The notes below the pieces were generated by a model. That model had not been told where the DNA came from. It worked only from the letters and a program-made list of their open reading frames with translations, and ran no database searches. The translations under genes and the position numbers were made by a program. A stretch of 36,727 nucleotides of DNA from Corallococcus praedator. Its GTDB lineage: Bacteria > Myxococcota > Myxococcia > Myxococcales > Myxococcaceae. The DNA lies in NCBI RefSeq assembly GCF_003612125.1, contig NZ_RAWI01000048.1:1-36727 (forward strand). The letters run 5' to 3'. Below are positions 1-36,727 of the stretch, piece after piece. The stretch's first letter is position 1; each line of letters starts with the position of its first letter.

Positions 1-1
1 C

Positions 2-64
2 CTCCCCATGGCGCACGTCCTCCCCGTCGAGCCGGCCCCGGTGTTCCTGCGCTGGAATCGTCAT
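2..64 (-). CDS. possible 5' end of a divergent gene, cut by the window edge
   Basis: An ATG on the minus strand at 64-62 opens a frame that stays open to the window edge (21 codons beginning MTIPAQEHRG). It would be divergent from the methyltransferase gene. No clear Shine-Dalgarno precedes it and no family can be recognised from so few residues, so it may be chance in GC-rich DNA. Confidence 0.2.
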   Translation of the reverse strand, partial: MTIPAQEHRGRLDGEDVRHGE

Positions 65-119
65 GCTAGGCAGCCATCCTTCCGCACCCGCCCCCTTCCA
101 GGCCAGGAACCCGCGCCCC

Positions 120-965
120 ATGTCCGACCCATCGAACCCGCGCGACGGCGACTTCGAACTCGTCACCCTGCGCAACGGCCACCGCGCCGTGCGCCACCTG
201 GGACACGGCGAGGTCATGCACCCCGCCGTGGGCCCCTGGCAGGAGGCCCTGGGCCTCTACGTGGATCAACCCCGCCTCGCGGACCGCCTGCGCCAGCCCG
301 GCCCTCCGCTCGTCATCCTCGACGTGGGCCTGGGCGCCGCCACCAACGCCGTCGCCGCGCTCACCCGTGCCCGCGAGCTGGGCGCCGAGCGCGCAAGAGA
401 GCTGCACGTCGTCAGCCTGGAAGTGGACCAGGCCCCGCTGCGCCTCGCCCTCGCGGACGCCGAGGGCTTCCCGTTCCTCCAGCCCTTCCGCGCCGCCGCC
501 GAAAGCCTCATGCGCGACGGCACCTGGGAAGAGCCCGGCCTCCGGTGGACCCTGAAACTGGGCGACGCCGTGCCCTTCCTGGACGGTGAGCTGCCCCTGG
601 CCGACCTCGTCTTCTTCGACCCGTTCTCCCCCGCATCCAACCCGGACATGTGGACCGAGTCCGTGCTGGCCCGGGTGCGCCGGCACTGCCGCGAGGACGG
701 GGAGGGGGCGCTGCTGATGACCTACAGCGCGGCCACGCCCACCCGCGTCACGTTGCTGCTCGCCGGGTTCTTCGTGGGCGCCGGCGCTTCCACCGGCACC
801 AAGGGGGAGACCACCGTGGCCTCGACCCGCTACGAATCCCTGACTTCCCCGTTGGGGACCCGGTGGCGCGAACGCTGGGAGCGCTCGTCCTCGCGGGCCC
901 CGCACGGGGCCGAACTCACGCCTGAGGTCGAGCGTCGCCTGCGGACCCATCCTCAGTGGCGCTGA
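120..965 (+). CDS. MnmC-like SAM-dependent methyltransferase domain protein
   Basis: A 281-residue stand-alone methyltransferase resembling the N-terminal methyltransferase domain of MnmC, which in Enterobacteria finishes mnm5U synthesis at tRNA wobble U34. An SAM-binding strand and loop, LDVGLGAATN, lies near residue 80. The family signature, an FFDPFSP...NPDMWT block, lies near residues 180-195. The FAD oxidase half of bifunctional MnmC is absent, as in many non-enterobacterial homologues. I chose the ATG at 120 because the protein is coherent from MSDPSN onward; an in-frame ATG at 63 would add 19 low-complexity residues. Neither start has a strong ribosome binding site. The 3' end overlaps the convergent gene by 50 bp. 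Substrate identity is inferred from the family only. Confidence 0.75.
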   Translation: MSDPSNPRDGDFELVTLRNGHRAVRHLGHGEVMHPAVGPWQEALGLYVDQPRLADRLRQPGPPLVILDVGLGAATNAVAALTRARELGAERARELHVVSLEVDQAPLRLALADAEGFPFLQPFRAAAESLMRDGTWEEPGLRWTLKLGDAVPFLDGELPLADLVFFDPFSPASNPDMWTESVLARVRRHCREDGEGALLMTYSAATPTRVTLLLAGFFVGAGASTGTKGETTVASTRYESLTSPLGTRWRERWERSSSRAPHGAELTPEVERRLRTHPQWR

Positions 966-1533
966 GCGCCCCCTCGGACGGCGCTTCACTCCAGCGCAGG
1001 TGGAACGTGGCCGCCGTGCCGTCGAACTCCTCCGGCAGCGCCACCACCCGCCAGCCGCCGCACAGCGCCACCGCGCGCGCCAAGAGCCCCGCCGCGAACG
1101 TCGGCTGATCCGCCAGCACGTCGTTCATCCACAGCTCCAGCGACGTCGCGCTGCGCTCCACGATTTTGATTTCACTGAAGTTGTTGCCGGCGCGAAAGCC
1201 GAGGTCCGCGCGCAGCAGCATCCGGCGGGGGCCGGCGAGCTTACCCACGCCCAAGAGGGCCCGGCCAAAGAAGGTGCCGAAATAGGCATCCATGAAGCGC
1301 TCGCCCAGCGAGTAGTACGCCGCTTCCGCGGGCACGCCGCCATAGACGTGGCCGGCCGCGATGCGCAGGAACTCCCGCCACTGCTCCAGGGTGTAGGTGC
1401 GCTCCAGCTTCGCGTCGAGGTCCAGCCCCGCCCGCTTCAGGTGCTCGACGCACGCGGGCGTCAGGCGGTTCTCCAGCGCTCGGACGAACAGCGCGTCGAC
1501 GGTCTGGGCGAAGACAAGCTTCTCTGGATTCAT
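916..1533 (-). CDS. TIGR02265 (DUF2378) family protein
   Basis: A 205-residue member of the myxobacterial paralogous family TIGR02265/DUF2378, whose function is unknown. Recognisable features are the N-terminal MNPEKLVFAQTVDALF, the central YYSLGERFMDAYFGT stretch with following GRALLG, and the C-terminal beta-rich half ending in a short charged tail. The length is typical of the family. The ATG at 1533 lacks a Shine-Dalgarno but has TAGGGT seven bases upstream, which may be a -10 element of a leaderless transcript. The gene is convergent with the methyltransferase and its last 50 bp lie inside that gene's 3' end. Confidence 0.8.
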   Translation of the reverse strand: MNPEKLVFAQTVDALFVRALENRLTPACVEHLKRAGLDLDAKLERTYTLEQWREFLRIAAGHVYGGVPAEAAYYSLGERFMDAYFGTFFGRALLGVGKLAGPRRMLLRADLGFRAGNNFSEIKIVERSATSLELWMNDVLADQPTFAAGLLARAVALCGGWRVVALPEEFDGTAATFHLRWSEAPSEGALSATEDGSAGDARPQA

Positions 1534-1540
1534 GGGTCGC

Positions 1541-1546
1541 ACCCTA
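1541..1546 (-). promoter_or_regulatory. possible -10 element of a leaderless transcript
   Basis: TAGGGT on the minus strand, then seven bases, then the ATG of the TIGR02265 gene. It fits the TANNNT -10 form known from leaderless genes in other GC-rich bacteria. No convincing -35 element is visible. Confidence 0.3.
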
Positions 1547-1612
1547 CACGATGCCCCCCATGCGATGCTCCCCCACCTGTGCACTTGCGTTCAGTATCGC
1601 CGCCCCCGAGTG

Positions 1613-2623
1613 TCAGGAACCCGGCGTGCGCCGCACGCGTCGTGAACTCCGGGTGTTTCGTGACCCCGGATGCATCACCCCCACGGCGCGCGCGACGAGT
1701 CCGCGCAGCCACTGGTGGGCCGGGTCACCGTCGAACCGTTCGTGCCAGACCTGGATCATGTCGAAGGAGGGCACGGGCAGGGGCGGGGGAAACACCTGGA
1801 GTGGATACGCTCCACTGAACGCAGCGATGAGGCGGCGTGGCGCGGTGAGGACGTGGTCGGAGCGCGTCACCACCAGCGGGGCGATGAGGAAGTAGGGCAC
1901 GCGCAGGGCGATGCGGCGCGGGGGCAGCCCCCGCTGGACGAGGACCCGGTCCACCGCGCCCACGCCGTCGCCGCGCGGGCTGATGAGGACGTGGGACAGC
2001 TTCAGGTACGTGTCCAGGTCCAGCGTCTTGCGCACCAGCGGGTGCCCCTTGCGCACCACGCAGACGAAGTCCTCGGTGAAGAGCTTCTGCTGGCGCAGGC
2101 CGGGCCCGGACTCCACCGGTGGCGTGACGACGACCAGGTCCACCTCGCCACTCTCCAGGAGCGTCGGGTAGGTGGTGCTCTCCACGTGCTGCACCGACAG
2201 GTCCACGCCGGGCGCCTCGCGGCCGAGCAGCTCCAGCGCGGAGGGCAGCAGCGCCGAACCGAAGTAGTCGCGCGTGGCCACGGTGAAGCGGCGTGACGCG
2301 GTGGCGGGCTCGAAGGCGGGCTCGTTGCGCAGCGCGCGCTGGAGCTCCACCAGCCCCCGTCGGAGTGGCGCGGCGAGCTGCTCCGCGCGCGGCGTCAGCA
2401 CCATGCCGCCCCGGCCCCGGATGAGGAGCGCGTCGTCCAGCAGCTCCCGCAGCTGGCCCAGCGCATGGCTCATCGCGGACTGGGTGAGGCCCACGCGCGC
2501 GGCGGCGCGGGTGACGTGCGCCTCCTTCAGCAGCGCGTCCAGCGCCACCAGCAGGTTGAGGTTGATGCCCGCGAGGTCCACCTCGTCGGCAGCCCACTTC
2601 CGGGTTTCATGAATGCGGCGCAT
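1613..2623 (-). CDS. LysR-family transcriptional regulator
   Basis: A full-length LysR regulator of about 336 residues. The winged helix-turn-helix covers roughly residues 18-75 (NLNLLVALDALLKEAHVTRA, then the recognition helix in GLTQSAMSHALGQLRELL). A substrate-binding domain follows from about residue 100 to the end. The form is close to the NodD/SyrM-like subgroup that begins DLAGINLNLL. The start is uncertain: ATG at 2623 is given, an in-frame ATG lies at 2635, and a GTG lies closer to the HTH. It is divergent from the NmrA-like gene with about 80 bp between them and a perfect inverted repeat in that gap. This is the usual arrangement when a LysR protein controls its neighbour and itself; the regulatory link is inferred. 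Confidence 0.88.
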   Translation of the reverse strand: MRRIHETRKWAADEVDLAGINLNLLVALDALLKEAHVTRAAARVGLTQSAMSHALGQLRELLDDALLIRGRGGMVLTPRAEQLAAPLRRGLVELQRALRNEPAFEPATASRRFTVATRDYFGSALLPSALELLGREAPGVDLSVQHVESTTYPTLLESGEVDLVVVTPPVESGPGLRQQKLFTEDFVCVVRKGHPLVRKTLDLDTYLKLSHVLISPRGDGVGAVDRVLVQRGLPPRRIALRVPYFLIAPLVVTRSDHVLTAPRRLIAAFSGAYPLQVFPPPLPVPSFDMIQVWHERFDGDPAHQWLRGLVARAVGVMHPGSRNTRSSRRVRRTPGS

Positions 2624-2637
2624 GTGGCAATGCATAC

Positions 2638-2654
2638 CATGAGGTGGCCTCATG
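2638..2654. promoter_or_regulatory. candidate LysR operator (inverted repeat)
   Basis: Arms CATGAGG and CCTCATG form a perfect 7-bp inverted repeat around TGG, in the divergent gap between lysR and the NmrA-like gene. The core fits the T-N11-A LysR consensus (T2640, A2652, with ATGAG/CTCAT arms). Confidence 0.5.
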
Positions 2655-2693
2655 ACTGGCGCCGGGGCACTGTTGGGCCATCTCGCTGTCGCT

Positions 2694-2698
2694 GGAGG
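2694..2698 (+). promoter_or_regulatory. ribosome binding site of the NmrA-like gene
   Basis: GGAGG six bases before the ATG at 2705. It fixes that start against the longer open frame, which runs back through the lysR 5' end. Confidence 0.7.
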
Positions 2699-2704
2699 CA
2701 GTCC

Positions 2705-3598
2705 ATGTCCATCGTCATCAACACCCCGAATGGCAACATCGGTCGTCCCCTCGTCGAGAAGCTCCTGAAGGCCGGCCGTCAGGTGACCCTCATCAGCCGC
2801 AACCCGGAGAAGGTGGCGGACCTGGTGAAGCAGGGCGCGAAGCTGGTGCAGGGCTCCATCGACGAGAAGGCCACGCTGGACGCGGCCCTCCAGGGCGCGG
2901 AGGCGCTGTTCTGGCTGTCGCCGCCGCTGGCCCGTCCGGACTTCATCACCTGGGCGCAGGACGCGGGCAAGCAGGCCGCGGCGCTGGTGAAGGCGCACGG
3001 CGTGAAGCGCGTGGTGGTGCTCTCCAGCGTGGGCGCGCAGACCGGCCCCGGCACCGGCCCGGTGTCCGTGCTCAAGCCGGTGGAGGAGGCCTTCAAGGCC
3101 GCGGCCCCCCACGTCACCAGCCTGCGCGCGGGCTTCTTCATGGAGAACCTGCTGCGGGACGTGCAGGGCATCGCGCACGCGGGCGCCCTCTACACCGCCA
3201 CGCCGCCGGACAAGGCCTTCCCGATGGTGGCCGTGGCGGACATCGCCAGCAAGGCGGCCGAGGTCCTGCTCGACGCGTCGTGGACGGGCCACCGGAACCT
3301 GGGCGTCCACGGCCCCAAGGACCTCACCTATGCGGAGGTGGCCACCATCCTCACGCAGTCGCTGGGCCGGCCCGTGAAGCATGTGCAGGTGCGGGTCGCG
3401 GACCTGCACAGCGGGATGACGAACGCGGGCGTGCCGACGTGGATGGCGGACGCGTTCGCGGAGATGTACCAGGCCCTCGTGGACGGGCGCATGGACCCGG
3501 CCGAGCCCCGCTCCAAGGACACCACCACGCCCACCACGCTGGCGCAGTTCGCGAGCACGGTGCTCAAGCCGGTGGTGGAGCAGGCGCGCCCGTCGTAG
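2705..3598 (+). CDS. NmrA-like NAD(P)-binding (atypical SDR) protein
   Basis: A 297-residue atypical short-chain dehydrogenase of the NmrA/NAD(P)H-binding group, which includes NADPH-sensing regulators and quinone/azo reductase-like enzymes. The N-terminal nucleotide-binding loop reads NTPNGNIGRPLVEKLL, a variant of the GxxGxxG motif. The second strand ends LISRNPEKV, where an arginine suits NADP. VVVLSSVGAQTG near residues 100-112 replaces the classical YxxxK active site, which is usual for this subgroup. C-terminal segments match the ligand-pocket half. It starts after a good ribosome binding site and is divergent from lysR, so it is the likely regulatory target. The substrate is unknown. 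Confidence 0.82.
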   Translation: MSIVINTPNGNIGRPLVEKLLKAGRQVTLISRNPEKVADLVKQGAKLVQGSIDEKATLDAALQGAEALFWLSPPLARPDFITWAQDAGKQAAALVKAHGVKRVVVLSSVGAQTGPGTGPVSVLKPVEEAFKAAAPHVTSLRAGFFMENLLRDVQGIAHAGALYTATPPDKAFPMVAVADIASKAAEVLLDASWTGHRNLGVHGPKDLTYAEVATILTQSLGRPVKHVQVRVADLHSGMTNAGVPTWMADAFAEMYQALVDGRMDPAEPRSKDTTTPTTLAQFASTVLKPVVEQARPS

Positions 3599-3678
3599 GC
3601 GAGGACGGGCACGGGGCACGCCCGGGCACGGCGTGACTGGGTGCGACCTGACCGGTCCTGTCTGGGATGCGGGGCAGT

Positions 3679-3698
3679 GGATCCAATGGGTTGGATCC
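3679..3698. terminator. hairpin downstream of the NmrA-like gene
   Basis: Arms GGATCCAA and TTGGATCC form a perfect 8-bp stem with a TGGG loop, 80 bases after the stop codon. There is no T tract, so it could be an operator instead. Confidence 0.35.
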
Positions 3699-3726
3699 TG
3701 GCCCGGCGCTTGCGAGAGGCGCGGGT

Positions 3727-3754
3727 CGTGAGCCGCCTTTGGTGGCGGCTCGCG
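3727..3754 (+). terminator. GC-rich hairpin, probable terminator
   Basis: Arms CGTGAGCCGCC and GGCGGCTCGCG form an 11-bp stem with one T-G wobble and a TTTGGT loop. A 12-bp direct repeat flanks it. There is no T tract after it. Confidence 0.4.
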
Positions 3755-3881
3755 GGCCCGGCGCTTCGCGGCATGGACGGCTCCCGCTGGACGGGGGGGC
3801 CGCCAGGGCCGGGCCGTGGCGCTCAACACCATCCCATCCGGCATCGGCCTGGCCGACGCTGGACCGACAGGCGTGCTCGAC

Positions 3882-6800
3882 ATGAGAAGACCGGTGGCCG
3901 TAGGGCTGTGCCTCCTGCTGGGGCTGACGGCGTGCGACAGCGCGGCGCCTCCCGCGCGAGAGGGGGCGGGAGTCACTTCGGAATCACGGCTCGGTGGGAA
4001 CCCGGGGGAGGTGGCGGCCCGGAGCGCGGCGGTGCTCGCGTGGCGGGAGGCGCCTTCGGAGGCCCGGGCCCGCGCGCTGGCGCATGCGTACTTCCCGGAG
4101 TGGACGCCGACGGCCGGCGGTGATGATTCGCTGCCGAAAGGGGTGGATGCGGCGCTGAGCGTGCGCGTCCCCGGGACGGCGACGGGCACGCTGGAGGTGA
4201 GCACCCGGGGAATGACGTTCCGGGTGCGGCGCCATGCGGCACAAGGGCAGGGCGCGCAGGCGAAGGTGCTCGGAGACGCACGGCACTTCTGGGCACCCGT
4301 GGGCGCGCGGACGGTGGATGGCGCGGGCCGGTGGGTGACGTCCCGCGTGGAGGAGTACGACGTGGCGCCGGAAGGGGCCTCCGAGCACCGCGTGCGCTAC
4401 ACGGTGGAGGTGCCCGAGGGCATCGTCGCGGTGCGCGACCTGGGCGAGTACCTGGAGTTCGTGGACGCGCACGACGTTCCCCGACTGCGCATGCATTCGT
4501 TGGTGGCGCGGGACGCGGAGGGCCTGAGCCGCGACGGTGAGGTCCGGCTGCACGGCGCGGTGCGGGCGCCGGGGACGGGACCCGCGAGATACGGCCTGTC
4601 GGGCCGCAGCCTGGACGTGGCCATGGTCGTGGATCTGCGCGGGATGCAGGGGCCCGTGGTGGTGGATCCGGGGTGGTCGTCCACTGGCTCCATGGCCCTG
4701 GCCCATCGGTACCACACCGCGACGCTGCTGCCGTCGGGGAAGGTGCTGGTGGCGGGCGGCCTGGTGCCTACGGCGGGATACACCCGCGTCGCGGAGCTGT
4801 TTGATCCGCTGACAGGGACCTGGAAGGGCGTCGCGCCCATGGCGGAGGCACGTGCTCAGCACACCGCGACGTTGCTCGGCTCGGGGCGACTTCTCATCGT
4901 GGGTGGAACTCGTTCAGGTTCGGTGCTGTCCACGGCGGAGCTGTTCGACCCGGAGACCGAGACGTGGAGTCCTGCGGATGTCCTGACCACCGCACGCGTG
5001 CTCCACACCGCGACCCTGCTGCGTGACGGTCGGGTCCTGGTCACCGGAGGCCAGGGCCTCGCGAGCGAACCTCTCGTCTCCTCGGAGGTGTTCGATCCCG
5101 CGACCGGAAGCTGGAGTCCCGCGGGAGCAATGTCCGCGGCTCGGGTGGAGGCGACCGCGACGTTGCTGCCGTCAGGGAAGGTCCTGGTCGCGGGCGGGAG
5201 CGTCAGCACCGCGGTGACCGAGCTGTTCGATCCCGCGACGAGGCAATGGACTGAGACAGGCGCGATGGTGAGCTCTCGACAGGCGCACTCCGCGACGCTT
5301 CTTCCGGATGGGAGGGTCCTGGTCGCGGGAGGCACCTCGTCGGGCGGGTACAGCCAGTCGATCGCCACGACAGAGCTCTATGATCCCATCACGGGACGCT
5401 GGAAGGCCACGGGGGGCATGGCCGTGGCCCACAAGTGGCACTCGGCTTCGCTGCTCCCGGATGGAACCGTGCTGGTGACGGGCGGAGCCTCTGGTGCGTC
5501 CAGCGGCTGGGCTCTTGGTACGGCCGTTGCCGAACTCTATCTGCCCTCCACTGGAACCTGGCAGTCCGCCGGAACGCTCCAGACCGCCCGCGGCAATCAC
5601 ACGGCGACCCTGCTGCCCTCGGGGCGGGTGTTGATCGCGGGTGGATATGTCCTGACAACCAACACGGCTGAAGCCAACTACGTGAACAGCCCGGAGGTGG
5701 TGGAGTTCTCAGGACGGTGGACCCCTGAGGTTCCGGCAAATACGCCGCGCGTCGATCACACCACCACGCTGCTGCCCACCGGACAACTCCTCGTCACAGG
5801 CGGTCGGAACACCACGGGAACCCTCGCGACCGCGGAACTTCATGACCGCGCGGGTGGGCACGGGCCTGGCACCAGCTTCATGCTCTTGCCTCGTGCTCGG
5901 CACACGGCCACGTTGCTGGCCTCGGGTCGGGTGCTCGTCACGGGAGGAACGGATGGCAATGCACCCGTGGCGGAAGCGGAGCTGTACGATCCCGCGCCTG
6001 GTCAGTGGTTGCCCGCGGGACGGATGTCCGTGGAGCGCGTCGGGCATACCGCGACCCTGCTGCCCTCCGGCAGGGTGCTGGTGACGGGTGGCTCAAGCTT
6101 CTACGGCGTCCAGTCCAGCGTGGAGGTCTTCGATCCTCGCAGCATGATGTGGATCGCGGCGACCCCCATGGCTTCACCGCGCGTCTCGCACGTCGCCACG
6201 CTGCTGCCTTCCGGCAAGGTGCTGGTGACGGGCGGCAACAACGGCAACACACCGCTCAACACCGCGCAGGTCTATGACCCGAACACGGACACATGGGGCG
6301 CGCTGCTGACCATGACCTCCACCCGGGAGGAACACACCGCGACAGTTCTCTCCTCCGGCAAGGTGCTGCTCGTGGGCGGACTCACCACGGGCGGAATGGC
6401 GACCTCCGAAGTGGAGCAGTACGACCCGGTGGTGAACACCTGGGCCCGGCTGACCCGACTCGGTGTTCCCCGCGCGGGCCATACCGCGACGCTGCTTGCC
6501 TCAGGGGATGTCGTCATCACCGGAGGGCAAAGCGGGGCGGACAGCTACTACAACAGTGTCGAGCGCTTCGAGGCTTCAACGGCCACCTGGGCCTATCTGG
6601 CCCCCATGGTGGCCGCGCGCACCGGCCACACCGCCACGCTGATGCCCACGGGTGAAGTCCTGGTGTCGGGCGGACGCAGCAGCACGGTTCAAGCCGCCGT
6701 CGAGTCCTTCGACCCCGTGTCCGCGCTCGCCTCCGCGCGGCCCACGCTGGACACGCCGCGCATCCTGTCGCCCGGTGCTTCGTTCATCGCCACGGGCACC

Positions 6801-8291
6801 CGCCTGCGAGGCGTCTCGGATGGCGGCAGCGGGGGCTACCATTCCTCGTCCAGCGAAGCGCCCCTGGTCCGGCTGGTGAACGTGGAGAGCGGCGCCATCT
6901 CCTGGGTGAAGAACGTCACCGCGTGGCAGGACGGCAAGCAGTTCTCCGCCCGGGCTCCCACCGTCGCGGCCGGACAGTACCTGCTGCTCGTCACCGTCCA
7001 GGGCATCACCGGAGGCCGCATGGTGCGCGTCACGGAGGACAACGCCGTCCCCATCGCGCTCAACACCACCGTCTCCACGCCGAAGAACACGCCCGTCGCC
7101 GTCACCCTGTCCGGGACGGACGCGGACTCGGACTCACTGGCGTATTCCATCGCCCAGAACCCCCAGCATGGGACTGTCTCCGGCGCGGGCGCGTTCCTCG
7201 TCTACACGCCCGCCACCGGCTACAGCGGCCTGGACACGTTCAGCTTCCGCGTGAACGACGGCGTCGCGGACTCCAGCGCGGGCACCGTCACCCTCCGGGT
7301 GAACAACGCCATCCCCGTGGCACTGGCGGTCTCCGTCACGACCTCCAAGGCGAAGCCGGTGCAGGTGACGCTCGCCGGGCTGGACGGAGATCAGGATCCG
7401 CTCACGTTCCGCCTCATCACCCAGCCCCTGCGCGGCACGCTGTCCGGCAGCGCGCCGCACCTGACGTACACGCCCAACGCGGGATACGTCGGCACGGACT
7501 CCTTCACCTACCGCGCGAGCGATGGCTCCACGGAGTCCTGGCCCGTCCCGGTCACCCTGAGCACCGTGAACCTGACGCCCGTCGCCCGGAGCGCCACGCT
7601 GACCACGGTGGTGGGGCAGGGCGTGCCCTTCACGTTGGAGGCCACCGACGCGGACGGAGACGCGCTGACGTACGCCGTGGTGCAGGCGCCCCAGCACGGC
7701 ACGCTGTCCGGCACCGCGCCCCACCTCATCTACACGCCGCAGTGGGGCTACGAAGGCCCGGACACCTTCAGCTTCCGCGCGAATGACGGCACGACGAACT
7801 CCAACCTCGCCACCGTCACCACCACCGTCGCGGCGCAGGTGCCCCATGCGCCCTCCGTCCCCATGCTCCGCACGCCGGGCGACAACACCGTGCTGGGCAC
7901 GGGCGACGTCACCTTCACCTGGGACGCGTCCACGGATCCGGAAGGGGATGCCCTCACCTACCGCCTGGAGCTGAGCCGCGACGGGGCCGTGCTCGCTTCG
8001 CTCAACGCCGCCGGCACGTCCCTCACGCTGCCGGGTTCGCTGTCGCCGGGCACGTACACGTGGCGCGTGGAGGCGGTGGACTCACAGGGGCACCGTGGCG
8101 GCTTCTCCGCGCCTGCGTCGTTCACCGTGTCCACCATGGCCTTGTGGCGCACCTCGGGCGGCCAGGGCCTCCAGGAAGACGATGCGTCAGGCGGCCTTGC
8201 CTGCTCCTCGGGTGGCAGCTCCGGCTGGGCGCCGTGGCTGGGCACGCTCGTCCTGCTCGCGCTGACCTTCCGGCGCCGCCTCGCCCGCTGA
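3882..8291 (+). CDS. Kelch-repeat and cadherin-like repeat lipoprotein with a MYXO-CTERM-like tail
   Basis: A 1469-residue exported protein. A lipoprotein signal (MRRPVAVGLCLLLGLTAC, lipobox LTAC, Cys18) fixes the ATG at 3882 rather than 3816. Residues 20-270 are an unrecognised domain. From about 275 to 915 I count 14 Kelch-type repeats of the form HTATLLPSGKVLVAGG followed by a variable Y/FDP...W segment, enough for two beta-propellers. Residues 1056-1316 hold three cadherin/Big-like repeats (YTPxxGYxGxDxFxF), and about 1321-1417 a fibronectin-III-like domain. The tail has CSSGG, a hydrophobic segment and RRRLAR, like the MYXO-CTERM sorting signal. Likely a surface adhesion or scaffold protein. 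Having both a lipobox and a C-terminal anchor is odd. Confidence 0.85.
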   Translation: MRRPVAVGLCLLLGLTACDSAAPPAREGAGVTSESRLGGNPGEVAARSAAVLAWREAPSEARARALAHAYFPEWTPTAGGDDSLPKGVDAALSVRVPGTATGTLEVSTRGMTFRVRRHAAQGQGAQAKVLGDARHFWAPVGARTVDGAGRWVTSRVEEYDVAPEGASEHRVRYTVEVPEGIVAVRDLGEYLEFVDAHDVPRLRMHSLVARDAEGLSRDGEVRLHGAVRAPGTGPARYGLSGRSLDVAMVVDLRGMQGPVVVDPGWSSTGSMALAHRYHTATLLPSGKVLVAGGLVPTAGYTRVAELFDPLTGTWKGVAPMAEARAQHTATLLGSGRLLIVGGTRSGSVLSTAELFDPETETWSPADVLTTARVLHTATLLRDGRVLVTGGQGLASEPLVSSEVFDPATGSWSPAGAMSAARVEATATLLPSGKVLVAGGSVSTAVTELFDPATRQWTETGAMVSSRQAHSATLLPDGRVLVAGGTSSGGYSQSIATTELYDPITGRWKATGGMAVAHKWHSASLLPDGTVLVTGGASGASSGWALGTAVAELYLPSTGTWQSAGTLQTARGNHTATLLPSGRVLIAGGYVLTTNTAEANYVNSPEVVEFSGRWTPEVPANTPRVDHTTTLLPTGQLLVTGGRNTTGTLATAELHDRAGGHGPGTSFMLLPRARHTATLLASGRVLVTGGTDGNAPVAEAELYDPAPGQWLPAGRMSVERVGHTATLLPSGRVLVTGGSSFYGVQSSVEVFDPRSMMWIAATPMASPRVSHVATLLPSGKVLVTGGNNGNTPLNTAQVYDPNTDTWGALLTMTSTREEHTATVLSSGKVLLVGGLTTGGMATSEVEQYDPVVNTWARLTRLGVPRAGHTATLLASGDVVITGGQSGADSYYNSVERFEASTATWAYLAPMVAARTGHTATLMPTGEVLVSGGRSSTVQAAVESFDPVSALASARPTLDTPRILSPGASFIATGTRLRGVSDGGSGGYHSSSSEAPLVRLVNVESGAISWVKNVTAWQDGKQFSARAPTVAAGQYLLLVTVQGITGGRMVRVTEDNAVPIALNTTVSTPKNTPVAVTLSGTDADSDSLAYSIAQNPQHGTVSGAGAFLVYTPATGYSGLDTFSFRVNDGVADSSAGTVTLRVNNAIPVALAVSVTTSKAKPVQVTLAGLDGDQDPLTFRLITQPLRGTLSGSAPHLTYTPNAGYVGTDSFTYRASDGSTESWPVPVTLSTVNLTPVARSATLTTVVGQGVPFTLEATDADGDALTYAVVQAPQHGTLSGTAPHLIYTPQWGYEGPDTFSFRANDGTTNSNLATVTTTVAAQVPHAPSVPMLRTPGDNTVLGTGDVTFTWDASTDPEGDALTYRLELSRDGAVLASLNAAGTSLTLPGSLSPGTYTWRVEAVDSQGHRGGFSAPASFTVSTMALWRTSGGQGLQEDDASGGLACSSGGSSGWAPWLGTLVLLALTFRRRLAR

Positions 8292-8465
8292 CGAAGCGCG
8301 GTCCACCGGACGTCTCCTGCGTGGGACGCCCGGTCGTCCGCCTGCTTCCAATACAGAACGAGGGGCCGTCCGCCGCGACGGTCTCCTCCCTCCATCTGGT
8401 GCACGATGGGGTCCGACCGGAAATTGAGCCGGAGCACGGCCACCCCACCGGAAGAAGAGCGCACC

Positions 8466-11231
8466 ATGGACGAGCAGCGCCCCCCCAAGGCCCCGGCACG
8501 GACGGACCCCTCCATCGACCTGCTCCACCAGCGCACGCGTCAACCGCTGGAGGTCCTCTTCTCGCCCCGCAGCGTCGCGGTGGTGGGGGCGAGCGAGCGG
8601 GCCGGCAGCGTGGGCCGCACCGTGCTCTGGAACCTCATCAGCAGCCCGTTTGGCGGCACCGTCTATCCCGTCAACCCGCAGCGCCCCAACGTGCTCGGCA
8701 TCAAGGCGTGGCCGTCGCTGCGCGCCCTGCCGGAGGCCGTGGACCTGGCCGTCATCGTCACGCCCGCGAAGTCCGTCCCGGCCATCATCCGCGAGTGCGC
8801 GGAGGTCGGTGTCCGGGGCGCCATCATCATCTCCGCGGGCTTCAAGGAGACCGGGCCCGAAGGCGTGAAGCTGGAGCAGGAGGTGCTTCGCATCGCGCAG
8901 GCCGGGAACGTGCGCATCATCGGGCCCAACTGCCTGGGCCTGATGCGCCCCACCACCGGCTTCAACGCCACGTTCGCCAAGGGCATGGCCCGGCCCGGCA
9001 ACGTGGCCTTCATCAGCCAGTCCGGCGCGCTGCTCACCGCCATCCTCGACTGGAGCCTGCGCGAGTCCGTGGGCTTCAGCGCCTTCGTGTCCGTGGGCTC
9101 CATGCTGGACGTGGGGTGGGGCGACCTCATCGACTACCTCGCCGATGATCCGATGACGCGCTCCATCCTGCTGTACATGGAGTCCATCGGCGACGCGCGC
9201 GCCTTCCTGTCCGCCGCGCGCGAGGTGGCCCTCACCAAGCCCATCATCGTCATCAAGGCCGGCCGCACCGCGCAGGCCGCGCAGGCCGCCGCGTCCCACA
9301 CCGGCACGCTGGCCGGCAGCGACGAGGTGCTGAGCGCCGCGTTCCGCCGCGCGGGCGTGCTGCGCGTGGACTCCATCGAGGACCTGTTCCACATGGCGGA
9401 AGTCCTGGCCCGCCAGCCCCGGCCCTCCGGCCGCCGGCTCACGCTGCTCACCAACGCGGGCGGCCCCGCGGTGCTCGCCACGGACGCGCTCGTCGCGGGC
9501 GGCGGAGAGCTGGCCACGCTGTCCGCCGACACGCGCGCGCAGCTGGACGCGTTCCTGCCTCCGCCGTGGAGCCACGGCAACCCGGTGGACATCCTGGGCG
9601 ACGCGGACGGTGAGCGCTACGCGAAGGCCCTGGAGGTGACGGGCGCGGACCCCAACAGCGACGGCCTGCTCGTCATCCTCACCCCGCAGGACATGACGGA
9701 GCCCACCAAGACGGCCGACCGCCTCAAGGGCTACGCGAAGCTGCCCGGCAAGCCCGTGCTCGCGAGCTGGATGGGCGGCTCCGAGGTCGCCGCGGGCGAG
9801 CGCATCCTCAACGACGCGGGCATCCCGACCTTCGGCTACCCGGACACCGCGGCCCGCGTCTTCAACTACATGTGGCGCTACGCGGACAACATCGCGGGCC
9901 TCTACGAGACGCCCACCCTGGCGGAGGAGCCCACCGGCGGAGGCCGCGACGTCGCGCGCGCGCTGATCGACGAGGCCCGCGCCGCCGGCCGCACGCTCCT
10001 GTCGGAGTACGAATCCAAGCGGCTGTTGGCCGCCTACGGCATCCCCACCGTGGAGACGTGGCTCGCGACGTCGGAGGACGCGGCCGTGGAGAAGGCCCGC
10101 GCGCTGGGCTTCCCGGTGGTGCTCAAGCTGCACTCGCTCACGGTGACGCACAAGACGGACGTGGGCGGCGTGCGCCTGGACCTGCGCGACGAGGCCAGCG
10201 TGCGCCAGGCCTTCCAGGCCATCCGCGACGCGCTGGTGGAGCGGGGCCTGCCGGACGCATTCGACGGCGTCACCGTGCAGCCCATGGCGAAGCTGGACGG
10301 CTACGAGCTCATCCTGGGCAGCAGCCTGGACGCGCAGTTCGGCCCGGTGCTGCTCTTTGGCGCGGGCGGCACGCTGGTGGAGGTGTTCCAGGACCGGGCC
10401 CTGGGCCTGCCGCCCCTCAACACCACGCTGGCGCGGCGGATGATGGAGCGCACGCGCATCCACCACGCGCTCAAGGGCGTGCGCGGTCGGGCACCGGTGG
10501 ACCTGGGCGCGCTGGAGCGGCTGCTGGTGCGCTTCAGCCAGCTGGTGGTGGAGCAGCCCTTCATCCGCGAGCTGGACATCAACCCGCTGCTCGTCTCCGC
10601 CGAGCGCATCATCGCGCTGGATGCCCGCGTGGTGCTGCACGCTCCGGAGGCCACGGCCGCGTCGCTGCCCCGGCTGGCCATCGAACCGTACCCGTACCAG
10701 TACGCGCAGTTCTTCACGCTGAAGAGCGGTGAGCAGCTCATGCTGCGCCCCATCCGGCCGGAGGACGAGCCCGCGATGACGCGGTTCCACCAGGCGCTGT
10801 CCGAACAGACGGTGTTCATGCGCTACGCGGGCCTGATGAAGCTGAGCCAGCGCGTGGCCCATGAGCGGCTGGCGCGCATCTGCTTCAACGACTACGCGCG
10901 GGAGATGGCCCTCGTCGCCGAGCGGCGCTCCCCGGACCTGAAGGATGGAGGGGAGATCCTCGCGGTGGGCCGGCTCACGCGCTTGAGGGGCACGAAGGAC
11001 GCGGAGTTCGCCATCACCGTCAGCGACACCGCGCAGCGCCAGGGCCTGGGGGCGGAGCTGCTGCTGCGGCTGGTGGACATCGGCCGGGACTGGGGCCTGC
11101 AGCGGATTGTCGCGGACATCCTCACGCGCAACCGCGGCATGCAGGCCGTCAGCAGGAAGCTGGGCTTCAGCATCCTCGAGAACGAGGAGCTGGCCCCGGA
11201 CATGGTCAAGGCCGTGAAGGTGCTCGGCTGA
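8466..11231 (+). CDS. ADP-forming acyl-CoA synthetase fused to a GNAT acetyltransferase
   Basis: A 921-residue fusion in the Pat/YfiQ (PatZ) architecture. The order is a CoA-binding Rossmann domain (about residues 25-150), succinyl-CoA-ligase-like domains (about 160-480), an ATP-grasp domain (about 512-730) and a GNAT domain (about 757-921) with the acetyl-CoA loop [10 protein letters not shown]. In Salmonella and E. coli this type acetylates lysines, for example on acetyl-CoA synthetase. Here [10 protein letters not shown] at residues 277-286 keeps a histidine (H278) where ADP-forming acetyl-CoA synthetases carry the phosphohistidine, so the synthetase half may be active. The ATG at 8466 follows GGAAGAAG. 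It ends just before a hairpin shared with the convergent operon. Confidence 0.88.
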
Positions 11232-11239
11232 CCGTGCCC

Positions 11240-11254
11240 GGGGCTTGAAGCCCC
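11240..11254. terminator. bidirectional terminator-like hairpin
   Basis: GGGGCT and AGCCCC form a 6-bp stem with a TGA loop in the 30-bp gap between the convergent synthetase/GNAT gene and the secreted-protein gene. There is no T tract on either side. Confidence 0.4.
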
Positions 11255-11261
11255 TACGGCA

Positions 11262-12077
11262 TCACACGTCGTCGCAGGGCGTGCCCAGCCGCGCGCCCGT
11301 GTAGACGCCCAGCTCGTTGTAGATGAAGGGCAGGTTTTCGCCCACGGGCACCGCGCGCAGCTTCTGGCGCTTGCTCTTCACCACCCAGAAGGACGGCTCC
11401 TCGCGGTCCACCACGAGGCGCAGGTCTCCGCCCTGGGTGGAGAAGATCTCGCCCTGCGAGTCGGTGACGACGTTGAGCATCTTCTGCGGCTTCACCTGGC
11501 CGCGCTGGCCCGTGAAGATGCGGAAGGACTTGTTGTCCGCGCCGATGCCGCGCTCCACCAGGTAGTACGTGCCCTTGTCATCCCGCAGCAGCGCGTACGG
11601 CTGGAACTTCATCGGGCTCGGCGCGAAGGTGGACTTGCGCAGCAGCTCCTTCGCCTTCTCCGCCTCCAGCGGCTGCTGGGGCAGGGCGCGGTCGCCGCAG
11701 CTCAGCGTGCACGTCTTCGAGTCCTCGCTGACGGCCAGCCGCGAAATCACGCGGTAGTCCACGCCGCGGAAGTTGTCGTTGGCCTTGGGGTTGAAGAAGC
11801 GCGGCTCGAAGAAGTCCGCCTGCGTCTCGCTGTTGCTGCTGACGTTGGGGACCTGGACGAAGGACTTGCCGTCCCCGTAGTAGAGCTGGCCGTCCGCTTC
11901 CGGCGTGGTGGGGACGAGGACCGTGTAGTGGCCCTTGCCGTCCGTGCACACGCGGGTGGACTCCAGCACCATGCGGTCGCGCAGCCGCTTCTCCTGCGCC
12001 CAGGGCGGATCCATTGCGAGCGCGGCTTGCGGGGCGATGACGAACCCCAGGGCGATGACCATGTGTCGAAGTGACAT
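11262..12077 (-). CDS. secreted hypothetical protein, last gene of the kinase operon
   Basis: A 271-residue protein that I do not recognise. It has a Sec signal peptide with a likely cut after APQAALA (about residue 21). The mature part is rich in beta-strand-like segments and has four cysteines (in RVC, KTCTLSC and the C-terminal PCDD), which may form disulfides. The ATG at 12077 lies 18 bp after the lipoprotein stop, so the two are almost certainly co-transcribed and downstream of the Ser/Thr kinase. Repeated phrases such as DDKGTYYLVERG and DGKGHYTVLVP suggest a duplicated beta unit. A role in the periplasm or at the surface with the lipoprotein is inferred from context only. Confidence 0.75.
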   Translation of the reverse strand: MSLRHMVIALGFVIAPQAALAMDPPWAQEKRLRDRMVLESTRVCTDGKGHYTVLVPTTPEADGQLYYGDGKSFVQVPNVSSNSETQADFFEPRFFNPKANDNFRGVDYRVISRLAVSEDSKTCTLSCGDRALPQQPLEAEKAKELLRKSTFAPSPMKFQPYALLRDDKGTYYLVERGIGADNKSFRIFTGQRGQVKPQKMLNVVTDSQGEIFSTQGGDLRLVVDREEPSFWVVKSKRQKLRAVPVGENLPFIYNELGVYTGARLGTPCDDV

Positions 12078-12095
12078 GTTGTTCGAGGCTCCGGC

Positions 12096-12923
12096 CTAGA
12101 GGTTGTCGGTGAAGAAGGTGGTGGTCGGTTCGGCCTGGATCAGATCGCCGTCCGACACGGTCCAGATGACCTTCTGCGCGTCCAGCGTCACCGCCGGCTT
12201 GGCGTCCACGCGGCACTCGACCGACTGGACCTTCTGCTGGATGGTGCGCTTCGCCTCTTCGGAGCGGCTGCACAGCTTCTGCATCGACTCCAGCGGACCC
12301 ACGCAGTAGCTGGGGATGGACAGCTTGTTGAGGATCGGATCCGGGATGGTGTCCCATGCGATGGTGACGGCCATCTTCGAACCGCACGCCTTGTTCGCCT
12401 CGGCCAGGTTCTCACCCAGCTCCTTCTCCGCCTGGTTCGTCCAGAACTTCCGGTCGAAGGGGAGGAAGGGCTTCAGGTCGCCGTCCTCCTCCGCCTCTTC
12501 GTAGCGCGCGAAGACCTTCTCCACCTTCAGCGCCGCGGTGCGGCCCGTGTCCGGCTTCAGGTGCGTGTAACCAGAGGCGCCCGCGGGGCTGAGGATCAGG
12601 TCCTCGAAGCCGCCCCGGTCGTGCACCGTGACGAAGCGCTGGGTGCGGCCGCGCCACTGCGTCCAGTACCCGGTGCCGCGGTCCCGATCCACGCTCGCGA
12701 TGACGACCTTGCCGTCCAGCTCGCTCTTGGTGCCGTTGAACTCCAGCAGCGCCTTCTTCGAGTCGTTGGGCTCCAGCGGGATGATGGTGACCTGCTCACC
12801 GGCCTCGTTGGAATACACCTTGCCGGTCGCGGGCTTCATGCCCGCCACCGCGCTGTCGAGCCGCACGCCCCGGGAACACCCCAGGGACAAGGCCACGACG
12901 CTGACTGCCAGTAGAACTCTCAC
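12096..12923 (-). CDS. hypothetical lipoprotein in the Ser/Thr kinase operon
   Basis: A 275-residue lipoprotein of no family I recognise. The signal is MRVLLAVSVVALSLGC with lipobox LSLGC (Cys16), followed by SRG, so outer-membrane sorting is plausible. The mature protein is mixed alpha/beta; the stretch KVYSNEAGEQVTIIPLEP is beta-rich and the C-terminal half has a helix with EKELGENLAEANKACG. The start is GTG at 12923, five bases after AAGGAG, which settles it. It lies 57 bp after the kinase gene and 18 bp before the secreted-protein gene, all on the minus strand. The kinase cannot reach it across the membrane, so any link would be through the kinase's extracytoplasmic domain; that is inference. 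Confidence 0.78.
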   Translation of the reverse strand: MRVLLAVSVVALSLGCSRGVRLDSAVAGMKPATGKVYSNEAGEQVTIIPLEPNDSKKALLEFNGTKSELDGKVVIASVDRDRGTGYWTQWRGRTQRFVTVHDRGGFEDLILSPAGASGYTHLKPDTGRTAALKVEKVFARYEEAEEDGDLKPFLPFDRKFWTNQAEKELGENLAEANKACGSKMAVTIAWDTIPDPILNKLSIPSYCVGPLESMQKLCSRSEEAKRTIQQKVQSVECRVDAKPAVTLDAQKVIWTVSDGDLIQAEPTTTFFTDNL

Positions 12924-12931
12924 AGGAACTC
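12924..12931 (-). promoter_or_regulatory. ribosome binding site that decides a GTG start
   Basis: On the minus strand AAGGAG is followed by five bases and GTG (12923-12921). No in-frame ATG lies close by, so GTG is the start of the lipoprotein gene. Confidence 0.6.
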
Positions 12932-12980
12932 CTTGAATGGGGGCGCGCTCGCCTTCCAGCTCCGCGCGCCAGGGACGACC

Positions 12981-14669
12981 TCAGAGGTCGATTTCGTACT
13001 TCTGACAGTATTGTCGGACCTTGGGACGCTCCGTTGCCGGCACCCGGGTCCATGAGGCCCGCGTATTCGCCAGATCATGCTGCTGGCAGTACACGCGGGT
13101 GAGCAGCGAGAACGACGCGCCGGTGATCTTCGTGCGCTGGCTGCGGCGGATGTGACGCAGTGCTTCTTCCAGGTTGCCCGCGTCCAGCGCGCGCTGCGCC
13201 GCGGTCAGGTCCTCGCGGACGCTGTCGGGAAGCTTCTCCACGGTCTGGGACGCAGCGGGCGGCTGGCCGCGCACCCCCTTGGTCTTGGTGCCCACGGCCG
13301 GGTCGGGCGTGTCCGTCACCGGGGGCTCGGTAGGCGACGGATCCGCGTCCGGAACCGGCGTGGTCGAATGCTCGGGGTCCGCGACCGGCTTCTTCAGTTC
13401 CGGGGGCGCGGTGACCACGGCGACGGGCGGCGTGACGGCCACGGGGGGCGTCTGCACGGTGGCCGGCACGATGACGGGCGCGGTCGTGCCCGCGCCGCGC
13501 CAGAAGAAGGCGGTGGTGAAGGCCGCGATGACCACGATGCCCACGGCCACGCCCACCAGCCACTTCGGCCGGGCGCGGGTGAGCGGCTGCGCGGCCAGCG
13601 ACTCCGTGCGGGGGCCCTGTGCTTGCGAGGACGCGTCCTGCCCGGCGTGGGGGCGCATGCCCACGGTGGGCACGTGCTCCTGCGACGGGGGCATCGGCGT
13701 GGGCGACCGCGACGGCGCGGTGGACACGGGGGCCGCGGTCTTCACGCGCGCGGGCTTCGCTTCCGTCAGCGTCTGGAGCGGGCTGCCCGTCAGGGCCAGG
13801 ATGAACGCGCCCACGTCCGGGAAGCGGTCCGCGGGGAGCTTGGCCATCGCGCGGTTGATGGCTGTCACCACGTGCGGGGGCGTGTTCGGCGCCAGCGTCA
13901 GCAGCGGCGCGGGCTCCAGGTGGACGATTTGATAGATGAGCTCCGCGATGTTGTCGCCGGAGTAGGGCGGCTGGCCGGCGAGCATCTCGTAGACCATGCA
14001 GCCGAACGAGAAGAGGTCCGTCCTCGCGTCCACGTCGCTGTTGCGGCCCATGGCCTGCTCGGGCGCCATGTACTGCGGCGTCCCCATCAGCACCGAGTCC
14101 AGCGTCTGCACCGTGCGCGAGTCGACGAGCTTGGAGATGCCGAAGTCGAGCAGCTTCACGCGCTCGCTCACCACGCCGCCCGCTTCGGTCGGCACGAGGA
14201 ACACGTTGCCCGGCTTCAGGTCGCGGTGCACCACGCCCGCGCGGTGCGCCGCCTGGAGCGCCGCGCCCATCTGACGGGAGATGGAGAAGACCTCCTCCAG
14301 CGGAAGCTGCTTCTGCTTGCGCAGCCGGCGCGACAGGCCCTCGCCGCGCAGGTACTCCATCACCATGAAGGGCGTGCCGTCCTCCAGGGTGTCGAAGTCC
14401 AGCACCTCCACGATGTTGGGGTGGCCCAGCCGGGAGGCGATCTCCGCCTCGCGCCGGAAGCGCACCGCCACCTCCGGCGACAGCTCCTCCGTGCCGTGCA
14501 GCACCTTGATGGCCACCTGCTTGCCCGGCAGGCGCAGGTGACGGGCCAGGAAGACCGCGCCCATCCCGCCCTTGCCCAGGACGGTGCCGATCTCATAGGT
14601 GGCGTTCAGGATCCGCCCCGTGGTGAGGGGCTCGGACTGGACGGAGGTGGGTTCGGTCGGCTTTTGCAT
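12981..14669 (-). CDS. Hanks-type Ser/Thr protein kinase with one transmembrane segment
   Basis: A 562-residue receptor-like kinase. Its kinase domain spans about residues 25-290 and looks intact: P-loop LGKGGMGAVF (31-40), VAIK lysine K55, catalytic loop HRDLKPGNVF (148-157, D150), DFG at 175-177 and APE at 202-204. A Pro/Ser/Thr-rich juxtamembrane linker leads to one membrane helix at about 369-389. After it come a Val/Thr/Pro-rich extracytoplasmic linker and a C-terminal helical, TPR-like segment (from about 490, LDAGNLEEALRHI). There are no PASTA repeats, so the ligand is unlikely to be peptidoglycan of the PknB type. An AGGAA-type site precedes the ATG. It is first of a three-gene minus-strand run with a lipoprotein and a secreted protein. 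Confidence 0.92.
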   Translation of the reverse strand: MQKPTEPTSVQSEPLTTGRILNATYEIGTVLGKGGMGAVFLARHLRLPGKQVAIKVLHGTEELSPEVAVRFRREAEIASRLGHPNIVEVLDFDTLEDGTPFMVMEYLRGEGLSRRLRKQKQLPLEEVFSISRQMGAALQAAHRAGVVHRDLKPGNVFLVPTEAGGVVSERVKLLDFGISKLVDSRTVQTLDSVLMGTPQYMAPEQAMGRNSDVDARTDLFSFGCMVYEMLAGQPPYSGDNIAELIYQIVHLEPAPLLTLAPNTPPHVVTAINRAMAKLPADRFPDVGAFILALTGSPLQTLTEAKPARVKTAAPVSTAPSRSPTPMPPSQEHVPTVGMRPHAGQDASSQAQGPRTESLAAQPLTRARPKWLVGVAVGIVVIAAFTTAFFWRGAGTTAPVIVPATVQTPPVAVTPPVAVVTAPPELKKPVADPEHSTTPVPDADPSPTEPPVTDTPDPAVGTKTKGVRGQPPAASQTVEKLPDSVREDLTAAQRALDAGNLEEALRHIRRSQRTKITGASFSLLTRVYCQQHDLANTRASWTRVPATERPKVRQYCQKYEIDL

Positions 14670-14854
14670 CGGCGGTTCTTTTTCCTACTAAACCGGGCCG
14701 ACATGATTGGAAAGCACCTGGGTCGAATCCTCCCCATCAGGTCGTGTGCGTGGATCCGGATTCGCAGGTTCTGAGAGGGCAAGCCGCCTTTTCCCAAAGC
14801 CTGTGCGCGCCGTGTCTGGGCCTGCCCGGGAGCAGGAGGCTTCTGAAGCACGGC

Positions 14855-14896
14855 GAGCCCCGCTGGAGGCTCCCGGGGGAGGCTCCAGCGGGGCTC
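14855..14896 (-). terminator. 42-nt near-perfect hairpin after the DUF4142 gene
   Basis: A 14-bp outer stem (GAGCCCCGCTGGAG with CTCCAGCGGGGCTC), a single G-G mismatch and an inner CTCCC/GGGAG stem around GG give 19 of 20 possible pairs. It begins 38 bases after the DUF4142 stop on the minus strand and has no T tract. It should isolate that gene from the kinase operon. Confidence 0.6.
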
Positions 14897-14933
14897 ATGG
14901 ATGGGACGTGTTTCGTGCGCCGTGGGGGGAGGC

Positions 14934-15545
14934 CTACGGGACGGGCAGCAGCCGCGTCTGGATCTCCTCGGCTTCCTGGATGTGAAGCTGGACCTGCTGC
15001 CGCTCGGTCTGGAGCTCCTGGACCAGGGCCGGCAGGGTGACCTGGGGCGTCAGGAGGCTGTCGCCGACGAAGGCGGTGCGCGCGTGCGCGTTGAGCTGCG
15101 CGCTCATCAGCGCCAGGTCGAACGCGGCGCCCTGGGGCGCATCCGGGCCCTGGAGGATCTCCAGCATCTGCTTCACTTCATCCTGCAGTTGGAGGCTCAG
15201 CGGGCTGTCCTCGGGCGTGATGCCCTGGCTTTGCAGCAACGCGTCCAGCCGCTGCCGCGCGGCGGTGTGCTCGGTGACCATGGCGTTGTTGAAGTCGCGC
15301 ACGGCGGGGTCGGTGGCGAGGGGCCCGCCGAAGGTTCCGAGCATCACCTCGCCTTCGTTCGCCACCTGCAGCACGCGGGCGATCTGCGCGTCGGTGAGCG
15401 TCACCACCGTGCCGGCGTCCGCGACGATCTCGAGCTCGGGCGGAGGATTGCCGCCGTTGTCATCGGCGTCGGAACTGCACGCCGCGCTGCCCAGCACCAT
15501 CGCACCCGCCAATACCGCGCCCAACCAGTACCCTGCCAATCGCAT
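14934..15545 (-). CDS. DUF4142 family lipoprotein
   Basis: A 203-residue lipoprotein. The signal is MRLAGYWLGAVLAGAMVLGSAAC with lipobox SAAC (Cys23), followed by SSDADDNGG, a flexible acidic linker. The rest matches the DUF4142 (ferritin-like, putative outer-membrane) family: DAQIARVLQVANEGEVMLG, then AVRDFNNAMVTEHTAARQRL, the expected helical pattern with the conserved F-x-x-x-M-x-x-E/D-H segment, and a final long helix. AAGGAG lies nine bases before the ATG at 15545. The function of DUF4142 is unknown; some members are linked to envelope stress. It is divergent from the helicase gene across a palindrome-rich 199-bp gap. Confidence 0.85.
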   Translation of the reverse strand: MRLAGYWLGAVLAGAMVLGSAACSSDADDNGGNPPPELEIVADAGTVVTLTDAQIARVLQVANEGEVMLGTFGGPLATDPAVRDFNNAMVTEHTAARQRLDALLQSQGITPEDSPLSLQLQDEVKQMLEILQGPDAPQGAAFDLALMSAQLNAHARTAFVGDSLLTPQVTLPALVQELQTERQQVQLHIQEAEEIQTRLLPVP

Positions 15546-15587
15546 GAGGCCCGCTCCTTCTGAGGATTGAGCACGCAGGGTGGGGAC

Positions 15588-15695
15588 CGCCTCGCGAGGC
15601 GACCATCAGCGGCCCAGCCGATGCCACTGTGGAGCAGTCCACAGCCCCGGGGACGGCCGGCAGGTCGCCTGCCGCCAGCGAAGCGGTCCCGGGAC
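15588..15695. promoter_or_regulatory. cluster of five palindromes or inverted repeats
   Basis: Five perfect symmetric elements lie in 108 bp of the divergent DUF4142/helicase gap. They are CGCCTCGCGAGGCG (15588-15601), CTGTGGA-GCAG-TCCACAG (15627-15644), CCCCGGGG (15645-15652), CGGCAGG-TCG-CCTGCCG (15658-15674) and GTCCCGGGAC (15686-15695). They may be operators for one or more dimeric regulators or structured RNA; no coding capacity explains them. Confidence 0.5.
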
Positions 15696-15744
15696 GCGCG
15701 ATTTTCACGGCGAGCTGGGGCGCCAACCCCTAGAGTCGCCCTCG

Positions 15745-18306
15745 ATGAGTGCCCCTGAAGACACCCGCGCCCCGCTCGCCGCCCTGTTGCCGAAGCCCGG
15801 CGAGCCTCCCCTCGACGCCGATGAGATCCTCAATCGCTTCGTCGGTTACGTGGCCACCAACGGGTTGAGCCTGTACTCCGCCCAGGAGGAGGCCATCCTG
15901 GAGCTCTTGAGCGACAAGCACCTGTTCCTCAAGACCCCCACCGGCTCCGGCAAGTCGCTGGTGGCCATGGCGCTGCACTTCAAGTCCATGGCCGAGGGCA
16001 AGGTGTCGTTCTACACGTGCCCCATCAAGGCGCTGGTGAACGAGAAGTTCTTCCAGCTCTCCAAGGCCTTCGGCCCGGAGAACGTGGGCATGCTGACGGG
16101 CGACGCGAGCATCAACCGCGAAGCGCCCATCCTCTGCTGCACGGCCGAAATCCTGGCGAACCTCGCGCTGCGCGACGCCTCCGCGCGCGTGGACGCAGTG
16201 GTGATGGATGAGTTCCATTACTACTCCGACAAGGAGCGCGGTACGGCCTGGCAGATTCCGCTGCTGGCGCTGCCGAAGACGCAGTTCCTGCTGATGTCCG
16301 CGACGTTGGGCGACACGCACATCATCGAGCAGAGCCTGGAGCAGCTCACCGGCCGCGAGGTGGCCACGGTGCGAAGCTCCGAGCGCCCCGTGCCGCTGGA
16401 CTTCGACTACCGCGAGGCGGCGCTGCACGAGACCATCCAGGACCTCATCGCGCGCGGGAAGTACCCCATCTACCTGGTGAACTTCACGCAGCGCGCCGCG
16501 GCCGAGCAGGCGCAAAATCTGATGTCGGTGGACTTCAACACCAAGGAGGAGAAGGAGGAGCTGCGCCAGGCGTTGATGGACGCGCCCTTCGACACGCCCT
16601 ACGGCAAGGACTTCCAGCGCTTCCTGCGCCACGGCATCGGGATGCACCACGCGGGCCTCTTGCCCAAGTACCGACTGCTGGTGGAGAAGCTGGCGCAGCA
16701 GGGCCTGCTCAAGGTCATCAGCGGCACGGACACGCTGGGCGTGGGCGTGAACATCCCCATCCGCACGGTGCTCTTCACGCAGCTGTTCAAGTTCAACGGC
16801 GAGAAGCTGACGACGCTGAGCGTGCGCGACTTCAAGCAGATTTCCGGACGCGCGGGCCGCAAGGGCTTCGACACCGAGGGCAGCGTGGTGGCGCAGGCGC
16901 CCGAGTACGTGGTGGAGAACATCAAGCAGGCGGCCAAGGAGGCCGCGGGCAAGAAGAAGACGCCCAAGGCGAAGCCGCCGCAGAAGGGCTTCGTGCAGTA
17001 CGACAAGAGCACCTTCGAGCGGCTCCAGAACGGCATGCCGGAGCCCCTGGAGTCCCGCTTCGAGGTGAGCCACGGCCTGCTGCTCAACCTGCTCCAGAGC
17101 GACAAGACGGAGGGCAGCGGCGGCTACAAGCGGCTGGTGCAGCTGGTGCGCCGCTCGCACAGCTCCGAGTACACGAAGAAGAAGCTCCTGAAGGACGCGG
17201 CGATGTACTTCCGCACCCTGCGCGAGGCGGGCATCGTGCAGGTGGTGCAGTGGGAGGGCCGCTCCTCCACGGTGGAGGTGGCGGGCGAGCTGCAGCGCGA
17301 CTTCAGCCTCAACCACACGCTGTCGCTGTACCTGCACGAGACGCTGGAGCTGCTGGATCCGGCGGTGGAGACGTACGCGCTGGACGTCGTCACGCTGGTG
17401 GAGTCCATCCTGGAGAACCCTGACGTGGTGCTCTACGCGCAGCTGCACCAGCTCAAGGGCGAGAAGATCCAGGAGATGAAGGCGCAGGGCATGGAGTACG
17501 ACGACCGGATGGAGGAGCTGGAGAAGCTGGAGTGGCACAAGCCCAACCGCGACTTCGTCTACGGCACCTTCAACGCCTTCGCGCGCAAGCACCCGTGGGT
17601 GGGCGAGGAGAACATCCGCCCCAAGTCCATCGTGCGCGACATGTTCGAGCGCTTCATGTCCTTCCACGACTACGTGCGGGAGTACGGCCTGCAGCGCAGC
17701 GAGGGCGTGCTGCTGCGCTACGTGGGGGACGTCTACAAGTCGCTGACGCAGACGGTGCCGGAGCGCTTCCGCAACGAGGAGGTGGACGACATCATCGACC
17801 ACCTGCGCGCGACGCTGCGTCAGGTGGACTCCAGCCTCCTGGACGAGTGGGAGCGGATGAAGAACCCGGGCGCGCCCATCGAGGCGAAGCCGGTGGTGGA
17901 CCTGAAGCCCAAGGAGCTCACCGAGGACCCGAAGGCCTTCGCCGCGCGCGTGCGCGAGGAGCTGCACCGGCTGCTGCGCGCCCTGGGCCAGCGCCGCTAC
18001 CTGGACGCGCTGGGCATGCTGGACAACGCCCTGGGCGAGTGGACCGCGCCGAAGCTGGAGCAGGCGATGGCGCCGTACTTCGAGGAGCACAAGCTGGTGG
18101 TGCTCACGCCCCAGGCGCGAAAGCCGGCCAACACCCAGCTCAAGGAGGCCGGCACCCGTCAGTGGGAGGCCCAGCAGCGCATCATGGACCCGGAGGGCCA
18201 TGGGGACTGGGTCATCGACGCGGAGATCGACTTGCGCGGCCGCCGCATGGACGACGGCCCCATCCTGATGCTGCGCCGCATTGGCGGCATGAGCGCGTGG
18301 ACCTGA
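15745..18306 (+). CDS. SKI2-like DEAD/DEAH-box helicase with a DUF3516-type C-terminus
   Basis: An 853-residue superfamily 2 helicase, probably acting on RNA. Motif Q-like SLYSAQEEAILEL is followed by Walker A TPTGSGKS (about residues 59-66), a DEFHYY motif II in place of DEVH, motif III SATL, and motif VI QISGRAGRKG near residue 370. The C-terminal part matches the DUF3516 helical region of the Ski2/Mtr4-like bacterial group found in actinobacteria and myxobacteria. ATG at 15745 is chosen because homology begins there; the open frame upstream crosses the palindrome cluster and looks non-coding. There is no Shine-Dalgarno, but TAGAGT lies eight bases upstream. The stop falls in the first unit of an 8-bp tandem repeat that has stops in all three frames. 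Confidence 0.9.
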   Translation: MSAPEDTRAPLAALLPKPGEPPLDADEILNRFVGYVATNGLSLYSAQEEAILELLSDKHLFLKTPTGSGKSLVAMALHFKSMAEGKVSFYTCPIKALVNEKFFQLSKAFGPENVGMLTGDASINREAPILCCTAEILANLALRDASARVDAVVMDEFHYYSDKERGTAWQIPLLALPKTQFLLMSATLGDTHIIEQSLEQLTGREVATVRSSERPVPLDFDYREAALHETIQDLIARGKYPIYLVNFTQRAAAEQAQNLMSVDFNTKEEKEELRQALMDAPFDTPYGKDFQRFLRHGIGMHHAGLLPKYRLLVEKLAQQGLLKVISGTDTLGVGVNIPIRTVLFTQLFKFNGEKLTTLSVRDFKQISGRAGRKGFDTEGSVVAQAPEYVVENIKQAAKEAAGKKKTPKAKPPQKGFVQYDKSTFERLQNGMPEPLESRFEVSHGLLLNLLQSDKTEGSGGYKRLVQLVRRSHSSEYTKKKLLKDAAMYFRTLREAGIVQVVQWEGRSSTVEVAGELQRDFSLNHTLSLYLHETLELLDPAVETYALDVVTLVESILENPDVVLYAQLHQLKGEKIQEMKAQGMEYDDRMEELEKLEWHKPNRDFVYGTFNAFARKHPWVGEENIRPKSIVRDMFERFMSFHDYVREYGLQRSEGVLLRYVGDVYKSLTQTVPERFRNEEVDDIIDHLRATLRQVDSSLLDEWERMKNPGAPIEAKPVVDLKPKELTEDPKAFAARVREELHRLLRALGQRRYLDALGMLDNALGEWTAPKLEQAMAPYFEEHKLVVLTPQARKPANTQLKEAGTRQWEAQQRIMDPEGHGDWVIDAEIDLRGRRMDDGPILMLRRIGGMSAWT

Positions 18307-18333
18307 AGTCCTGAAGTCCTGAAGCCCTGACGT
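18302..18333 (+). repeat. four-unit 8-bp tandem repeat at the helicase stop codon
   Basis: Units CCTGAAGT, CCTGAAGT, CCTGAAGC and CCTGACGT. Each holds TGA, and because 8 is not a multiple of 3 the stops at 18304, 18312 and 18320 fall in all three frames. Confidence 0.75.
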
Positions 18334-18342
18334 GCGGGGCGG

Positions 18343-18627
18343 TCAGCGCGAGGGCGGCCTGGAGTCCCGGGCCGCCGCGCGCACGGTGTCCGCCGCCGCG
18401 TCCACCTCCGCGAGGATGCGGCGCGCGTGGTGGAGCAGCGCTTCTCCGGTGGGCAGCAGCCGCATGCCCCGGGGGACGCGCTCGAAGAGGGGCGTGCCCA
18501 GCTCATCCTCCAGCGCGAGGATGTGACGGCTGAGCGGCGGCTGGGTGATGTGGAGCCGGAGCGCGGCCCGGCCCACGTGGCCCTCTTCGGCCACCGCGAC
18601 GAAGGACTGGAGGTGCGTGATGCTCAC
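18343..18627 (-). CDS. LysR-type DNA-binding domain without an effector domain
   Basis: A 94-residue protein made of the LysR winged helix-turn-helix and linker helix only: HLQSFVAVAEEGHVGRAA, recognition helix LHITQPPLSRHILALEDELG, wing PLFERVPRGMRLLPTGEALL, then the dimerisation helix to residue 94. Full LysR proteins are about 300 residues. The helicase gene ends 36 bp downstream, so there is no room for a substrate-binding domain in any frame. The start is GTG at 18627, with no Shine-Dalgarno but TAACCT seven bases upstream. It is divergent from map. It may be a decaying remnant or a functional mini-regulator; the intact HTH favours neither conclusively. Confidence 0.72.
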   Translation of the reverse strand: MSITHLQSFVAVAEEGHVGRAALRLHITQPPLSRHILALEDELGTPLFERVPRGMRLLPTGEALLHHARRILAEVDAAADTVRAAARDSRPPSR

Positions 18628-18634
18628 GCGCCCC

Positions 18635-18640
18635 AGGTTA
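18635..18640 (-). promoter_or_regulatory. possible -10 element of the lysR-HTH gene
   Basis: TAACCT on the minus strand, seven bases before the GTG. It has the same TANNNT-N7-start layout as the TIGR02265 and mltG genes. An 8-bp palindrome CGTGCACG lies at 18658-18665. Confidence 0.3.
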
Positions 18641-18727
18641 GCGCGGGACGTGCGCGCCGTGCACGCGGCCGGACCATGCCAGAACAGCATTGGACGTTGC
18701 GAAGGGGCGGGTGCCACCTTGCCCGCC

Positions 18728-19510
18728 ATGGGCATTCCACTCTTCAAGGGCACCGAGGTTGAACGGCTGCGCGTCGCGGGACTCGCGGCGGCCGGCACGC
18801 TGGCGCATGTCGCCGGGAAGCTCCAGCCGGGCGTGACGACGGCGGACATCGACGCTTGGGTGCGCGAGGACACGGCGCGCCGGGGCGGCACCCCCAGCCA
18901 GCTGGGCTACAAGGGGTTTCCCGCCACGGTGTGCACCAGCCGCAACCACGTGGTGTGCCATGGCATCCCGCGCCAGGACGAACACCTGAAATCCGGGGAC
19001 ATCGTCAACGTGGACGTGACGACGTGCCTGGACGGGTTCCACGGCGACACGTCCGCCACGTTCCTCATCGGCGAGGTGTCCTCGGACGCGAAGCACGTCG
19101 TGGACGTGGCGCGGCGGTGCCGGGACGCGGGCGTGGCGGTGGTGCGGCACGGCGCGCGGCTGGGGGACATTGGCGCGGCGGTGATGGCGCTGGCGAAGGC
19201 GGAGGGGTGCAGCGTGGTGGAGGAGTTCGGAGGCCACGGCATCGGCCGGCAGATGCATGGCCCACCGCACGTGTCCCACGTGGGCAAGGCGGGGACGGGC
19301 ATCACGCTGCGCTCGGGGATGGTGATCACCATCGAGCCCATGGTGAACCTGGGCCGCCCGGACATCCGGCTGATGCCGGACGGGTGGACGGTGGTGACGG
19401 CGGACGGCAGCCTGTCCGCCCAGTTCGAGCACACGGTGCTCGTCACCCGCGACGGGTGCGAGGTGCTGACCCCGGGCGAGTTGTCGCTCCACGTCGCCCA
19501 CGGGTGTTGA
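18728..19510 (+). CDS. map: methionine aminopeptidase type I
   Basis: A 260-residue type I enzyme that removes the N-terminal formyl-free methionine from new proteins in the cytosol. The five metal ligands are present: D96 and D107 (NVDVTTCLDGFHGDTS), H170 (GGHGIGRQMHG), E203 (TIEPMV) and E234 (QFEHTVLV). There is no N-terminal zinc-finger or SH3-like extension. I placed the ATG at 18728 where homology starts; upstream lacks a Shine-Dalgarno and reads CACCTT then GCCCGCC then ATG, much like mltG. It is divergent from the LysR-HTH gene and followed by a terminator-like hairpin. Confidence 0.93.
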   Translation: MGIPLFKGTEVERLRVAGLAAAGTLAHVAGKLQPGVTTADIDAWVREDTARRGGTPSQLGYKGFPATVCTSRNHVVCHGIPRQDEHLKSGDIVNVDVTTCLDGFHGDTSATFLIGEVSSDAKHVVDVARRCRDAGVAVVRHGARLGDIGAAVMALAKAEGCSVVEEFGGHGIGRQMHGPPHVSHVGKAGTGITLRSGMVITIEPMVNLGRPDIRLMPDGWTVVTADGSLSAQFEHTVLVTRDGCEVLTPGELSLHVAHGC

Positions 19511-19531
19511 GAAGGGGGCGCTTGCGTCCGC

Positions 19532-19554
19532 CTGCCCGGTCGCGTGCCGGGCGG
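19532..19554 (+). terminator. hairpin after map
   Basis: CTGCCCGG and CCGGGCGG form an 8-bp stem with one T-G wobble and a seven-base loop, followed by TTCTCGTT, which is T-rich for this genome. Confidence 0.45.
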
Positions 19555-19560
19555 TTCTCG

Positions 19561-19588
19561 TTGGCAGCGTCGGGGCCGGTGATAATTT
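19561..19588 (+). promoter_or_regulatory. promoter of mltG, possibly leaderless
   Basis: TTGGCA (19561-19566), a 16-bp spacer and TAATTT (19583-19588; GATAAT overlaps it). The ATG follows only seven bases later without a Shine-Dalgarno, so transcription would begin at or near the start codon. Confidence 0.55.
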
Positions 19589-19595
19589 GCCGGCC

Positions 19596-20612
19596 ATGAA
19601 GAAGATCCTGGTCGCGCTCCTGGTGCTCATCGTCCTGGCGGTCGCGGGCGTGGCGGGGGTGTATTCGTACGCGCAGAAGGCCGTCACGACGCCGCACGCC
19701 TCGGCGGATGCCACCCCGAAGGAATTCATCGTGAAGAAGGGCGCGTCGGCGCGCTCCCTGGGCCAGCAGCTCCAGGCTCAGGGCTTCCTGGACGACGCCC
19801 GCATCTGGCGCTTCCACCTGTGGCGCCGGGGCAACCTCAACGTGAAGGCGGGCCGCTTCATGCTGAGTCCGACGGCCTCCGTGGAGCAGCTGGCCACCGC
19901 GCTGGAGGGCCCGCCGCTGCCGGAGGACGTGCCCTTCGCGATGATCGAAGGCTGGCGCCTGCGCGACACCGACCAGGTGCTCGCGGCCCAGGGCCTCATC
20001 AAGCCGGGCGAGTACATCGCCGCGGCCAGCCGCTCGGAGCGCTTCGCCGCGCCGTTCCCCCTGCCCACGCGGGGCCTGGAGGGCTACCTGTACCCGGAGA
20101 CGTACGGCATCGTGGTGGAGGGCTTCAGGGTGGAGGCCTTCATCCAGCGGCAGTTGGACACCTTCCGCGCCCGCTTCTACGACGCGCACAAGGCGGAGAT
20201 CGACAAGAGCGGCCGGTCGCTGCACGACATCGTGGTGATGGCCTCCATGCTGGAGCGCGAGGAGCCCATGCCTTCGCAGCGCCCGCTCGTCGCGGGCATC
20301 CTCTGGAAGCGCGTGGACAAGGGCTTCGCGCTGGGCGTGGACGCGACGAGCCGCTACGAGCTGGCGGAGTGGAACGATCGCAAGGAGTTCCTCAAGAGGC
20401 TGCGCGACAAGTCGGACCCGTGGAACTCGCGCACCCGCATCGGTCTGCCGCCCGGTCCCATTGGCGCACCGACGGTGGACTCGCTGCTCGCCGCGCTGCG
20501 GCCGACGAAGAGCGACTTCTTGTACTACCTGCACGACGCTCAGAGGATCCTCCGCCCCTCGCGCAACGCGCAGGAGCACGAAGCGCTCCGCGCCAAGTAC
20601 AACGTGTACTGA
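19596..20612 (+). CDS. mltG: endolytic transglycosylase MltG (YceG-like)
   Basis: A 338-residue inner-membrane lytic transglycosylase that cleaves nascent glycan strands and so sets their length. One N-terminal membrane helix (about residues 4-24) precedes a LysM-like subdomain (FIVKKGASARSLGQQL). The catalytic YceG domain has EGYLYPETY, ASMLEREE with catalytic glutamate E220 (E218 in E. coli), and a C-terminal PTKSDFLYYLHD matching the family's SxxLYFV-type block. Length and order are normal. ATG at 19596 follows a good promoter with no Shine-Dalgarno. The PAS-HATPase gene starts five bases after its stop, so the two are co-transcribed. Confidence 0.93.
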   Translation: MKKILVALLVLIVLAVAGVAGVYSYAQKAVTTPHASADATPKEFIVKKGASARSLGQQLQAQGFLDDARIWRFHLWRRGNLNVKAGRFMLSPTASVEQLATALEGPPLPEDVPFAMIEGWRLRDTDQVLAAQGLIKPGEYIAAASRSERFAAPFPLPTRGLEGYLYPETYGIVVEGFRVEAFIQRQLDTFRARFYDAHKAEIDKSGRSLHDIVVMASMLEREEPMPSQRPLVAGILWKRVDKGFALGVDATSRYELAEWNDRKEFLKRLRDKSDPWNSRTRIGLPPGPIGAPTVDSLLAALRPTKSDFLYYLHDAQRILRPSRNAQEHEALRAKYNVY

Positions 20613-20617
20613 GCACG

Positions 20618-21433
20618 ATGACATCCTCATCCCCGGATCCGCGCCGCCTTGTCCCGCCCGTGGACGTGGAGGCGGGGCTGCGCCAGGAACTGGCCGTGCT
20701 GCGCGAGGAGTCCGCACGGCTGCGATTGATGCTCGGGACGGCGGCGCAGCTTGCCGGGTCCTACGATGTCCGCGCGGGCATGAAGCCGGTGTCGCCGTCC
20801 TGGGAGGCCTTCACCGGACAGTCTCCGGAGGCGTTCGCGAAGCAGGGCTGGCTTGCGGCCCTGCATCCGGACGACCGCGAGGGGGCGCTGGCGGACTGGG
20901 AGCGGGCCGTGGCCGCGAAGCAGCCTTTCGCGACGCGCTACCGCTTGCGCCGCGCGGATGGCGCCTACGTGTGGATGCTCGCGAAGGGGACGCCGGTGCT
21001 GGGCCCTGACGGCGAGGTGTCCGCGCGGTTCGCGCCGCGCTTCGAGCTGGAGCACTGTCACTTCACGGTGGAGGCCCCGGAGTCGGTGCAGGGCTGTTTC
21101 GACCGCTCGCGGCTGGCCCAGGTGTTGGATCACCTCCTGGACAACGCGCTCAAGTACGGGGCCGGGACGCCGGTGTCCCTGCGGCTCACGGTGGACGGGG
21201 CGGTGGCGCGGATCCAGGTGCGTGATGGGGGCATCGGCATCGCGCCGGAGCAGCGTCCCCGCCTCTTCGAGCGCTACGGCCGCGCGGTGTCCGAACGCCA
21301 CTACGGCGGCCTGGGCCTGGGCCTCTACCTCACCCGCACCATCGTGGAAGCCGAGGGTGGCCGCGTGTCGCTGGAGAGCAGCCTGGGCGAGGGCGCTACG
21401 TTCGAGGTGGAGCTGCCGCTCCAGCAGGCCTGA
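20618..21433 (+). CDS. PAS-HATPase protein lacking a histidine phosphoacceptor (DHp) domain
   Basis: A 271-residue protein with a coiled N-terminal helix (EAGLRQELAVLREESARLRL), a PAS domain (about residues 45-135, ending GAYVWMLAKGTPVLGPDGEV), and a HATPase_c domain (about 150-271). The ATPase boxes are visible: N box LDHLLDNALKYG, G1 VRDGGIGI, F box LFERYG and G2 YGGLGLGLYLTR. A normal histidine kinase has a HisKA/DHp domain with the phosphorylated H-E/D motif between PAS and ATPase. Here only about 20 residues separate them, so autophosphorylation by the usual route is not possible. It begins five bases after the mltG stop and its 3' end is nine bases from the convergent gene. It may be an internal in-frame deletion or an ATP-binding sensor. 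Confidence 0.78.
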   Translation: MTSSSPDPRRLVPPVDVEAGLRQELAVLREESARLRLMLGTAAQLAGSYDVRAGMKPVSPSWEAFTGQSPEAFAKQGWLAALHPDDREGALADWERAVAAKQPFATRYRLRRADGAYVWMLAKGTPVLGPDGEVSARFAPRFELEHCHFTVEAPESVQGCFDRSRLAQVLDHLLDNALKYGAGTPVSLRLTVDGAVARIQVRDGGIGIAPEQRPRLFERYGRAVSERHYGGLGLGLYLTRTIVEAEGGRVSLESSLGEGATFEVELPLQQA

Positions 21434-21442
21434 GCGCGCCGG

Positions 21443-22393
21443 CTAGGGCGCGGGGGCCTTCTGGAACATCTCCGCGAGGATGTGCTCGGCCGCGTCCGCG
21501 AGCAGATCCCGGGCCATGCGCGTCTCCTCGCCGAAGATGCCGGTGGACGTGCGCGCATCCAGCACGTGCGTCGCGAGCAGCGAGAACGCCGCGGCCTCGT
21601 CGAACGTCGCCTCGGAGGAGAGGACGCGCTTGCCGGGATGGGGCTCTTCCTCGTGGAAGCGGCCCTCCCAGTTCTCGCCCAGGGTGACGGCGAAGTACTG
21701 CGTCGCCACGTTGCCGGGCCGCGACATGTGCGAGGCGGCGACCACCGCCCGGAGCTGGTCGCGCTCGTCGGGCGTCATCTGCCGTTTCCACCCCTCGACC
21801 GCGGCGTGCATCGTTTCAAGTTGATCCCTCGCCGCGGCCTCCGCGTTCTTCATCAGGTCCGGCACCTGGGCGTGGATGAACGCGGAGAGGTCCTCCTGCG
21901 CCACGCGGTTCGCGGCCAGCACGGCCTCCACGAGCGCGAGCGACGCGTCCAGCACGCGGTGCTGCCGGGCCAGGTGCTCGGCCGGAAGTCCCCGCGAATC
22001 GAAGCTGCCACGCACCTGGGTGATGAGCCCGCGCAGGGTGGCGAGCCGGACGCGGGTGTCCTCGTCGAGCGCCTGCTTCAGCGGGGCCAGGAGCACGTGG
22101 AGCGCGAGCGGGACGTGGGTGACGACCTTGTAGACGTGGTAGCGGCGCGTGCGCGCGGGGGCCTCGAAGCGCTGGCCGCCCTTGCGCAGGATGAGCAGGT
22201 CGTCGATCTGCGCGATGACCGGGCCCATGCGCGACAGCACCGCTTCGCGGCGCGCGGCGTACGCGTCCCGGAACGCCTGGTTGAGCACGGAGAGCGGATC
22301 CGTGGGCTCCAGCGCCACGGTGCGCGCGACCTCGGAGGGCGGCTCGGGAGGAGGGGAAGGGGAGGAAGGGCCTGCTACGGGGCACTCGGCCAT
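21443..22393 (-). CDS. hypothetical helical protein
   Basis: A 316-residue protein that I do not recognise. It has no signal peptide or membrane helix. After a Pro/Ser-rich N-terminus (residues 5-25) it appears almost wholly alpha-helical, with stretches such as AFRDAYAARREAVLSRMGPV and repeated charged heptad-like segments; it may form a helical bundle. The C-terminus (ATFDEAAAFSLLATHVLDAR) is also helical. ATG at 22393 has TAGCGT seven bases upstream and no Shine-Dalgarno. It lies 150 bp after the M6 protease gene, with a terminator-like hairpin in between, so the two are probably separate units. Confidence 0.75.
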   Translation of the reverse strand: MAECPVAGPSSPSPPPEPPSEVARTVALEPTDPLSVLNQAFRDAYAARREAVLSRMGPVIAQIDDLLILRKGGQRFEAPARTRRYHVYKVVTHVPLALHVLLAPLKQALDEDTRVRLATLRGLITQVRGSFDSRGLPAEHLARQHRVLDASLALVEAVLAANRVAQEDLSAFIHAQVPDLMKNAEAAARDQLETMHAAVEGWKRQMTPDERDQLRAVVAASHMSRPGNVATQYFAVTLGENWEGRFHEEEPHPGKRVLSSEATFDEAAAFSLLATHVLDARTSTGIFGEETRMARDLLADAAEHILAEMFQKAPAP

Positions 22394-22400
22394 GGCGCGC

Positions 22401-22406
22401 ACGCTA
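22401..22406 (-). promoter_or_regulatory. possible -10 element of the helical-protein gene
   Basis: TAGCGT on the minus strand, then GCGCGCC, then ATG. It has the TANNNT-N7-start layout; no clear -35 is visible. Confidence 0.3.
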
Positions 22407-22485
22407 GCGCCCCTGGAATGCCCTCGGAGCCGGAGCTGGAACCGGGTGTCGGGATTCCTGCAACCGCGTCCCCTCCATGCGACGA

Positions 22486-22517
22486 AGGCCGGCCCCGCGT
22501 GGATGCGGGACCGGCCT
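22486..22517 (-). terminator. terminator of the M6 protease gene
   Basis: AGGCCGGCCCCGC and GCGGGACCGGCCT form a 13-bp stem with one C-A mismatch and a GTGGAT loop, 26 bases past the stop on the minus strand. TTCGTC follows, a weak T tract. Confidence 0.5.
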
Positions 22518-22543
22518 CCAGGTTCAGACGTTCAACGGTTGCT

Positions 22544-24892
22544 TCAGTCGACCGGACGCACCTGCACCTGCATCACGGTCCCGGCCTTGTTCTCGCTGAG
22601 GACCTCGATGATGGTGCCCGTGGGGGGGACCTTCACGCCGGCGTACGGCTGCGTGGCGTACCAGAAGGTGTTCAGGTCGTTGAACACCGGCACGGCAGGC
22701 TGCGAGACGTAGTCGCTGCGCGGGAAGCCACTGGGCTTGAGCGACAGCGGGAAGCTGGGCTGCAGGCCGAAGGTGGCATCGTGCGTCTGCACGCGGCCGG
22801 ACCAGTAGCGGCCGTCGCTGCGCTGCAGGGGCTGCGGGCGCGAGTCGATGGGCAGGATGCGGCCCTCGCCCGGGTGCACGGACACGCGGTTGTCCGGCAC
22901 GGACGTGTCCCAGTACGTGATCAGCAGACCGGGGTTGTAGGCGTAGCGCTCGGCGTAGTCGATGAGGCCTTCCGCGCTGAAGCCGAAGTTGTACGGACCG
23001 GTCTCCAGGCCCGTGTCGTAGCCACGGAACTGACGCCACTCGGCCAGGTAGTAGTTGTCGTAGTAGGTGTTGGCGCCGTCGTTCAGGAAGAACGTGGCCT
23101 GATCCCAGTACTTGTCGCCGTTCTCCGCGTCGTCGCCGAAGACGTACTTGTTCTTCGCCCACAGCTGGAAGCCGTCCACCAGGAAGCCCCGGCCGAACTC
23201 CGCGCCGTCCGTCTTGTAGCGGATCTTCAGCGTGACCTTCTTGCCCGCGTGCGCGGACAGGTCGAACGACAGCGGCACCCAGCCGTCGGACAGGCCGGTG
23301 ATGCCGTTGCCCAGGTTGTTGCCCCACGGATCCGACGTGCGGCTCACGGCGCTGGGCAGGTTGACGAACGGACCGTCCTCCACCGCGAGCGCGACGTAGG
23401 CGTAGTCCCAGTCCTCCTCGATGTCGAACCACGTGGAGAACGTGAACGTGATGGGCGTCTTGTTCGGCAGCTTCACCGTCTTGACGAGCACGCGGTCCAG
23501 GTTGTTGCCCGCGCCGCCCTGCCACGAGAACTGCCCTTCGATGGGCGCCACCGTGACCTGCGGACGGGGCTTCGCGGGCAGGTTCACCACCAGCGCCTGC
23601 TTCGCGTTCTGGGACGTCACGCCGGACGGGCCCAGCTTGTGGTACGAGTACAGGCCGTGCGTCGTGGTGGCGTGGTCCAGCCAGCCCAGCTGCAGCTTGT
23701 CCCAGGCGAAGAAGTCACCCGGCCGGCTGCCGATGTCCGTGGTGCCGTCGTTCAGGTACGAGCCCGAGGACATGATGGTCCAGAAGCCCGTCCCGTTGTC
23801 CGCCGCGTTCGTCGTGTCGTAGTGGTCCGGCAGACCCAGGTCGTGGCCGAACTCGTGCGCGAACACGCCCAGGCCGCCGTTCTCCGGCTGGATGGTGTAG
23901 TCGCCCACCCACTTGTCCACGTTCGTGGCGAAGCGGGTGCCGCCGTTCGGGTTGTACGCGGGGCCCGTGCCGTCCGCGCTCAGGCCCGTGCTGTAGGCGA
24001 ACCAACGGTGGCTCCACACCGCGTTGGGGCCCTGCGCGCCGCCGCCCGTCTCCTCGCCCACGCCCGCGTGGACGATCTGGAAGTGGTCGATGTAGCCGTC
24101 CGGCTCGTCGAAGTTGCCGTCGCCGTCGTAGTCATACCGATCCCACGTGTCGAACGTGTCCAGGTACGCCTTGATCTCCGCGGGCGTCTTGCCAGCGGCC
24201 ACCTGGCCCTGCGTCCACACCTTGATGGCGTCGCTGATGAGCGGCCACACGGAGTTGGAGCAGCTGGAGGAGCCGCACAGGTTGTTGCCGTAGCGCGCGG
24301 CGTTGTACGGCACGCGCACCCACTCGGACACCGCGCCGTTGACCGTGTAGCGGCCCGACGAGGCGGCCTTGTAGAAGTTCGCCACCGAGTCCGCGCCCGG
24401 CGTCGTGTCGAAGTAGAGCTTCTCGAAGTGCGCGCGGTCGTAGTCCGGCTGCCAGATGGTGGTGTTGTCCACCGTCCGGTCCGGCTCTTCAATCAGGTTG
24501 TGCACCGGGCCCGGCACGTTGCCGCCGGGGTTCGTGGCGGGGTTGCCGAACACCGGGTGGATCTGCGTTCCGTACTCCACCAGGATGACGAAGATGCGGT
24601 CCGTGCGCTCCAGCTCCAGCTCCACGAACTTGCCGTTGCCCAGCTTGTGCACCTTGCCGGCCTGACCACGGCCTTCGATGCGCTCCTGGAGGGCCTGGGC
24701 CTTCAGCTCCTTCTGCTGCTCGCCCAGACGGTGTGGCAGATCGTCCGAGATGTCCTCGGTGGCCTGCCTGCGCAGGCCCGCGGACGGCGGCGCGATGTCG
24801 GGTTGCGGCTTCTCGTACCAGGCACGCTCGGCGTACGCCGACGGGGCGATCGCGAGCAGGCTCCAGGCAAGCCATGACGGGGGTTTCCGCAT
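22544..24892 (-). CDS. secreted M6-family metalloprotease (immune inhibitor A type)
   Basis: A 782-residue zinc protease of family M6, related to Bacillus immune inhibitor A and Vibrio PrtV. A signal peptide MRKPPSWLAWSLLAIAPSAYA is followed by an N-terminal propeptide-like part (about residues 22-85). The catalytic domain carries HEFGHDLGLPDHYD, with H346, E347 and H350. After it come a long beta-sandwich region including a MAM/carbohydrate-binding-like segment (FSTWFDIEEDWDYAYV) and a C-terminal domain. The enzyme probably degrades proteins outside the cell, in keeping with predatory life. ATG at 24892 has AGGAG six bases upstream; a GTG at 24898 overlaps that site and is less likely. A small hairpin lies in its leader. 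Confidence 0.9.
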   Translation of the reverse strand: MRKPPSWLAWSLLAIAPSAYAERAWYEKPQPDIAPPSAGLRRQATEDISDDLPHRLGEQQKELKAQALQERIEGRGQAGKVHKLGNGKFVELELERTDRIFVILVEYGTQIHPVFGNPATNPGGNVPGPVHNLIEEPDRTVDNTTIWQPDYDRAHFEKLYFDTTPGADSVANFYKAASSGRYTVNGAVSEWVRVPYNAARYGNNLCGSSSCSNSVWPLISDAIKVWTQGQVAAGKTPAEIKAYLDTFDTWDRYDYDGDGNFDEPDGYIDHFQIVHAGVGEETGGGAQGPNAVWSHRWFAYSTGLSADGTGPAYNPNGGTRFATNVDKWVGDYTIQPENGGLGVFAHEFGHDLGLPDHYDTTNAADNGTGFWTIMSSGSYLNDGTTDIGSRPGDFFAWDKLQLGWLDHATTTHGLYSYHKLGPSGVTSQNAKQALVVNLPAKPRPQVTVAPIEGQFSWQGGAGNNLDRVLVKTVKLPNKTPITFTFSTWFDIEEDWDYAYVALAVEDGPFVNLPSAVSRTSDPWGNNLGNGITGLSDGWVPLSFDLSAHAGKKVTLKIRYKTDGAEFGRGFLVDGFQLWAKNKYVFGDDAENGDKYWDQATFFLNDGANTYYDNYYLAEWRQFRGYDTGLETGPYNFGFSAEGLIDYAERYAYNPGLLITYWDTSVPDNRVSVHPGEGRILPIDSRPQPLQRSDGRYWSGRVQTHDATFGLQPSFPLSLKPSGFPRSDYVSQPAVPVFNDLNTFWYATQPYAGVKVPPTGTIIEVLSENKAGTVMQVQVRPVD

Positions 24893-24910
24893 TGCCACTC
24901 CTTCGAAGGG

Positions 24911-24930
24911 ATCCCGGTGGGGTCCGGGAT
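24911..24930. promoter_or_regulatory. hairpin in the M6 protease leader
   Basis: ATCCCGG and CCGGGAT form a perfect 7-bp inverted repeat around TGGGGT, about 19 bases upstream of the protease ATG. It could be an operator or a leader hairpin. Confidence 0.35.
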
Positions 24931-25045
24931 GACCGAGGTTTTAGTGGAGGCGCGGGGAGCAATGGAAGACGGGGACGTTAAAAAATTCCCACAAGGACGG
25001 AGAAGGTCTTCGTTGGCGGGTGGGCGAAAACCGAAGATTGGGTAG

Positions 25046-25073
25046 TTGGCGCCCTGCGTCGGGGGACTACGTT
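25046..25073 (+). promoter_or_regulatory. promoter of ppc
   Basis: TTGGCG (25046-25051), 16-bp spacer, TACGTT (25068-25073), then GCCGGTCGCT and the ATG. It has the same spacing and the same TTGCCGG block as the mltG promoter, and no Shine-Dalgarno. Confidence 0.45.
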
Positions 25074-25083
25074 GCCGGTCGCT

Positions 25084-27753
25084 ATGGCGCGTACTCGTCC
25101 CGTGGATCCCCCGCTCCGGCGGGATGTCCGGCTCTTGGGCCGGCTGTTGGGAGAAGTCCTCGTTGAACAGGAGGGGCAGGCGCTCTTCGAGAAGGAAGAA
25201 GAGGTGCGCCATCTGGCCATCCAGCGTCGGCGTGGACCGGTGGCGGGGCGGCGGGCGGCGGCGGCGGAGCTGGCGGCCGTCCTGCGGCGGCTGCCGTCGG
25301 AGCAGGTGGAGCCTGTGCTGCGCGCCTTCTCCATGTACTTCCAGCTGGTGAATCTGGCGGAGCAGCACCACCGCCTGCGCCGCGCGCGTGCCCACGCGAG
25401 CCCCACGTCCACGCGGCCGCAGAAGGGGTCGCTGGAGGCATCGCTGCTCACGCTGAAGGCCGCGGGCGTGAGCGCGGAGAAGGTGCGTGAGACGCTGGGC
25501 ACGCTGAAGGTGACGCTGACGTTCACCGCGCACCCGACGCAGGCGGTGCGCAGGACGCTGCTGGAGAAGCTCTACCGGCTGGCGCAGCTGTTGGAGGAGC
25601 GCGACCGCGTGGCGCTCACCCCGCGCGAGTCCGCCGCCAACCTGGCGTCCATGCGCGAGGAGATCACCGCGCTCTGGCAGACGGACGAGCTGCGCCGCGA
25701 GCGCCCCACGGTGGGTGACGAGGTGAAGAACGTCCACTGGTACGTGGAGGAGATGCTGTCGGAGCCGGTGGCCCGGCTGCCGGAGGCGCTGGACTGGGCC
25801 TTCGAGCGCGCCTACGGCGAACCGCTGGGCGTGTTGGACACGCCCGTGCGCATCCATTCGTGGGTGGGCGGCGACATGGACGGCAACCCGCTGGTGACGC
25901 CGGAGGTGTTCGAGGACACGCTGCGCGCGCACCGCGCCCGGGGCCTGCGGCTGTTCCTGCGCGACGTGGAGTTGCTGGGCGGCATGCTGTCGCAGTCGGA
26001 GCGGCACGCGCGGCCCACGCAGGAGCTGGAGCGGTCGCTGGAGGAGGACGCGGAGGCGCTGCCGGACGTGGCGAAGTCGCAGGGCCCGCGCACGTCGGGT
26101 GAGCCGTGGCGCCGCAAGCTGCGCTTCATGGAGGAGCGCCTGTCGCTGGCGCTCGAGCACGTGCTGGCCCGGCGCGAGGGCCGGCCCTCGAAGCTGCCGC
26201 CGGAGGCGTATCGCTCTCCGGAGGCGCTGGGGGACGACCTGGCGGTGCTGGAGCGTTCGCTCTTCGCGGCGCGCGCCGAATACGCGGGCCTGCGCGAGGT
26301 GCGCCGCATGTCCGAGCGCGTGCGCGCGCTGGGCCTGGGCCTGGGCGAATTGGAAGTGCGCGCGCCCGCGGAGGACGCGGTGAGCGCGGCGGCCTCGTTC
26401 AGCGGCGGGCCTGCTCCCACCGAAGGGGGCACGCGGCTGCTGGCGGTGCTGGCGAAGCTGCGCGAGGCCCAGGACGAGGGCGGCGAGTCCGTCTGTCGCA
26501 CGCTCATCCTCTCCATGGCGTCCACCGCGGAGGACGTGCTGGCGGCGTTCAAGTGCCTGAAGCACGCGGGCCTCTGGGACAAGGAGCGCCAGTGCGCCAC
26601 CGTGGACGTGGCGCCGCTGTTCGAGCAGTTGGGCGCGCTGGACGCAGGGCCCCAGGTGCTGCGCACGCTGTTCGCGGACGCGGAGTACCGCCAGCACCTG
26701 AAGGGCCGGGGCGTGCAGGAGGTGATGGTGGGCTACAGCGACTCCGGCAAGGAGGTGGGCCTCTTGGCCGCGAGCGCCGCGCTGTACCGCGCGCAGGTGG
26801 CGCTCACCCACGTGGCGGACGAGCACGACGTGCCCCTGCGCCTGTTCCACGGACGCGGGGAGACGGTGGCGCGCGGCGGCGGCCCCGCCCAGACGGCCAT
26901 CCTCGCGCTGCCGCCGGGCACGGTGGCCGGGGCCTACAAGGCCACCGAACAGGGCGAGGCGATGGACCACAAGTACGCCCGTCCGGAGCTGGCGCAGCGC
27001 ACGCTGGAGCTGGTGGTGGGCGGGGTGCTGCTGCACACGCTGGACGCGCAGCCGCGCCCGTCCCCCGAGGATGAGACGGCCTTCCGCGCCGCGTTCGACC
27101 TCCTGGCGGAAGAGGGCCGCAAGGCGTACCGGGCGCTCGTGTGGGACGACCCGCGCTTCGTGGAGTTCTTCATGACGGGCACGCCCGTGGAGGAGATCTC
27201 CGCGCTGCCCATCGGCTCGCGCCCCAGCAAGCGCAAGGCGGGCGGTCTGGAAACGCTGCGCGCGATTCCGTGGAGCTTCGCCTGGACGCAGACGCGCGCC
27301 ATCCTCCCGGCCTGGTACGGCGTGGGCACGGCGCTGGAGGCCTACGCGGCCACGCCCGAGGGCGCTGGGCTGCTCCAGCGCATGTACAAGGAGTGGCCCT
27401 TCTTCCACGCGGTCATCGACAACGTGACCATGGTGCTGGCGAAGACGGACATGGCCATCGCGGCGCGGTACGCGAAGCTGGCCCCCGCCTCCACGCGGCC
27501 CCTGTGGCTGCGCATCCAGCAGGAGCACACGCGCACGCGCCGCGCGGTGAAGACGCTGACGGGGGAGGGGAAGCTGTTGGACAACAATCCACAGCTTCAG
27601 CGCAGCATCGCGCTGAGAAACCCCTACGTGGACCCCATGTCCTTCCTCCAGGTGGAGCTGCTCAAGCGCAAGCGCGACGGGGACACGGCCTGCGACCGGC
27701 CGCTGCTCCTGGCCCTCAACGGCATCGCGGCGGGGATGCGGAACACCGGTTAG
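25084..27753 (+). CDS. ppc: phosphoenolpyruvate carboxylase
   Basis: An 889-residue enzyme that makes oxaloacetate from PEP and bicarbonate to refill the TCA cycle. Length is normal (about 880-950). Catalytic histidine H150 lies in LTFTAHPTQ. Further signatures are WVGGDMDGNP near residue 260, the GYSDSGKE block near 549 and FHGRGETVARGGGP near 587, where the usual GGS/GGT is GET. The C-terminus is GMRNTG, keeping the NTG end. I see no N-terminal phosphorylation serine of the plant type. ATG at 25084 lacks a Shine-Dalgarno but follows a plausible promoter. The next gene begins 37 bp after its stop, so read-through is possible. Confidence 0.96.
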   Translation: MARTRPVDPPLRRDVRLLGRLLGEVLVEQEGQALFEKEEEVRHLAIQRRRGPVAGRRAAAAELAAVLRRLPSEQVEPVLRAFSMYFQLVNLAEQHHRLRRARAHASPTSTRPQKGSLEASLLTLKAAGVSAEKVRETLGTLKVTLTFTAHPTQAVRRTLLEKLYRLAQLLEERDRVALTPRESAANLASMREEITALWQTDELRRERPTVGDEVKNVHWYVEEMLSEPVARLPEALDWAFERAYGEPLGVLDTPVRIHSWVGGDMDGNPLVTPEVFEDTLRAHRARGLRLFLRDVELLGGMLSQSERHARPTQELERSLEEDAEALPDVAKSQGPRTSGEPWRRKLRFMEERLSLALEHVLARREGRPSKLPPEAYRSPEALGDDLAVLERSLFAARAEYAGLREVRRMSERVRALGLGLGELEVRAPAEDAVSAAASFSGGPAPTEGGTRLLAVLAKLREAQDEGGESVCRTLILSMASTAEDVLAAFKCLKHAGLWDKERQCATVDVAPLFEQLGALDAGPQVLRTLFADAEYRQHLKGRGVQEVMVGYSDSGKEVGLLAASAALYRAQVALTHVADEHDVPLRLFHGRGETVARGGGPAQTAILALPPGTVAGAYKATEQGEAMDHKYARPELAQRTLELVVGGVLLHTLDAQPRPSPEDETAFRAAFDLLAEEGRKAYRALVWDDPRFVEFFMTGTPVEEISALPIGSRPSKRKAGGLETLRAIPWSFAWTQTRAILPAWYGVGTALEAYAATPEGAGLLQRMYKEWPFFHAVIDNVTMVLAKTDMAIAARYAKLAPASTRPLWLRIQQEHTRTRRAVKTLTGEGKLLDNNPQLQRSIALRNPYVDPMSFLQVELLKRKRDGDTACDRPLLLALNGIAAGMRNTG

Positions 27754-27790
27754 AGAAGTGCCTCACCCAAGTCAGTCAGGAGCGCGCGGG

Positions 27791-28513
27791 ATGGCCCAGG
27801 AGACGTTCACCGTGGAGGAGATCAACCCGAAGCACGGCTTCGCACGCCTGCGTCCGGACGCGGGGCCGGGGATGCTCCACACCGCCCTCTATCCGGATCC
27901 GGAGTTCACCCACGCGCCGCCCTTCCAGTTGCGCCAGGGCGACCGGGTGTCGGGCATCCGCCGGGGGCAGACGGTGTCGGAGGTGGCCTGGGTGACGCGC
28001 GTGGAGCCGCCCTGGGAGGAGGTGGAGCGCGTGGCGGAGCTGCTCGCGCTGCTGGAGCGCTGGGAGATCCGCGTCCCCTTCGAGGCCCGCGTCCTGGCCG
28101 AGCACGCGTGGCGCGAGAGCCGGGAGGACCCGCTGCGCGACGAACTCCAGGCGCAGCTGCCCACGTTCTTCGACCTCGACGGTGCCCACCCCTTCGAGGA
28201 CCCGTCCCTGCTGGAGCGGCTGTCCGCCGCCATGCAGCCGTACCTGCCGGGCTTCTCCGTGCAGCCGGTGCAGGGACAGCCCGCGGTGCGCGTGGAGCCC
28301 GGCGCCGTGGAAATCATCGCCGGGGTGGGAAGCTGGGACATCCCCCAGCCCACCTTCGCCCCGATGATCGCGGAGGTGAACGCCCGGCTCGCCGCCGCCC
28401 AGGCCCCGGTGCGCTGGGTGCCCACCCGCGAGGACTGGATGCTCGCCCCCCCGGCGCTGGCCGCGCTCCTCCAGAAACACGGCCTGCTCGAAGGCACCGC
28501 CATCCCCGCCTAG
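27791..28513 (+). CDS. hypothetical protein with a possible cold-shock-like OB fold
   Basis: A 240-residue cytosolic protein that I do not recognise as a named family. Its first 70 residues resemble a cold-shock/OB fold: FTVEEINPKHGFARLRPD parallels the CspA strand with KGFGFI, and LRQGDRVSGIRRG...AWVTRV parallels the final strands. That would suggest single-stranded nucleic acid binding, but this is by eye. The remainder is helical, with a ring of charged residues and the C-terminal segment AGVGSWDIPQPTFAPM. AGGAG lies ten bases upstream of the ATG. It is 37 bp after ppc and 74 bp before the CotH gene, in the same direction. Confidence 0.7.
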   Translation: MAQETFTVEEINPKHGFARLRPDAGPGMLHTALYPDPEFTHAPPFQLRQGDRVSGIRRGQTVSEVAWVTRVEPPWEEVERVAELLALLERWEIRVPFEARVLAEHAWRESREDPLRDELQAQLPTFFDLDGAHPFEDPSLLERLSAAMQPYLPGFSVQPVQGQPAVRVEPGAVEIIAGVGSWDIPQPTFAPMIAEVNARLAAAQAPVRWVPTREDWMLAPPALAALLQKHGLLEGTAIPA

Positions 28514-28587
28514 TGGGCAGCCTCCACCGCGCTGTGTCATAGGTCGGTGTGAGGTCAAACGATTATCTGATAGAGGACGGGGACTCC

Positions 28588-30492
28588 ATGGGTCTTCGTC
28601 AGCTCGCCTCCGTCCTCGTTGGTTTCCTCGTCCTCTCCGGGTCCGCCTGTGAGCCCCCGCCGGAGCGCCGGCTGGAGGAGGCGGAGCTGCCCGCGCCCGC
28701 GCGGCCGTTCGTCACGCTGGACGGGCAGGAGCCGGACGCGCAGCGCCTGTTCGGCACGGTGTGGAGCGACGCGGGCGTGCCCCGGGTGGAGGTCTACGAG
28801 GACGGGCGCTTCCTGGGCTTCGCGGATGTGGAGGCCGGCCGCTGGAGCCTGCCCTGGTGGCCGGGCCGGCGCGCGTTGGCGTTGGAGGTCGTGGCAAGAG
28901 ATCCGCTGGGCGGCACGGCGAGTGCCCGCATCGACTTCCAGCACCTCGCGTTCGACGCGCGGCCGGGGCTGTACCAACCGGAGACGCTGCTGTCGCTGCC
29001 CACGGCGCGCGGCCTGCGGACGTACTTCACGCGGGACGGCTCCACGCCCACGCCCGCGTCCCCGCTCTACACCGGGCCCATCGCGTTGCTGGCCCGCTCC
29101 GCTCCGCCCGTGAAGTGGGCCTTCATCCCCACGAGCTCCACCGCCGTGCCCGAGGGCCTGCGGTGGGTCGCGCCCGCGGAAGAGGTGCCCCAGGCCTCCG
29201 TGGTGCGCTTCCAGCAGTACCGGGGCGCGGAGCCGGTGGGCCCGGTGCGCACGCGCACGTTCCTCATTGGCCGGGCGCCGTACACGCTGCCGGTGCTGTC
29301 GCTCGTCACCGACGCGGCGAACTTCTTCGACAGGGACCGGGGCATCTACGTCCCCGGGCGCCTGTCCGAGGCGAGCCCCGACGACCCGGGCGCGGGCAAC
29401 TACGCGCAGGACGGCAAGGAATGGGAGCGTCCCGTCCACGTGGAGTGGTTCGAGACCTCGGGCGCGCGCGTGCTCGCGCAGGATGCGGGCGTGCGCATCC
29501 ATGGCTCCGGCAGCGCCGTGCTGCCGCAGAAGAGCCTGCGGCTGTATGCCAAGGAGGACTACGGCCCGAAGACGTTCTCGGGCCCGGTGTTTCCCGGCTC
29601 GCCGGTGACGGACTTCACGCGGCTGCTGGTGCGCGCGTCCGGGCAGGATCAAGGACAGTCGCGGCTGCGCGACTGCGCGCTGCAGAACCTGCTCGCCCAG
29701 ACGCGGCTGGCGCTCCAGGCCTGCCGTCCCACGCTCGTGTTCCTCGACGGTGAGTACTGGGGCCTGCACGAACTGCGTGAGCGCTACGACGAGTACTACC
29801 TCGCGTCCCACTACGGCGTGGACCGCAAGAAGGTCGTCATCCTGGAGCGCGAGGGTGAACTGGACGTGGGGGAGGAGGGGGACGCCGCGCCCTACCAGGA
29901 GCTCATCGACTACGTGCGAACGCACGACCTGGCGGTGCCGGAGCACTACGCCCACGTGGAAGCGCGGATCGACGTGGAGGACTTCATCGACTACCAGGTG
30001 GCGCAGCTCTACCTGGGCAACCAGGACTGGCCGCAGAACAACGTGAAGTTCTGGCGGCTGCGCACGAAGACGGTCGTGCCGGACGCGCCCCACGGGCAGG
30101 ACGGTCGCTGGCGCTGGCTCGTGTACGACCTGGATTTCGCCCTCCGGCCGGAGCCCGCCTTCGACAGCCTGGGGCGCGTGCTGGAGGACCCTTCACTGGA
30201 GGCTTCGACGCTCCTCCTGCGAAGCCTGCTCCAGGCCCCGCAGTTCAAGGCCCGGTTCGTCGAGCGCTTCCTCTGGCACCTGGAGCACACCTTCGCCCCG
30301 GAGCGGGTGGCGGCGTACGTGGACGCGGTGGCGGAGCAGCTGGCGCCGGAGCTGCCCGCGCACGTGGGCCGCTGGCTCCAGCCGGCCTCCGTGGAGGCGT
30401 GGCGCGTGAACGTGGAGGAGATCCGCGAAACGGCGCGGCAGCGGCCGGCGTTCATGCGCCAGTCCCTGGAGCAGCACCTGGGCTCGCTCTAG
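28588..30492 (+). CDS. CotH-kinase family lipoprotein
   Basis: A 634-residue lipoprotein. The signal MGLRQLASVLVGFLVLSGSAC has lipobox GSAC (Cys21), which selects the ATG at 28588 over an in-frame GTG at 28549. After an Ig-like N-terminus, residues 125-180 resemble the chitobiase C-terminal (CHB_HEX_C) module (YFTRDGSTPT). The CotH domain (about 225-610) has VRIHGSGSAVLPQKSLRLYA with a conserved Lys-Ser, QNNVKFWR, and WLVYDLDFAL near residue 512, an Asp likely to bind metal. CotH in Bacillus spores is an atypical protein kinase of coat proteins. Surface CotH proteins elsewhere are adhesion or cell-wall factors. Its stop codon and that of the convergent DUF2845 gene share one CTAG. Confidence 0.85.
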   Translation: MGLRQLASVLVGFLVLSGSACEPPPERRLEEAELPAPARPFVTLDGQEPDAQRLFGTVWSDAGVPRVEVYEDGRFLGFADVEAGRWSLPWWPGRRALALEVVARDPLGGTASARIDFQHLAFDARPGLYQPETLLSLPTARGLRTYFTRDGSTPTPASPLYTGPIALLARSAPPVKWAFIPTSSTAVPEGLRWVAPAEEVPQASVVRFQQYRGAEPVGPVRTRTFLIGRAPYTLPVLSLVTDAANFFDRDRGIYVPGRLSEASPDDPGAGNYAQDGKEWERPVHVEWFETSGARVLAQDAGVRIHGSGSAVLPQKSLRLYAKEDYGPKTFSGPVFPGSPVTDFTRLLVRASGQDQGQSRLRDCALQNLLAQTRLALQACRPTLVFLDGEYWGLHELRERYDEYYLASHYGVDRKKVVILEREGELDVGEEGDAAPYQELIDYVRTHDLAVPEHYAHVEARIDVEDFIDYQVAQLYLGNQDWPQNNVKFWRLRTKTVVPDAPHGQDGRWRWLVYDLDFALRPEPAFDSLGRVLEDPSLEASTLLLRSLLQAPQFKARFVERFLWHLEHTFAPERVAAYVDAVAEQLAPELPAHVGRWLQPASVEAWRVNVEEIRETARQRPAFMRQSLEQHLGSL

Positions 30493-30854
30493 GGGGTCTT
30501 CTTCTCGGGGAGTTCGCTGCCGTAGTTGCCGCTGCGCACGTCCACCAGCCGGCCGTCGCGGAAGATGGCGACCTGCATGAGCCGGTGGGGGCCGAAGTTG
30601 TAGGTCCACTCCTCGATGGTGGACGACGAGCCCACCTCCGTGGAGACCTCTTCGTGGGGCGTCTTCTGCTTGTAGCGGGTGCTGGCGTACTCGGTGCGCG
30701 TCCGCCGGGACATGGGCTCGCCGCACTTGATCAGCGCGTCGTCCGTGGACGCGCCCTCGGACACGAGCTTGTTGTCGCAGCGCAGCGAGGACGCGTGGAC
30801 GAGCGAGGGCAGGGCGAGGCAGGCGACGACGAGGCTGGCGGACAGGGCGCGCAT
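30489..30854 (-). CDS. DUF2845 family secreted protein
   Basis: A 121-residue protein with signal peptide MRALSASLVVACLALPSLVHA and the DUF2845 core: SSLRCDNKLVSEGAS, DALIKCGEP, and EEWTYNFGPHRLMQVAIF, followed by GRLVDVRSGNYG. Two cysteines (about residues 26 and 44) probably form a disulfide. Size and order match the family, whose function is unknown. GGAG lies eight bases before the ATG. It is convergent with the CotH gene and shares its stop tetranucleotide. Confidence 0.88.
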   Translation of the reverse strand: MRALSASLVVACLALPSLVHASSLRCDNKLVSEGASTDDALIKCGEPMSRRTRTEYASTRYKQKTPHEEVSTEVGSSSTIEEWTYNFGPHRLMQVAIFRDGRLVDVRSGNYGSELPEKKTP

Positions 30855-30963
30855 GGGGAGGGCTCCGGGAGGGACGCGAGACGGCGGTGACGCTCGGACG
30901 CCTGGCGCCCGAACCTATTCAAATCCGCCCGGTCGATTCCAGGCGGAGCCCGTCGCCCCTGGC

Positions 30964-32226
30964 CTACAGGCCGCCCTTCTCCTTGAGCACGCGCACCACC
31001 TCGGCGGCCATCACCCGGTGGCCTTCCTTGGACGGATGGATCTGGTCCACCTCCAGGCCGTCCAGGAACAGGTCCACGTTGCCCGGCTGCCGCGTCACGG
31101 CCTCCAGGTCGATGACCTCCGCGCGCGTCTGGGTGCGGATCCACGCGTTGAATTCCTTGCGCTGCGCCTTCACCACTTCGTAGCTGCCGTAGTTCGTCTT
31201 CTCCTTGGGCAGGAGCGTGCTCACCCACAGCCGGCACCGGGGTTGGAGCTGATCAAACAGCTGGTTCATCCGCTGCTCCAGCTTCGCCACCGTGATGCCT
31301 TCGGAGGCCAGGTCGTTGGTGCCCAGCAGCACGATGCAGTCGGTGAAGCCCTGCATCGCGAGCACCTCTTGCGGCAGCTGGAGGTTCGCGTCCCAGAAGC
31401 CCTGGCCGGACGCGCCCGAGTTCACCACCGGCACCCCGAGCTCCTTCTCCACCAGGGCCGGCCACGCGTTGCGCGTGTCGTTCTTCGTGTCGTAGTAGCC
31501 CTCGGTGATGCTGTCGCCGATGGCCACGAAGGCCCGGCCCGGCGGGCCCTCCACGTCCACCGTCGCCACGGCCGTCGCGAACTCCCACGCCTGTCCGCCC
31601 AGCGCGGCCTGCGTCGTCGCGTAGGAACCGGCGCGCATGAAGCTGCCCGGGAACGACTCGATGAGGCTGACCGCCAGGGCGCCCGTGGCTTCGAAGGAGA
31701 TCGCCACCTCGTCCCGGAATCCCACCGGGAACGCCACGGGATCCGACGTCACCAGGGTGCGGGCGTTGGCGGTGAAGCCCGGCTGACCGTTGAAGGTCAG
31801 GGACACCGGCGTGGAGGCCAGCGCGCCGTTGGCGCCCGCCTGCGCCACCGTGGCCCGCTTCAACGTGAACGTTCCGTCACCCGAACGGAAGGTGATGCGC
31901 ACGCGACTGCCCGCGCGTCCCACGGGAACGCGCATGCGGTACGTGGTGAGGCTTCCCGCGAACGCGGGCTCGCGCAGCGCCTGGTGGAAGCCCGGCTGGA
32001 ACGCGATGGGTGGGGGCGCCACGGGCGGAGTTCCCTGCACCTTGCGGTCATCGTGCAGCGTCAGCGTGGGCGCCGCCTCCACGGAGGACGCGGGCGCGGT
32101 GACCTCCGCGTCCGTGCTGCCGGCACCGAAGGTCGGATCCGCACCGCGTTCCTCCACGCCGCCACAGCCCATCAGCAGGCCCAGGGCACCCACCCAGCTC
32201 CAGCGCAGCGCCATCCTTGAACCCAT
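30964..32226 (-). CDS. SGNH/GDSL-family esterase lipoprotein
   Basis: A 420-residue lipoprotein with signal MGSRMALRWSWVGALGLLMGC (lipobox LMGC, Cys21). Residues 60-220 form a beta-rich N-terminal domain; the SGNH hydrolase domain runs from about 230. Block I AIGDSITEGY gives nucleophile S239, block II glycine is in NSGASGQG, block III is LLGTNDLAS and block V DQIHPSKEGH supplies D394 and H397. Family members deacetylate or de-esterify polysaccharides and lipids; the substrate here is not evident. GGGAGG lies eight bases before the ATG at 32226, so that start is preferred to the ATG at 32214. The gene lies 109 bp upstream of DUF2845 on the same strand. Confidence 0.9.
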   Translation of the reverse strand: MGSRMALRWSWVGALGLLMGCGGVEERGADPTFGAGSTDAEVTAPASSVEAAPTLTLHDDRKVQGTPPVAPPPIAFQPGFHQALREPAFAGSLTTYRMRVPVGRAGSRVRITFRSGDGTFTLKRATVAQAGANGALASTPVSLTFNGQPGFTANARTLVTSDPVAFPVGFRDEVAISFEATGALAVSLIESFPGSFMRAGSYATTQAALGGQAWEFATAVATVDVEGPPGRAFVAIGDSITEGYYDTKNDTRNAWPALVEKELGVPVVNSGASGQGFWDANLQLPQEVLAMQGFTDCIVLLGTNDLASEGITVAKLEQRMNQLFDQLQPRCRLWVSTLLPKEKTNYGSYEVVKAQRKEFNAWIRTQTRAEVIDLEAVTRQPGNVDLFLDGLEVDQIHPSKEGHRVMAAEVVRVLKEKGGL

Positions 32227-32392
32227 GCCATCAGCCTCCCGGCGCAAGACAATGTGCACGACCCACGTTCCTGGCGACCTCATGTTTCAAGGGGCGCGCC
32301 AATCACCCGGGAGTCATGCGTGCCGAGCGCTGGGAAACGGAGCCGGACGACTTCCGCCGCAAGGGTGGGTGGCCGGGGCACCCGGTCCGAAG

Positions 32393-32407
32393 CCCTCCTC
32401 AGGAGGG
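32393..32407. terminator. hairpin in the gap after the Cys-rich lipoprotein gene
   Basis: CCCTCCT and AGGAGGG form a perfect inverted repeat around one C (loop about three bases). It lies 34 bases downstream of the lipoprotein stop on the minus strand. The rest of the 214-bp gap holds no gene that I can support. Confidence 0.35.
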
Positions 32408-32429
32408 TGGCGAACCTGCCCCCCCTGGG

Positions 32430-32450
32430 AAAAACCGTCCTCAGGGGACG
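32430..32450 (-). terminator. intrinsic terminator overlapping a stop codon
   Basis: On the minus strand CGTCC, loop CCTGA and GGACG are followed by G and TTTTT. The loop holds the TGA stop of the Cys-rich lipoprotein gene. Confidence 0.5.
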
Positions 32451-33334
32451 CAGGCCCCGACGTCGCCGTTGTTGGTGAGGGCCCGGCAGGTGCCGCTGGA
32501 GCAGGCGGGCGAGCCTGACGGAACGCGGCACAGCGTCCGACACGTGCCGACGCCGTCGGACACCGCGCAAGTGCTTCCCGGTGAACACTGGTTGCTGAAC
32601 TCGCACGCGGCGCCCGGAGCCAGCGTGCCGCGGCCCGCGCACACCGGACCGTTGGTGGCCGGGTAGCAACCCAGGGGCCCCTCGCAGTCCTGCGCGAACG
32701 CATCACACCGCGCGGACGGCGGGCCGCACACCAGCGGCAGCTCGTCCGTGCCGGCCAGGCGCAGCACGGTGTTGCAGTCCCCGGAGGCGCAGTCGGACGT
32801 CGCGTGGCACAGCTCGCGGCAGAAGAAGCCGGTGCCGCCGTCATTCAGCGCGTCGTCCTTGCAGTACAGGCCCGCGCCGCACGTGTCGTAGCGCTGTCCC
32901 GCGGGGGCGTCGGACGCCAGGGTGCACGGCGCGCCCTCGGTGCCGGTGCCCGCGGCCACGCACTGGCGCTGCGTGTCCCCACCGTCCCGCGCCACGTAGG
33001 TGCACCGCTGTCCGGCCGGGCAGTCCTGCTGGCGCACCGGATCACACGCGCCGGGGAAGCACCGGCTGCCCGTGCCCCCATCCGTCAGGTCCGTGTAGAG
33101 ACAGTTCTGTCCCGCCGCACAGCCGTCCTGCTTCACCACGTTGCAGGTGAAGTCCGAACGCCCACCACCGCCGCCACCGTCACCGGCGTCGACAGTCCCG
33201 GAATCGCTGGCGCCGGTCCCGGAATCCACGGTAGTCCCCGCATCAGGCGGACGGATCGTCTCTCCGTCGTCGCAGCCCGCCGCCCACAGCCCCATCAACA
33301 GGGCACCACCCAACAACACGAGACGTGAAGCCAT
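32441..33334 (-). CDS. cysteine-rich lipoprotein
   Basis: A 297-residue lipoprotein (signal MASRLVLLGGALLMGLWAAGC, lipobox AAGC, Cys21) with about 29 cysteines. A low-complexity Asp/Gly/Ser/Thr linker (residues 22-58, including a run of six glycines) leads to a Cys-rich body with repeated CxxGQxC-type units (CAAGQNC, CPAGQRC). Many short Cys-rich loops like this occur in myxobacterial surface lipoproteins. All cysteines suggest an extracytoplasmic, disulfide-bonded protein. AGGAG lies seven bases before the ATG. It is divergent from the PilZ gene. I recognise no named family. Confidence 0.85.
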   Translation of the reverse strand: MASRLVLLGGALLMGLWAAGCDDGETIRPPDAGTTVDSGTGASDSGTVDAGDGGGGGGRSDFTCNVVKQDGCAAGQNCLYTDLTDGGTGSRCFPGACDPVRQQDCPAGQRCTYVARDGGDTQRQCVAAGTGTEGAPCTLASDAPAGQRYDTCGAGLYCKDDALNDGGTGFFCRELCHATSDCASGDCNTVLRLAGTDELPLVCGPPSARCDAFAQDCEGPLGCYPATNGPVCAGRGTLAPGAACEFSNQCSPGSTCAVSDGVGTCRTLCRVPSGSPACSSGTCRALTNNGDVGACVP

Positions 33335-33456
33335 CCGGAAACTCCTGGCGTGGAAGTAGTCTGGGACTTACACGAGCCGTTCCACCTCACGGGCCCCCTT
33401 GAACCGGGCCTGGAAACCAGCCGACACTTCCAGATTCAGAACCGAGGGGGGTCAAG

Positions 33457-33819
33457 GTGCGCATGAACACGAAGTTGGATGGGCCGGTGGAGCCAGACCC
33501 GTATTTGAACCGTCGCAGCGACGAGCGTGTGACGGCGCGGTTCGAGGTGCGCTTCGAGCAGGCGGAAGACGCGGCGCGCGCACTGCGGGCGTACTCGCTC
33601 AACCTGTCCGCGGGCGGACTGTGCCTGCGCACGCGCAAGTCCTACGACGTCGGCTCTCAGGTGCGGCTGGCCATGGTGGTGGACGGCGAGGAGTTCCACC
33701 TCACCGGCGTCATCGCCTGGGTGCGCGACGAGGCGGAGGCCATCGGCGTGCGCTTCATCGACGTGAGCGAAGAGGACCACGAGCGCCTGCGCCGCGTCAT
33801 CGCGAGCTTCAAGCGCTAG
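33457..33819 (+). CDS. PilZ domain protein (Myxococcales type)
   Basis: A 120-residue single-domain PilZ protein, of the TIGR02266 Myxococcales group. The c-di-GMP binding motif is recognisable: RRSDER near residues 20-25 and NLSAGGLCL near residues 49-57 (the (D/N)xSxxG motif). It should act as a c-di-GMP effector controlling motility, polysaccharide or development, through an unknown partner. The start is either GTG at 33457 or ATG at 33463; both have G-rich sequence a few bases upstream, so I give the longer form. It is convergent with the GNAT gene across a strong terminator-like hairpin. Confidence 0.88.
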   Translation: MRMNTKLDGPVEPDPYLNRRSDERVTARFEVRFEQAEDAARALRAYSLNLSAGGLCLRTRKSYDVGSQVRLAMVVDGEEFHLTGVIAWVRDEAEAIGVRFIDVSEEDHERLRRVIASFKR

Positions 33820-33858
33820 TCGGGGCCTGGCCGTTCCCAGGTCCGCTCCAGCAGGGAA

Positions 33859-33881
33859 GGGCGCCCGCGAATCGGGCGCCC
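33859..33881. terminator. bidirectional terminator between PilZ and GNAT genes
   Basis: GGGCGCCCG and CGGGCGCCC form a perfect 9-bp stem with loop CGAAT. A second small hairpin (CCCGC-GA-GCGGG) follows at 33883-33894. There is no T tract on either side. Confidence 0.55.
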
Positions 33882-33911
33882 ACCCGCGAGCGGGGGACGG
33901 CACAAGCAGTG

Positions 33912-34379
33912 CTACCGCTGCGTCTCGCTCTCGGCGTGACGGAACACGCCGGAGTCCCCCTCCACGTAGCCGCACGCCTTGTAGAACGCGCGCGTCTCGT
34001 CGGTGACGTTGAGCGGGGCGATGAGCTGGAGCTGCTTGACGCTCAGCACCTTGCCCCGCTGCGCCACCTGCGCGAGCAGCGCGCGGCCCACGCCCCGGCG
34101 CCGCCAGCCCTCGGACACGACGAGCTCGTCCACGGTGGCCACGCGACCGCGCAGCCGCAACTGCGGACGGTGGGAGAAGGACACCATGCCCACCGCGCGG
34201 TCCTGCGGGTCGCCGGCCACGAAGATCTCAATCTCCGGATGGCTGATGACCCAGTGCACGGTCTGCTGGTCGGTGCCCTGGGGGTAGCCCAGCTCGCGAA
34301 GGAGCAGTGCCATGACCTCGGCATCACCTCGACGCGCGCGGCGGATGCGGAAAGCGTTGGCGTCGGGAGCAGGGGTCAT
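33912..34379 (-). CDS. GNAT-family N-acetyltransferase
   Basis: A 155-residue single-domain GNAT protein. It has FRIRRARRGDAEVMALLL at the start, a central beta-strand pair (IEIFVAGDPQDRAVGMVSF), the acetyl-CoA loop GWRRRGVGRALLAQ (about residues 95-108) and a C-terminal ETRAFYKACGYVEG. The substrate is not evident; small acetyltransferases of this kind act on amino acids, antibiotics or protein N-termini. I chose the ATG at 34379; the frame opens further upstream but lies across the hairpin at 34426-34459. It lies downstream of the 2-oxoacid dehydrogenase operon on the same strand, separated by that hairpin. There is no Shine-Dalgarno; CATCGT lies seven bases upstream. Confidence 0.85.
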   Translation of the reverse strand: MTPAPDANAFRIRRARRGDAEVMALLLRELGYPQGTDQQTVHWVISHPEIEIFVAGDPQDRAVGMVSFSHRPQLRLRGRVATVDELVVSEGWRRRGVGRALLAQVAQRGKVLSVKQLQLIAPLNVTDETRAFYKACGYVEGDSGVFRHAESETQR

Positions 34380-34425
34380 GGTGCGGACGATGGGCTGGGA
34401 CAAGGCATTCTCGATACTAACGACA

Positions 34426-34459
34426 GGGCCGTCGGACCTCCAAAGAGGAACGACGGCCC
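34426..34459 (-). terminator. two-tier hairpin after the E1 operon
   Basis: A 9-bp outer stem (GGGCCGTCG with CGACGGCCC), a 2x2 internal loop and an inner CCTC/GAGG stem with a CAAA loop. It lies 50 bases past the E1 beta stop on the minus strand; TGTCGTT follows. Confidence 0.55.
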
Positions 34460-34509
34460 AGGAAGACTTCACGTACGAATGCGCGGCCGCCCGGTGTGGG
34501 CAGGCGTCG

Positions 34510-35565
34510 TCAGGGCTGCTCGCCGGCCAGTGAGCGGATGGCGGAGGTGATGTCCGCCTGCTGCGGCACCGACGCCATCTCCAGCGCGTCCGCCAGGCCG
34601 ATGCCCGGGATGAACTTGCCGGCCACCAGCCGGGGCGGCGCGAGCAGCGAGTAGAACAGCTCCTCCACCGTGCGCCGGACCAGGTGCTCGCCGAAGTTCG
34701 TCACCTCGGTGTCCTCGTTCACGTACAGGACGCGGCCCGTCTTCTGGATGGAGGCCTTGATGAGCTCCCAGTCGTAGGGCCACAGCGAGCGCAGGTCGAT
34801 GACCTCCACGCTGAGACCCTCCTCCTTGAGCTGGTCCGCGGCCTTCGCGCACAGGGGCAGGGTGCGGCCATAGCTGACCACGGTGGCCTGGGTGCCCTCG
34901 CGGACCACCTTGCCCTTGCCAATGGGCACCGCGAACGCCTCCAGCGTCGGCCACTGGGGCTTCCACTGCGAGCGGTCCCCCAGCGGCGCGTCGATGAGCT
35001 TCGACAGCGCGCGGTCGTCCTCGGGCTCGCCCGGGATGCGCTCGTCGCCCTTCACGCGCAACAGCGCCTTGGGCTCCAGGAACATGACGGGGTTCGGGTC
35101 CTGGCACGCGGAGATGAGCAGGCCGTACGCGTCCAGCGGGGTGGAGGGCATCACCACCTTCCAACCGGGGATGTGGGTCATCGTCGCGTCGAAGGAATGC
35201 GAGTGGTACATCGACCCGCGGATGCCGCTGCCCACCGGCGTGCGCACCACCATGGGCAGGTTCCAGTCACCGTTCGTCGCCCAGTGCGTGTTGCCCGCGA
35301 TCTTCAGCAGGTCGATGGTGTTGTAGATGTAGTCGCAGAACTGGATCTCCGCGACCGGGCGGTTGCCCGCCATCGCGAGCCCCATGGCCGCGCCGATGAT
35401 GCCGCGCTCGTCCAGGGGGCTGTTCCACGCCGTCTTCAGGCCCTGCGTGCAGGTGAAGACGCCGCCCAGCGGGGCGCCCACGTCCTCGCCGAAGATGTCG
35501 GTGACGCCCAGGTTCTCCTCGGCGTAGTGAAGGGCCATGCGGATGGCCTGTGCCATGTTCGCCAT
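34510..35565 (-). CDS. 2-oxoacid dehydrogenase E1 component, beta subunit
   Basis: A 351-residue beta subunit of a heterotetrameric thiamine-diphosphate E1, which decarboxylates a 2-oxoacid and passes the acyl group to lipoyl-E2. Recognisable segments are IFGEDVGAPLGGVF near residues 24-37, the DERGIIGAAMGLAMAGNRPV block with the catalytic E region, GSMYHSHSFDATMTHIPGW, and the C-terminal transketolase-like RTLPLCAKAADQLKEEGLSV...EVIDLRSLWPYD. Features resemble the branched-chain (BCKDH) class more than pyruvate dehydrogenase, though I cannot prove the substrate. The ATG lies two bases after the E1 alpha stop, so translation is likely coupled. In Myxococcus xanthus the two-gene esg locus encoding BCKDH E1 has this layout. 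Confidence 0.9.
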   Translation of the reverse strand: MANMAQAIRMALHYAEENLGVTDIFGEDVGAPLGGVFTCTQGLKTAWNSPLDERGIIGAAMGLAMAGNRPVAEIQFCDYIYNTIDLLKIAGNTHWATNGDWNLPMVVRTPVGSGIRGSMYHSHSFDATMTHIPGWKVVMPSTPLDAYGLLISACQDPNPVMFLEPKALLRVKGDERIPGEPEDDRALSKLIDAPLGDRSQWKPQWPTLEAFAVPIGKGKVVREGTQATVVSYGRTLPLCAKAADQLKEEGLSVEVIDLRSLWPYDWELIKASIQKTGRVLYVNEDTEVTNFGEHLVRRTVEELFYSLLAPPRLVAGKFIPGIGLADALEMASVPQQADITSAIRSLAGEQP

Positions 35566-35567
35566 GG

Positions 35568-36575
35568 TTATTTCTTCTCCGCGTAGATGTGGTCCCAGAT
35601 GGTGTCGCCGGAAGGTTGCGGCTCGTCCCGCACGGTGCGCGCCGCCGCGGCCAGCTCCTCGCTGTAGCGGTTGCGCACCTCTTCCATCTGCTCCCGGCTG
35701 AGCACGCCTTCCTGCTCCAGGCGCGCCTCGAACAGGCGCAGACAGTCCTGCTCCTCGTTCACGAAGTTCGCGCCGGACGCGGACGAATGTCCGTACAGGC
35801 GCGACACCCGCGCTTCGATGAAGTACGGCTTGCGCTCCTTGCGCACGTACTCCATCGCCGCCTGGAGCTCCTGGTAGGACTCCACCGGATCATTTCCGTT
35901 GATGGTCTTCGCCGGGATGTTGAAGGCGCGCGCGCGGTCGCTGATGTTCGTCTCGCCGTGCTGGCCATCGGCGGTGGTGGAGATGCCCCACTTGTTGTTG
36001 GTGACGATGATCAGGATGGGCAGGGGGTTGGCGGGGCGGCTGCTCCACACGAGGCAGGTGGGGAAGTCCCCCTCGGCCGTGCCCGCGTCGCCGCCGGTGA
36101 CGATGGTGATGGCGTCGCCGCCGTGGCGCTTCTGGGCCATCGCCGTGCCCGGCGCGATGGAGTACTGCACCTCGATGGGAGAGGTGATGGGCGCGATGTT
36201 CTTCGAGCGCCGGGTGAAGTGACCCGCGAAGTTGCGGCCGCCGGAGTAGGGGTCCGTGGCCGTGTTCTTCATCTGCCGCAGCGCCCCGATGGGCTCCTCG
36301 CCCATGGCCAGCAGCGTCGCGGACTGGCGGTAGTGCGCGTGCAGGTAGTCGTAGTCCAGGCCCTCGCCCACCTTCATGAGCAGGCCCAGGGGCACGTTGA
36401 AGGCCTCCTCACCGGGGCCTCCAATCCAGAAGTAGCCGTGGCCCTGCTTGTACATCTGGATGAGGCGCTCCTCGAGGACGCGCGCCTTCACCATCAGGTC
36501 GTGGATGCGGATGAGCTGCTCTCGGGCGAGCGAAAGCGGCGCGGAGTTTTCTTTGATCAGCCGGGGCCGTGACAC
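35568..36575 (-). CDS. 2-oxoacid dehydrogenase E1 component, alpha subunit
   Basis: A 335-residue alpha subunit, partner of the beta subunit just downstream. The thiamine-diphosphate motif runs from GGDAGTAEGDF to a closing NNKWGIS; the usual GDG is GDA here. MVKARVLEERLIQMYKQGHG is the N-terminal helix and GHFTRRSKNIAPITSPIEVQ precedes the cofactor site. HGETNISDRARAFNIPAKTI and GHSSASGANF lie in the phosphorylation-loop and substrate regions. The start is GTG at 36575, supported by the residues VSRPRLIKEN, with a weak GAGG upstream. It is first in the operon. No E2 or E3 gene is next to the pair, so those subunits are encoded elsewhere. Confidence 0.9.
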   Translation of the reverse strand: MSRPRLIKENSAPLSLAREQLIRIHDLMVKARVLEERLIQMYKQGHGYFWIGGPGEEAFNVPLGLLMKVGEGLDYDYLHAHYRQSATLLAMGEEPIGALRQMKNTATDPYSGGRNFAGHFTRRSKNIAPITSPIEVQYSIAPGTAMAQKRHGGDAITIVTGGDAGTAEGDFPTCLVWSSRPANPLPILIIVTNNKWGISTTADGQHGETNISDRARAFNIPAKTINGNDPVESYQELQAAMEYVRKERKPYFIEARVSRLYGHSSASGANFVNEEQDCLRLFEARLEQEGVLSREQMEEVRNRYSEELAAAARTVRDEPQPSGDTIWDHIYAEKK

Positions 36576-36608
36576 GCGCGGAGGACCTCGAAAAAGGGAA
36601 AGGGGACG

Positions 36609-36640
36609 CCCCTATACTCCGAACGTGGGCTCCCGACTCA
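36609..36640 (-). promoter_or_regulatory. possible promoter of the E1 operon
   Basis: On the minus strand TTGAGT lies 18-19 bases before (G)TATAGG, about 35 bases upstream of the GTG start. Each box matches 4 of 6 consensus positions, and the spacing is long. Confidence 0.3.
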
Positions 36641-36649
36641 AGGACCCTG

Positions 36650-36674
36650 AGAGGGGCGGTGTTCTCCGCCCTCT
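36650..36674. terminator. hairpin upstream of the E1 operon
   Basis: AGAGGGGCGG and CCGCCCTCT form a stem with one bulged G around TGTTCT. It may be the terminator of a gene lying beyond the contig end. Confidence 0.35.
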
Positions 36675-36708
36675 GTTCCAGGCCCGGTGGCGCGACGCGG
36701 CAATGAGC

Positions 36709-36727
36709 CTGTCTCTTATATACATCT
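36709..36727 (+). other. residual Tn5/Nextera adapter at the contig end
   Basis: CTGTCTCTTATATACATCT matches the reverse complement of the 19-bp Tn5 mosaic end at 18 of 19 positions (T for C at position 13) and ends exactly at the last base. It is most likely sequencing-library adapter and not chromosome. Confidence 0.85.

Follow-up and report, generated by a model that had tools for sequence, protein, structure and literature searches.

Can one protein be anchored in the cell envelope at both of its ends? The question is raised by a gene in the window, the stretch of 36,727 nucleotides of Corallococcus praedator DNA analysed here, whose product begins with a predicted lipoprotein signal and ends in a predicted MYXO-CTERM sorting tail. 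The earlier note on this DNA had read both signals on the one protein and considered the design unusual. We confirmed the pairing (LTA followed by Cys18, and an isolated tail that passes TIGR03901 and TIGR03382), and then asked how widely it occurs and what it would mean for anchoring.

A Kelch lipoprotein gene with a signal at each end

The features of the gene are as follows, in window coordinates.

3882..8291, + strand: gene for a 1469-residue Kelch lipoprotein with a MYXO-CTERM tail (translation; ATG at 3882, stop at 8289-8291)
3882..3932, + strand: predicted type II signal peptide, residues 1-17 (n-region MRRP, h-region VAVGLCLLLGL, lipobox LTA)
3933..3935, + strand: Cys18, predicted N-terminal lipidation site, with Asp19 at +2 (both invariant, 4/4)
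4017..4691, + strand: N-terminal region, residues 46-270, without a Pfam match and poorly modelled (mean pLDDT mostly below 50)
4692..6731, + strand: 14 Kelch units, residues about 271-950 (Pfam, pattern and AlphaFold2), modelled as propellers at about 262-612 and 622-950
6732..7037, + strand: post-propeller region, residues 951-1052, without a Pfam match
7038..7832, + strand: three Big_9/cadherin-like (tandem-95) units, residues about 1053-1317 (Big_9 in three stretches, E 5e-45)
7899..8123, + strand: FN3-like domain, residues 1340-1414 (PF00041, E 3e-4, 21.4 bits, below the cut-off of 25)
8187..8279, + strand: MYXO-CTERM tail, model match over residues 1436-1466 (TIGR03901, 21.7 bits; TIGR03382, 20.6 bits)
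8202..8204, + strand: Cys1441, tail signature cysteine (invariant, 4/4; the sole cysteine after Cys18)
8223..8288, + strand: hydrophobic segment (residues 1448-1463) and RRRLAR (1464-1469), from the sequence and the orthologue alignment

The N-terminus combines a charged n-region, a hydrophobic stretch and a lipobox with Cys at +1, as expected of a lipoprotein signal. The lipobox reads MRRPVAVGLCLLLGLTA followed by CDS, in which LTA precedes Cys18, and LTAC fits the strict form [LVI][ASTVI][GAS]C. At the other end, the tail, ACSSGGSSGWAPWLGTLVLLALTFRRRLAR, contains Cys1441. When the last 46 residues were scanned alone, both MYXO-CTERM models were passed, if modestly (cut-offs of 20 for TIGR03901 and 15.85 for TIGR03382), and an alternative cut of the tail gave 20.6 and 20.3 bits, respectively. 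The tail was missing from the whole-protein scan and from the searches of its own genome, so that the models were passed just by the isolated tail; the tail of the G006 orthologue did appear in a genome search, at 16.6 bits. The precursor has three cysteines: Cys10, which lies within the signal peptide, and Cys18 and Cys1441, one for each anchor. In two of the three orthologues, the corresponding three are the only cysteines; the remaining orthologue has a fourth.

Between the two signals, 13 Kelch units fit the strict pattern at a spacing of 45-53 residues, and a fourteenth, near residue 627, deviates by a single residue. Together with Pfam Kelch models over their cut-offs (Kelch_4, E 4e-89), this bears out the count of 14 given in the earlier note; in the orthologues, the pattern matches 14 times in P0003 and 13 times in P0002. 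The structure prediction of the Kelch region that the note had proposed arranged these units, with moderate confidence, as two propellers (pLDDT 75.2, pTM 0.53). The expected pair of propellers was thus modelled, with galactose oxidases as the best structural matches, but the expected seven blades in each are less firm because six-blade Kelch domains also match well and were the best matches of an earlier, poorer model. The three cadherin-like units were recovered as predicted, whereas the FN3-like domain is present only as the match below cut-off listed above. Residues 951-1052 presumably resemble the domain that follows the propeller in galactose oxidases.

The window protein shares Kelch repeats and the propeller fold with the GlxA/galactose oxidase family but is modelled with two propellers. 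Identity as a radical copper oxidase of that family was rejected, as NF052501 gave 131.2 bits against a cut-off of 800. Galactose oxidase has a Cys-Tyr cofactor, which cannot form here because residues 19-1440 contain no cysteine.

Both anchor signals are conserved

We searched 15 other genomes of the genus and found three orthologues, 73-81% identical to the window protein, all of which keep the start, the lipobox and the tail. The ATG start is identical in all four sequences, and the position of a GTG further upstream, at 3816, has a start codon in just two of them. In no orthologue does another start remove the lipobox, an outcome that the earlier note had held against its own reading; the note's other such outcome, a tail that does not match the MYXO-CTERM model, did not occur either. 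TA before Cys18 is invariant in the four sequences, as are the Cys and RRR of the tail. Against the three orthologues, dN/dS was 0, 0.25 and 0.25 for residues 1-18, with one to seven changes each, and 0.26, 0.33 and 0.18 for residues 1440-1469. By these comparisons, both predicted anchor signals of the Kelch lipoprotein are under purifying selection. Lipobox and tail are also both present in a remoter homologue from a different genus (G030), and a further match, in G018, runs into a contig end with its protein ends unread.

The genome also encodes the myxosortase MrtX (NF040593, 451.5 bits, cut-off 180), the type II secretion system (T2SS) secretin GspD (669 bits) and LspA (matches of 105.2 and 94.7 bits, both above the cut-off). 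Its sole match to Lgt falls short of the model's cut-off of 118.9, at 106.8 bits (E 4e-30).

Lipoboxes recur in long MYXO-CTERM proteins

To place the pairing in context, we surveyed MYXO-CTERM proteins for N-terminal lipoboxes, as the note had suggested, using a custom-made gene caller and lipobox rule. The tail searches were non-exhaustive. Of the 144 tails listed in one of them, the 20 of G009 and one G032 tail with an internal stop were left out, and the window tail, which the searches missed, was added by hand. Signal peptides were absent from 13 of 153 frames, four of these 13 being cut by contig ends (one of the four, C652 of the window's own genome, shows a lipobox but no start), and three further contig-cut frames were kept in the count. 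The survey thus comprised 140 proteins with a signal peptide from six genomes of the family, among the tails listed.

A lipobox was present in 31 of the 140, and its distribution depended on length: 26 of 48 proteins of at least 1000 residues against 5 of 92 shorter ones, the latter near chance (again among the tails listed). Counting by orthologue group gave 15 of 26 against 2 of 47, with 46 of the 73 groups being single proteins and one group of two a tie. Links between orthologues joined two lipobox proteins in 16 cases, two other proteins in 102 and a mixed pair in 6. Two of the 31 calls are doubtful (G022:4052798 and G022:10892342), and without them, the OmpA-ended proteins described below and the window protein, the contrast remained at 20 of 42 long proteins against 2 of 89 short ones.

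As a control for chance, other residues were placed at the Cys position of the search rule. In a first control (n=153), Cys matched 31 times, Ala 50, Gly 30, Pro 28, Ser 26, Gln 25, Val 23, Thr 22, Leu 20, Arg 12, Glu 8, Phe 6, Asn 6 and Trp 5; since the commoner residues match often, rare residues were taken as the fair comparators. Among proteins of at least 1000 residues, the C-box occurred in 27 of 48 and boxes with H, M, W, Y, N, K or D in 0-3 of 48 each, which speaks against false lipoboxes from sheer frame length; among the short ones, the corresponding counts were 5 and 1-3 of 92. Judged from sequence, lipobox plus MYXO-CTERM tail is a recurring class of long, predicted myxobacterial surface proteins rather than a one-off, and a two-anchor design is unusual at most in part, being found in about one fifth of the surveyed proteins and about half of those of at least 1000 residues. 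We found no published description of this class within the limited literature examined. In other families, 41 of 53 tails in six genomes were examined, from five genomes, and gave six lipobox calls, at least one of them doubtful (L241).

We compared these numbers with secreted proteins without a MYXO-CTERM tail (1138 called genes, of which 1029 were retained; 27 were dropped as tail-like and 652 had no accepted signal). The comparison is rough because this background was called under stricter start and score rules. Lipoboxes occurred in 100 of its 341 proteins below 1000 residues and in 2 of the 9 longer ones (Fisher 1.0). At 700 residues or more, MYXO-CTERM proteins had lipoboxes in 28 of 65 cases against 18 of 44 in the background (Fisher 0.85), and at 1000 or more in 26 of 48 against 2 of 9 (Fisher 0.14). 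In this rough comparison, the short MYXO-CTERM proteins are the lipobox-poor ones and the long ones are not clearly enriched; the pairing is therefore no sure sign of special selection for two anchors. Because the short proteins manage without a lipobox, a second anchor is unnecessary for sorting as such.

The strict lipobox form made up the same share of survey lipoboxes (12 of 29) as of background ones (43 of 102). Asp or Glu at +2 was just mildly commoner, in 8 of 29 survey lipoproteins against 9 of 102 in the background (Fisher 0.02, with orthologue kinship ignored), Lys or Arg at +2 in none of 29 against 13 of 102, and Ala at +7 in 1 of 29 against 7 of 102. Asp at +2 as a class-wide mark for avoiding Lol was discarded, as it occurs in only 3 of 29.

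OmpA-ended relatives

Six long lipobox proteins of the survey have an OmpA-type end after an internal MYXO-CTERM motif (by sequence pattern, 6 of 31 lipobox proteins against 0 of 109 others; Pfam-confirmed in one, L115). MXAN_5598 is an adhesin with an internal MYXO-CTERM motif, a beta-barrel and OmpA (PMC11980579), and these six are of that general build with a lipobox in addition. The window protein likewise has a large adhesin-like part ahead of its MYXO-CTERM motif, but it lacks a barrel or OmpA part (no OmpA match in the Pfam scan) and the tail is its end. We dropped the generalization that OmpA-ended proteins are always lipoproteins, since C626 of the same genome, whose C-terminal end was unseen, may be of this build and has a type I signal. 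Directly downstream of shorter Kelch paralogues (in G006, G030 and, as C700, the window's own genome) lies sequence related to the barrel/OmpA end of a fused G022 protein. The window gene has no such sequence downstream, and a partner gene therefore does not explain it.

A predicted route to anchoring at both ends

We favor, at a probability of roughly 55%, a surface protein anchored at both ends, with both cysteines lipidated and delivery in folded form by the T2SS. The protein would enter the Sec pathway through its type II signal peptide, Lgt would lipidate Cys18 and LspA would cut before it. At the end of translocation, the tail would become a transmembrane helix whose arginines stay cytoplasmic; Cys1441 would be lipidated, the helix removed by MrtX, and the folded protein brought to the surface by the T2SS with both ends holding it. 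Lipidation of both cysteines, this final topology and any binding role are what we infer from the features above.

The route has precedents. TraA of Myxococcus xanthus is cleaved by MrtX in dependence on its tail cysteines and routed via the T2SS (PMC11980579). Both MrtX cleavage and anchoring at the surface have been reported for TraA and MXAN_4924; the latter is a TraA paralogue with a type I signal and an architecture very similar to TraA (PMC3325183). Like myxosortase substrates (TIGR03901, TIGR03382; MrtX, NF040593), the window protein has the signature Cys, hydrophobic helix, Arg-rich end and N-terminal signal peptide, and its genome has MrtX and the secretin. It differs in having a type II signal peptide whose lipobox is conserved, which predicts a second lipid anchor. 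Among T2SS-exported surface lipoproteins, pullulanase PulA has been cited as a parallel (PMC11980579). The window protein resembles it as a large exported protein with the T2SS present. PulA of Klebsiella likewise has a lipobox with Asp at +2, but it is not known to have a C-terminal sorting tail. Of the M. xanthus lipoprotein marks reported in PMC3222651 (Lys at +2 for the inner membrane, Ala at +7 for the matrix), neither is present at Cys18, so these marks give no destination prediction.

The strongest competitor, to which we give about a one-in-five chance, is sequential use, in which the N-terminal lipid serves one stage and the tail another. One of the anchors would subsequently be lost, perhaps through shedding close to the variable stretch that precedes the tail, leaving a mature surface form with one lipid. 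In comparisons with two of the three orthologues, the stretches adjoining the anchors (residues 19-45 and 1419-1439) indeed vary more than the rest of the nine regions examined, but conservation of both ends and recurrence of the pairing in many different long proteins speak against this reading. A periplasmic, envelope-spanning tether, in which Lol would bring the N-terminal lipid to the outer membrane's inner leaflet and the C-terminus would remain in the inner membrane, is improbable. The six OmpA-ended lipobox proteins suggest that cross-envelope links occur in the class, and Cys18 lacks the inner-membrane mark described in PMC3222651; yet the MYXO-CTERM proteins tested so far reach the surface (PMC11980579), the window protein has no OmpA match, and the next gene encodes an acyl-CoA ligase/acetyltransferase-type protein.

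Slightly less probable still is an ordinary single-anchor MYXO-CTERM protein with a type I signal, in which Cys18 would fall by chance where the hydrophobic stretch ends. Near-chance lipoboxes in short MYXO-CTERM proteins do indicate that the tail is usually paired with a type I signal, but TAC and the following D are invariant (4/4), CDSAAPPAREG has no obvious AxA-type site and C-boxes far exceed rare-residue boxes in long proteins. Least probable is a decayed or non-functional tail on an ordinary outer-membrane lipoprotein, which would suit the modest model scores but not the kept Cys, hydrophobic stretch and Arg cluster, the dN/dS of 0.18-0.33, or the scans of five tails (window, three orthologues and G030), in which TIGR03382 was passed by all and TIGR03901 by four, with the G007 orthologue at 19.5 bits against 20.

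Returning to the doubly anchored surface protein, the dependence on length might be explained if an N-terminal lipid gave a long modular protein an early hold on the membrane while export is still ongoing, and if two lipids held a large surface protein more firmly. We tentatively suggest two classes of MYXO-CTERM proteins: short ones that would be held just by a C-terminal lipid, and long, modular ones that would form doubly lipid-anchored loops on the outer surface. Lipidation of the MYXO-CTERM cysteine is itself a prediction (PMC11980579); because Guo et al. name Lgt as a leading candidate for modifying the tail Cys, one Lgt may modify both cysteines, although they lie near opposite chain ends. 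By sequence, exactly two cysteines are left after signal-peptide removal, one per anchor, which makes the window protein well suited to testing whether both carry lipid and which enzyme attaches it. Under the length rule, the combination of lipobox and tail would characterize a class, and the MYXO-CTERM proteins expected to take up label at two sites could be named in advance.

Gene start, lipobox and MYXO-CTERM tail

The ORF at 3882-8291 translates to a 1469-aa product with the N-terminal sequence MRRPVAVGLCLLLGLTA|CDSAAPP. An in-frame GTG lies upstream of its ATG, but the lipobox claimed in the earlier note would be retained even in the longer form from this GTG. ATG 3882 is conserved in all four sequences compared (the window gene and three orthologues), whereas the codon aligned with GTG 3816 is a start codon in only two. 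Features noted in the window are:

3816: in-frame GTG upstream of the ATG
3824-3843: CAACACCATCCC(A/G)TC(C/T)GGCA, 5' of the start, near-identical in four orthologous loci and conserved above its flanks; possibly regulatory
3882-8291 (+): the Kelch protein gene
21482-24877: 1131-aa ORF with zero Pfam matches at E 1e-6, of uncertain coding status
28549-30492: CotH kinase-type protein with a chitobiase C-terminal-like domain

The last 46 residues, taken in isolation, passed both MYXO-CTERM models, scoring 21.7 with TIGR03901 (cut-off 20) and 20.6 with TIGR03382 (cut-off 15.85), which bears out the proposed MYXO-CTERM-like tail. A slightly different cut gave 20.6 and 20.3, respectively. Neither model had a match above cut-off in 14 control genomes. 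The tail went unreported in the whole-protein scan and in the own-genome searches, so automatic annotation may miss it. Judged by sequence, the product belongs to the MYXO-CTERM proteins and, on separate grounds, is predicted to be a lipoprotein.

The window comes from a myxobacterial genome, and the orthologues include sequences from Corallococcus carmarthensis and from a MAG of the Myxococcaceae. Of 15 further genomes in the genus, 3 gave an orthologue among the candidates scored (E up to 1e-10; 43 candidates in most genomes), and the gene therefore looks accessory. None of these three orthologues has lost its lipobox, the +2 Asp, the cysteine of the tail or RRR. Relative to the window gene, dN/dS was 0, 0.25 and 0.25 in the signal peptide, based on 1, 7 and 5 changes; the tail gave 0.26, 0.33 and 0.18. 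The window protein has cysteines only at 10, 18 (lipobox) and 1441 (tail); two orthologues have only the matching three, and the third, in genome G006, has one extra.

Lipoboxes among MYXO-CTERM proteins

We surveyed 153 MYXO-CTERM frames: 123 from five further genomes in the family (TIGR03382 at E ≤ 0.3), 29 own-genome frames over cut-off, and the window protein. The lipobox rule was a PROSITE PS00013-like pattern. A signal peptide was present in 140 frames and a lipobox in 31, distributed over signal-peptide frames as 5/26 in the own genome, 4/20 in G006, 9/27 in G022, 5/23 in G026, 7/28 in G030 and 1/16 in G032. Lipobox proteins had a median length of 1467 aa versus 512 aa for the rest (Mann-Whitney 1e-9), and the lipobox occurred in 26/48 proteins of at least 1000 aa versus 5/92 below (Fisher 1e-10). 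The survey does not support the earlier description of the two-anchor design as unusual. When H, M, W, Y, N, K or D was substituted for Cys in the rule, the counts were 0-3/48 and 1-3/92, compared with 27/48 and 5/92 for Cys in the same control. Among 73 orthologue groups, 15/26 with a median length of at least 1000 aa had the lipobox versus 2/47 of the shorter ones (Fisher 5e-7), and most links between orthologues agreed in lipobox status (16 lipobox-lipobox, 102 other-other, 6 mixed). Outside the family, 41 frames from five genomes gave 6 lipoboxes in 34 with a signal peptide, at 491-1038 aa; this small set shows no sign of the length rule.

As background we used secreted proteins encoded in the same regions that lack the tail; here the lipobox was found in 100/341 under 1000 aa and 2/9 above, or 84/306 and 18/44 with the border at 700 aa. 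MYXO-CTERM proteins under 700 aa had it in 3/75 (Fisher versus background 2e-6) and those above in 28/65 (0.85). The length contrast therefore stems from short MYXO-CTERM proteins without lipoboxes, and the long ones bear lipoboxes about as often as secreted proteins in general, or somewhat more often.

Domains and predicted fold

The 14 Kelch units and three cadherin-like units of the earlier note were both found, in that order, the latter as Big_9/cadherin-like units; the FN3-like domain was seen as an fn3 match, albeit sub-threshold. A first AlphaFold2 model (residues 19-1060) was poor, with pLDDT 53.3 and pTM 0.40; its best Foldseek matches were the six-bladed Kelch domains of human KLHL17 and of designed SAKe6 proteins, and a homologue of galactose oxidase came at rank 32. 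A second model (residues 262-955, three input sequences) reached pLDDT 75.2 and pTM 0.53. Its first 16 rows in VIA-align 2 were galactose-oxidase-type enzymes, which are seven-bladed, at Z 36.0-37.4, with 335-350 residues aligned at rmsd 2.4-2.7; these alignments began at model residue 1 and ended at 686-692. Alignments of virginiamycin B lyase and of Photorhabdus lectins (Z ~27-28) stayed within model residues 1-351, and those of six-blade Kelch domains (Z ~27) within 23-319 or, once, 361-661. Two predicted propellers are well supported by sequence and by this model, whereas seven blades in each is the simplest reading of the 14 units and the best structural matches, and is not proven. Because the half-model alignments span the first to the last model residues, their ranges hint at a possible closure of the second propeller by an N-terminal strand.

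A variant class of MYXO-CTERM proteins

Pfam scans of 12 of the 31 lipobox members returned Kelch, HYR, Big, DUF4215, HYDIN/ASH, PKD and one subtilase; these members resemble large binding proteins or adhesins of the cell surface, with one protease among them. In six lipobox members, an OmpA-type end follows an internal tail motif. The stretches L093:13822-18765, L176:6716-11874, L115:6365-10939 and C700 (L062) of the own genome combine a shorter Kelch paralogue with lipobox and MYXO-CTERM tail (~1100-1230 aa) and sequence related to a barrel/OmpA protein. The barrel/OmpA-related sequence lies directly 3' of the paralogue in G006, in G030 and, for the part covered, in the own genome; in G022 a single frame of 1525 aa spans both, carrying the tail inside and ending in OmpA. 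Such a neighbour or fusion resembles the TraA-TraB pairing and MXAN_5598. In G006, the window-gene orthologue (L093:2888-7288, minus strand) and the shorter paralogue (13822-17118, plus strand) are ~6.5 kb apart on opposite strands.

According to the sections covered of one study, the myxosortase MrtX removes the tail of TraA and MXAN_4924, whose surface display depends on this removal; TraA cleavage requires the tail cysteines, type II secretion is cited from earlier work, and lipidation of the tail Cys is a proposal with Lgt a leading candidate (PMC11980579). The same sections report N-terminal signal peptides, with no type given, in 35/35 M. xanthus MYXO-CTERM proteins (PMC11980579). The own genome has a tandem pair of lspA-type matches with an Lgt match close behind (G000:C443:28458-30864). 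Among the papers listed in literature searches, no title or opening of an abstract describes a class of proteins with both lipobox and MYXO-CTERM tail. The observation of a lipobox plus tail is right and robust, but the claimed rarity is not; proteins of this kind are a variant class of MYXO-CTERM proteins, not a new kind of system.

Follow-up and report, generated by a model that had tools for sequence, protein, structure and literature searches.

The divergent gap and its palindromes

In the window analysed here (the whole stretch of 36,727 nucleotides from Corallococcus praedator, whose numbering is used throughout), a DUF4142 lipoprotein gene and a gene for a SKI2-like DEAD-box helicase with DUF3516 are transcribed away from each other, and five inverted repeats, here called P1 to P5, are packed into the gap between them (Table 1). 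To our knowledge, no function is known for the DUF4142 domain. A strong terminator-like hairpin around CCCCGCTGGAGGCTCCCGGGGGAGGCTCCAGCGGGG (14859-14897) lies downstream of the lipoprotein gene.

Table 1. Genes, palindromes and conserved blocks at the DUF4142/helicase gap, in window positions.
Feature	Position	Strand	Basis
DUF4142 lipoprotein gene, AAGGAG ribosome-binding site	14934-15545	-	Pfam PF13628, E 5e-17; ORF
Conserved CCCACCCT/CCCATCCT block, possible -10 region of DUF4142 promoter	15577-15584	-	spacing; putative -10 assignment
P1, CGCCTCGCGAGGCG, arms 7+7	15588-15601		not conserved
Conserved P2 extension towards DUF4142, TGGCATCGGCTG; in most congeners TGGCAACGGCTG	15615-15626	-	alignments, pattern search
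P2, CTGTG-N8-CACAG, 7-4-7; candidate CRP-family operator, DUF4142 promoter	15627-15644	-	conservation, spacing
P3, CCCCGGGG, arms 4+4	15645-15652		not conserved
P4, CGGCAGG-TCG-CCTGCCG, 7-3-7	15658-15674		lineage-specific
P5, GTCCCGGGAC, arms 5+5	15686-15695		lineage-specific; identical only in G009
Helicase core promoter, about 50 bp: GCGCGATTTT, then GCGCCAACCCCTAGAGT (15720-15736)	15696-15744	+	conserved in 16 congeners, independent of upstream sequence
SKI2-like DEAD-box helicase with DUF3516, ATG at 15745	15745-18306	+	Pfam PF00270, PF12029 (E 8e-153), PF00271

The five palindromes that a preliminary description had reported within 108 bp are all in place, with perfect arms, and their density in the gap is unusual. 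The comparison with shuffled sequence that it had proposed bears this out: among 3000 dinucleotide-preserving shuffles of 108 bp, one held at least three arms of at least 7 bp, and none reached a summed length of non-overlapping arms of at least 34 (shuffle mean, 11). A scan of the window revealed no second stretch of matching density, save overlapping intervals at the same place. As a background from the same genome we used 398,735 bases, in 20 stretches from other contigs, in which two more clusters had three arms of 7 bp or longer and no cluster had a summed arm length of at least 33; by that count, clusters with three arms should number some tens in the 10.5 Mb genome. A dispersed or REP-like repeat was also considered and rejected, since a search of the whole genome returned no further copy of the cluster except one weak 46-bp match (81%) in contig C542. 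No intrinsic terminators were detected.

The search of the genus covered 16 genomes, the window's own among them. The DUF4142 gene adjoins the helicase start in eight of these (in one, the closest relative G009, the helicase copy at that place is truncated), and the eight gaps, window included, were aligned. The gap of the window shows the palindrome excess, that of G009 shows it weakly, and the other six gaps do not show it, so that as a unit the cluster is not conserved among congeners. The observation is real and its explanation appears ordinary: the only conserved part is a candidate operator of CRP-family type for the adjacent lipoprotein gene. An eye-catching cluster of palindromes can, in other words, be mostly lineage-specific spacer.

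P2 and the DUF4142 promoter

P2 is the palindrome that the alignment keeps. Its outer five pairs (CTGTG/CACAG) are retained in seven of the eight gaps, with four pairs in the eighth (TTGTG); the spacer flanking it diverges, the inner positions are variable and partly unpaired, and the outer pairs, being conserved in sequence, do not covary. Outer pairs that are kept around inner positions that vary and are partly unpaired form the pattern of protein-binding DNA with two half-sites, not that of an RNA stem. Conservation extends further and is stronger in the right half than in the left, and P2 may therefore be more than a symmetric operator.

The spacing of P2 assigns it to one of the two genes. 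In the eight aligned gaps, about 87-93 bp separate its centre from the DUF4142 start (similarly elsewhere in the genus), whereas its distance to the helicase start ranges from about 74 to 133 bp. Nearly all congeners with a DUF4142 gene, among them six in which the helicase is not adjacent (G001, G002, G004, G005, G012 and G014, the last with one half-site base changed), have an element of this kind at a similar distance from that gene, and in G004 a TGTG-N8-CACA element stands upstream of both tandem DUF4142 copies. With its spacing fixed to DUF4142 and varying to the helicase, and with its presence where the helicase is no neighbour, P2 belongs to the DUF4142 promoter. In 11 genomes there is a single match to the pattern formed by P2 and its extension, in each case at DUF4142, and in G006, G008 and G010 the form is more diverged; the pattern search found none in G011 and G015, both of which lack a DUF4142 match. 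Tandem duplicates of the DUF4142 gene are found in two genomes (G003:C1:6041668-6043057 and G004:C413:1127-2579).

Between P2 and the gene, the CCCACCCT/CCCATCCT block is set 51.5-52.5 bp away from the centre of P2, as measured in eight congeners. The centre of P2 stands some 90 bp ahead of the start codon and some 52 bp upstream of this -10-like block, a position that would most likely make P2 an upstream activator site. One DUF4142 promoter (L060) has the site without the leading C/T, and the palindrome was not found at DUF4142 genes of more remote family members. Matches to sigma-70 consensus promoters were not found. A sigma-54 reading of TGGCATCGGCTGGGC, which fits the window by eye, was rejected: congeners do not retain the GC at -12.

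A probable CRP-family site and its candidate regulator

The form TGTG-N8-CACA is that of CRP-family sites, and P2 contains this inverted repeat, kept in congeners. P2 is in this respect like the operators of E. coli CRP, Mycobacterium tuberculosis CRP (Rv3676) and Corynebacterium glutamicum GlxR (TGTGA-N6-TCACA), all inverted repeats, and it too stands at a fixed distance upstream of its gene; the genome also encodes a CRP-Mt/GlxR-like protein whose own promoter has such sites. It differs in that the half-sites at DUF4142 are TGTGG or TGTGC: across the congeners the fifth base is G or C and never the A of TGTGA, so that the full consensus half-site is absent, whereas the sites at the regulator gene described below have A. 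The candidate target, a DUF4142 lipoprotein gene, is a further difference, and the operator role of P2 is a prediction.

Across the 10.5 Mb genome there are five exact matches to CTGTG-N8-CACAG, as against six for a control pattern; without enrichment, the string proves nothing alone. Three of the five matches fall within open reading frames; of the remaining pair, one is at the DUF4142 promoter and one at the promoter of a CRP-family gene on contig C881. This second promoter also carries TGTGAAGGCGTTCACA, a perfect TGTGA-N6-TCACA, a pattern present twice in the genome (control pattern, 0). In 16 of 16 congeners its two sites keep their positions, -121 and -98, to within 1 bp. The other perfect TGTGA-N6-TCACA (G000:C243:15148-15163, L167) immediately precedes the gene of a dehydrogenase/epimerase-like protein, which is divergent from a LysR-like regulator gene.

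The product of the C881 gene (G000:C881:28422-29099) has cNMP_binding and HTH_Crp_2 domains and was found in all 16 congeners. Among solved structures it is closest to M. tuberculosis CRP, followed by GlxR; a stretch of its recognition helix reads RESVNK where that of M. tuberculosis CRP reads RETVNK. The CRP-Mt motif resembles that of E. coli CRP, TGTGAN6TCACA (PMC4117774), and GlxR binds TGTGANNTANNTCACA (PMC4254451). The site lies 46.5 bp from the putative -10 block at the regulator gene, as compared with 51.5-52.5 bp at DUF4142.

We propose that a dimeric CRP-family regulator would bind P2 as its operator, upstream of the promoter of the DUF4142 lipoprotein gene. The best candidate is the M. 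tuberculosis-CRP-like C881 protein, whose own promoter has a site of the same type; the G or C found throughout at the fifth base of the P2 half-site speaks against it, and binding of P2 by the C881 protein is what we infer from sequence comparison. DUF4142 in this genus would thereby gain a candidate regulator that can be tested. A broader formulation, which we put forward only tentatively, is a genus-specific CRP-family circuit in which an autoregulated regulator of the M. tuberculosis CRP type, with very few exact sites in 10.5 Mb, would control the DUF4142 lipoprotein separately from MrpC. The wider biological consequence is modest.

Less probable than the reading that we favour is that P2, though a genuine operator or promoter element for DUF4142, has another binder: an MrpC-like or other CRP-family protein, or an alternative sigma factor reading CAGTGGCAACGG as an upstream box. 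Four matches to HTH_Crp_2 exceed the cut-off in this genome, the conserved block reaches beyond the palindrome (TGGCAACGGCTG), and TGGCAACGG persists without the palindrome in one more distant DUF4142 promoter (L077), all of which favour this alternative; against it, P2 keeps its two half-sites at a constant spacing, as expected for a dimer. The putative MrpC-like protein encoded here is the product of a separate gene, on contig C667. The sites of Myxococcus xanthus MrpC (TGTY-N8-RAC, PMC4320627) are likewise CRP-family, myxobacterial and built around an 8-bp centre, but their half-site is TGTY rather than the TGTG of P2, and since TGTG-N8-CACA does not fit the consensus we rejected an identification of P2 as an MrpC site.

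The other palindromes and the helicase promoter

The remaining palindromes behave differently from P2 in the aligned gaps. P1 reads CGCCTCGTGGAGTG in G009, with four of its seven pairs broken, and is unrecognisable in the others; P3 has lost one pair in G009 and is lost in the remainder; P4 is identical only in G009, partial in G008 and G010, absent from G006, and broken in G003, G007 and G013. The block that holds P4 and P5 is variable in length, and G006 lacks it entirely. Throughout, the pairs of P1, P3, P4 and P5 are broken with no compensation. The preliminary description had suggested aligning this gap across relatives, with independent mutation of the arms as the mark of a chance cluster: by that measure P2 stands, while these four either fail or give no test. 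We suggest that they are lineage-specific sequence in a fast-changing spacer. Improbable, in our judgement, is that P4 and P5, together with the long inverted repeat GGGACCGC...GCGGTCCC (15583-15690), make up a functional element of the species pair, such as a local operator or the remnant of a mobile palindromic sequence. About 50 bp around P4/P5 are identical in G009 while nearby P1 has diverged, as such an element would have it; but P4 and P5 are broken or absent in other congeners, there is no second genomic copy beyond the C542 match, and a short spacer may be common to two close genomes by descent.

The helicase core promoter begins only after the last of the five palindromes, and its -10-like box (GCGCCAACCCCTAGAGT) is 8 nt from the helicase ATG. 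Across the family, the helicase has a T-rich block ahead of it, together with a CTAnAnT-type box 15-20 nt before the ATG in 22 of 28 loci, and a Shine-Dalgarno sequence was found in none of the 28; together these suggest a leaderless helicase transcript. Half of the congeners have different sequence upstream of the helicase, with the last 50 bp of the same kind. The helicase would thus have a separate, compact promoter and probably a leaderless mRNA, and the palindromes, upstream of that promoter, probably fall outside the transcript, which makes a structured leader unlikely.

The preliminary description had read the cluster as several operators or as a structured leader RNA through which the helicase might regulate itself. 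Of the first reading, P2 alone is operator-like, and it belongs to DUF4142, not to the helicase. The second is hardly credible: the stretch does lie upstream of the helicase and a hairpin-rich fold can be drawn for it, but that fold is not unusually stable (z = -0.78 against shuffles), Rfam gives nothing in the gap (two matches, both far below the gathering score, lie outside it), the arms change without compensation, the core promoter is downstream of every palindrome, and half of the congeners have other sequence there. The suggestion of a regulatory helicase leader is thereby all but removed. The reading that we favour, and consider reasonably probable as a whole, is that the gap comprises two independent promoters placed back to back, with P2 as a CRP-family operator for DUF4142, a leaderless helicase, and the other palindromes as spacer.

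The truncated helicase copy in G009 follows a DUF4142-type gap (G009:C8, L004, 1867 to about 2030, with L019/L023) and consists of the first ~30 residues fused to a later stretch of DUF3516. A full-length helicase gene lies ~1.9 kb downstream of it, with other sequence upstream. This arrangement suggests an old duplication or rearrangement with its breakpoint just upstream of the helicase core promoter.
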